Below are positions 1-64,000 of a DNA stretch of 64,000 nucleotides, one piece after another. Both the position numbers and the translations under genes were made by a program. The DNA comes from Cochlodiniinecator piscidefendens (GTDB lineage: Bacteria; Pseudomonadota; Alphaproteobacteria; Rhodobacterales; Rhodobacteraceae). Below the pieces are notes generated by a model. The model was given only the letters and a program-made list of their open reading frames with translations. It did no database searches and was not told where the DNA came from. The first letter of the stretch is position 1; every line of letters starts with the position of its first letter. The stretch covers positions 62,001 through 126,000 of the forward strand of contig NZ_JAAOIE010000003.1 of the NCBI RefSeq assembly GCF_011326755.1, written 5' to 3'.

Positions 1-1397
1 CCTGGGACATCCTTATTTGTAGTGTACAGCATGTTGCCGCCAATTTCGGCGTCTATATTAATCCCTTTGATCTGGATAAAGCGAGGTTTTCCGTCGGTAA
101 ATACAGTCCCGGCAATGGATTTCTCGCGCTTATCCGTCACCACCGTCAGTTTGATGTAAGCGTCGAAAACGCCGGATTTTTCTTGTGTGGTTTTACTGAT
201 TTGAATTCCGCGTTCTTTAGCGATCACAGGGGCAGACACCATATTTACGACGGGGTTAGATGCCTTCATTACGCCTGCAATTGCAGCGCAATTCAGAGCT
301 GCGAGGTTCATTTCCGCGACAGCGCCGTCATAGGTGATATTGATGGCTTTGATCGGTTCGTCGGTCATTTGTCCGACAAACGCGCCCAAATGCTCAGACA
401 GTTTGACCCAAGGCCCCATGACTTTGGCTTCTTCGGCAGAAACAGAAGGCATATTGAGTGAATTAGTGACAGCCCCGGTTAACAGAAAATCAGACATTTG
501 TTCCGCTACTTGAAGTGCGACATTTTCCTGCGCCTCAGTCGTTGCTGCGCCAAGATGCGGAGTGCACACAACATTCGGCAAGTTGAACAATGGGCTGTCG
601 GTCGCAGGCTCTACTTCGAAAACATCGAATGCAGCACCAGCGACTTGGCCGGATTTTAGGGCGTCAGCCAATGCAGCTTCATCTACCAAGCCGCCACGCG
701 CACAATTAATGATCCGTACGCCGGGCTTCATTTTTGCAATTGCATCTGCGTCGATGATTTTGCGTGTTTGGTCGGTAAGTGGGACGTGCAGCGTGATAAA
801 ATCAGATTTTTCAAGCAACTCATCTAATTCAACTTTGCGAACGCCTAACTTATCTGCGCGTTCTTCGGACAGAAACGGATCATATGCGGTGACGCGCATT
901 TTCAAACCGCGGGCGCGATCACAAACGATACCGCCAATGTTTCCAGCGCCAATAACGCCAAGGGTTTTATTTGTTAACTCAACCCCCATAAAACGGGATT
1001 TTTCCCATTTACCAGCATGCGTGCTGGCACTGGCTTCAGGAATTTGGCGTGCTACAGCAAACATCATTGCAATCGCATGTTCCGCCGTCGTGATCATGTT
1101 GCCAAAAGGCGTGTTCATGACGATCACACCCTTTTTAGACGCGGCGGGAATATCCACGTTGTCAACGCCGATCCCGGCGCGCGCGATCACCTTTAGGTTT
1201 TCGGCATTTGCTAGAATTTTTTCGGTTACTTTGGTTGCTGAGCGAATAGCCAGCCCGTCATATTGACTGATCACTTCAGCCAGACGATCTTTGTCTTTGC
1301 CGAGATTGGGTTCGAAATCCACGTCGATACCGCGATCACGGAAAATTTGGACAGCGGTTTCGCTCAGTTTGTCTGATACAAGTACTTTGGGAGCCAT
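1..1397 (-). CDS. serA: D-3-phosphoglycerate dehydrogenase, C-terminus cut by window edge
   Basis: Oxidises 3-phosphoglycerate to 3-phosphohydroxypyruvate with NAD+, the first step of serine synthesis, in the cytosol. About 465 codons are visible from ATG at 1397; the C-terminal ACT-type regulatory part runs off the left edge. Translation shows the 2-hydroxyacid dehydrogenase fold: an N-terminal MAPKVLVSDKLSE segment, the catalytic-domain stretch ARAGIGVDNVD, the nucleotide-binding glycines in GVIGAGNIGG, and the late catalytic region INCARGGLVDE followed by TPHLGAAT with the active-site His. The rest matches the allosteric substrate-binding domain of long-form SerA. It lies 75 bases downstream of serC on the same strand, so serC-serA is probably one transcript. 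Identification is very secure. Confidence 0.95.
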   Translation of the reverse strand, partial: MAPKVLVSDKLSETAVQIFRDRGIDVDFEPNLGKDKDRLAEVISQYDGLAIRSATKVTEKILANAENLKVIARAGIGVDNVDIPAASKKGVIVMNTPFGNMITTAEHAIAMMFAVARQIPEASASTHAGKWEKSRFMGVELTNKTLGVIGAGNIGGIVCDRARGLKMRVTAYDPFLSEERADKLGVRKVELDELLEKSDFITLHVPLTDQTRKIIDADAIAKMKPGVRIINCARGGLVDEAALADALKSGQVAGAAFDVFEVEPATDSPLFNLPNVVCTPHLGAATTEAQENVALQVAEQMSDFLLTGAVTNSLNMPSVSAEEAKVMGPWVKLSEHLGAFVGQMTDEPIKAINITYDGAVAEMNLAALNCAAIAGVMKASNPVVNMVSAPVIAKERGIQISKTTQEKSGVFDAYIKLTVVTDKREKSIAGTVFTDGKPRFIQIKGINIDAEIGGNMLYTTNKDVP

Positions 1398-1472
1398 GGG
1401 AATTTACCTTAGTCTATCATTTGTGTCGACTCTGCGCGCAGAAATTCCGGCGCAGAGCGTGCATTCAGTGGA

Positions 1473-2630
1473 TCAAGCGGCAGTAAGCTGTGCGTTAAGT
1501 TCGGCGTTAAACGCCCATTCGATCCATGGCAGAAGTGCTTCTACATTTGTGGGTTCGACTGTCGCGCCGCACCAGATACGCAAACCCGCTGGGGCATCAC
1601 GGTAGGCACCAATGTCGTAGGCGACGCCTTCGTTTTCCAACCGTTTTGCAACGGCTTTGGCAAAAGACGGCCCATCTTTGATCCGATCATCCGTGAACTT
1701 GAGGCAAACCGATGTATTGGACTGCGTTGCAGGATCGGCAGTCAGAAATTCGACCCAATCATGGGATTGAACAAACTCTTGAATTGCGTTCAAACTGGCG
1801 TCTGCACGAGCGATAAGAGCTGTTAACCCGCCAAGTGATTTTGCCCAGTTGAGTGCAAATAAATAATCTTCAACACATAACATCGATGGCGTGTTTATCG
1901 TTGCACCCGTGAAAATTCCGTCGATCAATTTGCTGCCTTTGGTCATGCGGAAAATCTTGGGTAGTGGCCATGCAGGCGCATATGTTTCCAAGCGCTCTAC
2001 CGCGCAAGGGGAGAGAACAATAACGCCGTGCGCGCCTTCTCCACCCAGAACTTTCTGCCAGCTAAAGGTTGTAACGTCGAGTTTTTCCCAAGGCAGGTTT
2101 TGGGCAAAAGCTGCGGAGGTTGCGTCGCAAATGGTTAGGCCCGCGCGGTCGGCTGGGATAAAGTCACCATTAGGTACACGGACACCTGAGGTGGTTCCAT
2201 TCCACGTGAAAACGACATCATTGTCGAAATTGATCTTGCCCAGATCCGGCAGATGGCCATAGTCAGCTTCATGAATGTTGGCTTCAAGTTTCAGCTGTTT
2301 CAGCACATCGGTTACCCAACCTTTGCCAAAACTTTCCCAAGCAGCCATATCAATACCGCGTGCGCCCAAAAGCGACCAAAGCGCCATTTCAACAGCACCT
2401 GTGTCAGAAGCTGGTACAATGCCAATTTTGTAGTCAGCGGGAATTTGCAAAACATCGCGCGTTGTTTCGATCGCGTCCTTCAGGCGTGTTTTACCTATGG
2501 CCGCACGATGCGAACGGCCCAATGGTGCTTCGGCCAAGGCATCAATTGTCCATGTGGGGGGTTTGGCGCAAGGACCAGAAGAAAAACGCGGATCATTCGG
2601 CCGCGCGGCCGGTGTAGTCATATCAATCAT
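1473..2630 (-). CDS. serC: Phosphoserine aminotransferase
   Basis: PLP-dependent transaminase making O-phosphoserine from 3-phosphohydroxypyruvate and glutamate, second step of serine synthesis. The 385-residue protein begins [20 protein letters not shown] and contains the family's [10 protein letters not shown] opening and the PLP-lysine neighbourhood [15 protein letters not shown]. This is the longer alphaproteobacterial SerC type rather than the roughly 360-residue enterobacterial form. ATG at 2630 follows GAGAGGG a few bases upstream; Met4 is an alternative start. First gene of the serC-serA unit, divergent from serB. The 5' leader contains paired segments that involve the ribosome-binding site (separate entry). 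Confidence 0.95.
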
Positions 2631-2640
2631 GATACCCTCT

Positions 2641-2720
2641 CAGATATAAGCCCCTCGTTGGGGAGGGGTGTCCCACAGACAGAGCTAAGGGGGCTTTCGG
2701 GCTAGTACAACCCGGAAAAA
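2641..2720 (-). promoter_or_regulatory. Probable serC leader RNA (cis-regulatory)
   Basis: The 5' leader of serC, read on the minus strand, holds a hairpin with arms CGGGTT and AGCCCG (2698-2714, one G-T pair). It then has AAGCCCC (within 2689-2696) and a second hairpin CCCCTC/GAGGGG (2651-2668), and finally the GAGAGGG ribosome-binding site. AAGCCCC can pair with GGGGCTT at the far side of the second hairpin, and CCCCTC can pair with the ribosome-binding site, so mutually exclusive folds are possible. The serC leader motif (Rfam) is known upstream of serC-serA in some alphaproteobacteria, with its last stem covering the ribosome-binding site. Position and architecture fit, but a covariance-model match was not tested. 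Confidence 0.6.
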
Positions 2721-2784
2721 GACATTAATACGTCGCTTAAGTGAATAAAAACGACCAAAATCTCCACTATCGGAAACCAAATCC

Positions 2785-3660
2785 ATGTTTATCGTCACAC
2801 TGCTAACAAACCCTAATCAACCATTACTAACCGCTTCAGTAGTTGACGCATTACGCAACGCGTGGGGTGGTGGGGATGTTCAGTGGCTTTGTCCTGATGT
2901 CGCCGCAGAGTTTTCCATTTCTGAAATTCCATCAAACCGCTGGGATGTTTGGGCAGATCTTCAGAAGCACAGTGTTGATCTTATTGTGCAGCCTGCCGAA
3001 GGCCGCAAAAAGAAAATGTTGATCGCAGATATGGACAGCACAATGATCGAGCAAGAATGCATCGATGAACTCGCGGCGGAAGCCGGAGTGGGGGATCATG
3101 TGGCGGGTATTACCGCCCGCGCGATGAACGGCGAACTGGATTTCGAGGCGGCGTTAAAGGAACGTGTTGGTCTATTGCGTGGCCTGCCAGAAACAGTGAT
3201 CGACGACGTTTTGGCACGGCGTATTTCGCTTATGCCAGGTGGCGCCCATTTGGTGGCTACAATGAAAAAAAACGGAGCCTATGCTGCGCTGGTTTCAGGA
3301 GGATTTACAGCCTTTACTCAAAGCGTTGCGACAAAGCTTGGGTTTGATGAAAACCGTGCCAATACGTTGAAAATCGATGATGGAAAACTGACCGGGGAAG
3401 TTGGGTTGCCGATCTTGGGGCGCGCCGCAAAGGTCGAAGCATTAGAGGATATTTCTGTGCGCTTAGGGCTGGCGCTTTCTGAAGTTATGGCCGTGGGGGA
3501 CGGTGCAAATGATCTCGGAATGTTGGGGCGCGCGGGGGCAGGCGTTGCGTTGCACGCTAAGCCGACAGTTGCGGCTGAGTGTGATATTCGGATCAATCAC
3601 GGGGACCTGACGGCGCTGTTATATATACAGGGTTATACGCGGGCAGATTTCATTGATTAA
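2785..3660 (+). CDS. serB: Phosphoserine phosphatase
   Basis: HAD-superfamily phosphatase that hydrolyses O-phosphoserine to serine, the last step of the pathway started by the divergent serC-serA. The 291-residue protein has an N-terminal ACT-like stretch of about 75 residues. HAD motif I, DMDST, follows at residues 82-86 with Asp82 as nucleophile and Asp84 as acid/base. SGGFT (motif II) comes next, then a conserved Lys, and GDGANDLGML (motif IV). Length and order match long-form SerB. ATG at 2785 has only a weak purine stretch (GGAAA) upstream. All three serine-pathway enzymes therefore sit together here. The gene ends in an AT-rich gap before an ArsR regulator. Confidence 0.95.
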   Translation: MFIVTLLTNPNQPLLTASVVDALRNAWGGGDVQWLCPDVAAEFSISEIPSNRWDVWADLQKHSVDLIVQPAEGRKKKMLIADMDSTMIEQECIDELAAEAGVGDHVAGITARAMNGELDFEAALKERVGLLRGLPETVIDDVLARRISLMPGGAHLVATMKKNGAYAALVSGGFTAFTQSVATKLGFDENRANTLKIDDGKLTGEVGLPILGRAAKVEALEDISVRLGLALSEVMAVGDGANDLGMLGRAGAGVALHAKPTVAAECDIRINHGDLTALLYIQGYTRADFID

Positions 3661-3696
3661 CTAAATTGTTAATTAACTGTTGATTTAATTACTAGC

Positions 3697-3723
3697 ATTT
3701 GTCATGTTTAACTCATGACAAAT
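3697..3723. promoter_or_regulatory. Palindromic operator over the start codon of the ArsR gene
   Basis: Perfect 10-base inverted repeat ATTTGTCATG / CATGACAAAT separated by 7 bases (TTTAACT). The right arm contains the ATG of the ArsR-family gene at 3715. A dimeric winged-helix repressor would be expected to bind such a site, so autoregulation is likely. No Shine-Dalgarno sequence lies in front of the ATG, so the mRNA may be leaderless or very short-leadered. The palindrome itself is directly visible; its function is inferred. Confidence 0.55.
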
Positions 3724-4047
3724 TTACCAACCACATTTGCCGCCCTTTCTGATCCAACGCGTTTTGCAATGGTGGAACGTTTGATGGCTGAGGGGGCGTT
3801 GCCCGCAGGCGCGCTTTCGGCTGGGGTCGAGATCTCTGCGCCCGCCATTTCACGCCACCTTAAAACTCTGCGTGCTGCTGGCGTTATTCAGCAAGAGGTC
3901 AAAGGCACGCATAGGATTTATTCTGTGCGGCCTGAGGCTCTTCAAATGATCACGGCTTGGACGATGTCACATAGAGAGTTTTGGGAAAGCAGCATGAATC
4001 GCCTGGAAATGGCGCTTTCGGAATTTCAGGAGACCAAAGATGACTGA
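3715..4047 (+). CDS. ArsR-family transcriptional regulator
   Basis: Small winged-helix DNA-binding repressor of 110 residues. The opening LPTTFAALSDPTRFAMVERL and the recognition-helix stretch SAPAISRHLKTLRAAGVI are typical of ArsR/SmtB-type regulators of the subgroup paired with SRPBCC proteins. No metal-binding cysteine pair (CxC) is visible, so it is probably not a metal sensor. Its stop overlaps the start of the SRPBCC gene by 8 bases, indicating co-translation. A perfect palindrome covers its own start codon, suggesting autoregulation. Effector unknown. Confidence 0.88.
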   Translation: MTNLPTTFAALSDPTRFAMVERLMAEGALPAGALSAGVEISAPAISRHLKTLRAAGVIQQEVKGTHRIYSVRPEALQMITAWTMSHREFWESSMNRLEMALSEFQETKDD

Positions 4048-4468
4048 ACTTCGCATAGAGCGTTCTTTCGACGTGCCGCCAGAAACACTTTTTGCATTTA
4101 TTACGCAGACAAATCATCTGTTAGAATGGTGGGGGCCCGAAGGATTGCACGTTCCAGAACACGATCTGGACTTTTCCAAAACGGGGCCATGGTTTTCTGT
4201 TATGGTGAACCCTGAGGGCCAGCGCTACAAGGTGTCGGGGCAAGTCACCAGTGTAAACGCGCCGATGTCGGTCGGGTTCACTTGGGGCTGGCATGATGAG
4301 ACGGACCTACGTGGTGTAGAAAGCCATGTCACTTTAACCGTGTCACAACGAGACAATGGCGCGCATCTGGTGATTGAGCACCGCGATCTACCCAACGACG
4401 AGGCGCGCGATAATCATAATCAGGGGTGGAGTTCGAGCCTTATTAAATTGGAACGCCTTACACATTAA
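4040..4468 (+). CDS. SRPBCC (AHSA1-type) domain protein
   Basis: 142-residue cytosolic protein of the START/Bet v1-like fold, AHSA1 subgroup, recognised by the opening ELRIERSFDVPPETLFAFIT, LEWWGPEG in the first third, and the C-terminal GWSSSLIKLERL helix. These proteins form a hydrophobic ligand cavity; the ligand of this one is unknown. It overlaps the ArsR gene by 8 bases and is followed by a YCII protein 19 bases downstream. ArsR plus SRPBCC plus YCII is a recurring three-gene arrangement in proteobacteria, suggesting a shared stress or small-molecule role; this is inference from context. Confidence 0.85.
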   Translation: MTELRIERSFDVPPETLFAFITQTNHLLEWWGPEGLHVPEHDLDFSKTGPWFSVMVNPEGQRYKVSGQVTSVNAPMSVGFTWGWHDETDLRGVESHVTLTVSQRDNGAHLVIEHRDLPNDEARDNHNQGWSSSLIKLERLTH

Positions 4469-4487
4469 GACCAAAGGAGAACTGAAA

Positions 4488-4802
4488 ATGGCACAATTTC
4501 TATTTGTTTATCATGGCGGAGCAACGCCAAAAGACGAAGCCGAAACAGCTGAAGTTATGGCTGCTTGGGGCGCATGGTTTGAAGGAATGGGAAGTGCCGT
4601 GGTAGTGCCGGGCGCACCCGTGGGGATGTCGCAAACGGTGTCCGCCACAGGTGTCGCGAATGACGGTGGATCAAACCCGGCATCAGGCTACACGGTTATC
4701 GAAGCGACCAGCATTGATGATGCAACGGCGCATGCCAAAAACTGCCCAATGGTTGTTAATGGCAGCGGCTCGGTTGAGGTTGCGGAAATTCATGAAATGT
4801 AA
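4488..4802 (+). CDS. YCII-family protein
   Basis: 104-residue ferredoxin-like alpha/beta protein beginning MAQFLFVYHGG, with the family's W-G-A-WFEGMGSAVV stretch and the closing MVVNGSGSVEVAEI region. The start is ATG 4488 because AAGGAGA lies at 4474-4480; an in-frame upstream extension to 4374 overlaps the SRPBCC gene and lacks a ribosome-binding site. YCII-like proteins are dimers with a putative His/Asp active site, and no reaction is known for this subgroup. Last gene of the ArsR-SRPBCC-YCII operon; a terminator hairpin follows directly. Confidence 0.85.
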   Translation: MAQFLFVYHGGATPKDEAETAEVMAAWGAWFEGMGSAVVVPGAPVGMSQTVSATGVANDGGSNPASGYTVIEATSIDDATAHAKNCPMVVNGSGSVEVAEIHEM

Positions 4803-4806
4803 GCGA

Positions 4807-4830
4807 AAGGGCGGCTCATAGGCCGCCCTT
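4807..4830. terminator. Bidirectional terminator hairpin
   Basis: Nine-base perfect stem AAGGGCGGC / GCCGCCCTT with a 6-base loop, between the convergent YCII gene and the asparaginase-II gene. The arms end in AA/TT but there is no long T-run. Confidence 0.7.
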
Positions 4831-4834
4831 CGTA

Positions 4835-5833
4835 TTAACAGAACCCTTCGGCTGGTTTGATTTGACCTGTCACCAACCCATCCCAATTTTTTATAGGCGG
4901 GTTTAGTCGTTTTTGCGCGGCAGGGTGGTTCGGGTCAAGCACACCAAGTTTGACCAAGATTGCAGCAATCGCACATTCAGATCCACGTGTGGTGCCATCC
5001 GTAATTTTCAGCGCAACGCCAAGTTTCTTTTCAGGAATGATCGCAATGAAAACGGCCTCGGCGCCGGTTTTAATTGAAACACGGCCATCCATGGCCCGCA
5101 TCAATTCTGTGCAAGCGCGCCCTTCGCCAGCCACCAGTTCCGGGAATGCGGCCATGGCTTGGGTCAATCGCGCGGCGGCGCGTTCACGGGCGAAACTGGC
5201 GTCAACTGACGCGGAGGCAAAAAACGCCATCGCTTTGGCCAAACCATGGACTGTGGTGGCAAAATTTGGGGCTGAGCAGCCGTCAACGCCAAACCCCGGC
5301 GTGTCCTGCCCTGTGACATCTTCAAACGCGTCTTTTACCGCGACCTGCAAAGGGTGTTTGGGATCAACATAATTGGCCGCGCCAGCAATGTGTTTGTTAA
5401 ACGTCAGAAAACCTGAATGTTTCCCTGAACAGTTGTTGTGAATACGACACGGGCTTTCACCCGAACGGATCATTTCGCGAAAATCGCCCTTGTCTGATGG
5501 GTCTTGAGGTCCGCAAATCAAATTATCATTGCCAAGTTCAAGCTCTGATAGCCACGCCGAAACACGGTCTGTATGAATTTTTGCGCCTTGATGCGATGCA
5601 CAAGACAACGCCAATTGTTCTTGGCTCAATCCAAATGCATCTGCGGCGCCACTTTCGACCAACGGAAGCGCTTGCAGCATTTTGCACGACGAACGCGGTA
5701 AAATCACCTGATCCGGGTTGCCCCAAGCCTCAATGATATGCCCATTTGCGTCGCAAACTACGGCATGTCCTGTGTGGACGGACTCTAAAAACGGGCCGCG
5801 CCAGACCTCTGCCATGGGAATTGGTTGTGTCAT
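4835..5833 (-). CDS. Asparaginase II family protein
   Basis: 332-residue cytosolic protein of the L-asparaginase II family (the Rhizobium AnsA-like type, unrelated to E. coli AnsB). Recognisable stretches are MAEVWRGPFLESVHTGHAVV at the N-terminus, the SCASHQGAKIHTDRVS stretch, the HNNCSGKHSGFL motif, and the Ser/Lys-rich SIKTGAEAVFIAI near the C-terminus. Start chosen at ATG 5833 because AGGAGGATCATCA precedes it; the longer frame to 5884 has no such signal. Predicted to hydrolyse asparagine to aspartate and ammonia, though several family members remain untested. Convergent with the YCII operon across a shared terminator. Confidence 0.88.
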   Translation of the reverse strand: MTQPIPMAEVWRGPFLESVHTGHAVVCDANGHIIEAWGNPDQVILPRSSCKMLQALPLVESGAADAFGLSQEQLALSCASHQGAKIHTDRVSAWLSELELGNDNLICGPQDPSDKGDFREMIRSGESPCRIHNNCSGKHSGFLTFNKHIAGAANYVDPKHPLQVAVKDAFEDVTGQDTPGFGVDGCSAPNFATTVHGLAKAMAFFASASVDASFARERAAARLTQAMAAFPELVAGEGRACTELMRAMDGRVSIKTGAEAVFIAIIPEKKLGVALKITDGTTRGSECAIAAILVKLGVLDPNHPAAQKRLNPPIKNWDGLVTGQIKPAEGFC

Positions 5834-6010
5834 TGATGATCCTCCTGCGCTGTCTGCGCAATTTTCCGCTAACGGGGCTTTCAAAAGCCGACCAGAATAC
5901 GTTATTATGTTCGCATCTGGTATGAAAGCCGGAACCGTTACAAATTGACCAATAGAATGTCAGGACGGTCCGGTGCATTTGAGGTAAATACAGCTGGAGG
6001 CTGTTCAACT

Positions 6011-6541
6011 ATGGCAAACTCACTTCTTTGCGGTCTTGGTGGCGCAATTCTTGCGATATCTGCTGTTGCAGCACAAGCGCAATCGACATCTGAAAATAGG
6101 GTCGCGTCCGAGCGCGCCTGGAGCGTTTTTGTTGATAATGATCCGACCGAATGCTGGGTTGTGTCTGTACCAACCGAAACTGTGAACACGCGAGGCGGGC
6201 GTCAGGTTGCCGTGAACCGCAGCGAAATCCAAATGTTTGTATCCTACCGTCCTGCGTCAAACGTCGCGGGCGAGGTTTCTTTCACTGGTGGCTATCCGTT
6301 TGCTGAAAACTCAACCGTGCAGCTGGCCATTGGTGACAGCTCGTTTGATTTGTTCACAACCGGCGAAAATGCTTGGGCTGCTACCACAGCTGATGATCGT
6401 TCTATCGCAACCGCAATGAAACGCGGCACCGAGGCCGTGATTACAGGCCGTTCTTCGCGCGGGACAACCACGCGCGATACATTTTCGCTGTTTGGCTTTA
6501 CAGCCGCGTTAGAAGAGGCTGAAAGCCGCTGCACCAACTAA
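6011..6541 (+). CDS. IalB-family (invasion-associated locus B) secreted protein
   Basis: 176-residue exported protein. The N-terminus MANSLLCGLGGAILAISAVA plus AQAQS looks like a cleavable signal peptide with cleavage after AQA. The mature part carries the stretch WSVFVDNDPTECWVVSVPTE, then SFTGGYPF and a C-terminal GRSSRGTTTRDTFSLFGF. This matches the IalB-like family common in Rhodobacteraceae, often found directly before rlmN. The ATG at 6011 has GGAGG at 5996-6000, and an upstream in-frame start at 5945 lacks a ribosome-binding site. Two cysteines of the mature chain (in the ECWV and SRCTN segments) could form a disulphide. Periplasmic function unknown; 'invasion' is inherited from Bartonella. 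Confidence 0.82.
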   Translation: MANSLLCGLGGAILAISAVAAQAQSTSENRVASERAWSVFVDNDPTECWVVSVPTETVNTRGGRQVAVNRSEIQMFVSYRPASNVAGEVSFTGGYPFAENSTVQLAIGDSSFDLFTTGENAWAATTADDRSIATAMKRGTEAVITGRSSRGTTTRDTFSLFGFTAALEEAESRCTN

Positions 6542-6673
6542 GTGCCAGTTTGTAAATCACTTCGGGCGACGCATCTTCAAAACTGCGTTGCCGTATCGGT
6601 TCGTGCTTAGGGTGGTTCCCTTTTGACGATCTGTGCTATATGGAACGCGCTTCGATGATATGAGGACGCGCCG

Positions 6674-7858
6674 ATGTCTGCTTCTGCACCAATTACCCAA
6701 GACGTGATGACCATCCCCCGTAAGCAGCCTGAGGGCGGCAAACAGAACCTGATCGGGCTGACGCGCGATGGGATGAAAGAGGCATTACAAGCGGCAGGTA
6801 CTCCGGAAAAGCAATTAAAAATGCGCAGCGGTCAGGTCTGGCAATGGCTTTATGAAAAGGGCGTGCGCGACTTTGATTTGATGACCAACCTCAGCAAAAG
6901 CTATCGCGCATTGCTTGAGGAACATTTCGTCATTGAAATCCCCGAACTGGTGACCAAACAGGTTTCCGAAGATGGCACGCGTAAATACCTGGTGCGCATT
7001 GCAGGCGGTCACGAGGTCGAAGTCGTTTATATCCCCGAAGAGGGGCGCGGCACACTTTGTGTATCATCGCAAGTTGGTTGCACATTGACCTGTTCGTTCT
7101 GCCATACGGGGACGCAAAAACTGGTGCGCAACCTAACCGCTGGCGAAATTGTGGGCCAGATCATGATGGCGCGTGATGATCTGGGCGAATGGCCCGAACT
7201 TGGCGTCCCAAACCCGCCCGAAGCGCGTTTGCTGTCCAACATTGTTTTAATGGGAATGGGGGAGCCGCTCTATAATTTCGAAAACGTGCGTGATGCGATG
7301 AATATCGCGATGGACCCCGAAGGCATTTCACTGTCGCGTCGCCGGATTACCCTATCGACATCAGGCGTTGTTCCGGAAATCGCACGCACCGCGCAGGAAA
7401 TTGGATGCCTCTTGGCTGTGTCGTTTCACGCCACCACGGATGAGGTCCGCGATAAACTTGTTCCAATCAACAAACGCTGGAATATCGAAACTCTTTTGGA
7501 CGCTTTGCGGGCCTATCCAAAGGCGTCAAACTCTGAACGGATCACCTTTGAATACGTGATGCTAAAAGGCGTGAATGACAGTGACGAAGACGCGCATCGC
7601 CTGATTGAATTGATCAAAGGTATTCCAGCCAAGGTGAATTTGATCCCGTTCAATGAATGGCCTGGCTCACCTTATGAACGCTCTTCTAACAACCGTATTC
7701 GGGCGTTCTCTGACATCATTTTCAACGCGGGCTACGCATCGCCTGTGCGCAAACCCCGTGGCGAAGATATCATGGCGGCCTGTGGTCAGTTGAAATCTGA
7801 AACAGAACGCGTTCGCAAATCTAAACGTATGATCGAACGCGAAGCTGGGCTTTCCTGA
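6674..7858 (+). CDS. rlmN: Dual-specificity 23S rRNA/tRNA (adenine-C2) methyltransferase
   Basis: Radical-SAM enzyme that methylates C2 of adenosine 2503 in 23S rRNA and A37 in some tRNAs. The 394-residue protein shows the cluster-binding CxxxCxxC at Cys136, Cys140 and Cys143 ([12 protein letters not shown]), the GMGEPL motif, [29 protein letters not shown], and near the C-terminus AACGQL, whose Cys is the methyl-carrying residue in RlmN. The N-terminal stretch Gln-Val-Trp-Gln-Trp-Leu is also typical. Downstream of the IalB-family gene, as in many relatives. A hairpin follows the stop codon. Confidence 0.96.
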
Positions 7859-7864
7859 AATGAA

Positions 7865-7880
7865 CGCCCCCTTGGGGGCG
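7865..7880. terminator. Hairpin between convergent rlmN and LOG-family gene
   Basis: CGCCCC / GGGGCG stem with a CTTG loop directly after the rlmN stop and before the stop of the convergent gene. There is no T-run, so it is a weak terminator or transcript-end stabiliser. Confidence 0.5.
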
Positions 7881-7894
7881 CTCTGGTAGAGTGT

Positions 7895-8710
7895 TTAGGC
7901 GTCCCAATTTTCGATGACGTCCATCGCTTCTTGGGCTGTCTCAACGAATTTGAACAGCTCCAGATCATCCGCTGAAATGGTTCCGGCATCCGAAAGCGCA
8001 TCCCAGTTGACGATTTTGCGCCAAAACGCTTCGCCGAACAATAGAACCGGAACGCGCTGCATGCGGCCCGTCTGGATCAGCGTCAGGGCCTCGAACAACT
8101 CGTCCAAAGTCCCGAATCCGCCCGGAAATGCGCAAATTGCTTTGGCGCGCATAAGGAAATGCATTTTGCGGATCGCAAAATAGTGGAAATTGAAACACAG
8201 CTCAGGCGTGACATATTCATTTGGGGCCTGCTCATGCGGAAGCACAATATTCAGCCCAATTGATGTACCACCCGCATCAATGGCGCCTCTGTTTCCGGCC
8301 TCCATGACGCCGGGGCCACCGCCGGTGATGATCACGTTTTCTTTGCCGTATGACTCCATCGATTTTACGGTCATCAGACGGGAAAATTCGCGTGCTTCAT
8401 CGTAATATTTAGACAAATCAGCCAGAGTTTCGGTGCGTGCAGAGTCCTTTTTGCTCGGTTCGGGAATCCGTGCGCCGCCAAATAAAACAATAGTTGATTC
8501 TATCCCGCGCTCTTCCAAAATCATCTCAGGTTTGAGCAATTCCAGCTGTAAACGAACGGGACGCAGTTCTGCCCGGCACATAAAATCATCATCGGCAAAG
8601 GCCAAGCGATAGGCGGGCGCCCGCGTCTGTGGCGTATCTGGGATGGTTTGTGCCGTTTCCATGTCCTGACGCGCGTAGCGCATAGGGTGTTTACGGGTTT
8701 CGTCGTTCAT
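7895..8710 (-). CDS. LOG-family (TIGR00730-type) Rossmann-fold protein
   Basis: 271 residues with the two hallmarks of the 'lysine decarboxylase-like' LOG family: GGGPGVMEAGNRGA and PGGFGTLDELFEALT, the latter with the active-site Glu. Characterised members are cytokinin-activating phosphoribohydrolases or nucleotide 5'-monophosphate nucleosidases, so N-glycosidic cleavage of a nucleotide is the best guess. The N-terminal extension of about 70 residues is longer than in short LOG proteins and matches the large subgroup of proteobacteria. ATG at 8710 follows AGGAG. Divergent from dapD. Confidence 0.88.
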   Translation of the reverse strand: MNDETRKHPMRYARQDMETAQTIPDTPQTRAPAYRLAFADDDFMCRAELRPVRLQLELLKPEMILEERGIESTIVLFGGARIPEPSKKDSARTETLADLSKYYDEAREFSRLMTVKSMESYGKENVIITGGGPGVMEAGNRGAIDAGGTSIGLNIVLPHEQAPNEYVTPELCFNFHYFAIRKMHFLMRAKAICAFPGGFGTLDELFEALTLIQTGRMQRVPVLLFGEAFWRKIVNWDALSDAGTISADDLELFKFVETAQEAMDVIENWDA

Positions 8711-8805
8711 TTACATACTCCTGACATGTCCTGCATTGCGCGATGCATTGTTTCTGGTTTATAGCCTTCGTCCAACCGAGGCCAGACACGTTTTGGAGGG
8801 ACCCC

Positions 8806-9633
8806 ATGTCAAACGCCCAACTAGAGACCGCAATCGAAGCCGCTTGGGACGCCCGTGATACCATCACATCCGCGACCACAGGCGAAATGCGCGACGCGAT
8901 CGAAGACACTCTGAACGCGCTTGATAGCGGTAAGCTCCGGGTTGCAGAACCACGCCCAGACGGCAATTGGCACGTCAATCAATGGGCGAAAAAAGCTGTT
9001 CTTCTCGGGTTCCGCATTAAGGATATGGAACACCAAGAAGGCGGCCCGCAAGGCGCTGGTTGGTGGGATAAAGTCGACAGCAAATTCAAAGGCTGGGGTG
9101 ACGCGGAATGGACCGCTGCTGGCTTCCGTGCGGTTCCAAATTGCGTTGTTCGCAAATCCGCCTTCATCGCACCCGGCGCGGTTTTGATGCCGTCGTTCGT
9201 GAATATCGGCGCTTATGTCGGCGAAGGCACCATGGTTGATACATGGGCGACTGTTGGGTCATGTGCACAAATCGGTAAAAACGTGCACCTATCAGGCGGT
9301 GTTGGTATCGGCGGGGTTCTTGAACCTATGCAGGCTGGCCCGACAATTATTGAAGACAACTGTTTCATCGGCGCGCGCTCTGAAGTTGTCGAAGGATGCA
9401 TCGTGCGCGAAGGCGCTGTTTTGGGGATGGGTGTGTTCATCGGCCAGTCCACAAAAATCGTAGACCGTGAAACAGGCGAAGTCATGTATGGCGAAGTGCC
9501 CGCTGGTTCGGTTGTGGTTGCCGGGTCAATGCCATCTAAAAATGGCATCAACCTTTACTGCGCTGTGATCGTGAAAAAGGTCGACGCAAAGACGCGTTCA
9601 AAAACCTCTATCAACGAATTGCTCCGCGATTAA
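8806..9633 (+). CDS. dapD: 2,3,4,5-tetrahydropyridine-2,6-dicarboxylate N-succinyltransferase
   Basis: Succinyl-CoA-dependent step of lysine/diaminopimelate synthesis. 275 residues from ATG 8806, which has GGAGGG at 8795-8800; a longer frame from 8743 lacks a ribosome-binding site. The C-terminal two thirds is a left-handed beta-helix of hexapeptide repeats ([20 protein letters not shown], then [14 protein letters not shown], and [14 protein letters not shown]). The closing [10 protein letters not shown] is typical. The partner step dapE lies 6.1 kb downstream, separated by a block of Hint-domain genes. The stop overlaps the stop of the convergent Hint gene by four bases. Confidence 0.96.
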
Positions 9634-11201
9634 TGTTTTAGCAATGCGCGGCTTTCAAAGCTGCGCAATGTGACACGCGCTGTCGGGCCATACCCATCGC
9701 CCGTCAGCGCATCAACTTGCGGCATCAGACGTAAAATTTCGTCGCGGGTTTCAGAATCAAAACTATCCAGTGTTTGCTGACCGGGGTGGTAGCTTTCGCT
9801 TAGTAAGCCGTTCGCCGTGATGATTTCGTGCTGATCAAACAATAGATGGAAATAGCGTACTTCTTTCCCATCTGCACGGCGACGAACTGCCGTGTCATTG
9901 ATTAAGTCTTTTGCTTTCACCAACACTTCCCGAGATCCGAATAGCAATTCTGCTGTTGCAGAATTTAGCAGTACACGGTGGTTTGCAGAAATTTCAATTT
10001 CGTCATGTGTGCCGAAGGTGTTCGCATTAATCACAATAGGGGCGTCATCGCCGCAGGCCTTACGTGTGCTTTGGCCAATCCAGCGCAATGTTTGTTGTCC
10101 GTGATCTTGAGTGACGATCTTGTCGCCAGCGCATAGGTCTTCGATCAGTCGTGGCCCGTGGCGGGTTTTTATGTAAGTGCCCGCAACAAAACAGGGAATT
10201 GTTGTCAAATTAACAAAGCCGACGTCTGTGTTCCCGTCTGCGTCGGTAACCGTGTATGAGAAGGTGTTGGTCTCATCGTCGCCGTCGGACACTGCTGTAA
10301 TAGTGCCGTCTGCATTCAGTGTGATCATTTCGCCAGTTGAAAGCGTGACGGTGTCACCTGCGGTGACAGGCTGCCCGTTGATCATTGTGATTGTTAACGC
10401 ACCAGCAACGCTCGAGGCATCATTATCAAGAATATCAAAGGTCCCTGGGGTTTCCCCATTCACTTCAATATCGTCATCGGTTGCAATAAGCGCAGTTTGA
10501 ACACTGTCGCCAGCAATCATGAGGTTACTGTCATACACCCCATCACCAGAGTCAGCGATGCCGATTTTTATGTGATTTACCTCACCCGGAGTAACAGGTG
10601 CTTTCAATGTCATAGTGACGGTAAAGCCGTCCATCTCTGTGTTGGCAACTTCGTCATCTGAGGGATTATCAATGTACAGATTCTGATTGCTGGTATCGTT
10701 GATATTGTCGATTGAAATATCGCCATCACCGACGGTTAGCGTTGCTTGGACCCCGTTGACCCAAACGCCCACTGCGTCGTTAAATCCGCTGTCGACATAT
10801 TCTAAATACTCTTCAGAGGAAAAGGTGACCTGCATGGTCAAAACGCTGCCTTGAGGTATAAAATCAGCCTCGAAGACTGCGGCGTCATACGTTGCGGCTC
10901 CAGCAATTCCAGTTAGATCAGAATCTCCGCCCAATCCATGGTTGGTACTGGTGCTTGCGCTACTGTTTACATCACCGCTGCTGTTTGTGATGCTGGTTGC
11001 ATTCCCTGTCGAGAGAATGACGCCGGTATCCGAGGGGGTAACGCCAGGCGCGGTGGCATCGCCATCACTGTATATACCAGAAGCGCCCGTTGCACCCGTA
11101 TATGACGCGGACTGAATATCTATTCCAGACCCAAACATTGCATTGGCCATATCATCCGCTGTGGCAGACGTGTCGATAGGAAGCTCTGAAGCTACAGGCA
11201 T
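9630..11201 (-). CDS. Choice-of-anchor L and Hint domain protein (copy 1)
   Basis: 523-residue, strongly acidic, Asp/Thr/Gly-rich protein, probably secreted or surface-located by a signal-peptide-independent route, since no N-terminal signal peptide is visible. Residues 1-240 resemble the choice-of-anchor L domain ([41 protein letters not shown]). Residues 245-335 look like one cadherin/Ig-like repeat ([39 protein letters not shown]). From residue 335 comes a Hint domain: [15 protein letters not shown] with putative nucleophile Cys337, then [18 protein letters not shown] and LFDQHEI. Hint domains self-cleave in hedgehogs and inteins. ATG 11201 follows AGAGGTGATTCT. Paralogue of the gene at 13908-15479. 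Confidence 0.85.
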
Positions 11202-11312
11202 AGAATCACCTCTAATAATTTACTCGTTATGTTCTCCAATATGTAATAATAATGGCTTAAATGTGGAAGATCGAATGTTGCCAGTTCGGCGGAAGCGCGC
11301 TAAGCCCGGGCC

Positions 11313-11657
11313 ATGACACAAAAGAAATCGCAGAATTCTCGCCAGCAAGTTTACACCCTTTTGGTTCAGGTGGGCCGTAAGGATGGCGATGGCTTGCCTA
11401 AAAATGCAACCGGGGGCGCACTTATGATTTACGCTTCGGGCGTGGATGAAGCCGAAGCTGTTCGCGAAACGGTTGCGATTCTTAAGCAGGCGGACCTCGC
11501 GCCGCTGGATGTGTCTGGCTATGGCACGCTCGACGAACGTTTAGCCGAAGGTCACGATATCAGCGACGAAGAGCGCGAATTGATGGAACGTGCTTTGGCG
11601 GAGAACTCCGTTGTTGTCGCGCAAATGACGCCGTTTTATGATGGGTTTGAGATCTAA
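11313..11657 (+). CDS. Small conserved-looking hypothetical protein
   Basis: 114-residue soluble protein starting MTQKKSQNSRQQVYTLLVQV, with a basic N-terminus, an alpha/beta middle part and an acidic helix (SDEERELMERALAENSVVVA). I do not recognise a characterised family. It sits between dapD and dapE on their strand, and its codon use looks like theirs, so it may be an original member of the dap neighbourhood into which the minus-strand genes were inserted. The stop overlaps the stop of the convergent channel gene by four bases. Confidence 0.7.
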   Translation: MTQKKSQNSRQQVYTLLVQVGRKDGDGLPKNATGGALMIYASGVDEAEAVRETVAILKQADLAPLDVSGYGTLDERLAEGHDISDEERELMERALAENSVVVAQMTPFYDGFEI

Positions 11658-12715
11658 GACGCAATCCCGAACCATTTCTCACGGATTTCTTCATAAGTCC
11701 CGTTTTCGCGTAAGCGTAGCAGGCCTCTATTTAGCTGCTCAGCCTGAGTGCTCCCTGCAGGAAGCGCTATGCCGTAGTTTTCTGGCATGAATACGCGTCC
11801 TGTTAATCCAGCTTTTTGATCGTTCTGTTGCGCGATGTAATAGGCTAATATTGGGGCGTCAAACACAACGGCGTTGAGTGAATTTGCCTCGAATGCTTCG
11901 AGCATACTATCTAAGTCGCTATATCTGATATGGGCTATATCTCGTGAGCTCAGGAAAGCGCTCGCGGTAGAGCCTTCGATTGTACCGACTTGCTGGTCAT
12001 ATAAGTCATTTACCGAAGTAACCGTGCTCTGAATTGCATTGATGGTTAAGGCCGCAGTGATCTTTGCAACGAAAACCGATACAAAAAACAATGAAGACAG
12101 GACCATAAAAATTCCCAGTATTCGACCTAAGGGCGAACGCGGCACACGTTCTTCAAATCCACCATTTACAATAAGATTAAGGGCCCACCAAAACGCAGGG
12201 AAAGTGGCCTCGCCAGGGGCAAGATCGAAATAGGGTTGATGCTTACGTTCCAGTAACCACATCAACATACCACCGCCTAACAACAAGCCGAAGGCGAACA
12301 AAATCGCGAACAGGACTTCGCCTGAAGCAAACACAGCAAATACAGATCCCCAACCACTGCTATTCGTTGAATGCGTCATGATTTGCAGGCCAGATCCAAA
12401 AATCGGTTGAGTGAAATCCATAATGGCTTCACGTTCCGCGGTGATGGATATGTTTGCGGCTGCCGCGTCGGCTTCGCCGGTTTCCACCAGTGAAAGCATT
12501 TCAGCAAAGCTGTCTGTACGTATAATCTCGAAACTTTGTCCACTTTCCGCCATTAGGGCAGTGATTAAATCGATGGAAAACCCCGTTTCCACCCCATTTT
12601 CCACCATCGAAAACGGAGGGCGTGTTACAGTGGCTATCGTAAAATCCTGAGCAAGTGCTTCCTGCGTAATAAGCATCAGTAATATTGCGCTCAAAAGCGA
12701 TTTAATGCTCTTCAT
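11654..12715 (-). CDS. Prokaryotic ionotropic glutamate-receptor-like channel (SBP_bac_3 plus pore)
   Basis: 353 residues. A signal peptide (ends EALAQ, about residue 22) is followed by the first lobe of a periplasmic amino-acid-binding domain (PFSMVENGVETGFSIDLI; ANISITAERE at 87-96). Then come a hydrophobic helix (about 125-155), a pore-loop-like stretch (PAFWWALNLIVNGGFEERVP, 173-192) and a second helix (about 196-220). The second ligand-binding lobe begins QQVGTIEGSTASAFL. This lobe-TM-pore-TM-lobe order is that of GluR0-type bacterial glutamate receptor channels. The position of the K+ filter TVGYGD is occupied by NGGFEE, so potassium selectivity is doubtful. ATG at 12715; divergently neighboured by no promoter partner, and downstream of the Hint gene at 12783-13853. 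Confidence 0.8.
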   Translation of the reverse strand: MKSIKSLLSAILLMLITQEALAQDFTIATVTRPPFSMVENGVETGFSIDLITALMAESGQSFEIIRTDSFAEMLSLVETGEADAAAANISITAEREAIMDFTQPIFGSGLQIMTHSTNSSGWGSVFAVFASGEVLFAILFAFGLLLGGGMLMWLLERKHQPYFDLAPGEATFPAFWWALNLIVNGGFEERVPRSPLGRILGIFMVLSSLFFVSVFVAKITAALTINAIQSTVTSVNDLYDQQVGTIEGSTASAFLSSRDIAHIRYSDLDSMLEAFEANSLNAVVFDAPILAYYIAQQNDQKAGLTGRVFMPENYGIALPAGSTQAEQLNRGLLRLRENGTYEEIREKWFGIAS

Positions 12716-12782
12716 ATTTTTCCCCCAGCCGAGACAATGTAGAATGTCATCGAAAGGAAAATTTAACCTATATGTTAGGGGA

Positions 12783-13853
12783 TCACAATGCCATGTTGCG
12801 TCGCATAGCGCGTAGTGTGTGCGCCTCGTGCGAACGCAGCTTCGGATAACGCGTGCTGGCGTGGATCGGGGCCGAAGCAGGTGGTCCTTTGATCGGGACG
12901 TCTTTTGTGTGCAAACTGCTTTCTAAGCGCGCACCACCAACATTTAAAATGGCATGTTCATCAAGCAGAATTTGATAATACCGAACCATGCGCAGGCGTG
13001 TTTCTTTTAGAATTGATTGTTCGTTTACAAGATGTCTGGCCTCTACCAGCGCTTCTTCCACGCCAAAGAGATATTCGAGCATGCTTTCCTCAAGAAACAG
13101 GTTTTGACGCGGAGCAATCAAAAGGTCGCGACCATTGAGATCATGATACGGCGCGCGCAGTCGTAAAGGGCGAAATTGCCCGGCTGCCGGAATATTACGA
13201 ACACCGATCCATCGAATGGGAAGCGGACCTAAATCTTCGGTTAGGACCAATTGCCCGATCTTGAGGTCTTCGATTGGGCAGTACCCTGAAGGGGTTAGGA
13301 CGCGCGCAGGCGCCGCAATTGCGGATCCAAGGCTAACGGGTTCAACCTCGTTCGAAAAGCTATAGAAAAGCAACTTTGGATGGGCTTTCGCCAAATGCCT
13401 TAGCCGCGTCATATCCTCTAAGTTGCGGCGGTGCACCGGAAGAGGAGCGTCAAAATCAAACATATCGATTTGACCAGAAGCGATGCATTCGACGCTAAGC
13501 CCTCCGATCTGCAATCCTTCAGACCAATGATAAACCACCCGAAACCCGCTACGTAATGCTTTTTCAGGTAAGGTGACAGTGCAGTGTTTCTTTTGACCGT
13601 CAAATTCATGTCGAAACGTCAAGGTGAGGTCAGATGTTAAACGTGCACCCATCCGAAAACGTTGATCTTCCGAACGAAAATTGAACAAGACTATGGCGTC
13701 GGCGATAAAATCAACTGGAGCGACTTCAAATACCATACTGCCATCGCGCAAAACAGTGTTTGAAGTTTGTGTTGTATCAACAGGAAACCACTGCGCTGCA
13801 GACTTCGTATGCCAATTGGCATTTTCAAAGGAACACAGTGAAACCCAAGTCAT
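12783..13853 (-). CDS. Hint-domain protein with degenerate active site
   Basis: 356 residues. The N-terminal 170 residues are unlike the two flanking Hint proteins and not recognised. From about residue 178 the C-terminal half aligns by eye with the Hint domains next door: VLTPSGYCPIEDLKIGQLVL, then IRWIGVRN, LEYLFGVEEALVEARHLVNE, and YYQILLDEHAIL. At the place of the nucleophile Cys (CFVAGT in the neighbours) this protein has AAPAR. The conserved HRVL is replaced by QNLF (about 250-253). Autoprocessing therefore looks impossible. ATG 13853 has GGAG eight bases upstream. Lies between the two intact paralogues, separated by short gaps, so possibly co-transcribed with the upstream copy. Confidence 0.75.
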   Translation of the reverse strand: MTWVSLCSFENANWHTKSAAQWFPVDTTQTSNTVLRDGSMVFEVAPVDFIADAIVLFNFRSEDQRFRMGARLTSDLTLTFRHEFDGQKKHCTVTLPEKALRSGFRVVYHWSEGLQIGGLSVECIASGQIDMFDFDAPLPVHRRNLEDMTRLRHLAKAHPKLLFYSFSNEVEPVSLGSAIAAPARVLTPSGYCPIEDLKIGQLVLTEDLGPLPIRWIGVRNIPAAGQFRPLRLRAPYHDLNGRDLLIAPRQNLFLEESMLEYLFGVEEALVEARHLVNEQSILKETRLRMVRYYQILLDEHAILNVGGARLESSLHTKDVPIKGPPASAPIHASTRYPKLRSHEAHTLRAMRRNMAL

Positions 13854-13907
13854 GGACGCGACTCCATACTTTCAGTTGCTTCTGTATAGCTGATGCTAAG
13901 GTGTTTT

Positions 13908-15479
13908 TTAAGCTGCGGATTGGGCAAACAACACCTGCGCTTCATATGATTTCAAAGTACGGCGTGCTGCCGGGCTATATCCTTCACCGGTATGGGGGTC
14001 GAGTTCAGGAAAGATTGTGCAAATTTCCTCTACAATGTCGCGCTCAAAGCAATGGCTTGTTTGCGGTCCTGGGAGGAAACTTTCGGTCGCCAACCCTTCT
14101 GAGTAGATGACCTGATGTTGATCAAACAGTAAATGCACATACTCCACATCGCCACCTTCCATGGCGCGTACCGAATGGTCGTTGACCAAATCTTTCGCCG
14201 CGACCAGAACTTCGGTTTCACCAAACAGTAACTCAGCAAGACTGTCGCGGATCAAAACCCGGTGCTGTGGGGACACAAGCAAAGTTTCGTGATCGCCAAA
14301 CGTTTTGGCCCGAATACGGATCGGTGCAAAATTGCCAATTGCCGGAACAGTGCGGCGCCCAATCCAACGCAAAGGCTGCGCCCCGTGGTCATGTGTTTCG
14401 ATCATGTCGCCGGGTTGCAATGTTTCGACGGGAAACTCGCCGTCAGGGGTCAAAATCAACGTGCCGGCAACAAAACAAGGGATCGTATCGACGGTGACGA
14501 TCCCAATGTCGGAATGCCCGGTGCTGCTTTCTGTGGTGTAGGTGAAATTCACCTCTTCGACGTCAGCATCCGCAACGATGGTCACTGTGCCATCGGCGTT
14601 TAGTGTTACGGTTTGCCCGGTGTTCAACGTTACCGTGTCGCCTGCAGAAACCGCTACACCATTGATATGCGTAATGGTAAGCGTGCCGCCGGTGTTATTG
14701 ATATCATTGGCGAGCAGATCAGTTGTATGTGTGCCGCCAACATACATCGTTGTTGAATCATCATCAGCAACCAACAATGTCTGAACGCTGTCGCCACCGA
14801 TAAGCAATGTTGAATCATAGCTGGAATCGGAAACATCGGCGACACCGATACGGATCGAATTGACGACGCCAGAGTTTACAGGGATCGTCAAAGATAGCGT
14901 AAGCGTGACGCCGTCCATTTCTGTGTTCAACGCGTCGTTGGTGTTATCTTGGTACAGATTGGTCTGTTGTGAAACATTGGTGACGTTCACATCACCATCG
15001 CCGAAACTGATTGGTACGTGCGTGCCATTGATCCAAACACCGATCACATCGTTATAGGCGGACGAGACGTATTCAGGGAATTCTTCAGACGAAAATGTGA
15101 ATTGCATCGTCATTAAATCCCCAGTGGGGATGAAATCAACGTTTAGGATGGAAGCGTCGTAAGTACGCGTGCCAGCCAATGCATTAAAATCGGAATCGCC
15201 ATCGATACCATTAAAGGTATTAGATGAGGTGTTGGTGTTGTGGTTGGAAGAACCAAATCCATTGGTAAAGCGGCTCGTGTATCCTGTCGAGAGGATAACA
15301 CCAGTGTCTCCGGGCGTTACACCGGGAGAGGTCGCATCGCCATCAGAGTAAGTTCCTGAGGACCAATAGTCGCCATTATAGGTGGCGCCTACAACTGTGA
15401 CACCATCCCCAAAAATCGCGTTGGCCATTTCCGTGGCCGTCGCACTGTTATCAATCGGAAGTTCCGATGCCGCTACCAT
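13908..15479 (-). CDS. Choice-of-anchor L and Hint domain protein (copy 2)
   Basis: 523 residues from ATG 15479, exactly the length of copy 1; this start has GGGGA in front and gives MVAASELPIDNSATATEMAN, parallel to copy 1, whereas the upstream Met at 15506 adds nine unrelated residues. Architecture is the same: choice-of-anchor L region (TFSSEEFPEYVSSAYNDVIG), one Ig/cadherin-like repeat (LNADGTVTIVADAD), then a Hint domain starting [15 protein letters not shown] with intact Cys, followed by LRWIGRRTVPA, SPQHRVLI and LFDQHQVI. No classical signal peptide. Probably exported and surface or matrix associated; self-cleavage at the Cys is predicted from the family, not shown. Confidence 0.85.
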   Translation of the reverse strand: MVAASELPIDNSATATEMANAIFGDGVTVVGATYNGDYWSSGTYSDGDATSPGVTPGDTGVILSTGYTSRFTNGFGSSNHNTNTSSNTFNGIDGDSDFNALAGTRTYDASILNVDFIPTGDLMTMQFTFSSEEFPEYVSSAYNDVIGVWINGTHVPISFGDGDVNVTNVSQQTNLYQDNTNDALNTEMDGVTLTLSLTIPVNSGVVNSIRIGVADVSDSSYDSTLLIGGDSVQTLLVADDDSTTMYVGGTHTTDLLANDINNTGGTLTITHINGVAVSAGDTVTLNTGQTVTLNADGTVTIVADADVEEVNFTYTTESSTGHSDIGIVTVDTIPCFVAGTLILTPDGEFPVETLQPGDMIETHDHGAQPLRWIGRRTVPAIGNFAPIRIRAKTFGDHETLLVSPQHRVLIRDSLAELLFGETEVLVAAKDLVNDHSVRAMEGGDVEYVHLLFDQHQVIYSEGLATESFLPGPQTSHCFERDIVEEICTIFPELDPHTGEGYSPAARRTLKSYEAQVLFAQSAA

Positions 15480-15778
15480 TTTTGTCCCCGCCCCAACGGG
15501 AGACAAAGCAAACTTGTGACCCGATTTTCCTCGGGTTTATGTGAAACTTAGATACCGTTTACTGCTCTGTTTGGATCTTTGCGATCCAGTTTGCCCTGCC
15601 TCGGGTCTATTCATTAGCAGTAGGTTAAGCGTAAATTCGCCAAAGTGTTAACAGAATTTGAACGCATTGATCTTTTGCATAGGGCGTGTTGTGTCTTCCC
15701 TGCAACGAAAAGGGTAATATCTGGCGTTGCGATGGGGCGGCGGGGGCTTTACTCATACCCTAAATGAGGAGACCCACC

Positions 15779-16933
15779 ATGACCAATGCCCCAGTGGATG
15801 CCGTTGATCTGACAGCTAAATTGATTCAATGCGCGTCTGTAACCCCGGACGAAGGCGGCGCTTTAGTGCTTCTAGAAACTCTCCTTTCAGGGGCGGGGTT
15901 TGACTGCACGCGGGTCGATCGTGGTGGTATCGCCAACCTTTATGCACGCTGGGGGGACAAAGCCCACGCCAAGAGCTTTGGCTTCAACGGGCATACAGAT
16001 GTTGTTCCGCTTGGTGACATTGATGCTTGGACCGTTGATCCCTTTGGCGGTGAAATCAAAGACGGTTTTCTATGGGGGCGCGGTGCGACCGACATGAAAT
16101 CTGGCGTTGCGGCCTTTGCGGCGGCGGCGATTGATTTTGTTACGCAAACACCACCTGACGGTGCGGTGATCCTTGCCATTACCGGCGACGAAGAAGGCGA
16201 CGCCAAAGACGGCACCGTCGCGCTGCTGGATTGGATGGACGCCAAAGGCGAAGCGATGACTGCCTGCCTCGTTGGCGAACCAACATGCCCCAACACTATG
16301 GGTGAAATGATGAAAATCGGGCGGCGCGGGTCGATGACTGCCTACTTCACAGCAACAGGTGTGCAAGGCCATTCCGCCTATCCACACCGCGCGAAAAACC
16401 CGCTTCCGGCGATTGCGAACCTTGTTAGCCGACTGGCGTCTCACACATTGGACGAAGGCACCGATCACTTTGATGCCTCTACACTGGCTGTGACCACAAT
16501 TGACACCGGCAACACCGCAAACAACGTGATCCCGGCCCAAACCAAATCCACTGTGAACATCCGTTTTAACGATGCGCACACCTCAGCTGACCTAACCGAT
16601 TGGCTCCGCAATGAGGCGGCGATCGTGACCCAAGAAACCGGCGTGCAGATTGATATGGATGTTTCCGTTTCTGGCGAAAGCTTTGTCACAGCTCCTGGCC
16701 CATTGTCAGCGATGATTTCCGCCGCGGTTGAGGCTGAGCTGGGCATGACACCCGAAATGTCCACCTCTGGCGGCACCTCTGACGCCCGCTTTGTCAAAAA
16801 CCATTGCCCGGTGGTTGAATTTGGCCTCGTTGGCAAAACAATGCATCAGGTGGATGAACGCGTCGAAGTGGCCCAGATTCCGCAACTCAAGGCGATATAT
16901 AGCCGTATCCTGCGCGACTACTTTGCCGACTAG
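15779..16933 (+). CDS. dapE: Succinyl-diaminopimelate desuccinylase
   Basis: Zinc-dependent hydrolase of the M20 family that removes succinate from N-succinyl-LL-diaminopimelate, two steps after DapD in lysine and peptidoglycan precursor synthesis. 384 residues from ATG 15779, chosen because GAGGAGA lies just upstream; an in-frame ATG at 15764 precedes that ribosome-binding site. Motifs: [13 protein letters not shown] with the first metal His and catalytic Asp, [11 protein letters not shown] with the bridging Asp, TGDEEGDA with the general-base Glu, and the late [10 protein letters not shown]. Followed 38 bases later by rnr. Confidence 0.96.
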
Positions 16934-16971
16934 CGCGTGACCTGCTGCCAGAACCGTGTTAGGGCAGCCAA

Positions 16972-19257
16972 ATGAAGCGTATTCCAACAAAAGAGGAAAT
17001 CCTACAATGGATTTCCGATAACCCGACCCAGACCTCTAAACGTGATATTGCCAAAGCATTTGGCATCAAAGGGGCTGCCCGGATCGACCTGAAACGCCTC
17101 TTGCGAGAGCTAGAGGCCGAAGGCAATCTGCAAAAGCGGTCAAAATCCTACACTGACCCAGATAAGCTGCCGCCGGTGTCTGTGCTTCAGGTGATGAAAC
17201 CCACCCGTGATGGCGATCTCTTTGCGCGCCCGCTGGAATGGCAGGGCACCACAGATGAACCCCGCGTGTTGTTTGTGGCGAAATCATCCGATCCCGCGCT
17301 GGGCGAAGGGGATCGCATTTTGGCCCGCCTGACCGAAATCAAAGGCGAAGACCACCAATATGAGGGCCGCCTCATTCGCCGCATCGGCACCAATCCCCAG
17401 CGTATTCTCGGGATTTTTCGTGTCGGGGCCGAAGGCGGGCGCATTCTGCCTATCGACAAGGGCAGCGACAAAGAATGGCGCGTCGCCTCCGGTGCAACGC
17501 TAGAGGCCAAAGATGGTGAATTGGTCGAGGCAGAGCGCGCCGGGCCAAAAATCCGTATGGGCCTGCCAGCGGCCCGTATTGTGGCGCGTTTGGGTGATCC
17601 GACCCAGCCCAAAGCGATTTCACTCATTGCCATCCATCAGCACGGCATTCCTGATGCCTTCCCGGACGAAGTGGTGGCGGAGGCTGACGCTGCAAAACCC
17701 GCCCCACTTGGCAAACGCGAAGATCTGCGTGATCTGCCGCTTTTGACAATTGATCCGGCTGATGCGCGTGATCACGATGACGCCTGTTACGCCCATGCCG
17801 ACAATGACCCCAAAAACCCCGGTGGTCACGTTGTCTGGGTGGCGATTGCCGATGTTGCGCATTACGTCACCCCCGGTTCTGAATTGGACCGAGAGGCCCG
17901 CCTGCGTGGCAACTCTAGCTATTTCCCGGATCGTGTTGTGCCGATGTTGCCGGATGTGTTGTCCGGCGATTTGTGTTCCCTGCACGAAGGGGTGGACCGC
18001 GCCTGTATGGCCGTGCGCATGGTGCTCAATGCCGAAGGGCAGAAAATCAGCCACCGTTTTACCCGTGGTCTTATGCGTTCTGTTGCTTCGCTTCATTATG
18101 AAGAAGTGCAAGCAGCGATTGACGGCCAGCCGACTGCGCGCACCGAACCGTTGCTCGACAGCATCCTAAAACCGCTTTACGCTGCGTATGATGCCACCAA
18201 AATCGCGCGCGCTGAACGCCAGCCGCTTGATCTTGATCTGCCTGAACGCAAAATCACCCTCGATGATGATGGCCAAGTCGCCTCTGTCAACTTCAGGGAT
18301 CGGTTGGATGCGCACCGCCTGATCGAAGAGTTCATGATCCTTGCCAATGTCGCAGCGGCTGAAGCACTGATCGAGAAAAAACAGCCGCTCTTGTTCCGTG
18401 TTCACGAAGAACCCAGCGCCGATAAACTCGAAAACCTACGCGAAGTTGCTCTGGCCTCCGGTCTTGTGCTCGCCAAAGGTCAAGTGCTGCAAACCCGCCA
18501 CCTAAACAGCCTTTTGAAACAGGCCGAAGGCACCGAACAGGCTGAGTTGATCAATATCTCAACCCTGCGGTCGATGACCCAAGCCTATTATGCCCCGCAA
18601 AACTTTGGCCACTTCGGCCTTGCACTGCGATCCTATGGGCATTTCACCTCTCCGATCCGTCGTTATGCGGATTTGATCGTGCACCGCGCATTGGTCGCCG
18701 CCCATGGTTGGGGGGATGATGGTCTCACGCCTGAGGATGTGAAGGGGCTTGCCGAAACCGGCCAACACATCTCTGACACCGAACGCCGTTCCATGATGGC
18801 AGAGCGTGACACGACAGACCGCTACCTTGCGGCGTATCTGTCAGAACGTGTTGGCAATGAATTTGCCGGGCGCATTTCCGGCATTGCCAAATTCGGGGCC
18901 TTTGTGCGCCTAGACGAAACCGGGGCGGATGGTTTGGTGCCTGTATCGACCTTAGGCCGCGAATTTTTCCACTTTGACGCCGATGAACAAACCCTAACCG
19001 GTGAACACTCTGGCCTTAAACTGGGCCTTGGCACCCGTGTTCTGGTCCGCCTCGCCGAAGCCGTCGTCGATACCGGCGGTCTGCGCGTTGAATTGCTAGA
19101 AGCAGACGGAAAACCGATCCCCCAAGGACGCGGATTTAACCGCGGCCCCCGCAAAGGGTCAGGCTCTGGCAAAAAACACAAAGGCCGCGCCATCAACAAG
19201 TCCAGCACAAAAACCGCCAAGACCAAGAAAAAGGTTATACGCAAACGACGCGGCTGA
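16972..19257 (+). CDS. rnr: Ribonuclease R
   Basis: Processive 3'-5' exoribonuclease for structured RNA. 761 residues: an N-terminal winged-helix segment (about 1-60), cold-shock-like domains, the RNB catalytic centre (LTIDPADARDHDDACYAH with the metal-binding aspartates, then HVVWVAIADVAHYVTPGS), the GHFGLALRSYGHFTSPIRRY signature, an S1 domain (FAGRISGIAKFGAFVRLDE), and a Lys/Arg-rich tail of about 35 residues (KHKGRAINKSSTKTAKTKKK). The basic tail is typical of RNase R and probably binds RNA or ribosomes. Lies 38 bases after dapE. Confidence 0.96.
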   Translation: MKRIPTKEEILQWISDNPTQTSKRDIAKAFGIKGAARIDLKRLLRELEAEGNLQKRSKSYTDPDKLPPVSVLQVMKPTRDGDLFARPLEWQGTTDEPRVLFVAKSSDPALGEGDRILARLTEIKGEDHQYEGRLIRRIGTNPQRILGIFRVGAEGGRILPIDKGSDKEWRVASGATLEAKDGELVEAERAGPKIRMGLPAARIVARLGDPTQPKAISLIAIHQHGIPDAFPDEVVAEADAAKPAPLGKREDLRDLPLLTIDPADARDHDDACYAHADNDPKNPGGHVVWVAIADVAHYVTPGSELDREARLRGNSSYFPDRVVPMLPDVLSGDLCSLHEGVDRACMAVRMVLNAEGQKISHRFTRGLMRSVASLHYEEVQAAIDGQPTARTEPLLDSILKPLYAAYDATKIARAERQPLDLDLPERKITLDDDGQVASVNFRDRLDAHRLIEEFMILANVAAAEALIEKKQPLLFRVHEEPSADKLENLREVALASGLVLAKGQVLQTRHLNSLLKQAEGTEQAELINISTLRSMTQAYYAPQNFGHFGLALRSYGHFTSPIRRYADLIVHRALVAAHGWGDDGLTPEDVKGLAETGQHISDTERRSMMAERDTTDRYLAAYLSERVGNEFAGRISGIAKFGAFVRLDETGADGLVPVSTLGREFFHFDADEQTLTGEHSGLKLGLGTRVLVRLAEAVVDTGGLRVELLEADGKPIPQGRGFNRGPRKGSGSGKKHKGRAINKSSTKTAKTKKKVIRKRRG

Positions 19258-19284
19258 TCTCTGCCCACTGGCCACACACGGCGC

Positions 19285-19312
19285 GCTTCGTCCTTTTCAT
19301 TTCGGACGAAGC
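19285..19312 (+). terminator. Hairpin after rnr
   Basis: Nine-base perfect stem GCTTCGTCC / GGACGAAGC around a 10-base loop, in the 90-base gap between rnr and the transglycosylase gene. No T-run follows, so termination would be weak. Confidence 0.4.
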
Positions 19313-19356
19313 CGCTAAGCTTTGATAAAACAGGCAAAGATATACAGGTGAATATT

Positions 19357-20646
19357 GTGCGATTGATCAAAGAAACACTTCTGGCAACGGCCTTGGCCGT
19401 ATGCGCGCCACATATCGTATTGGCGGCTCCGCAACCCGTGTCCGAGGCGCCACAGCCGCAATCCGCCATTTATATCCCCGACGAAAGTGACCAGATCGTG
19501 CAAGTCCAAGCTCAGGCCTCCAACGCTGCCCTTCAACGCTGGATCGCGGGGTTTCGCTCGCGCGCTTTATCAAACGGCATTTCGGCCCGCACCTTTGACC
19601 GTGCTTTTCGCAATGTCAGCTATAATTCCGGCGTTATCGAACGTGACCGCAACCAATCTGAATTCACCCAGCAAATCTGGGATTATCTAGACAATGCCGC
19701 CTCTGACACCCGCGTACGCAATGGCCAACGCGCCCTGCGCCAAAACCGCCGCGTCTTAGAACAGATCGAAGCCCGCTACGGCGTTGAGGCCGAAGTCGTC
19801 GCCGCCGTCTGGGGATTAGAAAGCGCTTATGGAAACTACCGTGGCGACACCCCGATCATCGAAGCCCTCGCAACCCTCGCCTATGACGGGCGGCGCGGTC
19901 GTTTCTTTGAACAGCAATTGATCGCTGCTCTGCAAATCCTAGAATCCGGCGATACAACGCCCGCCAATATGATCGGCAGTTGGGCCGGGGCGATGGGCCA
20001 CACCCAGTTTATCCCGACTAGCTACCTTGCCTATGCGCAGGATTTCACAGGTGATGGGCGCCGCGATATCTGGTCTGATAACCCCGCTGATGCGCTCGCC
20101 TCGACCGCCGCTTACCTGTCGCGCTTTGGCTGGACCCTCGGGCAGCCATGGGGGGTCGAAGTCCGTCTACCCAGCGGCTTTGACTACAGCCAATCCGGCG
20201 AACGGGTAAAGCGCTCCGTGTCCCATTGGATGAACGCCGGGGTGCGCGATATGAACGGCCAAACCATTCCCAATCATGGCGAAGCCTCCATCCTTCTGCC
20301 CGCCGGGGCGCAGGGCGCGGCGTTTATGATCTTTAACAATTTCCACGTGATCGAACGCTACAATGCCGCCGATGCCTATGTGATTGGCGTTGGGCATTTG
20401 TCTGATCTGCTGCGCGGGGGGGACCGTATCCAAGCCTCTTGGCCGCGCGGCTATGCGCCTTTGTCCTTCCGTCAAAAACGCGAACTCCAACGCCGCCTGA
20501 CCCGCGCAGGTTTTGACACCGAAGGCACCGACGGTATCATCGGCCCCAACACCATCGCCGCCATCCGCGCCTACCAAGCCTCCATCGGCGTCACCCCCGA
20601 TGGCTTTGCCTCCGTCGATGTCTTGAATCGGTTAAGGGGGCGGTAA
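19357..20646 (+). CDS. Lytic murein transglycosylase, MltB family, with peptidoglycan-binding domain
   Basis: Periplasmic enzyme cleaving the MurNAc-GlcNAc bond of peptidoglycan with 1,6-anhydro product. From GTG 19357 (AGGTGA five bases upstream) it has about 429 residues; a GTG at 19348 is the alternative. The N-terminal hydrophobic stretch ending IVLAAPQ is a signal peptide, and no lipobox Cys is seen. The transglycosylase domain shows VAAVWGLESAYGNYRGD with catalytic Glu, GSWAGAMGHTQFIPTSY and DGRRDIW. The last 60 residues (LQRRLTRAGFDTEGTDGIIG) are a PG_binding_1 repeat. Typical Rhodobacteraceae MltB-like layout. Confidence 0.93.
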   Translation: MRLIKETLLATALAVCAPHIVLAAPQPVSEAPQPQSAIYIPDESDQIVQVQAQASNAALQRWIAGFRSRALSNGISARTFDRAFRNVSYNSGVIERDRNQSEFTQQIWDYLDNAASDTRVRNGQRALRQNRRVLEQIEARYGVEAEVVAAVWGLESAYGNYRGDTPIIEALATLAYDGRRGRFFEQQLIAALQILESGDTTPANMIGSWAGAMGHTQFIPTSYLAYAQDFTGDGRRDIWSDNPADALASTAAYLSRFGWTLGQPWGVEVRLPSGFDYSQSGERVKRSVSHWMNAGVRDMNGQTIPNHGEASILLPAGAQGAAFMIFNNFHVIERYNAADAYVIGVGHLSDLLRGGDRIQASWPRGYAPLSFRQKRELQRRLTRAGFDTEGTDGIIGPNTIAAIRAYQASIGVTPDGFASVDVLNRLRGR

Positions 20647-20651
20647 GAAAA

Positions 20652-21521
20652 CTAATCGAAATTTAGAAAAGTGCTTTCGGAGCAAGTAAGTTCTCCAAAT
20701 GACAGCTGAAAGGCCGAGCTGCAAACTGATGGGTAAGAAAAATTAAGCCTCTCTTTTTGAAGTGCTGCAAATGAAACTTCGCCTCTATTTCTTTGCGCTA
20801 AAACTATATAGTCAGATGAGTGATTAACGACTGATGCGCGGATCGTTGACCCATCTATAACCAGATTTTGGATTAAATCTAACCTTCGCTCAAAGAGATG
20901 GCTTCCAAGTTTATAAGACAATAAAATGAGCACGACTACAAAGAAAGGGTTTGTGAATGCAATTGAGAGTTCTGTAATGCCAACTTTTACATGGGAAAAT
21001 TTCCTATATAATGTGAAAAAAAGCAATAAGCCTGACAGTAGAAAAACAGTGGAATCAAGGCGGTATTCAAATACGTCCTGCCCAATAGTACGAAAAAATA
21101 CCTGGTCTACTAGAGCGACTGAACATAAGGTTAGTATAGGACGCTGTATATTGGAAACTTGCCGATATTGGGAAACTGACAGCCGGTTTGATCGAAACGT
21201 GTCTTTGAAGAAAATATTCAGTGCTCTCAAAAGAGTGTACGAGATACTAAAAAAAATAATTGTGTACGGTACGAAGAAAGACAGTTGAAATAAAAGAGTA
21301 GTAAACTCAACGGCCCACCATAGTTCTTTGGGAATTTTGGACAGATATCCAAGCCCAACAACCGTTGGCATGAGGGGAATAAGTAATACGATCCTAATAA
21401 GGCTCAGCTTATCAAAGTTTTCGGTAGAATTACTAAAAATTTCCAAACCTAACCTTCTTTTTTTGGGCAAATAATGTAAATTGTAATATGATCGTATGCA
21501 CAAGAGGCATACGTTTGTCAT
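20652..21521 (-). CDS. Uncharacterised AT-rich membrane protein
   Basis: Up to 289 residues. I do not recognise a family. About five hydrophobic segments are visible in the first two thirds (for example LIRIVLLIPLMPTVVGLGYL, LLFQLSFFVPYTIIFFSI, VFLLSGLLLFFTL, FFVVVLILLSYKLG), followed by a C-terminal hydrophilic region of about 80 residues with three cysteines. The ATG at 21521 has no ribosome-binding site. TTG 21446 follows GAAGG by about six bases and gives 264 residues, which I think more likely. Codon use and base composition differ from the neighbours: one 60-base line (20941-21000) is 35% G+C against 58% in a line of the adjacent transglycosylase gene. This suggests horizontal acquisition. 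It ends 6 bases from the transglycosylase stop. Confidence 0.6.
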   Translation of the reverse strand: MTNVCLLCIRSYYNLHYLPKKRRLGLEIFSNSTENFDKLSLIRIVLLIPLMPTVVGLGYLSKIPKELWWAVEFTTLLFQLSFFVPYTIIFFSISYTLLRALNIFFKDTFRSNRLSVSQYRQVSNIQRPILTLCSVALVDQVFFRTIGQDVFEYRLDSTVFLLSGLLLFFTLYRKFSHVKVGITELSIAFTNPFFVVVLILLSYKLGSHLFERRLDLIQNLVIDGSTIRASVVNHSSDYIVLAQRNRGEVSFAALQKERLNFSYPSVCSSAFQLSFGELTCSESTFLNFD

Positions 21522-21575
21522 ACAACTTTGTGCACAGATGTCATACGCTGATTTCTATGTAAAAACAGGCGTATG
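21493..21575. repeat. Cluster of CATACG-type inverted repeats
   Basis: Two perfect 7-base inverted repeats: CGTATGC / GCATACG (21493-21499 and 21507-21513, 7-base loop) and CATACGC / GCGTATG (21542-21548 and 21569-21575, 20-base loop). Another CATAC lies between them. They fill the gap between the AT-rich gene and rppH. A related palindrome occurs at 54078-54127. Confidence 0.55.
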
Positions 21576-21597
21576 TCGCGTTAGGTAGCGTGCGAAG

Positions 21598-22080
21598 TTA
21601 CAGAAATTGAGCGAAGGCTTTTGTCACGTTTTCATAGATATCGCGTTTGAAGGGCACGATGCTGTCCACCATCTCACGGGCCGAAATCCAGCGCCATTTG
21701 GAAAATTCGGGTGGATCGCCGTCAATGCGGATGTCGCCATCTACACCGTTGAATTTAAAGCAAAACCAAAGCTGTTTTTGCCCCCGATAGCGACCTTTCC
21801 AGATTTTTGGAACGATGTCGTGGGGCAAATCATAGGTCAGCCAATCTTCGGTCTGACCCAATATTTCGACCTGATCCGCCGTCACGCCCGTCTCTTCCCA
21901 AAGCTCCCTCACAGCCGCATCAGAAGGTTCTTCGCCTTTATCAACCCCCCCCTGCGGCATCTGCCAAGCCGGAACATCACTATCAATCCGCTGCCCCGCA
22001 AAGATCAACCCTTCAGCGTTTATCAGCATCACGCCAACGCAGGGGCGATAGGGGAGTTGTTCAATTTTTTCTGGTGTCAT
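21598..22080 (-). CDS. rppH: RNA pyrophosphohydrolase (Nudix)
   Basis: Removes pyrophosphate from the 5' end of mRNAs, opening them to RNase E decay. 160 residues with a complete Nudix box ([23 protein letters not shown], about residues 42-64), an N-terminal [10 protein letters not shown] strand, WLTYDLPH and KQLWFCFKF typical of RppH. Last gene of the minus-strand run after ctpA, separated by 34 bases that hold a hairpin. Confidence 0.94.
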
Positions 22081-22089
22081 GTGTAGAAA

Positions 22090-22107
22090 GGCCGGGTTGC
22101 CCCGGCC
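22090..22107 (-). terminator. Hairpin between ctpA and rppH
   Basis: GGCCGGG / CCCGGCC stem with a 4-base loop directly after the ctpA stop; on the minus strand it is followed by TTTC. Probably a partial terminator or a processing site, since rppH follows immediately. Confidence 0.5.
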
Positions 22108-22114
22108 AGTTCCC

Positions 22115-23455
22115 TTATTGATCAGCAGGGGCCAATGCGGATAAACCTGTCAGCAAATCAATGGCATAGGCCAGTTGATAGTCCTCTTCGCGAAGGGCTG
22201 CGGCTTGTTCAGCACGGGCCTGTTCTTCTTCCAGCATCTGACGTTCATCTTCGGTAACGGAATCGTTGTTCAGGCTACCACGCAAGTCTGCCTCGGAGCG
22301 AATACGACGTTCGTCCGCCGCGGCCTCTTCTTCGCTATCTGGGCGGCGACGTGGTTGTTCCACCAGAATGTCGGGAGATACGCCAAGTGCCTGAATAGAG
22401 CGACCTGATGGCGTGTAGTAACGTGCTGTTGTTAATCGCATAGCGCCGTTGCCGCGTAATGGCATGATGGTCTGAACGGACCCTTTGCCAAAGCTTTTCT
22501 CACCAACAGTGATCGCGCGACGGTGGTCTTGCAACGCGCCCGCAACAATTTCTGAAGCAGACGCAGAGCCGCCATTGATCAAAACAACGATTGGTTTGCC
22601 CTCGGCCAAGTCGCCGGGCTGTGCGTTCCAGCGTTCACCATCTTCAGGGTTGCGCCCGCGTGTCGATACGATTTCGCCCGCATTTAGGAATGCATCAGAC
22701 ACCGCGATAGCTTGGTTCAGCAGGCCTCCAGGATTATTGCGCAGATCCAGAACAACACCGTTGATGTTGTCAATTCCGCCGGCTTCTTCAACGACTTCGG
22801 CCAATCCATCCCGTAAATTTGGGAAGGTTTGGTCGTTAAATGTTGTAATCCGTAGAACGGCTGTATCACCCTCAAGTCGTGCGCGAACTGCGGTTAACCG
22901 AATAGTGTCGCGGATGATGGATACATCAAATGGTTCGTCTTCGCCGGGGCGAGCGATAGTGATGATAATTTCGGATCCAACTGGCCCACGCATCATTTCA
23001 ACGGCGTCATTCAAGGTCAAACCAAGCAGGCTTTCCCCGTCAACGTGGGTGATGAAATCGCCAGATTCAACACCAGCCTGATCCGCTGGTGTGCCATCCA
23101 TTGGGGACACGACTTTGACAAAGCCCTCTTCTTGGGTGACCTCAATACCGAGACCGCCAAACTCACCACGCGTTTGTTCCTGCATATCCGTGAAATCTGC
23201 TGGAGGAAGGTAGCTTGAATGTGGGTCAAGCGAGGTCAGCATGCCATTGATCGCAGCTTCGATCAGGTCAGACTCTTCTACTTCTTCGACATATTCAGAC
23301 CGGATGCGTTCGAAAATATCACCGAATAAATCAAGCTGTTGGTACACGTTGGTATTTGCTGACGTTTCCTGGGCCAGCAATGGTCCTGCTATCTGTGTTG
23401 TGGCAATAATCCCAGCCAAGGTGCCACCGGCGGCGGCCATCACAAACTTTTTCAT
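22115..23455 (-). CDS. ctpA: C-terminal processing peptidase, S41 family
   Basis: Periplasmic serine protease with a Ser/Lys dyad. 446 residues: N-terminal export segment ([20 protein letters not shown]), a dimerisation part with [20 protein letters not shown], a PDZ domain ([34 protein letters not shown]), the catalytic domain with [20 protein letters not shown] (nucleophile Ser) and [12 protein letters not shown] (general-base Lys), and an acidic Glu/Arg-rich C-terminal helix. It begins 6 bases after the stop of the envC-like gene. In E. coli and other bacteria Ctp proteases act on cell-wall hydrolases, which fits the neighbour. Confidence 0.95.
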
Positions 23456-23461
23456 CGCATT

Positions 23462-24598
23462 TTATTCCTCGTTGATAGCAAACCAGATTGCTGGGTCTAC
23501 CGGGTCATTACCCTGTCTCAGCTCTATATAAAGCGTTTCCGTACGATCATTGCCAGAGCCATCTGTCACATTTAGCAATATCCCGTCCTCTTGGCCGGGT
23601 TTTTGGGGCATTAAGCCAAGTGCAGCGCCTGCGCTGACGACTTCGCCCACTTCGCCATACACAATACCTAATCCAGCGAGCACCAAGAGAGTATCTTCTT
23701 CGGGTTCAAGGATCATCACGTTCCCGTAATCCAGCAGCGGTCCACGATATCGTAGCGTTGCTGGCCAAGGAGCGGTTACAAGGGATGAAGGGCGCGTTGC
23801 GATAAGCAGCCCCGGGCGTACGACTCCTGCGGCGTCAGTTTCACCAAAGCGTCGCAATACTGTCCCTGAAACGGGGAGGGTTAATTCCCCTTGGGCGGAT
23901 GCGAAATCAGGTGTGTCGATTTCTAAATCTGTTTCCGGTAAGTCGGCTAGGCCGTCTGCAAATCCGGACAATGTTTCGCTACTTTGCAGCAATGCCTGTA
24001 ACTGGGCGGGATCTTCGGTAAAGCGAATAGGCAACTCTGTGCGGTCTGAAATGGCTTGCGAAAGAGCGGTTCGTGCGTCTTGTACGCCTTTCAACCCTTC
24101 CAGCAAGGTCGCTGCGGCTCCTTCTTGAAGCGCACGGAGCAGCGATACTTCCTCAAGCTGAAAGCGTAGCTCATCCGCTTGGGCTTGCAGAGCGGGTGTG
24201 ATTTCAGAAAGGATCATTCCAGATCGTGCGGTCCCCATCGGACCAGATGGGTGTAGCAGTAAGACAGGTGCAGGTGCGTTTTGCATTGATTGAAGAACAC
24301 CAAGAAGCTGCGCTATTTGTTCGCGCTTGGCATCAAATACAATGGCGATTGCAGCTTCGCGTACAGCAGCCTGACGTAATCCTTCGCGCAGGGCGCCTAA
24401 GCCCTCTTCGTAGGCTTGGATCGTTTGGGTCAATGCGGCCACGCGATCGCGGGCTTGGTTTGCCTCTTGTAGCGCAATTGATGCAGTTTCTAGCTGTTGC
24501 GCGGCACGCGCCGCAATGTCGGCAGGGTTTACTTGCGCAATCAAGGTTGCGGGAAACGTAAGTGCCGCTGCACAGGTTATTGCGCGCAAAATTTTCAT
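23462..24598 (-). CDS. EnvC-like murein hydrolase activator (degenerate LytM)
   Basis: 378-residue periplasmic protein. A signal peptide (MKILRAITCAAALTFPATLIA) precedes about 180 residues of predicted coiled coil (AARAAQQLETASIALQEANQ and onward), then a LytM/M23-type C-terminal domain (LPVSGTVLRRFGETDAAGVV, then PWPATLRYRGPLLDYGNVMI, VLAGLGIVYGEVGEVVSAG). The metal ligands of M23 peptidases (HxxxD and HxH) are absent, as in EnvC, so it should activate amidases rather than cut peptidoglycan. The four-base overlap of its start with the gpmI stop indicates one operon. No own gene symbol is assigned because the identity with EnvC is by architecture. Confidence 0.88.
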   Translation of the reverse strand: MKILRAITCAAALTFPATLIAQVNPADIAARAAQQLETASIALQEANQARDRVAALTQTIQAYEEGLGALREGLRQAAVREAAIAIVFDAKREQIAQLLGVLQSMQNAPAPVLLLHPSGPMGTARSGMILSEITPALQAQADELRFQLEEVSLLRALQEGAAATLLEGLKGVQDARTALSQAISDRTELPIRFTEDPAQLQALLQSSETLSGFADGLADLPETDLEIDTPDFASAQGELTLPVSGTVLRRFGETDAAGVVRPGLLIATRPSSLVTAPWPATLRYRGPLLDYGNVMILEPEEDTLLVLAGLGIVYGEVGEVVSAGAALGLMPQKPGQEDGILLNVTDGSGNDRTETLYIELRQGNDPVDPAIWFAINEE

Positions 24599-26118
24599 GT
24601 TTGAATCAGGCTTTCGCCGGTCATTTCGGGCGGTTGCGGTAAACCCATCAAGCTTAACAACGAAGGCGCGAGATCGGCCAAGCGACCACCATCTCTTAGG
24701 CTCGCGCCTTTTGGCCCACCCATCATGACGACAGGCACGGGGTTGGTCGTGTGTGCCGTATGCGGTCCGCCCGTCGTTGGATCAACCATAGTTTCGCAAT
24801 TACCATGATCTGCCGTGACAATCATTGCGCCACCGGATTTTTCCAACGCGTCGATCACGCGACCTAGGCCATGGTCTACTGCCTCACATGCGGCGACTGC
24901 TGCATCTACATCCCCAGTGTGCCCCACCATGTCCGGATTGGCAAAGTTGGTGACGATTAAATCATAGCCTTCTTCAATAGCGTGGACAAACTGGTCGGAC
25001 ACTTCTGGCGCAGACATCTCAGGTTGCAGATCGTAGGTCGCGACTTTGGGTGACAATGGCATAAAACGGTCTTCTCCGTTTTCAGGCTGTTCAACTCCGC
25101 CATTCAAAAAGAAAGTTACATGTGGATATTTTTCAGTTTCAGCTAGACGGAACTGGCGTTTTTCATGTTTAGCAACCCATTCGCCTAACGTATTTTTGAT
25201 CGTTTGTTTGGGATAACATGTGGTCATGTACGCATTGTGGGAACGAGAATAATCAACCATGCCCAGCAATGCTGCCCACTTTGGGCGTTCGCCGACGTCA
25301 AATTCATTGAAGTCGGGTTCACCAACTGCACGCAATATTTCACGCGCGCGATCGGCCCGGAAATTGAGGCAATAGAACCCGTCACCATCCTTGGCACCCG
25401 CATAGTCATTCAAAACGGTGGCACTGATGAATTCATCGGTTTCGCTGCGATTGTAAGCAGTGGTGATAGCAGAATGGGCATCAGGTGATTTGGGACCGAT
25501 ACCGGAAACAATTGCGCTGTAAGCTTCGTTGACACGTTCCCAGCGATTATCCCGATCCATAGCGAAATAGCGACCAATTACAGTGGCGATCGTCGCGTTG
25601 GATGGAAGCACTTCATTCAGTGTTTCCAAATACCCGTAGGCCGACTTAGGTGCAACATCGCGGCCATCTGTGATCATGTGCAAGGCAACAGGCACGCCCG
25701 CATCTGTAATGGCTTTGATCGCTGCAATGATGTGGGTGATATGGCCATGTACGCCGCCGTTTGAGACCAATCCCATTACGTGGGCAGTGCCCTTCGTTTC
25801 GATGAGACGAGCGCAAAAGGCTTTCAACGCGGCATTGTCGTAAAACGATCCGTTTTCGATAGCCAAGTCAATTTGGCCCAGATCCATAGCAACAACCCGG
25901 CCAGCGCCGATATTTGTGTGCCCAACTTCAGAATTACCCATTTGACCGCTTGGCAGTCCCACATCCGGCCCATGTGTGATCAAGGTGCTGTGGGGGCAGG
26001 TGGCCATCAAACGATCAAAGTTCGGAGTATGCGCAAGGGCAGGGGCATTGTTTGCGCTATCTTCGCGCAGCCCCCAGCCGTCTAAAATACACAGTACGAC
26101 GGGTTTGGGTGGTGTCAT
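24595..26118 (-). CDS. gpmI: 2,3-bisphosphoglycerate-independent phosphoglycerate mutase
   Basis: Glycolytic/gluconeogenic interconversion of 3- and 2-phosphoglycerate through a phosphoserine, with two Mn ions. 507 residues of the alkaline-phosphatase superfamily. Visible: VLCILDGWGLRED (metal Asp), the phosphoserine loop LPSGQMGNSEVGHTNIGAGR, HMITDGRDVAP, RYFAMDRDNRWER, NFANPDMVGHTGD and TADHGNCE. Start ATG 26118. It overlaps the envC-like gene by four bases, an order common in Rhodobacteraceae. Confidence 0.96.
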   Translation of the reverse strand: MTPPKPVVLCILDGWGLREDSANNAPALAHTPNFDRLMATCPHSTLITHGPDVGLPSGQMGNSEVGHTNIGAGRVVAMDLGQIDLAIENGSFYDNAALKAFCARLIETKGTAHVMGLVSNGGVHGHITHIIAAIKAITDAGVPVALHMITDGRDVAPKSAYGYLETLNEVLPSNATIATVIGRYFAMDRDNRWERVNEAYSAIVSGIGPKSPDAHSAITTAYNRSETDEFISATVLNDYAGAKDGDGFYCLNFRADRAREILRAVGEPDFNEFDVGERPKWAALLGMVDYSRSHNAYMTTCYPKQTIKNTLGEWVAKHEKRQFRLAETEKYPHVTFFLNGGVEQPENGEDRFMPLSPKVATYDLQPEMSAPEVSDQFVHAIEEGYDLIVTNFANPDMVGHTGDVDAAVAACEAVDHGLGRVIDALEKSGGAMIVTADHGNCETMVDPTTGGPHTAHTTNPVPVVMMGGPKGASLRDGGRLADLAPSLLSLMGLPQPPEMTGESLIQT

Positions 26119-26177
26119 TCTAAAGTCCTGATGGCTGCTCGCCTTAGTATCTATTCAGTGGCAGCCAAAAGGGCAAG

Positions 26178-26648
26178 CTACACGCGATGATAAGGCGCAC
26201 CTGCAAGGATAGAGGCTGCACGGTAAAGTTGTTCACTTAGCATGACGCGCGCCAACATATGCGGCCAAACCATGGCGCCAAAACTAAGTTTGAAATCCGC
26301 CTTAGCCCGCAGGGATTTTGCGATGCCGTCTGCGCCTCCTATCACGAAAGCCAGATCACCACGCCCGTCATCACGCCACCGGCCGATCTGGTTGGCAAAA
26401 TCGGGTGAGGGCATAATTTTGCCGCGCTCATCCATGCAGCAAATGATCGAACCTTTGGGAATAACGCGTTCCAATAGAATCGCTTCGGCGTCTGAGCCGC
26501 CGCCTTTTTTGTCTTCAACTTCATGCACGGTTACAGGGCCGAGACCTAACGCCCGCCCGCTGCGGTCAAATCGTTGGAGGTAATCATCGAGAAGTGTGCG
26601 TTCAGGGCCAGCGCGCAGCCGGCCCACAGCACAAATGTGTACGCGCAT
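26178..26648 (-). CDS. rlmH: 23S rRNA pseudouridine-1915 N3-methyltransferase
   Basis: SPOUT-class methyltransferase acting on helix 69 of the assembled 70S ribosome. 156 residues, starting MRVHICAVGRLRAGPE, with the SAM-knot motifs CMDERGK, FVIGGADGI and the C-terminal LSEQLYRAASILAGAPYHR, all diagnostic. Its first base overlaps the stop of rsfS, giving the well-known rsfS-rlmH pair. Confidence 0.96.
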   Translation of the reverse strand: MRVHICAVGRLRAGPERTLLDDYLQRFDRSGRALGLGPVTVHEVEDKKGGGSDAEAILLERVIPKGSIICCMDERGKIMPSPDFANQIGRWRDDGRGDLAFVIGGADGIAKSLRAKADFKLSFGAMVWPHMLARVMLSEQLYRAASILAGAPYHRV

Positions 26649-27073
26649 CAGTCAGTCGTGGTTCCTGGGCCACCCGCCGCCAGCCACATATCTTCAAGCT
26701 GGTAGAATTCGCGGACCTCTGGGCGGAAGACATGTACAACAACGTCGCCGGTGTCGATCAGAACCCAATCGCCCTGTTCTTTGCCTTCGATCTTGGAAAA
26801 CCGCCCAAAATCTTGTTTAATGTCGTCTGTTACACGTTCCGCAAGCGCAGCCACCTGACGCGAAGAACGGCCAGAGCAAACGACCATATAGTCGCCAATC
26901 ACAGATTTTCCGCGCAGGTCGATCTGCACGACATCTTCAGCTTTGTTTTCGTCGAGTGAAGTCAAAATGCGTGCAAGCAACACTTCGCTTGTAACACTAT
27001 CGGATGCGCCCGTTTGGGTTTGCTCCGGTGCGCCTGATTTATCAGACGCGTTTGCAGGGGTACTCAGGACCAT
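26648..27073 (-). CDS. rsfS: Ribosomal silencing factor
   Basis: Binds ribosomal protein L14 and blocks subunit joining when nutrients are short. 141 residues from ATG 27073, chosen because GGAGGAC stands directly before it; an in-frame start at 27139 adds 22 residues without a signal. The DUF143/Iojap core is clear: VVQIDLRGKSVIGDYMVVCS, GRSSRQVAALAERV, GDWVLIDTGDVVVHVF and REFYQLEDMW. The roughly 30 residues in front are low-complexity and acidic. First gene of the rsfS-rlmH-gpmI-envC-ctpA run. Confidence 0.95.
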   Translation of the reverse strand: MVLSTPANASDKSGAPEQTQTGASDSVTSEVLLARILTSLDENKAEDVVQIDLRGKSVIGDYMVVCSGRSSRQVAALAERVTDDIKQDFGRFSKIEGKEQGDWVLIDTGDVVVHVFRPEVREFYQLEDMWLAAGGPGTTTD

Positions 27074-27199
27074 GTCCTCCTTTCGGCGCGTCGCAAGGCC
27101 CCGACGCCGGGCTATATCTGTAGGGTAACACTGCCGCAAAGGAATCTCAATGCGTCATTACAAGTGTTCTGAAAAGGGTTGTTGGGGTAAATATTGGGT

Positions 27200-28531
27200 C
27201 TAATCGTCCGGAAGAGACATTGTTTCGTTGCCCAAAACACGTACTTCGCGCTGAGGAAATGGAATACTAATGCCATGTTCTTGAAATGCATCCCAAAGGG
27301 CGAGATAGACATTGCCGCGGATATTAGTCAGGCCGCCAGTTGGGTCTTTGATCCAAAACCTAAGGATGTAATCGACCGAGCTGTCCCCAAAGCCAACAAT
27401 GTGGCAAACGGGGGCCTTGGAACTTAGAACACGGCTCACCCCTTTGGCAGCATCAATCGCGACTTTGCGCACATTGTGCGGGTCGCATCCATAAGAGGTG
27501 CCAAAGAATATATCGAGCCTTACAAAGTCATTGGAATGGGACCAGTTAACCACTTGACCAGTGATCAGATCCTCATTCGGGATCAGGTATTCTTTGCCAT
27601 TTCGCGTGACAACAGAAACGTAGCGTGCGCCTAAACTGTCAATCCAGCCAAATGTTTCGCCAAGGCTGATCACGTCGCCGGGTTTGATTGATTTATCCAG
27701 CAGAATGATCACACCAGACACGAGGTTGGATACTACTTTCTGTAAACCAAAACCAAGGCCGACACCAACCGCACCGGATAGGACCGCTAAACCCGTAAGA
27801 TCAAATCCGACAGCTTTTAACCCTAAGAAAAACGCCGCGCTGAAGAGCGCCATTTGAATGAATTTAACGGCCAATACACGCATTGACGGCGAGATATCTT
27901 CGTTTTCTCCGATTTTCCGGGCGGTGGTGCTGGACAACACACGGGCAATGAAAAACAAAATGCCTGTGACAAACAATGCTTTGAGAATTGCAAAAACGGA
28001 CAGACGAAAATCACCAAATTCAATGGCGAGATTTTCTAACAATGACGATGTCGTTTCTAAAAAACCAAAATAATAGAGAGCGGCGTAAATCCACCCGCCC
28101 CAAACCACCGTTCGCCTGATCAAAGTGTTGTGGATAAGGCGTCCGACAAAGGCAATAAAGAGCCAGGCAACCGACATCGTTCCAATGAGGGACAGCAGAT
28201 AAGTGCGCGACGGAAAAGTATGCAGAACCTCGCGCATGAAAAAAATGACGGACCAGGTTAGAACAACGAAAAAGATTAACCGGATACGACGATGAACAAC
28301 CAAAAGCCAACGCAGTTGCCATTTGGGACGCCCTTCTAGGCCGCGCATCCAATTGTGAAACCGCGGAGCGAAAAAGAGCATCGCAAGATGTGCAACAAGG
28401 AACACGCCAACGATTACGACCAGCTGTGTAAGACGCGATGGCAATAAAAGTGAAAACCCAAAGGTTTCAATCTCGGAAATCAATGTGCCAAAGGCAGAAA
28501 GGGCGGTGTCAGGTGTTGTTTCTTGTTCCAT
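27200..28531 (-). CDS. MscS-family mechanosensitive ion channel
   Basis: Inner-membrane channel that releases solutes on hypo-osmotic shock. 443 residues from ATG 28531; the frame continues to a TTG at 28567, but only the ATG has a GAGG in front. Six or so hydrophobic segments precede the pore helix region SGAVGVGLGFGLQKVVSNLV, followed by the beta domain DKSIKPGDVISLGETFGWID and IPNEDLI, then the C-terminal alpha/beta domain with GCDPHNVRK. Larger than E. coli MscS (286 residues), with two or three extra N-terminal helices. Divergent from the TauE/SafE gene. Confidence 0.92.
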   Translation of the reverse strand: MEQETTPDTALSAFGTLISEIETFGFSLLLPSRLTQLVVIVGVFLVAHLAMLFFAPRFHNWMRGLEGRPKWQLRWLLVVHRRIRLIFFVVLTWSVIFFMREVLHTFPSRTYLLSLIGTMSVAWLFIAFVGRLIHNTLIRRTVVWGGWIYAALYYFGFLETTSSLLENLAIEFGDFRLSVFAILKALFVTGILFFIARVLSSTTARKIGENEDISPSMRVLAVKFIQMALFSAAFFLGLKAVGFDLTGLAVLSGAVGVGLGFGLQKVVSNLVSGVIILLDKSIKPGDVISLGETFGWIDSLGARYVSVVTRNGKEYLIPNEDLITGQVVNWSHSNDFVRLDIFFGTSYGCDPHNVRKVAIDAAKGVSRVLSSKAPVCHIVGFGDSSVDYILRFWIKDPTGGLTNIRGNVYLALWDAFQEHGISIPFPQREVRVLGNETMSLPDD

Positions 28532-28607
28532 TGACCTCACAATGGCATGTGGGTTTGGGTTCGGCAACTCACTTGCTGTTTATTCGAGTCCTAGATATGC
28601 CTCTGAC

Positions 28608-29357
28608 ATGAGTGACATTTTTCTATTGATCATTGCGGGTTTCGGGGCGGGCATTGTGAATGCCCTTGCGGGTGGCGGAACATTTTTGACGTTTCCGGCA
28701 TTGGTGTTTATCGGAATTCCCCCTGTTGCAGCTAATGCAACAAGCGCGGTTGCGGTTTTTCCTGGCTATCTCGCTGCTGCGCTTGGGTTTCGCGAAGAAA
28801 TTTCTGCAATCCCGCGCTCTGATCTTCTGCGGGCGTGTTTAGCCAGTTTGCTGGGGGGATTGGTTGGCGGCCTGTTACTTTTGGTTTCATCCAACGAAAT
28901 TTTTGCACTTCTTGTGCCTTTTCTGCTTTTGATCGCGACGCTTGCATTTGCCTTTCAGAATTTTATTCAAAAAGCTCTGAGCCAAAGCGGTGTTCGAATA
29001 GCTTCTTACGGTTGGATCGGATTGATGGCGGTGTCGATCTATGGTGGATATTTCAATGGTGGTCTCGGCATCGTCCTGCTTGCACTCTATGCATTGTGGG
29101 GGATGAAAGACCTCAACCAAATGAACGGCTTGAAAAATGCGATGTCGTTTGTGATTTCCGCGATTTCTGTTGCAACATTTGCAATTGCAGGGATCGTTCA
29201 TTGGCCAGAGGCCTTGATCATGGCGCTCGCCGCGATTGCGGGCGGATTTGCCGGCGCACGGTTGGCGAAGGTTTTACCAACAATATTTGTGCGCGGATTT
29301 GTTATTTTGATGGGTTTTGGGATGGCGTTTGTGTTTTTCGGGCGGCTCATGGCTTGA
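28608..29357 (+). CDS. TauE/SafE-family transporter
   Basis: 249-residue polytopic membrane protein with about eight hydrophobic segments and the family's two Asn-Ala-Gly-rich signatures: AGFGAGIVNALAGGGTFLTF at the N-terminus and SIYGGYFNGGLGIVLLA in the middle. Family members export sulfite, sulfoacetate or related organosulfur anions; the substrate here is unknown. Start ATG 28608 (MSDIFLLII); the longer in-frame reading from 28485 overlaps the divergent mscS start and is discounted. No good ribosome-binding site is visible. Confidence 0.85.
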   Translation: MSDIFLLIIAGFGAGIVNALAGGGTFLTFPALVFIGIPPVAANATSAVAVFPGYLAAALGFREEISAIPRSDLLRACLASLLGGLVGGLLLLVSSNEIFALLVPFLLLIATLAFAFQNFIQKALSQSGVRIASYGWIGLMAVSIYGGYFNGGLGIVLLALYALWGMKDLNQMNGLKNAMSFVISAISVATFAIAGIVHWPEALIMALAAIAGGFAGARLAKVLPTIFVRGFVILMGFGMAFVFFGRLMA

Positions 29358-29388
29358 TGGAATCTGCGTAGGGGTGTAAGGCCGACAT

Positions 29389-29475
29389 ATGAAACGCATT
29401 TACGATATCGACGATCGCGCCTTTTTGCCTTGGCGCTTTTATGGTCAGTCGCTTTCTATCATCGCCGCCCTATGA
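29389..29475 (+). CDS. Short upstream ORF (28 aa) before leuC, possible leader peptide
   Basis: Open frame ATG 29389 to TGA 29475 coding MKRIYDIDDRAFLPWRFYGQ plus SLSIIAAL. AAGG lies eight bases before the ATG, and the codons (CGC, ATC, GAC, GCC) match the local genes. A strong hairpin with a short T-run follows five bases after the stop and precedes leuC. The peptide has four Leu in 28 residues but no run of them, so classical leucine attenuation is not evident. It could be a small protein or a translated leader. Confidence 0.4.
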   Translation: MKRIYDIDDRAFLPWRFYGQSLSIIAAL

Positions 29476-29480
29476 CGGTT

Positions 29481-29504
29481 GGCGTGCGCTTTCGCACGCC
29501 CTTT
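29481..29504 (+). terminator. Terminator-like hairpin in the leuC leader
   Basis: Perfect 8-base stem GGCGTGCG / CGCACGCC with a CTTT loop, followed by CTTTTG, located 43 bases before the leuC start. May act as an attenuator or as the terminator of the upstream transcript. Confidence 0.55.
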
Positions 29505-29546
29505 TGCAGCTTTCGCCACATCTGAAATCAAGAATGGGAGAGGACT

Positions 29547-30950
29547 ATGTCCCCCAAAACGCTTTATGATAAAATCTGGGATGCGCATGTTGCGCATGAG
29601 GCCGAAGACGGCACAACCCTGCTGTATATTGACCGCCATTTGGTGCACGAAGTGACCAGTGCGCAAGCCTTTGAAGGTCTGCGTATGACTGGTCGCACCG
29701 TGCGCGCACCGGAAAAAACCATCGCTGTGCCTGATCACAACGTCCCAACGACCCTTGACCGCGCCAAAGGGATCGAGAACGAAGAAAGCCGCATTCAGGT
29801 TGACGCGCTTGACACAAATGCCAAAGAATTCGGCATCCATTATTACCCTGTGCACGACATTCGTCAGGGGATCGTGCATATTGTTGGCCCAGAACAAGGC
29901 TGGACTTTGCCCGGTATGACTGTCGTTTGTGGCGATAGTCACACTGCGACACACGGCGCATTCGGCGCGCTGGCCCACGGTATCGGCACATCAGAGGTCG
30001 AACATGTTCTGGCGACGCAAACGCTGATCCAGAAAAAATCCAAAAACATGAAGGTTGAGATCACTGGCAAATTGATGCCGGGTGTAACAGCCAAAGACAT
30101 TACTATGGCCGTTATCGGCGAAACCGGAACCGCTGGCGGTACCGGTTATGTCATCGAATATTGTGGTGAAGCGATCCGTGATTTGACGATGGAAGGCCGG
30201 ATGACGGTCTGCAATATGGCAATTGAAGGCGGCGCGCGCGCTGGCCTGATCGCGCCTGACCAAACCACATATGACTACGTAAACGGTCGTCCGCACGCCC
30301 CAAAAGGTGCACAATGGGAAGCGGCGCTTGATTGGTGGAAAACGCTTTACACCGACGATGGTGCACACTTCGATAAAGTTGTGACCTTGAAAGGCGAAGA
30401 TATCGCACCTTGTGTAACTTGGGGCACTTCACCTGAGGATGTTTTGCCGATTTCTGCGGTTGTTCCGGCACCCGAAAGCTTTGAAGGCGGCAAAGTTGAT
30501 GCCGCGGCGCGCGCGCTTGAGTACATGGGCTTGGAAGCAGGCCAAAAATTGACCGACATCGAAATCGACACTGTATTCATTGGGTCTTGCACCAATGGGC
30601 GGATCGAGGATTTGCGCGCTGTTGCTGAGGTCGTAAAAGGCAAAAAGATCAAAGACGGTATGCGTGCGATGATCGTGCCGGGCTCTGGTCTGGTGCGTGC
30701 ACAAGCGGACGAAGAAGGTCTTTCTGAAATCTTTGAGGCTGCTGGTTTTGAATGGCGCCTGGCTGGGTGTTCTATGTGCCTCGCGATGAACCCTGATCAG
30801 CTTGCGGAACATGAGCGTTGCGCGTCAACGTCCAACCGTAACTTTGAAGGTCGTCAGGGCTACAAAGGTCGTACACACCTCGTGAGCCCCGCAATGGCAG
30901 CTGCTGCCGCGTTGACCGGTCGTTTGACCGATGTGCGTGAATTGATCTAA
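29547..30950 (+). CDS. leuC: 3-isopropylmalate dehydratase, large subunit
   Basis: Aconitase-type [4Fe-4S] enzyme subunit isomerising 2- to 3-isopropylmalate in leucine synthesis. 467 residues, with [20 protein letters not shown] early, the cluster ligand Cys in [14 protein letters not shown] (about residue 350) and the CxxC pair in [13 protein letters not shown] (about 407-412). Start ATG 29547 follows GGGAGAGGA. Twelve bases separate it from leuD, forming the heterodimer operon; leuB lies 2.2 kb downstream. Confidence 0.97.
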
Positions 30951-30962
30951 GGAACCAAATCA

Positions 30963-31568
30963 ATGGAAAAGTTTGAAAAACTCCAAGGCGTCGCAGCCCC
31001 AATGCCGTTGGTGAATATCGACACTGACATGATCATTCCCAAGGTGTTCTTGAAATCAATCAAACGCACCGGCTTTGGTGTGAACCTGTTTGATGAGATG
31101 CGCTATAACCGAGACGGTTCCGAAATCGAAGACTTCGTGTTGAACAAACCACAATACCGCAATGCGGATATTTTGGTTGCTGGCGACAACTTCGGATGTG
31201 GATCTTCGCGCGAACATGCGCCGTGGGCCATCGCTGATTTTGGCATCAAATGCGTTATCTCCACGTCATTCGCTGACATCTTCTTCAACAACTGTTTTAA
31301 AAACGGTATTTTGCCAATTGTCTTGCCGCAGGAACAAATCGACATCCTGATGAGCGACGCTGAAAAGGGCGAAAATGCTCGGATGACGGTTGATCTGGAA
31401 GCCCAAGAAATCACTACTTCTGATGGTGATGTTATTGCGTTTGAGGTTGATGCATTCAAAAAACACTGCTTGCTCGAGGGCTTGGATGATATTGGCCTAA
31501 CTATGGAAAAAGCCAAATCTATCGACACGTTTGAGGCGGCAGCGTCACAATCGCGTCCTTGGGTCTAA
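30963..31568 (+). CDS. leuD: 3-isopropylmalate dehydratase, small subunit
   Basis: Swivel-domain partner of LeuC. 201 residues with [20 protein letters not shown], the substrate-binding loop [17 protein letters not shown] and [17 protein letters not shown]. Start ATG 30963 is preceded by AAGGAACC. Length matches proteobacterial LeuD. Followed by a 261-base gap and two genes of other function before leuB. Confidence 0.96.
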
Positions 31569-31829
31569 TCCTTTTTGGGTTTTAGTAAAAAACAATATTT
31601 TGTGGGCGGACGCGATCTGCCCACAATACCCTGAGTGCAGTTGATGCAAACTCGCACCAGTATCTTCAATTCCCTGTAAAAAATTTTGTCTTTTTAAGCA
31701 AAGGGTTGAAGCACGTCCTGAAACAAGGCAAAAATTGGGCAAGAATGAGGCAAGCCGACATAATGATCGGTACCAGATGGAATAGGACGCGGCAAAGTAT
31801 CGTGTTCGACCAAACTGAGGGCAAGGGTA

Positions 31830-32669
31830 GTGTTATCGAAACTGATAGGCGCAGTTGTGCGCGCAGTTCTCGTCGCGGTGTTGATTGCAACGCCGTCCCT
31901 AGTATTGCCAAATACCTCTGCTGACACCGCACAAGTCGTTATTTTGGCAGGATTGTTCTGCGGGGCCTTGGTTCTTTTCGAATATGCGTCGTCTTACCCA
32001 AGCTTGATCGAGTTTCGCGAAGCACCACCTTTCAATCGCATTCGTTTTGTATCGCTTCTTGCGACAGTATTCTTGTTAAGTGTCATTTGCCGAAGCCACG
32101 TTGATGGCAGCGCTCTTGCCAAATTGGTTGCGGCTATTGGCACGCTCGTTGGGCAAGCGATTGATTTCCCTTTCAGTCCGGTTCGGTTGCTGTTGGATGT
32201 CTTACCAGAAACGGCATCATCCTCGGATATTGCAACGTTTCGGGCATTGTCTGGGTTGGCTTACCTGATTTCGCTGCTCACGTTGGCAGTTTTTGCAATA
32301 TATATGCGCTTGATCAGTTGGCCTTCTGCCAATCGGAGTTTCAATGTTTGGGTGAATTTGCCCACATTTGATCCGACCGCAGGCAAAGATGTTGTGACAC
32401 GGTTAACAAGAGACGCACGTGTTAATATCTTGTTAGGGTTCTTGCTGCCATTCTTAACGCCAATCGCTTTGGCGTCAGGCGTGGAACTGTTTGGGTCTAT
32501 TTCTATCGCGTCGGAGCAATCTTTGATTTGGATGGTTGCGGCGTGGGCATTTCTTCCGGCAAGCCTGTTTATGCGTGGGATGGCGATGAATCGTATTGCT
32601 CAGATGATTCAGGACAAACGGCGCGTTTCTTACGAAAAAGCTGTTGCGCATGGATATGTGCCTGCCTGA
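31830..32669 (+). CDS. Uncharacterised membrane protein between leuD and leuB
   Basis: 279 residues from a GTG at 31830 (AAGG four bases upstream). Family not recognised. An N-terminal signal-like helix (LIGAVVRAVLVAVLIATPSL) is followed by further hydrophobic segments around residues 38-52, 75-90, 140-160 and 195-250, so roughly five to six membrane passes are likely. The C-terminus is basic (NRIAQMIQDKRRVSYEKAV). It overlaps the following nuclease-like gene by over 120 bases in another frame, which suggests linked expression. No motif points to a reaction or substrate. Confidence 0.7.
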   Translation: MLSKLIGAVVRAVLVAVLIATPSLVLPNTSADTAQVVILAGLFCGALVLFEYASSYPSLIEFREAPPFNRIRFVSLLATVFLLSVICRSHVDGSALAKLVAAIGTLVGQAIDFPFSPVRLLLDVLPETASSSDIATFRALSGLAYLISLLTLAVFAIYMRLISWPSANRSFNVWVNLPTFDPTAGKDVVTRLTRDARVNILLGFLLPFLTPIALASGVELFGSISIASEQSLIWMVAAWAFLPASLFMRGMAMNRIAQMIQDKRRVSYEKAVAHGYVPA

Positions 32670-33742
32670 TTGGAACTGTTCTTGCGTGTGCTGCGCAGGC
32701 TGAGACTATTCGGATTGCAACTTTTAATGTAGAACTGTGGCGTCGAGGGCCGGGGCTATTATTGCGTGACATTGTGCGCGGCGAAGACGAACAGATCGAC
32801 GCGATTGTTTCAGTGATAGCGACGGTTCAGCCAGATATTTTGGTGCTTCAAAATTTCGATTACGATTACGAAAATGCCGCATTGGCGGCGCTCGCCTCTC
32901 GATTTGGTGCTGCTAACGTCACCTATCCGCACTTATTTTCTCTACGACCCAATACTGGAATGCCGACAGGCTTGGATATGGACGGCGACGGGCGCTATGG
33001 GGGGCCACGCGATGCACAGGGCTATGGTAGCTTTTCCGGCCAAGGCGGAATGGCGATATTATCCCGGTTCCCTTTCGTAGCCCACGATGTGCTTGATATG
33101 AGCGGTTTGCTTTGGCGCGACGTTCCAAACGCCCAACTTCCCAACATTGATGGTCGTCCTTTTCCCTCAGAGCAGGCGCAAATGGTACAACGGTTGTCTT
33201 CAACAGGGCATTGGTTCGTGCCGGTTTCTATACGAGCGGATTTGACACTGGATATGCTGACTTGGTATGCGACGCCGCCGGTATTCGATGGCGTTGAAGA
33301 CCGAAATGGTAAACGAAATCATGACGAAAGCGCCTTTTGGCTCAGGTATCTCGAGGGGGTATTTGAATGGTCTCCCCCAGAACATTCATTTGTATTAGTC
33401 GGGGGTGCGAATTTAGATGTCTATGACGGCGAAGGCCGTCCGGCGGCACTTAGGGCTTTGCTGAGCCACCCGTTGCTGCAAGATGTATCCCCCCAAAGTG
33501 ATGGCGGAACACATTATGCACGCGCAGACGGGGGGGTAAACTTATCGCATGTGGGCAACCCCGCTTTGGATACCGCAAACTGGCCGGATGGGCCGGAGGG
33601 TCCGGGCAATTTGCGTGTGGATTATATTCTGCCATCGGTGGATTTGAATGTTGCGGGTTCAGGGGTCTATTGGCCTATTGACGATGACACCGTAGCAACT
33701 GCATCACGGCACCGGTTGGTGTGGGTTGATCTTACTCTTTAA
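32543..33742 (+). CDS. Endonuclease/exonuclease/phosphatase-family protein, exported
   Basis: About 399 residues from GTG 32543. The export signal starts some 30 residues in (basic RFLRK, hydrophobic CLIGTVLACAAQA, cleavage after AQA), then the EEP fold begins: TIRIATFNVELWRRGPG with the metal-binding Asn and Glu, DILVLQNFDYD, LDMDGDGRYGGPRDAQGYG, GQGGMAILSRFP, NLRVDYILPS and the final catalytic His in ASRHRLVWVDLTL. Acts outside the cytoplasm on a phosphodiester or phosphomonoester; substrate unknown. No ATG or GTG lies near the signal peptide, so the start is uncertain (TTG 32528 or GTG 32543), and it overlaps the upstream gene unusually far. Confidence 0.8.
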   Translation: MGISSGKPVYAWDGDESYCSDDSGQTARFLRKSCCAWICACLIGTVLACAAQAETIRIATFNVELWRRGPGLLLRDIVRGEDEQIDAIVSVIATVQPDILVLQNFDYDYENAALAALASRFGAANVTYPHLFSLRPNTGMPTGLDMDGDGRYGGPRDAQGYGSFSGQGGMAILSRFPFVAHDVLDMSGLLWRDVPNAQLPNIDGRPFPSEQAQMVQRLSSTGHWFVPVSIRADLTLDMLTWYATPPVFDGVEDRNGKRNHDESAFWLRYLEGVFEWSPPEHSFVLVGGANLDVYDGEGRPAALRALLSHPLLQDVSPQSDGGTHYARADGGVNLSHVGNPALDTANWPDGPEGPGNLRVDYILPSVDLNVAGSGVYWPIDDDTVATASRHRLVWVDLTL

Positions 33743-33814
33743 GCGAGTGTTTCTTGACCCTCGGGGCCCAAACCGCTAGGCCAAGGCAACCCTGCAATTC
33801 AAGGAAGATTCCAA

Positions 33815-34921
33815 ATGAGCAACCCTTCACTTCTTATTCTCCCAGGTGACGGCATTGGCCAAGAAGTTATGGTCGAAGTCCGTAAAATCATCGATTGGTA
33901 TGGCGAAAACCGCGGCTTGAATTTTGACGTGTCCGAGGATCTCGTTGGTGGGGCGGCTTACGACAAGCATGGTGTGCCATTGGCAGACGAAACAATGGCA
34001 AAAGCGCAAGAAGTCGATGCTGTTTTGTTGGGCGCTGTTGGCGGCCCTAAATATGACGTCCTTGATTTCTCTGTGAAGCCAGAGCGCGGACTACTGCGTT
34101 TACGCAAAGAAATGGATTTGTTTGCGAACCTGCGTCCTGCCCAGTGCTTTGATGCGCTCGCAGATTTTTCATCGCTGAAAAAAGACATCGTTTCTGGCCT
34201 TGATATCATGATCGTACGCGAGCTGACCTCGGGATCGTATTTCGGTGAACCACGTGGCATTTTCGAAGAAAATGGTCAGCGCGTTGGTATTAACACCCAG
34301 CGTTATACCGAAGCTGAAATTGCGCGTGTTGCACGTTCTGCATTTGAATTGGCCCGTCGTCGCAACAATCGCGTTTGTTCAATGGAAAAAGCAAACGTGA
34401 TGGAATCTGGTATCCTATGGCGTGACGTCGTTGAGGAAATCCACAAAGCGGAATATTCCGATGTCGAGCTATCGCATATGTATGCAGACAACGGTGCTAT
34501 GCAGTTGGTGCGCGCACCAAAACAGTTTGATGTCATTCTAACGGATAACTTGTTTGGCGATATTCTGTCTGATTGTGCTGCAATGTTGACGGGTTCTCTT
34601 GGGATGCTTCCATCTGCATCTTTGGGTGCGCCTATGGAAAATGGCCGTCCTAAGGCAATGTACGAACCCGTACATGGATCCGCGCCAGATATCATGGGGC
34701 AAGGCAAAGCCAACCCTTGTGCGTGTATCCTTAGCTTTGCCATGGCGCTACGCTATTCCTTCGATCAAGGCGAAGAGGCGACCCGCCTGGAAACGGCTGT
34801 TGAAAAAGTTCTGGCCAGCGGCGTGCGTACCGGAGATTTGATGCAATCTGACGGCGGAACTCCGGTTTCAACCAGCCAAATGGGTGATGCAATTCTCGCA
34901 GAATTGTCGTCCTCTCTTTGA
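33815..34921 (+). CDS. leuB: 3-isopropylmalate dehydrogenase
   Basis: NAD+-dependent oxidative decarboxylase of the leucine pathway, acting after LeuCD. 368 residues with [34 protein letters not shown], the catalytic [18 protein letters not shown], the metal-binding [20 protein letters not shown] and [21 protein letters not shown] 33815 follows AAGGAAG. A strong terminator stands downstream. leuA is not in the window. Confidence 0.97.
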
Positions 34922-34950
34922 ATAAGAGACACGATCTAAAGTAAATCAGA

Positions 34951-34970
34951 GGGGCTTTGGCCCCTTTTTT
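34951..34970 (+). terminator. Rho-independent terminator after leuB
   Basis: GGGGC / GCCCC stem with TTTG loop followed by six T, 30 bases after the leuB stop. Confidence 0.85.
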
Positions 34971-35050
34971 ATTTTTGGAAGGGGCTTGTTTCGAGGGGAC
35001 AGAGGAGTATCAAACAAAGGAGTTCTTTTTAACAAGCCATTGGATGTCGT

Positions 35051-36025
35051 ATGAGCGATCAACACAACGACAAACAAAATTTACGTGCGAGCCTTTATGG
35101 GTTGATGGCGTTTGGTATTTTTTCATCTCATGATGTCATTATCAAAGTGCTGGGTAATAGTTATTCTTCCTTTCAGCTTGTGTTTTTTAGTGCTCTTTTT
35201 GGGTTTCCATTTATCACTATTATGCTGATTAAGGATCAGGTGCCGGGCACGCTACGCCCAAAGCATCCTTGGTGGCTTTCGCTGCGATGTGGGTCCGCGT
35301 TGGTTTCGGCTGTTGGGGCATTTTTTGCCTTTGGTGTTCTGCCGCTTGCGGAAGTTTATGCCATTCTATTTGCGGCACCTCTGTTAATCACAATTCTTGC
35401 TATTCCAATTTTGGGCGAAACGGTGCGGTTGCGTCGTGGTTTGGCTGTGGCTTTTGGGTTGGTCGGTGTGCTGGTTGTTTTGAGACCCGGAGGTACGGAG
35501 TTTTCTTTAGGGCATGTGGCCGCAATGGCTGCGGCGGTTTCAGGTGCGCTTAATTCAATTGTGGCGCGTAAAATTGGCCCTGAAGAGCGCAGTGTTGTTA
35601 TGGTGCTTTATCCGGTGATGACGAACTTCATTGCAATGGGGATTGCGTTGCCATTTGTCTATCAGCCTATGCCAATTGGGGATTTGGGTGCCTTTGTGCT
35701 GGTCGCCTTGATGGTGCTTCTTGCGATGATATGTTTGGTCAATGCCTATCAATTGGGGGATGCGGTTATGGTTGCCCCGACTCAATACTCGCAAATTATC
35801 TGGGCAATTATGTTTGGTGCTATCTTTTTTGACGAATTCCCCGATCAAACAACTTTGGTTGGTGTTGGCATTATTATTTTGAGTGGGCTCTATATTTTAA
35901 AACGAGAATCAACTGGTACAAACTCTGAAAACACCCCGGTTTTGAGAACCAGAACCCGAATTGGGTTGTCTTCGGGACTGCGTGTAGGGACGCAACTCAA
36001 AAAGTCGAAAAAAAGCTCAAGATAG
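35051..36025 (+). CDS. DMT-superfamily (EamA) transporter
   Basis: 324-residue inner-membrane protein with ten predicted helices in two EamA repeats: LYGLMAFGIFSSHDVIIKVL to VVLRPGGTEF, then GHVAAMAAAVSGALNSIVAR to ILSGLYILKRES. The motif pair PLAEVYAILFAAPLLITILA and AMICLVNAYQLGDAVMVAPT is typical of the RhaT/EamA exporters common in roseobacters. A 40-residue Arg/Lys/Ser-rich tail follows the last helix. Substrate unknown. Stands alone after the leuB terminator; tRNA-Pro follows. Confidence 0.9.
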   Translation: MSDQHNDKQNLRASLYGLMAFGIFSSHDVIIKVLGNSYSSFQLVFFSALFGFPFITIMLIKDQVPGTLRPKHPWWLSLRCGSALVSAVGAFFAFGVLPLAEVYAILFAAPLLITILAIPILGETVRLRRGLAVAFGLVGVLVVLRPGGTEFSLGHVAAMAAAVSGALNSIVARKIGPEERSVVMVLYPVMTNFIAMGIALPFVYQPMPIGDLGAFVLVALMVLLAMICLVNAYQLGDAVMVAPTQYSQIIWAIMFGAIFFDEFPDQTTLVGVGIIILSGLYILKRESTGTNSENTPVLRTRTRIGLSSGLRVGTQLKKSKKSSR

Positions 36026-36068
36026 CTCTTGCCAAATCAGTTGGGTGGGGGTACTTCCGCCTCACGGT

Positions 36069-36145
36069 CGGGCTGTAGCGCAGCCTGGTAGCGCACCTGT
36101 TTTGGGTACAGGGGGTCAGAGGTTCGAATCCTCTCAGCCCGACCA
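36069..36145 (+). tRNA. tRNA-Pro (anticodon TGG)
   Basis: Full 77-base cloverleaf: acceptor arms CGGGCTG and CAGCCCG, D-arm GCGCAGCCTGGTAGCGC, anticodon loop TTTGGGT giving TGG, T-arm with GGTTCGAATCC, discriminator A and an encoded CCA end at 36143-36145. Confidence 0.97.
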
Positions 36146-36385
36146 GTTTTCCCCTGTTTAATGCACAAAAACCTTAGCATGTCTCACTTGAGGCAGCTAA
36201 AGGGTTTTGTGCGTAATATGGTCCAAGTATTTTCTCCTAAGATGTGTAAACCAATGTAGTTTTACATCTGCGACGTTTTATGTCGCCTTTTAGCCTGAAA
36301 TTTACGTTGGTTATCGGCCTGATAATGAAGTTGAAACGGTAACTTTTTTACGCAACCAATGCCTCGACCGAAAATAGGAAAAACT

Positions 36386-37645
36386 ATGCTTCATACACGC
36401 CCCGAATTGATTGCGGCCATTCGCGACCGCTTTGCTCATGTCGATAACTGCCCATTTCAGGGGCCACGCGTATTTTTTGAAAACGCCGGTGGCGCGCTGA
36501 CGCTGAAATCCGTTGTCGAAACGTCAAACAAGTTTGCTGGTATTCCAGATAACCAGGGTCGCGATAACCCTGCGGCACACGCTCTCGTCGCGACAATTAC
36601 CAAAGCAAAAGAGGATATGGCGCTGTTTATGAACGCGTCATCAGGCCAGTTTTTTGCAGGAGAAAGCGGAACTGAACTTTTATTTCGTATGATCCGTACA
36701 GCTTGTGTAAATGCGCCTAAAGGAAGCAAAGTATTAGGGAGCTCACTTGAGCATCCTGCGTCCCGCTCTGCGGCGCGCCGCTGGGCAGAAATAGCGGGTC
36801 TTGAGTATGTGAATGTGCAACACGATGACGAAACAGGCACTGTTACGGCTGAGGACTATGCGCGTTATATAACAGCTGACACAAGCGTCGCTACGATCCT
36901 TCATACCTCTCCGGTGACGGGTATGGGTGTCGATGTAGAAGCTGTGTCTAAGGCTATTCGTGCGGTGGCTCCCAATTGCTACATCATCGTTGATGGTATC
37001 CAGCACGCGGCACACGGCCAACTTGATCTAGATGCATATAATGTCGATGGCTACGCGATTTCACCTTACAAGGTGTTTTCACGTCACGGTTATGGCATTG
37101 GCTGGATTTCTGATCGTTTTAGCGCAATGCCGCACGATATGTTGATCGATGCACCGGCCACTGGGTGGGAATTCGGAACCCGCGATACCGGTGCCTATGC
37201 GACATTGAGTGATGTTGTTGGGTATTTTGATTGGCTCGGTGGCGAAGTATCAGACGAAACTGAACCTCGCGCCCGGATCGAAGCAGCAGGCCGCGCTATT
37301 CATGCTTATGAAAAGCACCTCACAGATGCGATGATCAAAGGGACCGGCAACATAAAAGGTCTGGCCGAGATGGAAAATATCACCATCCTAGGCGGCGAAG
37401 ATAACCCTGCGCGTGAAGGTTTGGTTTCAATTGTTGTGAAGGGCGTTCCATCGCCTGAGGTTGTGACGAAACTGAACGAGCAAGGTATCCGTACACATAC
37501 GCGCAAAGCGGACCACTATTCAGGCAATATCCTGAATCCACTTGGTCTGGATGATTGTATTCGCGTGTCGCTGTGCCACTATAACACTGAACACGAAGTT
37601 GCGCAGTTCTTGACTGTGATCAAGGAAATCAACGACAACGCGTAA
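36386..37645 (+). CDS. Class V aminotransferase, cysteine-desulfurase-like
   Basis: PLP-dependent enzyme of fold type I, 419 residues from ATG 36386 (AGGAAAA just upstream; an ATG at 36359 is earlier but lacks a signal). Features: FFENAGGALTLKSVVE near the N-terminus, SSLEHPASRSAARRWAE, the PLP-Asp in YIIVDGIQHAAHGQ and the Schiff-base Lys in SPYKVFSRHGYGIG. The mobile-loop Cys of SufS/IscS is not evident, and the last part (GIRTHTRKADHYSGNIL) resembles the CsdA-like group of unknown substrate. Isolated gene with its own leader and a strong terminator. Confidence 0.85.
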   Translation: MLHTRPELIAAIRDRFAHVDNCPFQGPRVFFENAGGALTLKSVVETSNKFAGIPDNQGRDNPAAHALVATITKAKEDMALFMNASSGQFFAGESGTELLFRMIRTACVNAPKGSKVLGSSLEHPASRSAARRWAEIAGLEYVNVQHDDETGTVTAEDYARYITADTSVATILHTSPVTGMGVDVEAVSKAIRAVAPNCYIIVDGIQHAAHGQLDLDAYNVDGYAISPYKVFSRHGYGIGWISDRFSAMPHDMLIDAPATGWEFGTRDTGAYATLSDVVGYFDWLGGEVSDETEPRARIEAAGRAIHAYEKHLTDAMIKGTGNIKGLAEMENITILGGEDNPAREGLVSIVVKGVPSPEVVTKLNEQGIRTHTRKADHYSGNILNPLGLDDCIRVSLCHYNTEHEVAQFLTVIKEINDNA

Positions 37646-37652
37646 AGCATAG

Positions 37653-37686
37653 TACCCCGCATTGTTTTGATGCGGGGTATTTTTTA
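37653..37686 (+). terminator. Strong Rho-independent terminator
   Basis: Perfect 10-base stem TACCCCGCAT / ATGCGGGGTA with a 7-base loop, followed by TTTTTT. It ends the aminotransferase gene and abuts the stop of the convergent cytochrome-like gene. Confidence 0.9.
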
Positions 37687-38289
37687 GGATGGGCAGGGTG
37701 TTCCTGCTGCCCCCCATGCCAGCACATCGTTGACATGATCTTGTAAGGAATAGGGCGCACTTTCGCGCCCGACTCCGGGGTTCCATGCCCAGTGTAAAAT
37801 GACATCGTGATCTAAATGTTCGGCAATTTCGAGTACGTTGCGCCCGCCGTTTCGTTCTGGGTCGCGCAATTGTTCGCAGACCTCACGTGATGATTTTCCA
37901 AACCATTCGGCTTCCACCGGCGCTAATCGCCAATCAGCGGTGACACCGGGTGGAGCATGAGGCAGATCAATATTGTTTGGTGAGTGACACGTGCTGCACA
38001 GGATATGCTCTGCGCCAATTCTGCTTTCGCCAGCGTTGATGTTCATGCCGTGCGGCCGCGCAGAGCCGTAACTCGGGCCTGACCACATAGGGCGATTGTC
38101 GGCCCCCACGTGGCAATTGGAGCACCTCGGATGGGAGAAAACTTCGTAAGCGCGCGACCAATGTTCAAGCCCTAGCGCGGTGTCGATGCTTCCGTATTCG
38201 GGGGGATCAATGATGATATTCTCACCTTCTGCATGAAGCGGAAGGTTGAGGCAGGTTAGCATGGCAAGAGATACAAAAAACTGTTTCAT
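37684..38289 (-). CDS. Dihaem-motif protein of the IorAB operon
   Basis: 201-residue exported protein with signal peptide MKQFFVSLAMLTCLNLPLHA and two c-type haem motifs, CSNCH (residues 56-60) and CSTCH (about 98-102). The downstream part (WRLAPVEAEWFGKSSREVCE) has no recognised domain. It lies 7 bases after the iorB-like gene in the same direction. Such proteins accompany isoquinoline-oxidoreductase-type molybdenum hydroxylases lacking a FAD subunit, so it probably carries electrons from the enzyme to the respiratory chain in the periplasm. This role is inferred from context. Confidence 0.8.
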   Translation of the reverse strand: MKQFFVSLAMLTCLNLPLHAEGENIIIDPPEYGSIDTALGLEHWSRAYEVFSHPRCSNCHVGADNRPMWSGPSYGSARPHGMNINAGESRIGAEHILCSTCHSPNNIDLPHAPPGVTADWRLAPVEAEWFGKSSREVCEQLRDPERNGGRNVLEIAEHLDHDVILHWAWNPGVGRESAPYSLQDHVNDVLAWGAAGTPCPS

Positions 38290-38296
38290 AGCGGCC

Positions 38297-40534
38297 TCAA
38301 ACGAAATTGATGTGTTTGTTCAACGGCAATTCGCGAATGCGCTGACCTGTCGCTGAAAAAATCGCATTTGCGAGGGCCGGGGCAGCCGGCGGCACGGGTG
38401 GTTCGCCAATACCGCGCACTTTATCCCCGAGTTCTAGCCCACGCACTTCGATCTTGGGGCATTGATATAGGCGCATCGCTTCAAAGGCGTGAAAATTATC
38501 CTGTTCGGCCATGCCATCTGAATAGGTAAGTTCGCAATTCATCGCGTGGCCTAAGCCGAATATAACCCCGCCTTTCATCAGATTGTCGAAGTTTATGGGG
38601 TCGATGATTTTACCCACGTTTGCGGCGACATAGGCTTTATCGATGCGGATTCCTTGATCTGTGTGCACGACCTCGATCACCTCCGCGACTGGCACACCAA
38701 ATGACAGGCAAAACGCAATACCGCGCCCTTGATCTTGTGCCAAAGGGCTTCCCCAGTTCGACATCTCAGCTGCGGCTTCAATGACCTTGCGTGAGGTTGG
38801 ATCATTGCAAAGTCTTAATCGTTCTTCTACAGGATCGGCACCTGCGGCATGGATTAACTCATCTAAAAAACAATCGTGGAAAAAGCCGTTGCCAGAGGCC
38901 CCGACGGAGCGCCAAGAACTGATCGGGACCATCGCCGGCACCCTGTATCCGGTGACACGGTAATTGGGGATGGCAAAAGGTTGATCCCAAGCGCCTGCAA
39001 CGATGGAGGTGTCTGGACCAGGCAGCCATTGCCCTTGTCGTCCTAATTGATTTTCTATAATTGAGGGTGCTGCAATTCCTAAATCGATCCCTTCGATTTT
39101 GCCGTCATTGATGGACCCGCGCCCGCGCGCCATCATCATTGGGCGCGGGAAATCATGCGTCATGTCCTCTTCGCGACTCCAAGTCATTTTGATTGGGGTA
39201 CCGGGCACTGTCATCGCTAATTCAACAGCCTGTGCAACATAAACATCTTCCAGCCGTCGCCCAAAGCTGCCGCCCATCATCTCGACGTGGATATGAATAT
39301 CGTCATGATCAACCCCAGTTTGCTTCGCAACATTTGCTTGCATGAACCGTGGGATTTGCGTGCCGGTCCAGATGTCTACGCGTGTGGCTGTGACCAAAAC
39401 AATTGCGTTCATCGGTTCGAGCGCGGCATGGGCCAAATGTGGAACGCGGTATTCTGCCTCTATAGTGGTTTCGCCGATGGCAGCATCTACATCGCCATCT
39501 GCACGAAACTGACTATCTTGAAATTCGGGCGAAAATGCTGCTGAAGTTTGTGCCCACATTTCTTCTGTTGTAGCGGGATAGGGGGCGGGGCCCCAATCGA
39601 ACTGGATCGAATTGGCGGCTTGAAACGCTCGCCACGTGTTATCGGCTATGACTCCGACGCCGCCATTGATCGGTACAATCTTTTCGACGCCGCGCATCGT
39701 TTCAGCAATCGAAGCATCATAGCCGATCATGGGGCCGCCTATACGTGGATTGGTGCGAACCGTTGCATGCAGCATCCCGTCAACGGTTTGATCAATGCCG
39801 TATTTCAGGGTGCCGGTCGATTTCGCAACGATGTCTATGCGTTGCATATCTTTGCCCAAGTATCGCCACTCACTTGGCTGCTTAAGCACTACTTCGGCTA
39901 CAGGTTCAATCGAAGCAGCTGTTGTCGCTAGCGCTGTGTAGGTCAGGGAGGTTCCATCCGGTAGATACACTGCGCCATTCTCGGTGCGGAGTTGTCCCGC
40001 TGGTACGCCGGATTCTTGGGATGCCGCCTCCTTAAGTGTTTCGCGGGCGACAGCCCCAGCAACGCGCAGCTTTTCATAGGCGTCGGGAACTGTGGAAGAG
40101 CCGCCCGTAATTTGCATACCAATTAGCTTGGCCAAAACCCCACCAAACCCGCGTGCCTGACGGGCAGCAAAACTTTCGTCGGTTGCCATAAAGGGAAAGC
40201 CTTCGCCAGCGACGGCAGCATTGAAATAGGCAGCACTCGGTACACCTGGCGAAACGGCTACGGTGTTAAGATCTACGTCCAGCTCTTCTGCAATCAATGC
40301 GGCTTGAACAGAGTAGGCCCCTTGGCCCTTATCCGCGCGGGGGGTGATGAGCGTGATGCCATCTGTGGTAATCAAAACATATGGTGTGAGTGCCGCTTCG
40401 CCCTCGGCCAGATTGTTGAGTAAAGGGTTTTCTACCGGTTTTTTGTAGGCGTAATATCCAAAGGCGACGCCACCCGCGATAGCGGCTGAGCTGATCAGAA
40501 ATGCGCGACGCGTATAGGTTTTTAGCTTTCCCAT
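38297..40534 (-). CDS. Molybdopterin-binding subunit, isoquinoline 1-oxidoreductase (IorB) type
   Basis: 745-residue periplasmic subunit of a xanthine-oxidase-family hydroxylase. From ATG 40534 (GGAGCG upstream) the N-terminus KLKTYTRRAFLISSAAIAGG is a Tat signal with the twin arginine. Later motifs: VQAALIAEELDVDL, VEMMGGSFGRRLEDVYVAQA, YRVPAMVPISSWRSVGASGN and the C-terminal KVRGIGEPPVPPAAPALANA with the catalytic Glu. Single long chain as in IorB/aldehyde dehydrogenases of the periplasmic group, with the FeS subunit encoded directly upstream (one base gap). Substrate unknown; the family includes N-heterocycle and aldehyde oxidisers. Confidence 0.9.
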   Translation of the reverse strand: MGKLKTYTRRAFLISSAAIAGGVAFGYYAYKKPVENPLLNNLAEGEAALTPYVLITTDGITLITPRADKGQGAYSVQAALIAEELDVDLNTVAVSPGVPSAAYFNAAVAGEGFPFMATDESFAARQARGFGGVLAKLIGMQITGGSSTVPDAYEKLRVAGAVARETLKEAASQESGVPAGQLRTENGAVYLPDGTSLTYTALATTAASIEPVAEVVLKQPSEWRYLGKDMQRIDIVAKSTGTLKYGIDQTVDGMLHATVRTNPRIGGPMIGYDASIAETMRGVEKIVPINGGVGVIADNTWRAFQAANSIQFDWGPAPYPATTEEMWAQTSAAFSPEFQDSQFRADGDVDAAIGETTIEAEYRVPHLAHAALEPMNAIVLVTATRVDIWTGTQIPRFMQANVAKQTGVDHDDIHIHVEMMGGSFGRRLEDVYVAQAVELAMTVPGTPIKMTWSREEDMTHDFPRPMMMARGRGSINDGKIEGIDLGIAAPSIIENQLGRQGQWLPGPDTSIVAGAWDQPFAIPNYRVTGYRVPAMVPISSWRSVGASGNGFFHDCFLDELIHAAGADPVEERLRLCNDPTSRKVIEAAAEMSNWGSPLAQDQGRGIAFCLSFGVPVAEVIEVVHTDQGIRIDKAYVAANVGKIIDPINFDNLMKGGVIFGLGHAMNCELTYSDGMAEQDNFHAFEAMRLYQCPKIEVRGLELGDKVRGIGEPPVPPAAPALANAIFSATGQRIRELPLNKHINFV

Positions 40535-40535
40535 T

Positions 40536-40994
40536 TTACGCTCCATTCAGTTTCGCAGCGGCGGATTTGACGGCTTCGCGTATACGAGGATACGTGCCGC
40601 AGCGACACAGGTTTGCAGACATCGCGTAGTCGATATCGTCATCCGTCGGATTCGAGTTGAAATCTAAAAACGAAGCGGCGGCCATGATTTGCCCTGATTG
40701 GCAATATCCGCATTGGGCAACCTGATGTTCGATCCACGCGGTTTGTACAGCATGTAGGCTTTCTGGAGTGCCGAGCCCTTCGATGGTTGTGACGTTCCCC
40801 TGAACATCGCTTGCCGCGATAGAGCAAGAGCGTACTGCCAGCCCATCAATGTGCACGGTGCATGCGCCACACTGGGCGATACCACAACCGTACTTCGGCC
40901 CGGTAATACCTAACTCATCGCGTAATACCCAAAGGAGTGGCATGTCTTCTTCGACATCGACTTCATGTGTTAGCCTGTTTATCGATAGCTGCAT
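40536..40994 (-). CDS. (2Fe-2S)-binding subunit, IorA type
   Basis: 152-residue small subunit of the molybdenum hydroxylase. The N-terminal plant-ferredoxin-like cluster site is seen in [17 protein letters not shown] plus a following Cys, and the second cluster in [11 protein letters not shown] and [12 protein letters not shown]. Start ATG 40994 has AAGGAGA at suitable distance; a Met at 41021 is further upstream without one. It has no signal peptide and is presumably exported together with the Tat-tagged large subunit. First gene of the iorA-iorB-cytochrome operon, divergent from an AraC regulator. Confidence 0.93.
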
Positions 40995-41158
40995 TGGCTG
41001 TCTCTCCTTAGGTGTGCCCATATAGTATAGTCACGGTGGATTGTTTTTCGAACTTGCTAATTGCGCCAATGAAGTAACATTTCGTGCCAACTGAAGTTCG
41101 CGTCTGGATATTGAGTGTTTCTTTGGGCAATCTTGGAAACAGAAAACTGGAAACATCT

Positions 41159-42157
41159 ATGCAACGCCAAGAACGCTACCCTTACGGAAAATCCCTGCCG
41201 CAAATATGCGCTGTTTTGAATATTGATCAGGATCAGGTGATCCGACGTGCTGGTTTGAACACAGATGTACATTTTCAAGAGGGGAAGGGGGTAACTGGAC
41301 CTCAGTTTTTTGATTTGTGGCGCGCAATTGAAGCCGAGACAAACCGCCCAGATTTTATCCTGTTTCTAGGGCAGGCCTTTGCTCGTGGTCCATTTACGCC
41401 GTCTTTGTTTGCTTTTTCATGTAGCCCTAATGTGGAAATTGGATTGACCCGATTGGCGTTGTTTAAACCGCTGATTTGCCCGATAAAGCTGGAGGTGGAG
41501 CGGCTGGAAGCCGCGATTGAATTTAGCTTGTGCTCATTGCTTCCTAATGATCCGATTCCTGGTTCGATGGCGGCTTTTGAATTGGTGTTCTTTCTTGAAT
41601 GTTGTCGAAGTTTTACTGCGCATCCCATGGTGCCTTTGGCATTAGAAGCCCCTGAAAGTGCGACGCATACGCCTTCTTTGCGACCTTTCTTGGGGGCCGA
41701 TGTGCACGAAGGGCCTGTTCCCAAAATAACATTGTCGCTGGAGGACGCTCAACGGCCTCTCATTTCAGAAAACGCAGAGCTTTGGCGTGGATTTGAATCC
41801 GATCTACACCGCCAATTGCTTGAACGCGAAGCTGGTGTTTCAATTGCAACTAAGGTTCGTGAGGTCTTGCTTGAATTATTGCCAAGCGGGAAGTCTTCGG
41901 TCGATGCGGTTTGTGGGCGGCTTAATGTAAGCCGTCGGAGTTTGCAGCGTCATCTAAAAGCAGAAGGGTTCACTTTCCAACGTATTCTGGATACGACGCG
42001 CTCTGATCTTTCGTTACACTATCTCAAGCATGACGATCTGAGGATCGAGGAAATTTCCTATCTTCTGGCCTTTAGGGATCCAAATTCGTTTTATCGTGCC
42101 TTCCATGGATGGACTGGGATGACGCCTATGCAGGCGCGCGCTCAGGTTTCGGGATGA
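41159..42157 (+). CDS. AraC-family transcriptional regulator
   Basis: 332 residues from ATG 41159 (GGAAAC upstream). The N-terminal part (LPQICAVLNIDQDQVIRRAG, then GPQFFDLWRAIEAETNRPDF) matches the arabinose-binding-like sensor domain of the OruR/ArgR-type regulators. The C-terminal 85 residues are a double helix-turn-helix (VDAVCGRLNVSRRSLQRHLK and EISYLLAFRDPNSFYRAFHG). Divergent from the iorAB-cytochrome operon and so the likely regulator of it. Its 3' end overlaps the convergent IclR gene by 16 bases. Confidence 0.9.
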   Translation: MQRQERYPYGKSLPQICAVLNIDQDQVIRRAGLNTDVHFQEGKGVTGPQFFDLWRAIEAETNRPDFILFLGQAFARGPFTPSLFAFSCSPNVEIGLTRLALFKPLICPIKLEVERLEAAIEFSLCSLLPNDPIPGSMAAFELVFFLECCRSFTAHPMVPLALEAPESATHTPSLRPFLGADVHEGPVPKITLSLEDAQRPLISENAELWRGFESDLHRQLLEREAGVSIATKVREVLLELLPSGKSSVDAVCGRLNVSRRSLQRHLKAEGFTFQRILDTTRSDLSLHYLKHDDLRIEEISYLLAFRDPNSFYRAFHGWTGMTPMQARAQVSG

Positions 42158-42960
42158 GAGCCCAATCTGCGGAAAATTTCAAAAGCTGCGTCGCGAACCT
42201 GCGTACGGATGAGTTTAATCTTTGCGGGTGTCATGCGGCTAGAGGGACCGGACACTGAAATTCCCGCAACGGCTTCGCCAAAGTTATTAACGATTGGGGC
42301 TGCGATGCAGCGCATGCCGTCAGTTTTTTCTTCGTCATCGAAAGAAACACCGTGGGCGCGGATGCGTATTAATTCGGAGCGTAAAACATCGGGGCTTGTG
42401 ATTGTTTTGCGGGTATATTGCGTGAGAGTCGTATCGCGTAAATACCGAGCGAGCTGATCTTCGTTGTAGAGGCTAAGCAGAACCTTCCCAATCCCAGAGG
42501 AATGCATATCTGTACGCGTCCCTGGTGCAAAGAATGCTCGGATTGTTTCTTGGGTTTCGACCTGACCGATGAACATCACCTTTGAATTACGTTCGATGCC
42601 AAGGTTCGCTGTTTCACCCGTCGTTTCCATAAGGGTGCGCATAATAGGACGGCTGCGTTCTAATATGCCGGCGCTGCGTAGGAAAGAGGAGCCAATGCGA
42701 AAGGCGTTAGGCCCGATGTGCCAAGTTTGCTCAGCGGTGTCGAACTCCACGAATTCGCGGGCCTGAAACGTTGATAATACGCGGTACATCGTGGCAGCTG
42801 ATTGATCTAAGCTTTTGGCAATCTCGGTTAAAGTCAGTCCATTGGTCTCAGCGAGAGTTTCGAGCACATCAATCGCGCGATCTAAGGATTGAATCGTGTT
42901 TTGCGATGCGTTCGTCGAAAAGCCTTTTGGCCGGCCACGGTTGCGGTTTGATGTTGACAT
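42142..42960 (-). CDS. IclR-family transcriptional regulator (BhcR-like)
   Basis: 272 residues: a basic N-terminal arm (NRNRGRPKGFSTN), the winged HTH (TIQSLDRAIDVLETLAETNG; LTEIAKSLDQSAATMYRVLS) and the IclR effector domain (ETANLGIERNSKVMFIGQVE, SGIGKVLLS, GMRCIAAPIVNNFGEAVAGI). Divergent from the BhcA-like aminotransferase gene with a clear palindrome between. In Paracoccus denitrificans the IclR-type glyoxylate sensor BhcR is placed the same way before bhcA, so this is a candidate orthologue; that equivalence is inferred from context and sequence memory. Confidence 0.9.
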   Translation of the reverse strand: MSTSNRNRGRPKGFSTNASQNTIQSLDRAIDVLETLAETNGLTLTEIAKSLDQSAATMYRVLSTFQAREFVEFDTAEQTWHIGPNAFRIGSSFLRSAGILERSRPIMRTLMETTGETANLGIERNSKVMFIGQVETQETIRAFFAPGTRTDMHSSGIGKVLLSLYNEDQLARYLRDTTLTQYTRKTITSPDVLRSELIRIRAHGVSFDDEEKTDGMRCIAAPIVNNFGEAVAGISVSGPSSRMTPAKIKLIRTQVRDAAFEIFRRLGSHPET

Positions 42961-42991
42961 CTGATGAGTCGCCTTGAGTTTTTTGCTCGGT

Positions 42992-43022
42992 ATACAATTG
43001 TATGAAAAATGATTTCATACAA
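42992..43022. promoter_or_regulatory. Operator between the IclR regulator and the BhcA-like gene
   Basis: Perfect 10-base inverted repeat TTGTATGAAA / TTTCATACAA with a 5-base centre (42998-43022), overlapping a second palindrome ATACAATTGTAT (42992-43003). It lies 32 bases before the IclR start codon. Two overlapping palindromes suit an IclR dimer-of-dimers. The arms are directly visible; function is inferred. Confidence 0.65.
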
Positions 43023-43153
43023 CAAAAAAATTTAAATGTTTGTAAAATAACAAAAATATATGGAATTTGTAAAAATGAAAAACAGTTTCAAAAAAATTGC
43101 GCAACATGGGGCGCACACATAGGTTTGTTGTAACCCAACGATGGAGAAGACCC

Positions 43154-44344
43154 ATGAGCTTTCAAAACCCTGTATTTATCCCCGGTCCAACCAATATGCC
43201 CGAAGCGCTGCGCAAGGCTGTGGATATGTCTACACTTGATCACCGTTCGAGTTTGTTTGGCGATATCTTGCACCCAGCGTTGGAAGGGGTGAAGCAAGTG
43301 CTTCAGAGCCCGTCCGCAGAGGTGTTTGTTTTTCCGTCAACTGGCACTGGTGGATGGGAAGTTGCGTTGTCTAATACACTGTCACCTGGTGACAAAGTTT
43401 TGGTGGGTCGTAATGGGATGTTTAGCCATCGCTGGATCGACATGTGCAACCGCCATGGACTTGATGTCGAAGTGATCGAAACCGCATGGGGGGATGCTTT
43501 GCCTGTTGATCGATATCGGGCTGCATTAGCAGCAGATACAGGCCATAAGATCAAAGCGGTTCTCGCCACGCATAACGAAACGGCAACGGGCGTCCGTTCA
43601 GATATCGCAGCATTGCGCGGAGCAATGGATGGGGAAAACCACCCGGCATTGTTGCTTGTAGATGGTGTAAGTTCAATCGGCTCTATGGATTTCCGCATGT
43701 CCGATTGGGGTGTGGATATCGCAGTTACGGGTTCACAAAAGGGTTTCATGCTTCCTCTTGGTTTGGCAATTGTTGGATTTAGCCCAAAGGCAATAGCGGT
43801 TGTTGAACAGGCAAAATTGCCTCGGACATTTTTTGATATTCGGGACATGCGTGCCGGATATGCGGCTAACGGATATCCTTATACGCCACCAGTTGGTTTG
43901 TTGAATGGTCTAAAGGCATCCACAGACATGCTGCTTTCTGAGGGGCTTTCGAATGTCTTTGCACGTCACAATCGTATAGCAAGCGGTGTACGCGCTGCTG
44001 TGTCTGCTTGGGGGCTTGATCTGTGTGCGTCCTCACCTGATGCCTACTCGGATACCGTAAGTGCAATTTACGTGCCGGAGGGATTTGACTCTACTGCATT
44101 GGTCACGCACGCTGCGGATAAATATGGCGTTGCCTTTGGTATTGGTATGGGGGATGTCGCCGGAAAAGTATTCCGCATAGGCCATCTGGGCTGTATGACA
44201 GATGTTATGGCCCTTTCAGGTATTGCGACCGCAGAAATGTGCATGGCTGATATGGGGATTAATGTTCCGCTTGGCTCAGGGGTTGCCGCAGCACAAGATT
44301 ATTACCGCAACAGTGTTGGGTCCGAAATTAAGGTCGCCGCATAG
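43154..44344 (+). CDS. Aspartate/serine-glyoxylate aminotransferase, BhcA-like
   Basis: 396-residue class V aminotransferase. From ATG 43154 (GGAGAAG upstream) it reads MSFQNPVFIPGPTNMPEALR, and has LDHRSSLFGDILHPALEGVK, FPSTGTGGWEVALSNTLSPG, the PLP-Asp in LLVDGVSSIGSMDFRM and the Schiff-base Lys in VTGSQKGFMLPLG. These resemble BhcA, the L-aspartate:glyoxylate aminotransferase of the beta-hydroxyaspartate cycle, more than the plant-type serine:glyoxylate enzyme, but the two families are close. bhcB, bhcC and bhcD do not follow: the next gene is a convergent LysR overlapping the 3' end by 17 bases. Confidence 0.88.
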   Translation: MSFQNPVFIPGPTNMPEALRKAVDMSTLDHRSSLFGDILHPALEGVKQVLQSPSAEVFVFPSTGTGGWEVALSNTLSPGDKVLVGRNGMFSHRWIDMCNRHGLDVEVIETAWGDALPVDRYRAALAADTGHKIKAVLATHNETATGVRSDIAALRGAMDGENHPALLLVDGVSSIGSMDFRMSDWGVDIAVTGSQKGFMLPLGLAIVGFSPKAIAVVEQAKLPRTFFDIRDMRAGYAANGYPYTPPVGLLNGLKASTDMLLSEGLSNVFARHNRIASGVRAAVSAWGLDLCASSPDAYSDTVSAIYVPEGFDSTALVTHAADKYGVAFGIGMGDVAGKVFRIGHLGCMTDVMALSGIATAEMCMADMGINVPLGSGVAAAQDYYRNSVGSEIKVAA

Positions 44345-45215
44345 GATCTGCGCTGCAAAGTAAATCAACAAAGGCAGAGTGGTCTTTGGTGTGGCCGTCG
44401 GCAGTGTCCCAAGTCAGCCAATACCCCTCTGTCATTTGCACTTTGGGTTCCTGAAGCGGGACCAAGGTCCCTTTATGCAAATATGGGGAGAGAATTCCAC
44501 GCGAACCCAGTAAGACACCAATGCCTTGCGTCGCTGCACTAAGGGCATGGGTGAAAGAGTCATAACGAAAATTAGGCGGCTGCGGTGGTTGCACCCCTGC
44601 GGCATTAGCCCAATCAAGCCAGCCAAATCTAGGCCCTTTTGTTGCGATAAGCGGTAGCTCTCGCCAGCTTGGCGAAGTTTGCAACAGCTGCGGTGTGGCA
44701 ACGGGCATTAATACTTCTGAAAATAGCTTGCGCGCCTTTCGCCCACTCCATTCTCCATCACCAAACCTAATTTCGAAATCACCCTTTTTGGGTGTAAAAT
44801 CTGCACTAAGCTGCATGGTCGAGAGAATGATTTGCACGTTAGGAAACTCTGCATGCAACAAAGGAAGTCGAGGTGTTAGCCAGAGATCAATGATCGTTGC
44901 CGATGCGGTAATGCGGAGTTTTCGGCGTGTTGCGCCAAACAGATCAGCAGTGCTGCGGCGAAGAGAGGTAAGCGCAGCGGAAACATGTGGTGCGTAAGCC
45001 TCTCCATCTAATGTTAGTTCAACGCCGCGCGCTTGTCTGTGAAATAGGATTACACCAAGCGTTCCTTCTAGATTGCGGATGCGCTGACTTACAGCGGCTT
45101 GGGTCAACGATAACTCATGCGCCGCCGCAGTAAAGTTTCCTAATCGCGCAGCCGCTTCAAACACGCGGAGCCATTCCAATGGCGGAAGTGGTTTTTCATC
45201 GTGCTTAGAAGGCAT
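44328..45215 (-). CDS. LysR-family regulator, probably of tmpAB
   Basis: 295 residues, GcvA-like subgroup: LPPLEWLRVFEAAARLGNFT, then AAAHELSLTQAAVSQRIRNL form the winged HTH, and a periplasmic-binding-protein-like effector domain follows (VQIILSTMQLSADFTPKKGD, EIRFGDGEWSG). Divergent from the oxygenase pair at 45307, with only 91 bases between the start codons, so it most probably regulates that pair. GAGAGG lies 11 bases before ATG 45215. Confidence 0.92.
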   Translation of the reverse strand: MPSKHDEKPLPPLEWLRVFEAAARLGNFTAAAHELSLTQAAVSQRIRNLEGTLGVILFHRQARGVELTLDGEAYAPHVSAALTSLRRSTADLFGATRRKLRITASATIIDLWLTPRLPLLHAEFPNVQIILSTMQLSADFTPKKGDFEIRFGDGEWSGRKARKLFSEVLMPVATPQLLQTSPSWRELPLIATKGPRFGWLDWANAAGVQPPQPPNFRYDSFTHALSAATQGIGVLLGSRGILSPYLHKGTLVPLQEPKVQMTEGYWLTWDTADGHTKDHSAFVDLLCSADPMRRP

Positions 45216-45267
45216 AACAGTTTCGACCTCTCAGGGGGTAAAATGCTTTATTGTACTTATGCCTTAA

Positions 45268-47048
<1,781 letters not shown>

Positions 47049-47062
47049 GCTAACTTGTTTGT

Positions 47063-47100
47063 AAGAAGGGCGCGAATGACTTTCGCGCCCTTCTTATTTT
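47063..47100 (+). terminator. Strong bidirectional terminator after tmpB
   Basis: Perfect 14-base stem AAGAAGGGCGCGAA / TTCGCGCCCTTCTT with a 5-base loop, then ATTTT, between tmpB and the convergent folC stop. Confidence 0.88.
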
Positions 47101-48373
47101 AACCGTTCTCGCGTAGGATGGCCCCAGCAAGATAAAGAGAGCCGCAGATCAAAACCCTCGCGTTTGGATCTTTTACAACGATGGCTGCGATCGCAGCTTC
47201 GGCAGACTCTGCAGTTGTTGCGTTCATTCCCTCATCTATTGCGGCTTGAGCAGTATCTTCTGCAGGAAGTGTGTTTTGCTCACCCGGAATAGATATGGCA
47301 GTCAGGCTTTGGGCGCAGGTGGCCAGAGGGCGTAAATACCCACTGATGTCCTTGGTGTTCAACATGCCACAAACAATATGCGTTGGTCGCTCAGGCAAAC
47401 GTTTCAGTACCTTTGCAAGTGCTTCGCCCGCCGCGGGGTTATGCCCGCCGTCCAGCCATAGCTCAGCGCCCGCTGCTGCATCAATGAGGGGGCCATGGCG
47501 TAGCCGCTGCATACGTGCGGCCCATTCGGCTTGAGTGACTGCAGCTTCGCAAGCTGTGTTGTCAAAACCCAGAACGCGTAACGCGGCAATTGCGGCGCCC
47601 GCATTTTGAATTTGATGTTCACCAAGCAATACCGGCAAAGGCAAATCCAGCAATCCGTTGTCGTCCTGATAAATCAGACGTCCACGTTCTTCTGAAACGT
47701 GCCACTGCTGACCATAGGCAAACAAAGGCGCGCCTAGCTTAGCGGCGGTTGCCTCAATCACATCCATGGCCTCATCGGGTTGCGGGCCAACAATGCAGGG
47801 AACGCCACGTTTGATGATACCTGCCTTTTCCGTCGCAATTTTGGTCAGTGTGTCGCCCAAAAACTGTTCATGATCGATGGAAATTGGCGTGATGACGGAC
47901 AATGCGGGCTGATCGATGACGTTTGTTGCGTCCAAACGTCCGCCCAAGCCCACTTCGAGAAGTGTATAGTCGGCAGCGGTGCGCGAAAATGCGAGCAATC
48001 CAGCCACAGTTGTAATTTCGAAATAGGTGATGCTTTCACCGCCATTGGCGCCGTAGCATTCGTCCAAAATCTCGGTCAGATCTGCCTCAGAAATCAAATC
48101 ACCGGCAAGCCGGATACGTTCGTGAAAACGTGCGAGATGCGGTGAGGTATAGGCGTGAACGGATTTTCCAGCCCCCTCAAGCCCTGCACGGATCATTGCT
48201 TGGGTGGACCCTTTGCCGTTGGTGCCTGCCAAATGAATGACAGGCGGTAGCTTTTTCTGCGGATTGTCCAATGCGCCAAGCAAACGCCAAACGCGATCCA
48301 AAACCAAATCCATGACTTTGGGGTGCAGCGCCATCATCCGTTCGAGGATGATGTCCGAGTTTTGTTGTGTCAC
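47099..48373 (-). CDS. folC: Bifunctional folylpolyglutamate / dihydrofolate synthase
   Basis: Adds glutamate to dihydropteroate and to folates (ATP-dependent). 424 residues of the Mur-ligase superfamily: the P-loop [66 protein letters not shown], and the C-terminal [14 protein letters not shown]. Start ATG 48373 overlaps the accD stop by four bases, giving the accD-folC operon widespread in proteobacteria. Confidence 0.96.
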
Positions 48374-49299
48374 GCGCTGGTTTCCTCAGACCTTGTTGTA
48401 TCTAGAGCTTCTTCTGCAATCGGTGCCGGAAGATCACCCTTGATGGCTGGAGTTTGCCCCATCAACATACGGGTAATTGTGATCAACTCTTCGCGCAGGT
48501 CTTTGCGATGCGTCACACGGTCAAGCATCCCATGGTCGAGCAAATACTCGGACCGTTGAAAACCTTCGGGTAGTTTTTCGCGAATGGTTTGTTCAATCAC
48601 ACGCGCGCCAGCAAATCCAATAAGTGCATTGGGTTCAGCAATTTGAACATCACCCAGCATCGCGTAGGATGCTGTCACGCCGCCGGTGGTGGGGTGGGTC
48701 AGAACCACGATATAGGGCAGGTTTGCCTCGCGCAGCATTTCAACGGCGACCGTTGTGCGCGGCATTTGCATGAGGCTTAGAATACCTTCTTGCATCCGGG
48801 CACCACCAGCGGCGGAAAACAGAACAAAGGGTTTGTTCATCGCAACAGCACGCTGGGCACCAGCCACAATTGCGTTGCCAACATACATACCCATTGACCC
48901 ACCCATAAAGGAAAAGTCCTGCGCAGCAGCAACGATAGGGGTGCGGCCAATGTCGCCTTCTGCGACCAGCATCGCATCGCGTTCGCCGGTTTTCTTTTGC
49001 GCGGCTTTCATTCGATCAGGGTATTTTTTCTGATCCTTAAAGCCCAGCGGGTCGGCCACAACTTCGGGCACGTCCACTTCGGTAAAGATGCCTCCGTCAA
49101 ATAAGGCTTCGAACCGTTTGCGTGGCGTAATTGCCATGTGATGTTCACACCCTGAACACACATTCAGGCTGTCGGCCAGTTCCCGGTGGAACAACATCGT
49201 TCCGCACTCTGGACACTTGGTCCAAAGATTATCTGGAACCTCCCGACGCGAAAATAGGGAGTTAATAGTGGGGCGGACGTAGTTCGTGATCCAGTTCAT
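48370..49299 (-). CDS. accD: Acetyl-CoA carboxylase carboxyltransferase, beta subunit
   Basis: Transfers the carboxyl group from biotin to acetyl-CoA to make malonyl-CoA for fatty-acid synthesis. 309 residues from ATG 49299 ([20 protein letters not shown]); an in-frame extension to 49398 has no signal. The four-Cys zinc ribbon is complete (CPECGTML and VCSGCEHH), followed by crotonase-fold parts [39 protein letters not shown] and [18 protein letters not shown]. Upstream of folC with overlap. Confidence 0.97.
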
Positions 49300-49360
49300 A
49301 CGCAAGGGCACCTTTGATCTATGGTTGCCCTGAAATAATGTGCAACGACGGGAATTGCAA

Positions 49361-50260
49361 TCAACGCCGCAATGCAATCCGTGCTGCAAGCCAAGCAATC
49401 AACAAAAATCCGCATTGAATTATCATTGTTGTCGTTGGAAACGGTTCGCCTGAAACGGCAACTCTATCATGATAAAGCGCAAGTCCACCCATGGCGCCTG
49501 GGCTGCCAACCAACAGTAATGCAAAGACATTATTTGCAAAATGGAATCCCAACGCCGCACCAAGTGTCCCAGAGCGCGCTGTCAAATCCGCAGCTAAGAC
49601 GCCAAAAAGCCCGGCCCAAATGACGATAAATGTATTATTTTCCCCATGAATGTTTGGCGCATAATGCCCCGCAGCAAAAAGAAAAGAGGGTACTAATATC
49701 CAAATCAAAGGCGATTTGAACCGTGCGGCCAGCTGGCTTTGGAGATATCCGCGAAACAATACCTCTTCTGCTCCGGTTTGAATGAGGATAGCGATCAAGG
49801 AAAATGGAAGAAGCGCGATCCAAGTTGATAGGGAAAGTGCAGGATTTCGTAGTGCATCACTGCTTTCGCCGTCACCGTATGGGGGCAGTACCGCTAAAGC
49901 TACATTGAGAAGAACGATCGCGATAACAACACGCCAGAAATCATAGGCCACGCCACGAAAGGAACCAAAAAGGCTCCGAAAGGGCCGTTTGTGTAGAAAT
50001 CGCACAACAAAAAAGCAAGCAATCCAAAATCCAACAAAACTAAACAGCAATGCGAGCGTCCACACGGGACGCAGCCCTGTTTCCACCGCAGTCTGAACCG
50101 CCCAACGCGGTAGCCCGGCGATGCCAGACAGTAGATCCCAATAAAGATGAAGACAAAGAGGATAAGCCACAGCAATCATCACACAGCCTACGCATATTCG
50201 CCAAATTTCGTTGCTTCGGCGGGCCGGGGCGATAAGTCGTTCATAGAAAGGATAGTTCAT
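49361..50260 (-). CDS. CPBP-family intramembrane glutamic endopeptidase
   Basis: 299-residue membrane protein of the CAAX protease/bacteriocin-processing (CPBP) family with about eight hydrophobic segments. The three family motifs are visible: [15 protein letters not shown] (Glu-Glu-x3-Arg), the [11 protein letters not shown] His motif, and [14 protein letters not shown] with His/Asn. Substrate unknown. It precedes accD by 61 bases on the same strand and could share its transcript. No good ribosome-binding site is seen before ATG 50260. Confidence 0.88.
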
Positions 50261-50399
50261 GATATGTTGGCCTAAAATTCCACACCCTGTTGTGCCCCTA
50301 AATTCGGGTTCATGACAAGTGGATGTCTGCTTATAATGTATGACCAGTCTTGCGCGATGCTTTTGGGTTCTCTAGGCCTGAACAAAAAACGAGAGTATA

Positions 50400-51041
50400 A
50401 TGCCTTTTAATAATTTTTTATTTCCACGTAAGATTTTGTTGGCGCTGTTTGGGGGGGTGTTTTTGCCCGGATGCCTGGCCAGCAACCTGTTTCCTGATGA
50501 GCAAAGCCAGACCGAAACACAGGCAGTTTTGCGCAATGAGGTTATTGTGTCTGCGCCAACTGGGTATTGCCTGTCTTCGGCAGCGCCTCGTACTGATGGT
50601 ACTGTGCTTTTTGGGTCGTGCGCAGCATTGAGACAAACAAGTTTTGTAGGGTCTTTACCTCATGGCGCAGTTGTTGTTGTCTCTGTTGGGGTAAAGATTG
50701 AACATGATTTGAATGATGTATTTTCTGAACACCTTCAGGGGTTTTTCGCGACCGAAACAGGGCATACTGCGCTCAGCCAATCGGATGACGCAAATGCAAT
50801 GACGATTCACGCCAACACAATTGAGGATGATGTTCTTTTCCTGCGAATAGAAGATCAAAGTGACAATTTTGAGACTGCCTTAGATCGAACCTATTGGCGC
50901 GGAGTGCTTCCTATAAATGGGCATTTGGTGTCAATTTCAGTGTTTTCCAGTACGGTAACGCCGATCAGTAGGGCTGAAGGCCGCGAGATTTTGGAGGCAT
51001 TTGTTCACGAAATGGAAACAGAAAACGTGGAAATGTCATGA
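50400..51041 (+). CDS. Predicted lipoprotein, function unknown
   Basis: 213 residues. The N-terminus has Lys, a hydrophobic stretch (ILLALFGGVFLPGC) and a lipobox LPGC with Cys25, so it should be a lipid-anchored periplasmic protein. The rest (EVIVSAPTGYCLSSAAPRTD, FGSCAALRQTSFVGSLP, REILEAFVHEME) has two further cysteines and no domain I recognise. GAGAG precedes the ATG. It lies just before the DUF6478-type gene in the same direction and may belong with it. Confidence 0.7.
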   Translation: MPFNNFLFPRKILLALFGGVFLPGCLASNLFPDEQSQTETQAVLRNEVIVSAPTGYCLSSAAPRTDGTVLFGSCAALRQTSFVGSLPHGAVVVVSVGVKIEHDLNDVFSEHLQGFFATETGHTALSQSDDANAMTIHANTIEDDVLFLRIEDQSDNFETALDRTYWRGVLPINGHLVSISVFSSTVTPISRAEGREILEAFVHEMETENVEMS

Positions 51042-51125
51042 CTTATTCTTCTATTTTTCGGAATAGTTAATTATAACCTTGGAAAAACCGGGTCGAACCG
51101 GTCAGCGTAAGGTGTATGTCTGAGC

Positions 51126-51899
51126 ATGGCATTTCGTTTAAAATCAGTTGCTTATAAAGTTGTTCACCAGCGGTTTTTACGGCGTTGGGAGAGGCTTGCA
51201 AAGAATGCGGACAAAATGAGTCTGACATCTTTGCGCAAGTATCGCAGTCGCGCGCGTCAACTGCGCCGGTCGCTAGATCGATTATCTTATATTGCAGACA
51301 ACCGTTTGGCGCTTCCTTTGATAGGTTCAAACGCGTTTCCGACACCCCTGAAAACGGATTGGGCCTACCGCCCTGAGCTATGGACAAGTCCAGTCACCCC
51401 GGCGGGTCTAGCTGCGGTGGAAAGTCGGGCAATGATTGGGCAAGAAGCAACCATTTTTCACGATTGCCAAATTTCCGAACTGACCTGTCGCCAATTGCGA
51501 AATACCCGCGAGGCTGATCTCGCACCCTTTGGGTTTCGTATGGATGTGTTTCGGTTCGACGGAAGTTTTCTATCGCTGGTCATTGATTTGCCTCCGTCGG
51601 CAACTCAGGGACTGCGTAAGAAGCACATGGTGCGCATGGATGTGATCGCCGAGTTGGAAAAACCCCTCGAAATATTTGCGCGCCTGAACGTGAAGCACGG
51701 CCCGAATACCGAACAAATTGTACGTGAACTTCCGGTTGGTACTGATGAGGTTATGGTTGAATTTGATCTGGCCTATACAAAATTGAATGAAAAGCGCGTT
51801 GAAAAAATGTGGGTTGATTTGATCTTTGAAGGTCCAGAGATGAATCAAATCATTTTACGCGATGTCACATTCAGTCGCCGGCCGCGCGCAGAACTTTAA
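51126..51899 (+). CDS. DUF6478-type protein
   Basis: 257-residue protein: a very basic N-terminal helix region (LTSLRKYRSRARQLRRSLDR), a central conserved-looking part (TDWAYRPELWTSPVTPAGLA, then IFHDCQISELTCRQLRNTRE) and a C-terminal beta-rich part (FRFDGSFLSLVIDLPPSATQ, then VEFDLAYTKLNEKRVEKMWV). From memory this resembles the Rhodobacteraceae family DUF6478; function unknown. Followed 11 bases later by a short gene in the same direction. Confidence 0.72.
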   Translation: MAFRLKSVAYKVVHQRFLRRWERLAKNADKMSLTSLRKYRSRARQLRRSLDRLSYIADNRLALPLIGSNAFPTPLKTDWAYRPELWTSPVTPAGLAAVESRAMIGQEATIFHDCQISELTCRQLRNTREADLAPFGFRMDVFRFDGSFLSLVIDLPPSATQGLRKKHMVRMDVIAELEKPLEIFARLNVKHGPNTEQIVRELPVGTDEVMVEFDLAYTKLNEKRVEKMWVDLIFEGPEMNQIILRDVTFSRRPRAEL

Positions 51900-51910
51900 G
51901 GAGCGGATAG

Positions 51911-52288
51911 ATGGAACACACAACACTTACCCACACCCGCACCAAAGAAGGCGTCTGGGAAGGCGTATTGCTTCTGGCTGAAGATGCGGACCCAATTCCT
52001 GATCTTTCGGTTACTTACCTAGAGCAACCTTTGGAAAACGTTGAACTCACCGAAGATGCGGGCAACGGACAATGGATCTTACGGTTTCATATTCCGCTTG
52101 AAGCTTTGACCGATGGAGTTCAAACCTTTTTGATTACCGACAAACGCAGCGGCGAACGTCTTGGGTCTTACACACTCGTAACTGGTCAGGCGCTCGAGGA
52201 TGACTTTCGCGCAGAAGTCGATCTTTTGCGGGCGGAACTTGATATGCTTAAGCGCGCATTTCGCCGCCATTGTCTGGAAACCAGTTAA
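51911..52288 (+). CDS. Small hypothetical protein after the DUF6478-type gene
   Basis: 125 residues, acidic, beads of beta-strand pattern (EGVLLLAEDADPIPDLSVTY, QWILRFHIPLEALTDGVQTF) and a C-terminal amphipathic helix (EVDLLRAELDMLKRAFRRHC) with heptad spacing, probably a coiled coil. No family recognised. AAGGAGCG precedes the ATG. It follows the DUF6478-type gene by 11 bases, so the pair is likely one operon; the stop overlaps the convergent LysR stop by four bases. Confidence 0.7.
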   Translation: MEHTTLTHTRTKEGVWEGVLLLAEDADPIPDLSVTYLEQPLENVELTEDAGNGQWILRFHIPLEALTDGVQTFLITDKRSGERLGSYTLVTGQALEDDFRAEVDLLRAELDMLKRAFRRHCLETS

Positions 52289-53187
52289 ACCTTATTCGCC
52301 TTAGTCTGCATAAGTGCTGTTCTCATCTTCTCTAGCGGAATTGCCGAAGAAATATCATGGGCGGAGGCTAAAATAATAGGTTCTGCAGCAAAGCTATCTG
52401 AAATGGGCACATTGCACAGCTGCTGTCCATCGTAACTTTGAGAGGTCGGTGGGGTGGTGTAGCTGATACCTACGCCTTCACCGTGGGCGGCCAAACTGCG
52501 CATTACTTCAATTGACGAGGTGCGATGTTTGACACGTGGATTTGCTCCGATCCGCCGAAACAGCCCGAGAACATGGCGTATCGATAACCCCTCTTCAAAC
52601 AGGATCAAGGGACAATCCGCCAATTCCGCAAGCGAGACTTGTGGGCGTTGTCCCATCGGATCAGTTCTCGCGAAAAATGCACTGGGGGCAATATCACGCC
52701 AAACCTGCTTGTCAAAACTGGCGTCCAACCCCAGATCGTACGTAATGGCCAAATCAACGGTGTTATTAAGCATGTCGCTCGCAAGTTCGGAGAACCCGGC
52801 AATTTTGTATTTAACATCAACGCCGGGTAGGGCGGCGCGTAACTGCGATAAGGCTGGTGCGAGGTACAGCGGAGCGATGTCTTCAAAGCAACCGAGTGTG
52901 ACACGCCCGGCAATATGGCGTGCTGCAGCGCGGGGGTCTTCCAGACTTTGGGCTTGGCTTAAAATATCGGCGGCACGTTCGACAAACGAGTTCCCAAATT
53001 CGGTCGCAGTAATCCGCGCGCCCTTTTTTCTAAGAAACAACTTTTGACCTAAATGCTGTTCTACTTGAGTCACCGCAACAGATAAGGATGGCTGTGAAAT
53101 GTTCAGATGCGCGGCTGCCTCTGTTAAGCTATCTGCAGCCGCGACCGCAGTTATGTATTCCATTTGTCGAAGTGTAATATATAGCAT
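52285..53187 (-). CDS. LysR-family transcriptional regulator
   Basis: 300 residues of the CynR/OxyR-like subgroup: LRQMEYITAVAAADSLTEAA, then LNISQPSLSVAVTQVEQHLG as HTH, followed by RKKGARITATEFG and the effector domain (VTLGCFEDIAPLYLAPALSQ, LAITYDLGLDASFDKQVWRD). Divergent from the phytanoyl-CoA-dioxygenase-like gene across an 82-base gap that contains a palindrome, so it likely controls that gene and itself. Confidence 0.92.
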   Translation of the reverse strand: MLYITLRQMEYITAVAAADSLTEAAAHLNISQPSLSVAVTQVEQHLGQKLFLRKKGARITATEFGNSFVERAADILSQAQSLEDPRAAARHIAGRVTLGCFEDIAPLYLAPALSQLRAALPGVDVKYKIAGFSELASDMLNNTVDLAITYDLGLDASFDKQVWRDIAPSAFFARTDPMGQRPQVSLAELADCPLILFEEGLSIRHVLGLFRRIGANPRVKHRTSSIEVMRSLAAHGEGVGISYTTPPTSQSYDGQQLCNVPISDSFAAEPIILASAHDISSAIPLEKMRTALMQTKANKV

Positions 53188-53193
53188 AAAACT

Positions 53194-53210
53194 ATATCTA
53201 TATTAGATAT
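53194..53210. promoter_or_regulatory. LysR operator candidate
   Basis: Perfect 7-base inverted repeat ATATCTA / TAGATAT with a 3-base centre, 6 bases before the LysR start and 60 before the oxygenase start. The AT-rich dyad fits a LysR-type binding site; function is inferred. Confidence 0.5.
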
Positions 53211-53269
53211 ATATTATTGGAAGCTAAAAGTGAGTTTTACTATGGTCGCTTGGAAACAGGAGACGCAAA

Positions 53270-54067
53270 ATGATTCATCCCCTTCTTACCCAAGAGCAAA
53301 TCGACGCATATCAACGCGATGGCGTTGTCGTGGTCAAAGGTCTGTTTAAAGACCATGTTGAAACGCTTCGCGCGGGTGTCGAGAAAAACATGACCGAACC
53401 AGGGCCTTATGCCGCGGAAAACCTGAAAGCAGGCGAAGGTGGACGGTTCTTTGATGATTATTGCAATTGGACACGCATTTCCGAGTTTGAAGATGTCATT
53501 CGCAACTCGGAAGCAGGTGCCGTCGCTGCCGGTTTGATGCAGTCACAAAAGGTGCAGGTGTTTCATGATCATGTTTTAGTCAAAGAGCCGGGCACATCCA
53601 AACCAACGCCATGGCACCAAGATGGCCCATACTATTTTGTAGAGGGTCAGCAAAACGTTAGTTTCTGGTCACCACTTGATCCCGTGCGCGAAGCTTCTTT
53701 ACGCTGTGTTGCTGGGTCGCACCTTTGGGAAAAACCCGTATTGCCAACACGCTGGCTATCCGAGGAAAATTTCTATCCAGATGACGATGCTTATATGCAG
53801 GTTCCTGATCCAGACGCCGAAGGAATGGATATCAAAGAATGGGAAATGGAACCCGGAGATGCGGTCGCGTTCAACTATGGAATTTTGCATGGCGCACGTG
53901 GCAATAATGCGGGATTGCGTCGTCGCGCGTTTTCACTGCGTTTGGTTGGGGATGATGCGCGTTATGTGGAACGCGCAGGTCCCACGTCACCGCCGTTTCC
54001 GGGACACGATATGAAACCGGGCCAAACTCTGCGCGAAGATTGGTTCCCAACGATCTATCAAGCCTAA
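53270..54067 (+). CDS. Phytanoyl-CoA dioxygenase-family protein
   Basis: 265-residue Fe(II)/2-oxoglutarate oxygenase of the PhyH family. Iron ligands are visible as His116 and Asp118 (TPWHQDGPYYF) and His207 (YGILHGARGNN), with Arg residues just after (GLRRRAF) that could bind 2-oxoglutarate. N-terminus LTQEQIDAYQRDGVVVVKGL is typical. Members act on very different substrates (phytanoyl-CoA, ectoine, phosphonates, halogenated compounds), so none is assigned. AGGAGACG precedes the ATG. Single gene divergent from its LysR regulator. Confidence 0.88.
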   Translation: MIHPLLTQEQIDAYQRDGVVVVKGLFKDHVETLRAGVEKNMTEPGPYAAENLKAGEGGRFFDDYCNWTRISEFEDVIRNSEAGAVAAGLMQSQKVQVFHDHVLVKEPGTSKPTPWHQDGPYYFVEGQQNVSFWSPLDPVREASLRCVAGSHLWEKPVLPTRWLSEENFYPDDDAYMQVPDPDAEGMDIKEWEMEPGDAVAFNYGILHGARGNNAGLRRRAFSLRLVGDDARYVERAGPTSPPFPGHDMKPGQTLREDWFPTIYQA

Positions 54068-54077
54068 GAAATGGAAG

Positions 54078-54127
54078 TGCATAAATCGTATGCATAAAAA
54101 CCATACGAAAACCATACGATTTATGCA
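54078..54127. repeat. Long palindrome between convergent genes
   Basis: Perfect 15-base inverted repeat TGCATAAATCGTATG (54078-54092) / CATACGATTTATGCA (54113-54127) around 20 bases that hold another CCATACG; a further CATAC overlaps the right end. It lies between the PhyH-like gene and the convergent ArsR gene. It has no G+C-rich stem, so it is not a typical terminator. Related in sequence to the CATACG repeats at 21493-21575. Confidence 0.6.
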
Positions 54128-54141
54128 TACAAACCATATGC

Positions 54142-54465
54142 CTATTTTTCGAGTTCTTGCTCTAAAAACGCTTCAAATGCGTCTAGGTTCACGGCCTCGA
54201 ATTGTCCAAAGCCTTGCATCCAAATTGACGCATCTTTCAGGGCATCTGGTTCCAGTTTACACCACTTAACGCGTCCGCGTTTTTCTTGGGAAATAAGCCC
54301 GGATTTGGTTAATATGACCAGATGCTTTGAAATGGCGGCCAAAGACATTTCAAATGGTTCTGCAACGTCAGTAACAGCCATATCGTCCTCTAACAGCATC
54401 GAAAGAATTTCGCGGCGGGTCGCATCAGATAGTGCGGCAAATATGGTGTCGAGTTTGTTTTGCAT
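54142..54465 (-). CDS. ArsR-family transcriptional regulator
   Basis: 107-residue winged-helix repressor: LDTIFAALSDATRREILSML, then FEMSLAAISKHLVILTKSGL as recognition helix and GRVKWCKLEPDALKDAS. No metal-binding motif (one Cys only). Divergent from a DMT transporter gene, with an 18-base palindrome in the gap; a second copy of that palindrome lies behind the transporter. It is distinct from the ArsR at 3715, whose operator sequence differs. Confidence 0.9.
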   Translation of the reverse strand: MQNKLDTIFAALSDATRREILSMLLEDDMAVTDVAEPFEMSLAAISKHLVILTKSGLISQEKRGRVKWCKLEPDALKDASIWMQGFGQFEAVNLDAFEAFLEQELEK

Positions 54466-54496
54466 GGCGTTTTATCTGCAAGGCATTGCTGAATTA

Positions 54497-54514
54497 GTCA
54501 ACCAGATGGTTGAC
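54497..54514. promoter_or_regulatory. ArsR operator candidate, copy 1
   Basis: Perfect dyad GTCAACCA / TGGTTGAC with a 2-base centre (GA), 32 bases before the ArsR start codon and 95 before the transporter ATG. The core TCAACCA-N2-TGGTTGA is repeated at 55507-55522. Confidence 0.65.
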
Positions 54515-54609
54515 TTTCCGTTGTGGCGGGCGTTTGTCTTTGCGTGCAGAGTAGGGGTGTTATTCGCCAATATCTTTGCTGTGTTTTCGCTCAAAATTGG
54601 ATTGATCAA

Positions 54610-55506
54610 ATGACAGCGCGCTACTGGTTTCTTATCTTTATTCTTGGTATTGGCTGGGGTTCTTCCTTTATTTTCAATGAAATACTTCTGCGCGAAGTCG
54701 GGCCGTTCACGATGTCACTGGGGCGTACGGGGCTCGGGGCATTGGGATGTTGGGTGTATGCGTTGGCAGTTGGTAAATCCGTTTTTCAGTCGCCCCTTAT
54801 TATTCTTGGAATGGTTCTGTTGGGAACGATTAACTACGCGATCCCATTTGCAGTTTATCCCGTGAGTCAGCAGTACCTCGCAGGAGGCGTCGCAGGCATC
54901 ATCAATGCGATGACACCGGTGATGGTCGTCATCGTGTCGCAATTTTGGCCCGGCGGCGAAAAGGCGACTTTCTTAAAAACACTTGGGATTCTAGCCGGGT
55001 TTGCCGGGATTGCCGTATTAACGCTGCCGTCGATAGAGCAAGGCGCACAATCGGAGATCTGGGCGATCCTCATCGCACTCATCGCTCCGGTTTGTTACGG
55101 TATCGCCGTCAACATGGCGCGGCGATACAAAGATCTCGACCCGGTCATTTTGGCAATGTGGTCATTGACTGGCGGGGCATTGGTCATAGGCCCTGTTGCG
55201 TTCACGCTGGAAGGCCTGCCGCATATCACACAGGCCGAAACGTGGTTTTCGTTTGCCATTATAGGATTTGTTTTAACGTCAGCTTCTTTCATGGTCATGT
55301 TCTGGTTATTGCCTAGAGTTGGGGCGACGGCTACGTCCACCGTTACCTTTATCGCGCCAGTCTCTTCTATTTGGCTTGGCTCCCTCGTGTTGGGGGAGCA
55401 GGTAGAAAACAGTCACCTTATAGGGATGGCAATCATGTTCGTTGGGCTTCTGTTGATCGATGGTCGGTTGTTTGGGCGCAAGAAAGCCACGACAATAAAA
55501 GTATGA
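54610..55506 (+). CDS. DMT-superfamily (EamA) transporter
   Basis: 298 residues from ATG 54610 (MTARYWFLIFILGIGWGSSF); the frame is open further upstream but runs through the operator region. Ten hydrophobic segments in two EamA repeats, with GWGSSFIFNEILLREVGPFT near the start, YLAGGVAGIINAMTPVMVVI in the middle and APVSSIWLGSLVLGEQVENS near the end. Probably an exporter of small metabolites under control of the divergent ArsR repressor; the inducer may be its substrate. Substrate unknown. Confidence 0.9.
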   Translation: MTARYWFLIFILGIGWGSSFIFNEILLREVGPFTMSLGRTGLGALGCWVYALAVGKSVFQSPLIILGMVLLGTINYAIPFAVYPVSQQYLAGGVAGIINAMTPVMVVIVSQFWPGGEKATFLKTLGILAGFAGIAVLTLPSIEQGAQSEIWAILIALIAPVCYGIAVNMARRYKDLDPVILAMWSLTGGALVIGPVAFTLEGLPHITQAETWFSFAIIGFVLTSASFMVMFWLLPRVGATATSTVTFIAPVSSIWLGSLVLGEQVENSHLIGMAIMFVGLLLIDGRLFGRKKATTIKV

Positions 55507-55522
55507 TCAACCAAATGGTTGA
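55507..55522. promoter_or_regulatory. ArsR operator candidate, copy 2
   Basis: Dyad TCAACCA / TGGTTGA with a 2-base centre (AA), starting immediately after the stop codon of the transporter gene. Same core as the site at 54497-54514. Confidence 0.5.
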
Positions 55523-55613
55523 ATATGACAGGCCACGGCGACGGGCGAGTGGTTGTAAATTTATTCATTTTAAATCAGCCGCTTACAGGTTGTTTGGCTA
55601 TCTTGGGAATCTC

Positions 55614-55642
55614 TTGACTCTGAGAGGCCTTCTGCCTAGGTT
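55614..55642 (+). promoter_or_regulatory. Candidate sigma-70 promoter of the atp operon
   Basis: TTGACT (55614-55619), a 17-base spacer and TAGGTT (55637-55642), ending about 30 bases before the atpI start. Spacing is optimal and the -35 is good, while the -10 is only a partial match. Confidence 0.4.
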
Positions 55643-55672
55643 CCCGGCAACTGTCTAAGGGTGGCGAAAACG

Positions 55673-55999
55673 ATGTCTGACAACCCCGATCCTAACCGGC
55701 TCAAGGCGCTGGATGAACGGATTGGTGCGTTGAAAAAGGCTCAGGAACCGGAACCGCGCATAGATGAACATTATTCAACGGCCAATATGGCCTGGCGGAT
55801 GGTGATAGAACTTGTAGTCGGTCTCGCGATTGGCTTTGGCATTGGATACGGGCTGGATCTGCTTTTTGGGACCACGCCGATATTGATGGTGCTGTTTATA
55901 TTGCTGGGTTTTGCAGCAGGGGTGAAGACAATGCTTCGCACCGCTCGGGAAATCCAAGAGGAACAAGTGGCGAAAGCCGCAAAAGAGACGAAAGACTAG
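55673..55999 (+). CDS. atpI: ATP synthase protein I
   Basis: 108-residue membrane protein that assists assembly of the c-ring and Mg2+ uptake. From ATG 55673 (AAGGGTGG upstream) it has a hydrophilic N-terminus (NPDPNRLKALDERIGALKKA) and two hydrophobic segments (VIELVVGLAIGFGIGYGLDL, ILMVLFILLGFAAGVKTML), then a charged tail. This AtpI/AtpZ-like type precedes atpB in many alphaproteobacteria. A GTG 12 bases earlier (55661) is an alternative start. Confidence 0.9.
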   Translation: MSDNPDPNRLKALDERIGALKKAQEPEPRIDEHYSTANMAWRMVIELVVGLAIGFGIGYGLDLLFGTTPILMVLFILLGFAAGVKTMLRTAREIQEEQVAKAAKETKD

Positions 56000-56032
56000 A
56001 TGCACAGCATCTGGCGAAGGAGCGAAATACTG

Positions 56033-56836
56033 ATGGGTAAGATTGCATTAATTCTGGCACTGGTCATCGTTGCAGCCGCAACACTTTTCTTGCAGCCAGA
56101 GCATGCTGGGTTGGCCATTCACCCGATGGATCAGTTTGAAATTTCGCCGCTGTTCGGTCACGGCGATATCAGCTGGTACACACCTACCAATGTAACGGCT
56201 TGGATGGCGATTGCGGTTCTTTGTATTATCTTGCTCTTGGTTGTTGGAACGCGTCGCCGCGCGATTATCCCAACACGCACACAGTCAATCGCTGAAAGCG
56301 CGTATGGCTTCGTTTACAAAATGGTCGAAGATGTTGCAGGCAAAGACGCTGTTGGCTTTTTCCCATATATCATGACTTTGTTCATGTTCATCGTATTCGC
56401 AAACTTCCTTGGCTTGCTGCCATTTAGCTTTACAACAACGTCACATATCGCGGTCACTGCAATCCTTGCGATGCTGGTTTTCCTGACTGTTACGATTGTG
56501 GGCTTTGTTAAGAACGGAACTGCATTCCTTGGTTTGTTCTGGGTGTCATCAGCGCCGCTTGCGCTGCGCCCGGTTCTCGCAATCATTGAGCTTATTTCAT
56601 ACTTCGTACGTCCAGTTAGCCACTCTATCCGTCTTGCGGGTAACGTCATGGCCGGACACGCAGTTATCAAAGTGTTCGCCGGCTTTGCAGGTGCCTTGGG
56701 CATGTTCGCTTTCTTGCCGATCTTCGCGATCACTGCGGTTTACGCACTCGAAGTTCTTGTGGCCTTCATTCAGGCTTACGTCTTTACCATCCTGACTTGT
56801 GTTTATCTAAAAGATGCTCTGCATCCTTCACACTAA
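56033..56836 (+). CDS. atpB: F0F1 ATP synthase subunit a
   Basis: Membrane stator subunit forming the proton half-channels. 267 residues from ATG 56033, which has AAGGAG ten bases upstream; the ATG at 56000 gives 11 more residues without a signal. Visible are [20 protein letters not shown], the essential-Arg helix [20 protein letters not shown] and the C-terminal [20 protein letters not shown]. Second gene of the F0 operon. Confidence 0.96.
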
Positions 56837-56895
56837 GTCAAGATCCCGAAACATCACTAATATCTAGCCAAATTCCAACGTAAGGAGAAATCGAC

Positions 56896-57132
56896 ATGGA
56901 AGGCAATATCGCAGAAATGGGTCAATTCATCGGTGCAGGTTTAGCAGCTATCGGTTCAGGTGCTGCAGCTATCGGTGTAGGCCACGTTGCTGGTAACTTC
57001 TTGGCAGGTGCATTGCGCAACCCGTCAGCTGCTGCTGCACAAACTGCTACGCTCTTCATCGGCATCGCGTTTGCTGAAGCTTTGGGGATCTTCTCGTTCC
57101 TCGTCGCTTTGCTTTTGATGTTCGCCGTTTAA
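56896..57132 (+). CDS. atpE: F0F1 ATP synthase subunit c
   Basis: 78-residue c-ring hairpin: helix 1 ([20 protein letters not shown]), polar loop with RNPSA, helix 2 with the proton-carrying Glu61 ([11 protein letters not shown]). AAGGAGA precedes the ATG. The conserved Glu in a proton-type context lacks the sodium-binding Gln/Ser pattern, so an H+ motor is expected. Confidence 0.97.
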
Positions 57133-57209
57133 TCCTTACGGACCATCCTTACGTGCGGATGGCTTGATATTCTGGCCATCCGTATAACAGAGGTTCCGAG
57201 GAGGAAGAC

Positions 57210-57791
57210 ATGGCTAACGACACGCATAGTGCCGACACAGAGACCGCACATGGTGCGGTAGACGCTGCACACGGTGCAGCAGGTCATGCAGAAGCTGCAT
57301 CGGCAGGTATGCCGCAGCTCGAGTTTGCGACCTTTCCAAACCAGATTTTCTGGTTGATGGTCACGCTTGTCGTGATCTACCTCGTCCTATCACGCGTTGC
57401 TTTGCCCCGTATTGCGGCAGTTTTGGCAGAGCGTCAGGGCACCATTGCAAACGATCTTGCCCAAGCTGAAGAGCTGAAGCAAAAAGCGGTTGCTGCAGAA
57501 GAGGCGTACAATCAGGCTCTTGCTGATGCACGTACAGAAGCACACCGGATTGTTGCTGAAACCAAAGCTGAAATTCAGGCTGATCTTGATGCGGAAATCG
57601 CAAAAGCTGATGCTGAGATAGCCGCAAAAGCAGCTGAATCAGAAAAAGCAATTGCAGAAATTCGCGCGAGTGCTGTCGAAAGCGTTCATGAAGTAGCCAA
57701 ATCAACTGCGGCTGAGATTGTTGGATCCCTCGGGATGTCTGGCGATGCAAAAGCAATTGAAGCAGCTGTTGCTGAACGTGTGAAAGGATAA
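57210..57791 (+). CDS. F0F1 ATP synthase subunit b'
   Basis: 193-residue peripheral-stalk subunit. A long Ala/His-rich N-terminal region (about 35 residues) precedes the membrane anchor ([20 protein letters not shown]), then a long charged helix ([20 protein letters not shown]) typical of b-type subunits. As in other photosynthetic-type and alphaproteobacterial operons two b genes follow atpE; this first one, often named atpF' or atpG, is the b' type. GGAGGAAG precedes the ATG. One base separates it from the next gene. Confidence 0.93.
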
Positions 57792-57792
57792 G

Positions 57793-58350
57793 ATGATGAA
57801 AAAACTATCTATCCTTTTTACGTTGACTGCTAGTCCTGCGCTGGCCGCATCTGGCCCGTTCTTTTCGCTCTCTAACACGAACCTAGTGGTTCTGGTTGCA
57901 TTTATCTTGTTTGTTGCGGTGTTGATGCATTTCAACGTTCCAAGCATGATCGGTGGAGTGTTGGATAAACGTGCTGAAGGCATTAAATCTGACTTAGACG
58001 AAGCCCGTGCACTGCGTGAAGAAGCGCAAACAATTTTGGCATCTTACGAGCGTAAGCAAGAAGAAGTTAAAGAGCAGGCTGACCGTATCGTTGAACATGC
58101 GAAAGCTGAAGCTGCTGCCGCCGCTGTAGCCGCTAAAGAAGAGCTGAAAGGCACTATTGCCCGCCGCCTTCAAGCTGCTGTGGATCAAATCGCATCTGCA
58201 GAAGTTTCCGCTGTTAAAGAAGTACGCGATACAGCGATTACCGTTGCAGTTGCCGCTGCAAGTGATGTCATCGCTAAGCAAATGACAGCGACCGAAGGCA
58301 ATAAGCTGATCGACGCGGCCATCGCTGAGGTTGATACAAAGCTACACTAA
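57793..58350 (+). CDS. atpF: F0F1 ATP synthase subunit b
   Basis: 185 residues: a short N-terminal hydrophobic lead ([20 protein letters not shown]), which looks like a cleavable signal peptide, the membrane helix ([20 protein letters not shown]) and a long stalk helix ([20 protein letters not shown]). It starts one base after b' and ends the F0 operon at a strong terminator. The F1 genes (atpHAGDC) are not in the window, as usual in alphaproteobacteria. Confidence 0.95.
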
Positions 58351-58375
58351 TCATCTCTTTTCGATGATAGTTTAA

Positions 58376-58402
58376 AACCCGGCTTTAGGCCGGGTTTTTT
58401 TA
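58376..58402. terminator. Terminator of the F0 operon
   Basis: AACCCGGC / GCCGGGTT stem with a 5-base loop, followed by a run of seven T. The convergent FadR-type gene ends at 58400 within the T-run. Confidence 0.9.
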
Positions 58403-59167
58403 TTTTGATTTTTGATGCGCAAGTCGTCGTTGCGCTTGTAGTTCATTTTGATCTGTTTTGCGTTGGTTGGTCATGCAGAGCTCTACATAGTCCATATGGG
58501 CTTTTACGGCATCGCTTGCTGCGTCAGGATCTCTGGCTTGAAGTGCAGCGTTGATTGCTCTGTGTTGGTTCAAAAGCTTGTCTCGGTTCGTCCGCTGCTT
58601 AAACATGATTTGACGATTGTAGAAAACGCCTTCTCGCAAGAGATCGAACATTGAACGCATCATATGTTGCATGACAACATTGTGGCTGGCTTCGATAATC
58701 GACAAGTGAAACTCAGCGTCTAAGCTGGCTTCTTCCTGAGGGTTGCGCTTGGTATGTGCGATTTCCATCTTGCGGAAAATAGTGTCGATGACGGCCAAAT
58801 CGGTATTTGATCCGAGCTCTGCAGCGCGTCGGGCAACCATTGCCTCTAAATCACGTCGAAATGCAATGTAGTCAAATACCGCTGCATCGTGCGTGCTGAA
58901 CAGTTTGATCAATGCAGGCGAAAAGGCTGAGCCTAAAACCTCAGCTACATAGATACCAGCGCCGGCTTTGCTGGTGAGCAATCCGTCAGACTGCAAGTCG
59001 GAAATCGCTTCACGCAATGAAGGGCGAGAAACGCCAAATTTTTCGGACAATTCCCGTTCTGAGGGAAGGCGTTCGCCTGGTCGTAAAATACCGCGCAAGA
59101 TCAAATCTTCGATTTGGCGCACAACGGCATGAGAGAGCTTTTCAGCCTGAATTTTTTGAAAGGGCAT
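58400..59167 (-). CDS. FadR-subfamily GntR transcriptional regulator
   Basis: 255 residues from ATG 59167 (AGAGGATACT upstream; a longer frame to 59224 is discounted). N-terminal GntR winged helix (LILRGILRPGERLPSERELS, KFGVSRPSLREAISDLQSDG) and an all-helical FCD effector domain (AEFHLSIIEASHNVVMQHMM, with His residues for a metal; LNQHRAINAALQARDPDAAS). The PdhR/LldR-like subgroup responds to carboxylic acids; the ligand here is unknown. It stands alone, convergent with the atp operon. Confidence 0.9.
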   Translation of the reverse strand: MPFQKIQAEKLSHAVVRQIEDLILRGILRPGERLPSERELSEKFGVSRPSLREAISDLQSDGLLTSKAGAGIYVAEVLGSAFSPALIKLFSTHDAAVFDYIAFRRDLEAMVARRAAELGSNTDLAVIDTIFRKMEIAHTKRNPQEEASLDAEFHLSIIEASHNVVMQHMMRSMFDLLREGVFYNRQIMFKQRTNRDKLLNQHRAINAALQARDPDAASDAVKAHMDYVELCMTNQRKTDQNELQAQRRLAHQKSK

Positions 59168-59226
59168 AGTATCCTCTGCGCAATTGGTAAAATCATATGA
59201 CCAAGTGGGCAGTGGGACAACCAAAA

Positions 59227-59247
59227 AGGCCGGGCTATGCCCGGCCT
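59227..59247 (-). terminator. Terminator of the OmpA-family gene
   Basis: Perfect 9-base stem AGGCCGGGC / GCCCGGCCT with a 3-base loop; on the minus strand a run of T follows, directly downstream of the OmpA-family stop codon. Confidence 0.8.
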
Positions 59248-59253
59248 GTTCTA

Positions 59254-59925
59254 TTAGTTCGTTGTTGGTCGAATAATGAGTTCTACGCGTCTATTTTGTG
59301 CACGTCCATCTGGCGTCAAGTTCGACGCAATTGGTTGACCCTCTCCGCGGCCAAACGCGCGTACACGATAAGATGAAACACCTTCGCTTAGGAGAACGGA
59401 TGCCACAGTGTTGGCGCGCTGAGTGGACAGGTTTTGATTGTAACCCGCGTCACCTGTGTTGTCGGTATGGCCGATGACGTCAACCGTGGTGTCCGGATAG
59501 CTCTGAAGGTTCTGGGCCAACACGCGAAGATCGCGACGCAGATCTGAACGAAGGCTTGAACTGTCTGTAGCAAATAGCAGGTCTTGCGGCATGGTCACCA
59601 CAAGTTCATCACCATTGTTCTGCACATTGATTTGATCATTCCCGAGATCACGCTGCAAATCTGCGGCCTGTTGGTCAAGGTGGTTGCCAATTAATGCACC
59701 AACACCAGCACCGACTGCGCCACCAACAAGAGCATTGCGGAAGCGGTCATTACCGCTTTCGCGTGTGCCGCCAATCAACGCGCCTGCTAGGCCACCAATG
59801 ATTGCGCCATTTGCTGTGCGATTTGGTGAGCCATCAGGGCGAGAAACGCCTGTACCTGTGTCCATACAACCCGAAAGGGCCAATGCCCCAGCGGTCACAA
59901 AAATTAGGGGAGCTTTTGCTCTCAT
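59254..59925 (-). CDS. OmpA-family outer-membrane lipoprotein
   Basis: About 223 residues from ATG 59925 (GAGG nine bases upstream). Signal MRAKAPLIFVTAGALALSGC with the lipobox LSGC and Cys20; an upstream Met at 59961 would add a basic extension. A glycine-zipper region follows (GAIIGGLAGALIGGTRE, GGAVGAGVGALIGNHLDQQA) and then an OmpA peptidoglycan-binding domain (DLLFATDSSSLRSDLRRDLR, TVDVIGHTDNTGD, NLSTQRANTVASVLLSEGV, GRGEGQPIASN). It should tether the outer membrane to the cell wall. The type is common in Rhodobacteraceae. Confidence 0.9.
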   Translation of the reverse strand: MRAKAPLIFVTAGALALSGCMDTGTGVSRPDGSPNRTANGAIIGGLAGALIGGTRESGNDRFRNALVGGAVGAGVGALIGNHLDQQAADLQRDLGNDQINVQNNGDELVVTMPQDLLFATDSSSLRSDLRRDLRVLAQNLQSYPDTTVDVIGHTDNTGDAGYNQNLSTQRANTVASVLLSEGVSSYRVRAFGRGEGQPIASNLTPDGRAQNRRVELIIRPTTN

Positions 59926-60041
59926 GCTTTTAGCCTCGTGTCGTTTGATACTGTAATTCATATGGTCTTCTTTACTGAAAACCCTAATGTTATCGAATAT
60001 CAACGCTGCAAAAACACCTGAACTGGCAGCAAACCGCTTGC

Positions 60042-60878
60042 TCAACCGGCTTTGCTATCTTCGCGCGCGCTTTCCCAAGCTAACATCGCGCGTTTCACAG
60101 GTATGCCCCAATGGTATCCGCCAAGTGCTCCGGATTTACGTAATGCGCGGTGACAAGGGATAAGCCAACTCACTGGGTTGCGGCCAACGGCGGTTCCGAC
60201 GGCGCGGACGGCTTTGGGGTTGCCGACTGCTTGGGCAATTTCTGAATATGTTGTGACGTGGCCGGAAGGGATTTGTAGAAGGGCCTCCCAGACTTTGATC
60301 TGCAAAGGCGCGCCGATCATAAATAGTCGGGTCTCAGTGCCGGCCAACGCACCGTCGATCCATGGTTGAAGGATTTGAGGCGCTTCGTTGTAGTGCGCTT
60401 TGGGCCAACGGCTTTGCATATCGCGCATGGCATGATCACGTCCACATTCTGACGAGAATGCCAATCCACATAAACCGCGCTCGGTTCCCATTGCGAGCAT
60501 TTCACCAAAAGGCCCATCGAACCATCCATATGAAATCGTAAGCCCATGGCCCTTGGCGGCATATTCGCCTGGGCTCATCGCCTCCCATTTGATGAATAAG
60601 TCATGAAGCCGTCCACCCCCGGACAAACCGGCGCTATGGGCCGTGTCCAAAACCGTCATTCGATCCTGCAGGAGTGTTTTAGCGTGGTTCAGCGTGAGGT
60701 ATTGTTGATATCGTTTAGGGGAAACGCCAACCCATCGACTAAACACACGCTGAAAATGTGCAGAACTCATGTCCATTTTCTGTGCGAGTTCGCTCAGCGA
60801 AATTTGCGTGTCGCCTGCATCGATTTCATCTAACGCGCGACGGATCAGATTAAAATGATAACTGTCTTCTTGTTGCAT
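60042..60878 (-). CDS. AraC-HTH / O6-methylguanine-DNA methyltransferase fusion (Ada-like)
   Basis: 278 residues. The N-terminal 100 residues are an AraC-type double HTH (LSELAQKMDMSSAHFQRVFS, VLDTAHSAGLSGGGRLHDLF). The C-terminal half is a methylated-DNA:protein-cysteine methyltransferase with the acceptor Cys242 in WLIPCHRALRKSGALGGYHW. The Ada N-terminal zinc domain that takes methyl-phosphotriester groups is missing, so it cannot be activated as E. coli Ada is. It may repair O6-methylguanine and act as regulator. It lies next to nth, another repair gene, divergently. Confidence 0.9.
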   Translation of the reverse strand: MQQEDSYHFNLIRRALDEIDAGDTQISLSELAQKMDMSSAHFQRVFSRWVGVSPKRYQQYLTLNHAKTLLQDRMTVLDTAHSAGLSGGGRLHDLFIKWEAMSPGEYAAKGHGLTISYGWFDGPFGEMLAMGTERGLCGLAFSSECGRDHAMRDMQSRWPKAHYNEAPQILQPWIDGALAGTETRLFMIGAPLQIKVWEALLQIPSGHVTTYSEIAQAVGNPKAVRAVGTAVGRNPVSWLIPCHRALRKSGALGGYHWGIPVKRAMLAWESAREDSKAG

Positions 60879-61024
60879 GATGTTCTCCGTATTCTTTGTA
60901 ACGCTAAAAAATTTCCACTGGGTTTGCGACCCGAATATTGCGCGAAAATATGGTAGCCCGATGAAGAACGCGGTTCGAAGATGAAAGGCTGGACCTGTGT
61001 GAACCGCACGGGCATATAGGTGAC

Positions 61025-61681
61025 ATGATACAAAAGCCAGCCAAACAGCTTAGCTACCCCGTTCTGAGGGAGATTTTCACACGGTTCCGGGATCAAGAGC
61101 CAGAGCCAAAAGGTGAACTAGATCATACCAATGCCTATACGTTGGTTGTGGCTGTCGCTTTGTCCGCACAAGCCACAGATGTTGGTGTGAACAAAGCAAC
61201 CAAAGAGTTGTTTAAAATCGCTGATACGCCACAAAAGATGCTTGATCTGGGGATCGATGCCCTTACCGATCATATCAAAACGATCGGTCTATTTCGGCAA
61301 AAAGCCAAAAACGTGATGAAAACGGCGCAGATACTGGTGGATGACTATGGGGGCGAAGTGCCCTCTTCTCGGGCGGCACTCGTATCGTTGCCTGGTGTTG
61401 GGCGTAAGACAGCCAATGTTGTGTTGAATATGTGGTTTAAACAACCGGCACAGGCTGTGGACACGCATATCTTTCGTATTGGCAACCGCACAGGTATTTG
61501 CCCAGGCAAAGATGTGGATGTTGTTGAACGTGCTATTGAGGACAACATACCCGCTGAATTTCAACATCATGCACATCACTGGTTGATCCTACATGGGCGC
61601 TATGTTTGTAAGGCGCGCAAACCCGCCTGCAGCAATTGCATCATCCGCGATCTCTGCCCGTTTGAGGAAAAGAACATATGA
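61025..61681 (+). CDS. nth: Endonuclease III
   Basis: Base-excision DNA glycosylase/AP lyase for oxidised pyrimidines. 218 residues with the helix-hairpin-helix LPGVGRKTANVVLNMWF (catalytic Lys), the catalytic Asp in AVDTHIFRIGNRTG and the C-terminal [4Fe-4S] ligands in the pattern C-x6-C-x2-C-x5-C (CKARKPACSNCIIRDLC). Its stop overlaps the start of the next gene by four bases (ATGA). Confidence 0.97.
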   Translation: MIQKPAKQLSYPVLREIFTRFRDQEPEPKGELDHTNAYTLVVAVALSAQATDVGVNKATKELFKIADTPQKMLDLGIDALTDHIKTIGLFRQKAKNVMKTAQILVDDYGGEVPSSRAALVSLPGVGRKTANVVLNMWFKQPAQAVDTHIFRIGNRTGICPGKDVDVVERAIEDNIPAEFQHHAHHWLILHGRYVCKARKPACSNCIIRDLCPFEEKNI

Positions 61682-62673
61682 CGAAGAAGTACCAAGTGGT
61701 CGGCATCGGTAATGCCATGGTTGATGTGCTAACCCACGCTGAAGATTCCTTTCTGGCTGAAAATGGTGTCGAGAAGGGCATCATGCAGTTGATTGATATG
61801 GAGCGGGCGGTCGAGCTTTACAGCCATATGGGCCCCGGACAGCAAATTTCCGGCGGATCAGGTGCAAACACAATTGCTGGAATCGCTGGTCTAGGTGGGC
61901 GTGCAGCCTATGTCGGAAAAGTAAAAGACGATCAGCTTGGTGAAATCTTCGCCCACGATATGCGGGCACTTGGCGCCGCGTATGAAACGCCTCTTATGGA
62001 CGCGCAAAGTGCATTGGAAACCGGGCGCTGTATGATCATCGTGACCCCGGATGGTGAGCGTTCGATGAACACCTATCTGGGAGTGTCAGAGTTTCTGACG
62101 CCCGAAGACATTGATGAAACTATGATGGCGGACGCTGAGTGGATTTATCTTGAGGGGTATCGTTTTGACGGCCCCGATAGCCATGCCGCATTCGCGAAGG
62201 CAATAGCAGCCTGCAAAGGCGCAGGTGGCAAAGTTTCAATCACTCTGTCCGATCCGTTTTGTGTAGAGCGTCACCGGGATGCTTTCCGTTCGGTGATCAA
62301 ATCCGATGTGGATCTGTTGTTCTGCAATCGCGCTGAAATGCTGTCGATGTACGAAACCGACGATTTTGACGCGGCATTGGCTATGGCCGCGAGCGAAGTC
62401 GAGATCGTTGCGTGTACAGATTCTGACAACGGCGCGCATATCTTGGCAGGTGGTGAACGTTATCATGCCCTGGCCGTTCCGACCGATATTGTTGATGCAA
62501 CCGGGGCAGGCGATCTTTTCGCAGGCGCATTCCTGTGGGGGCTGACCAATGGACACGATGTGGAAACCTGCGGGAAAATGGGTTGTGTTGCGGCGTCCGA
62601 AGTGATCAGTCACATTGGGGCGCGCGCTGAGACAAACTTGTTGTCTCTTTTTGAAAAGCACGGCTTACTCTGA
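61678..62673 (+). CDS. PfkB-family carbohydrate kinase, adenosine-kinase-like
   Basis: 331 residues of the ribokinase superfamily: YQVVGIGNAMVDVLTHAEDS, the substrate-binding SGGSGANTIAGIAGLGGRAA, YVGKVKDDQLGE, and the anion-hole/catalytic stretch VDATGAGDLFAGAFLWGLTN with the catalytic Asp. The GNAMVD opening resembles the adenosine kinase group of alphaproteobacteria; sugar kinases cannot be excluded. Translationally coupled to nth. A strong bidirectional terminator follows. Confidence 0.88.
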   Translation: MTKKYQVVGIGNAMVDVLTHAEDSFLAENGVEKGIMQLIDMERAVELYSHMGPGQQISGGSGANTIAGIAGLGGRAAYVGKVKDDQLGEIFAHDMRALGAAYETPLMDAQSALETGRCMIIVTPDGERSMNTYLGVSEFLTPEDIDETMMADAEWIYLEGYRFDGPDSHAAFAKAIAACKGAGGKVSITLSDPFCVERHRDAFRSVIKSDVDLLFCNRAEMLSMYETDDFDAALAMAASEVEIVACTDSDNGAHILAGGERYHALAVPTDIVDATGAGDLFAGAFLWGLTNGHDVETCGKMGCVAASEVISHIGARAETNLLSLFEKHGLL

Positions 62674-62683
62674 TGGGTAAAAA

Positions 62684-62709
62684 GGCGCGGATTATACCGC
62701 GCCTTTTTT
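62684..62709. terminator. Bidirectional terminator
   Basis: GGCGCGG / CCGCGCC stem with a 6-base loop, A-run before and TTTTTT after, between the kinase gene and the convergent sulfotransferase gene. Confidence 0.9.
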
Positions 62710-63529
62710 ATGAGTTGCCGAGTTTAGCATGAATTTCGTTCAGATCGATTTCCGCTATAGGCATTTTGTTTGACGGGTCTTCGAAATCATATTTGAAGAC
62801 TTCAAAATCTCGATGGTACATTTCGTATACCAAATGCATGGATAAATCGTCGAAATAGTCTTCAACAGGATGCGCACGTTTTGGTCCGTGACCTTCGGAT
62901 TCATTGAAACGCGGGATGCTGGAGAGATCAACATCGACCGGCGTTTCGACGGCATCCAGCACGCTTTGCATGCCTTCATTAAACTTTTCGGTAAAGACAA
63001 TGTTGTCGTAGCGGCCGCCATTGCAAATGAATGTGGATACATGACCTGACATTGCGGACCAGTGGATATCAGGATCCATTGGGCGGCGCCAACGAATGGT
63101 GTCGCGCGCAAATAGTAAAAACCGGCGGAAGCTTTGGATTTGGTCGAATTCGAATCCAGTTTCAGGATCGCCAACTTCGATTCCATATTTTTGGATCAAC
63201 AGTGGAACGAGGTTCCCGCGATACCGGCGACCGTTTCGTTGGATGCCGCAAATTTTGTCAAAGAAAGACGATAGAATACGTGTGTAGGGATTGCGCACAC
63301 ATGTAAACGCATAGGAATCGTGTGCAGTGACATTTTTTTCAATCAATGGCTGGCTGTCATCCAACGCCCACTTGTGCATTCCTTTTTTGGAATCGTGGAT
63401 ATCACCATCAAAAAATTCGCCGTGATCAGAATAATACATGACTTGACCAATGGTCGAACACGCGCACTTTGGAACAACGCGATAGACGACGCTTTGGCTC
63501 TCAGTCATCCAGGTTCCTGGAAACCCCAT
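62708..63529 (-). CDS. Sulfotransferase family protein
   Basis: 273 residues from ATG 63529, which has GGAGG nine bases upstream (an ATG at 63544 is earlier). The PAPS-binding 5'-phosphosulfate loop is seen in YRVVPKCACSTIGQVMYYSD and the 3'-phosphate site in YAFTCVRNPYTRILSSFFDK. This is the Sulfotransfer_2 (carbohydrate sulfotransferase-like) type. Product is likely a sulfated glycan; the glycosyltransferase starting at 63676 on the other strand fits such a role. Confidence 0.88.
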   Translation of the reverse strand: MGFPGTWMTESQSVVYRVVPKCACSTIGQVMYYSDHGEFFDGDIHDSKKGMHKWALDDSQPLIEKNVTAHDSYAFTCVRNPYTRILSSFFDKICGIQRNGRRYRGNLVPLLIQKYGIEVGDPETGFEFDQIQSFRRFLLFARDTIRWRRPMDPDIHWSAMSGHVSTFICNGGRYDNIVFTEKFNEGMQSVLDAVETPVDVDLSSIPRFNESEGHGPKRAHPVEDYFDDLSMHLVYEMYHRDFEVFKYDFEDPSNKMPIAEIDLNEIHAKLGNS

Positions 63530-63675
63530 ATGTCTTGCCTCCATTTGCTCTGAATTTGGGCATTGTTGCCTTTGAGCAATTTGTTTTTAAGAAACCAAAG
63601 AAATGGTACCGTTTCAATCTCTGTTCACGTTATCTATGTAAACAATAATGAATAACAGTCAGAAATGGTTCCATA

Positions 63676-64000
63676 ATGGCAAAAATTGCCTTTATCCTTT
63701 TGTGTCATAAAGACCCAGACGCGATTATCACGCAAGCAGAGCGGCTGACGGCGGCTGGCGACTTCATGTCGATTCACTTTGATGCGCGTGCAAATCCAGA
63801 ACATTTTTTGAAAATCAAATCCGCGTTGGGCGACAATCCCAACGTAACCTTTGCCAAAAAGCGCATAAAATGCGGGTGGGGTGAATGGTCTTTGGTGCAG
63901 GCGACTCTTTATGCGGTAGAGGCTGCCGTTAACGCATTTCCGCGCGCGACGCATTTTTATATGCTGTCTGGCGATTGCATGGCGATCAAGTCAGCCGAGT
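63676..64000 (+). CDS. Branching beta-1,6-N-acetylglucosaminyltransferase-like, 3' end cut by window edge
   Basis: First 108 codons from ATG 63676 (MAKIAFILLCHKDPDAIITQ). The opening is that of core-2/I-branching-type glycosyltransferases: ILLCHKDPD, DFMSIHFDARAN, the stretch KCGWGEWSLVQATLYAVEAA and HFYMLSGDCMAIKS. In roseobacters such genes may carry a DUF5928 C-terminal domain, which would lie outside the window. Divergent from the sulfotransferase gene, suggesting joint work on an extracellular glycan. Confidence 0.82.
   Translation, partial: MAKIAFILLCHKDPDAIITQAERLTAAGDFMSIHFDARANPEHFLKIKSALGDNPNVTFAKKRIKCGWGEWSLVQATLYAVEAAVNAFPRATHFYMLSGDCMAIKSAE

Follow-up and report, generated by a model that had tools for sequence, protein, structure and literature searches.

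The window is a 64,000-nucleotide stretch of the genome of Cochlodiniinecator piscidefendens, and the locus of interest within it is built around a divergent regulator gene and the F0 genes of the ATP synthase. On the minus strand, arsR (54142..54465) encodes a 107-aa ArsR/SmtB-type winged-helix protein (HTH_5), identified from Pfam and NCBIfam models, orthologs, and residue conservation, with a convergent PhyH-family gene (Pfam) behind it. On the plus strand, a transporter gene of the EamA family (DMT; Pfam; 54610..55506, start codon assumed) lies between arsR and atpI, the first gene of the F0 operon (55673..55999; Pfam ATPase_gene1). Downstream of atpI on the same strand are atpB (subunit a; 56000..56836, start codon uncertain; Pfam ATP-synt_A on 56030-56836), atpE (subunit c; 56896..57132), and two consecutive genes for b/b'-type subunits (57210..57791, Pfam ATP-synt_B; 57793..58350, Pfam). 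A GntR-type gene follows the second of these on the opposite strand. Where the PhyH-family gene and arsR converge, a perfect 15-bp inverted repeat (TGCATAAATCGTATG / CATACGATTTATGCA) with a 20-nt loop, overlapping an 11-bp repeat, spans 54078-54127 between their 3' ends and is possibly a two-way terminator.

Two palindromes, 1009 bp apart, flank the transporter gene. The core of operator 1, on the arsR side, is TCAACCAGATGGTTGA at 54498-54513, one base shorter at each end than the initial annotation had it, and 54497-54514 hold the longer palindrome GTCAACCAGATGGTTGAC, of the form GTCAACC-N4-GGTTGAC with TTGAC on both strands. Operator 2, on the atpI side, is TCAACCAAATGGTTGA (TCAACC-AAAT-GGTTGA, then ATATG) at 55507-55522 and, as annotated, sits directly behind the stop codon of the transporter, beginning at the base after its TGA. 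By eye, a putative arsR promoter can be drawn on the minus strand, with a proposed -35 box TTGACT inside operator 1 (54496..54501) and a proposed -10 box AGATAA just before the arsR ATG (54472-54477). The atp promoter on the plus strand has a -35 box TTGACT (55614..55619) that lies 91 bp past the end of operator 2 and a -10 box TAGGTT (55637..55642) after a 17-bp spacer. Starting 41 bp before that -35 box is an IHF-like site, AATCAGCCGCTTA (55573..55585, plus strand), with eight of nine consensus positions.

In the 3,698,613 bases (21 contigs) of the genome, the only exact matches to the 14-base palindrome are operators 1 and 2, which are also its two matches in the window. The genome search for more copies, which had been proposed as a check, found none with one mismatch and 36 with two, and the backwards-read control pattern has 14 places with at most two mismatches. 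Among relatives the A and T beside the center vary and the core is TCAACC-N4-GGTTGA. This core has two copies in the 3.70-Mb genome and is present in 128 of 149 family genomes, versus 13 of 149 for the reversed control pattern, so the occurrence of the pair is well above chance and the earlier claim that two exact matches are unlikely to be coincidental is borne out.

Copies of the site away from atp offer little indication of a wider regulon. Further regulon members were discarded as a candidate because the core occurs only twice in the window's genome, and direct control by ArsR seems limited to this locus there, given that there is no other exact core. In relatives, nine off-locus copies (L143, L144, L277-L283) share no common gene by eye among the matches listed; all fall within open stretches that exceed 200 codons and are possibly spurious in GC-rich DNA. 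A palindrome that recurs away from atp among the matches listed, TCAACCTCAAGGTTGA or its complement (G063, G092, G044, G042, G133, G028, G121, and G132), may be coding sequence or the site of a different regulator; in G044 (L280, 863) it is inside a 266-codon open stretch. The near-match TCAACCATCTTGTAGA recurs within the coding sequence of atpB (L018, L021, L055, and others) and is taken as coding conservation.

The protein scores above the curated cut-offs of the ArsR family models (PF01022, 40.9 bits, cut-off 22; NF033788, 76.5 bits, cut-off 55). After the general ArsR/SmtB model, its closest named subfamily is SdpR (NF033789), where its 69.8 bits fall below the curated cut-off of 100. A CxC-type metal-binding motif was sought in the protein and is absent, as the protein has one Cys in total, and metal sensing was dropped as a candidate function. 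Many members of the ArsR/SmtB family have no metal sites, so the missing motif bears on metal sensing and not on the fold. The single Cys, C69 in the motif RVKWCKL, is kept in 76 of 76 orthologs and in 94 of 94 family rows covering the residue; because it is invariant, a thiol-based signal sensed by C69 is a reasonable guess. In a sample of 190 genomes of the class, a match of at least 78% identity is found in three, the protein's own genome included and all of the same family, and the other 19 genomes with ArsR matches reach at most 47% identity.

Conservation identifies operator 2 as the principal site. A named genome collection was scanned with the ArsR protein and the best 80 of 583 related loci were used; atpI is found in 76 of these, with arsR at most 3.4 kb away, and in all 76 a site with three or fewer mismatches lies between the two genes. 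An even sample of 149 genera of the family Rhodobacteraceae has an ArsR match at E<=1e-25 in 136, of which 132 have arsR divergent to atpI within 6 kb; two genomes with a weaker or broken-up arsR at the locus (G022 and G093) bring the total to 134. A core site was sought with starts 110-270 bp before the atpI start and is present in 134 of 134 loci with zero to three mismatches (112 exact), its end 106-241 bp before the atpI start, though these counts are not independent events because the genera are related. The 110 loci with arsR-atpI gaps of up to 320 bp divide into 94, 12, 3, and 1 with zero, one, two, and three core mismatches, and the 24 loci with gaps of 327-4735 bp into 18, 4, and 2 with zero, one, and two. 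The poorest sites have three mismatches (G127) or two (G056, G067, G097, G086, and G069); in windows resampled from a Markov model, two or fewer mismatches occur in 0.6% of 6700.

Far fewer loci have a second, separate site on the arsR side with no more than one mismatch. Such a site occurs in five of the 24 longer-gap loci (the window, G140, G120, G119, and G096) and, window included, in three of the 19 whose gap of at least 914 bp has room for a gene. With the atpI-side site in every locus and the arsR-side site in so few, operator 2 would be the conserved site and operator 1 the extra one. The initial reading, in which the arsR-side site was primary and the atpI-side site an addition, is reversed in relatives, and the non-conservation of the second site that was to count against it is not what the family displays. 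G140 (L181), G120 (L188), G119 (L182), and G096 (L251) have good sites at both arsR and atpI across gaps of 0.4-4.7 kb, and from these layouts a second operator may have arisen several times. In G102 (C199 650-2250, L225), the arsR-atpI gap resembles a repeat array, with long frames on both strands and recurring units.

These counts bear on the mechanism first suggested for the pair, that the transporter gene is looped out by ArsR sitting on the two sites together, or that site 2 supplies an additional regulated promoter directed at atpI. The window does have two exact sites, and four other genomes have two good ones, but two-site layouts are restricted to 5 of 24 longer-gap loci, so a two-operator loop is not conserved. 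Regarding the promoter, the proposal divides: conservation speaks for control of atp from the second site, and a promoter overlapping that site is not recognizable by eye, the conserved atp promoter starting 91 bp further on. A second atp promoter at the operator was therefore not retained as a candidate, and we rate the two-site mechanism as the most improbable reading considered here.

Genes in the gap vary. An EamA gene is found by tblastn in the arsR-atpI gap of 7 of 134 family loci, all 7 among the 19 whose gap could hold a gene; other gaps have LysR-type, thioredoxin-like, or lipid genes, judged by eye from translations. Among named relatives, Tritonibacter mobilis (L085) and Phaeobacter italicus (L093) carry an EamA gene there, and Ruegeria (Silicibacter) lacuscaerulensis ITI-1157 (L076) has a short gap. 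Because gap contents differ between loci, the transporter looks like cargo, and it was rejected as a functional partner. We infer that the transporter was inserted in the lineage of the window rather than lost elsewhere, because the majority arrangement lacks an intervening gene.

Presence of the site follows presence of the regulator. Ten ArsR-less genomes are testable (G004, G008, G029, G054, G059, G083, G090, G101, G122, and G017, the last so counted because a 48% relative on another contig is all it has), and none has the site before atpI, their best matches having four or five mismatches as in resampled sequence; the set is small, may not be phylogenetically independent, and includes incomplete genomes (G008, 82%; G122, 76%). 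G021 was left out at atpI because of a contig end, and G033 and G146 because of no atpI match. By this comparison, the palindromes behave as the operators of the neighboring ArsR, as had been proposed. ArsR binding is a prediction, and this leaves some room for a different protein at the site, or for the site acting as an RNA hairpin or terminator. Site 2 has a terminator-like pattern on the minus strand, and the region has nine such patterns versus 2.5 in shuffles. But a different protein is at odds with the absence of the site from all ten ArsR-less genomes, and a hairpin with conserved core bases that have no conserved T-run after them, with the location of several of the nine patterns inside arsR or atpI, and with the lack of any Rfam match in the region up to E 0.1. 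A terminator at site 2, for which there is a weak minus-strand pattern only, was set aside, and we hold both of these explanations to be very improbable.

When arsR and atpI are apart, the site stays with atpI. In G035, arsR is 2.86 Mb from atpI, and the exact core is at atpI while the best match at arsR has six mismatches; in G109, arsR is on another contig, with two mismatches at atpI and four at arsR. The base after GGTTGA, which completes the TTGAC of the arsR -35 box (consensus TTGACg in short-gap loci), is C in 83 of the 110 loci with short gaps and at all five separate arsR-side sites. At the atpI-side site of loci with longer gaps it is C in only 4 of 24, and in 2 of the 19 with the longest gaps. 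The ATAT flank is kept in 60 of 110 short-gap and 16 of 24 longer-gap loci. Thus, where arsR is no longer beside the site, the arsR promoter element appears mostly decayed and the operator kept, and by this comparison serving arsR is not the site's whole role. The opposing explanation is pure autoregulation, in which the palindrome is the operator of arsR only and lies beside atpI simply as a consequence of the divergent gene order. It draws on the single site that serves the short gap in 110 of 134 loci, overlapping the arsR -35 box in most. However, all 24 longer gaps keep the site at atpI and 19 of them lack a separate arsR-side site, the distant arsR of G035 has not taken the site with it, the core outlasts the arsR -35 base in longer-gap loci, and the spacing to the atp promoter is phased. 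We consider autoregulation alone improbable.

The atp promoter is itself highly conserved. TTGAC lies between the operator and atpI in 134 of 134 loci, at a median of 58 bp from the start codon. Among 135 measured promoters, the -35 box is TTGACT in 121 and TTGACA in 12, the spacer is 17 bp in 129, and the third base of the -10 box is G in 86%. Between the end of the operator and the -35 box, 211 distances (76 from named and 135 from family loci, with some genomes in both) span 59-169 bp and are usually 90-126 bp. They cluster at 59, 68-69, 81, 87-91, 98-103, 108-113, 120-126, and 134-136 bp, with single values at 144, 153, 159, 160, and 169 bp; none of the 211 is at 92-97, 104-107, 114-119, or 127-133 bp.

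Changes in this distance, inferred by parsimony on midpoint-rooted trees and compared in size with random sizes, lie close to multiples of 11 bp. The family tree yields 51 changes of at least 3 bp with a mean cos of 0.53 at 11 bp (0 of 20,000 resamplings as high) and 0.27 at 10.5 bp (p=0.003), an event count that is inflated because the tree rests on short fragments. A better-resolved tree of 76 loci and four proteins has 12 changes (13, 13, 13, 14, 21, 22, 24, 31, 34, 34, 44, and 46 bp), with 0.57 at 11 bp (p=0.001) and 0.17 at 10.5 bp, the latter without significance under a uniform null (p=0.20) and with p=0.04 under a geometric one. Repeats fitted to lac loops in vivo are 11.08-11.60 bp per turn in Table 1 of PMC1762422, and the portion of PMC8501960 used here gives about 11 bp for lac-type loops. 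The control distance from the -35 box to the ATG has 0.12 at 11 bp on the family tree (30 changes) and -0.57 on the better tree (5 changes). Restricting the analysis to 109 short-gap loci, operator to -35 has 0.52 at 11 bp (43 changes, 0 of 10,000 resamplings as high). The controls there at 11 bp are 0.12 for operator to ATG (54 changes), 0.15 for -35 to ATG (29 changes, p=0.12), and 0.18 for operator to arsR start (32 changes, p=0.06), the last reaching 0.30 at 11.3 bp (p=0.003). Of the controls, two distances are not significantly phased at 10.5-11 bp, and one is weakly phased at 11.3 bp. The site apparently retains a single helical face, also in loci where other genes have come in between.

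The interval between operator and promoter often contains an IHF-like sequence. The IHF consensus is WATCAANNNNTTR, and at least eight of its nine positions are matched in 116 of the 211 measurements versus 9.9 expected from resampled sequence; as controls, the opposite strand gives 21 and the reversed pattern 11. Matches of at least seven positions begin chiefly at -42/-41 relative to the -35 box, and a further cluster lies at -31/-30, closer by one turn. Distances from operator to IHF-like site are 50-52, 59-61, 68-72, 81-85, or 92-95 bp in all but 9 of 189, a spacing that follows partly from the phasing of the operator to -35. The window's genome encodes IhfA and IhfB, with both subunits above curated cut-offs. 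Several ArsR-less genomes keep a similar IHF-like sequence at the same place, so IHF need not serve ArsR and may act at the atp promoter with or without it. Together, helical phasing and the IHF-like site support a loop between operator 2 and the atp promoter.

From these patterns, we think it fairly likely that an ArsR-type regulator acts on the F0 ATP synthase operon via an IHF-bent, helically phased complex. That an ArsR-type protein controls the genes of the F0 membrane motor in Rhodobacteraceae from a site kept before them is probable. The palindrome would be the operator of the neighboring ArsR and its conserved target atpI, atpB, atpE, and the two b-type genes, with the usual family layout having one operator between divergent arsR and atpI. 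Bound ArsR would cover the -35 box of its own promoter, leading to autorepression, and would also be placed upstream of the atp -35 box on the preferred helical face, where bending of the intervening DNA by IHF could let it contact RNA polymerase in a looped complex. In the lineage of the window, the transporter gene would have come to separate arsR from the formerly shared operator; operator 2 would have stayed with atpI, and operator 1 would control arsR and perhaps the transporter.

ArsR would set atp transcription and would more likely activate a weak TTGACT-17-TAG promoter than repress it. Activation is somewhat favored because the atp promoter is conserved in a suboptimal form, versus ArsR-less genomes in which the best-scoring promoter has TTGACA in 4 of 10 and a -10 box beginning with TAT in 4 of 10, a small sample. 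Going by the excerpted part of PMC8407463, the final T of the -10 box is missing from more than 60% of sigma-70 promoters in alphaproteobacteria, so a weak promoter is not diagnostic of activation, and the weak -10 box was dropped as proof. Alternatively, ArsR represses atp through the loop, and a signal that releases it raises atp and arsR expression together; this overlaps our preferred explanation, in which the sign is not fixed. Most ArsR-family proteins act as repressors, the overlap of the operator with the -35 box of arsR in short-gap loci fits repression there, and phasing suits repression loops as well as activation. Yet the atp promoter is kept off consensus (TTGACT in 121 of 135) while the few ArsR-less genomes are nearer to it, and 59-169 bp separate the atp -35 box from the operator upstream. 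We view repression of atp as unlikely, though a serious contender. A more specific version of the looped complex, in which ArsR is an activator of F0 in nearly all Rhodobacteraceae and C69 serves as its sensor of a redox, sulfur, or energy signal, is much more speculative and is offered tentatively.

To our knowledge, how bacteria set the levels of ATP synthase is poorly understood, and few dedicated regulators have been described. Among the matches listed in full-text searches of open PubMed Central papers, with subscription papers mostly uncovered, no title or abstract opening presents an ArsR-type regulator of an atp operon. Comparative evidence points to such a dedicated atp regulator beside atpI in 134 of 149 sampled genera. 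What began as two sites would be a larger structure, an F0 operon control element that is conserved, helically phased, and served by a dedicated ArsR-type regulator. Its spacing pattern amounts to a natural spacer-mutant experiment in which operator and promoter have apparently been kept on one helix face through many indels. If the reading of ArsR as an activator that senses through C69 is true, synthesis of the proton channel would be linked to a redox, sulfur, or energy signal.

The predicted system combines features of several known ones. Like ArsR/SmtB repressors, it has a small winged-helix protein, a divergent gene, and a predicted palindromic site overlapping the regulator's own -35 box. 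Unlike them, it has a protein with one Cys and no CxC-type metal site, a distal and helically phased operator, and, as its conserved predicted target, the F0 ATP synthase operon instead of a resistance or efflux gene. SdpR-type autorepressors (NF033789) are its closest named subfamily, but the score is below the cut-off; SdpI is the partner in SdpR-type systems, whereas the gene behind arsR is a convergent PhyH-family gene and thus no SdpI-like partner. The narG promoter of E. coli is an example of an IHF-assisted looped promoter. With promoters of this kind and with lac-type loops, as far as covered in the parts of PMC1762422 and PMC8501960 used, the locus shares a distal operator, an IHF-type bend in between, and spacing modulo ∼11 bp; it differs in that the distal protein is of the ArsR type, the target is atp, and the evidence comes from evolution rather than experiment. 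The F0F1 operon of C. glutamicum, which the portion of PMC3917460 consulted places under SigH and links to pH, likewise has specific transcriptional control of an ATP synthase operon, but there it is exerted by an alternative sigma factor, in an actinobacterium, through an unrelated mechanism.
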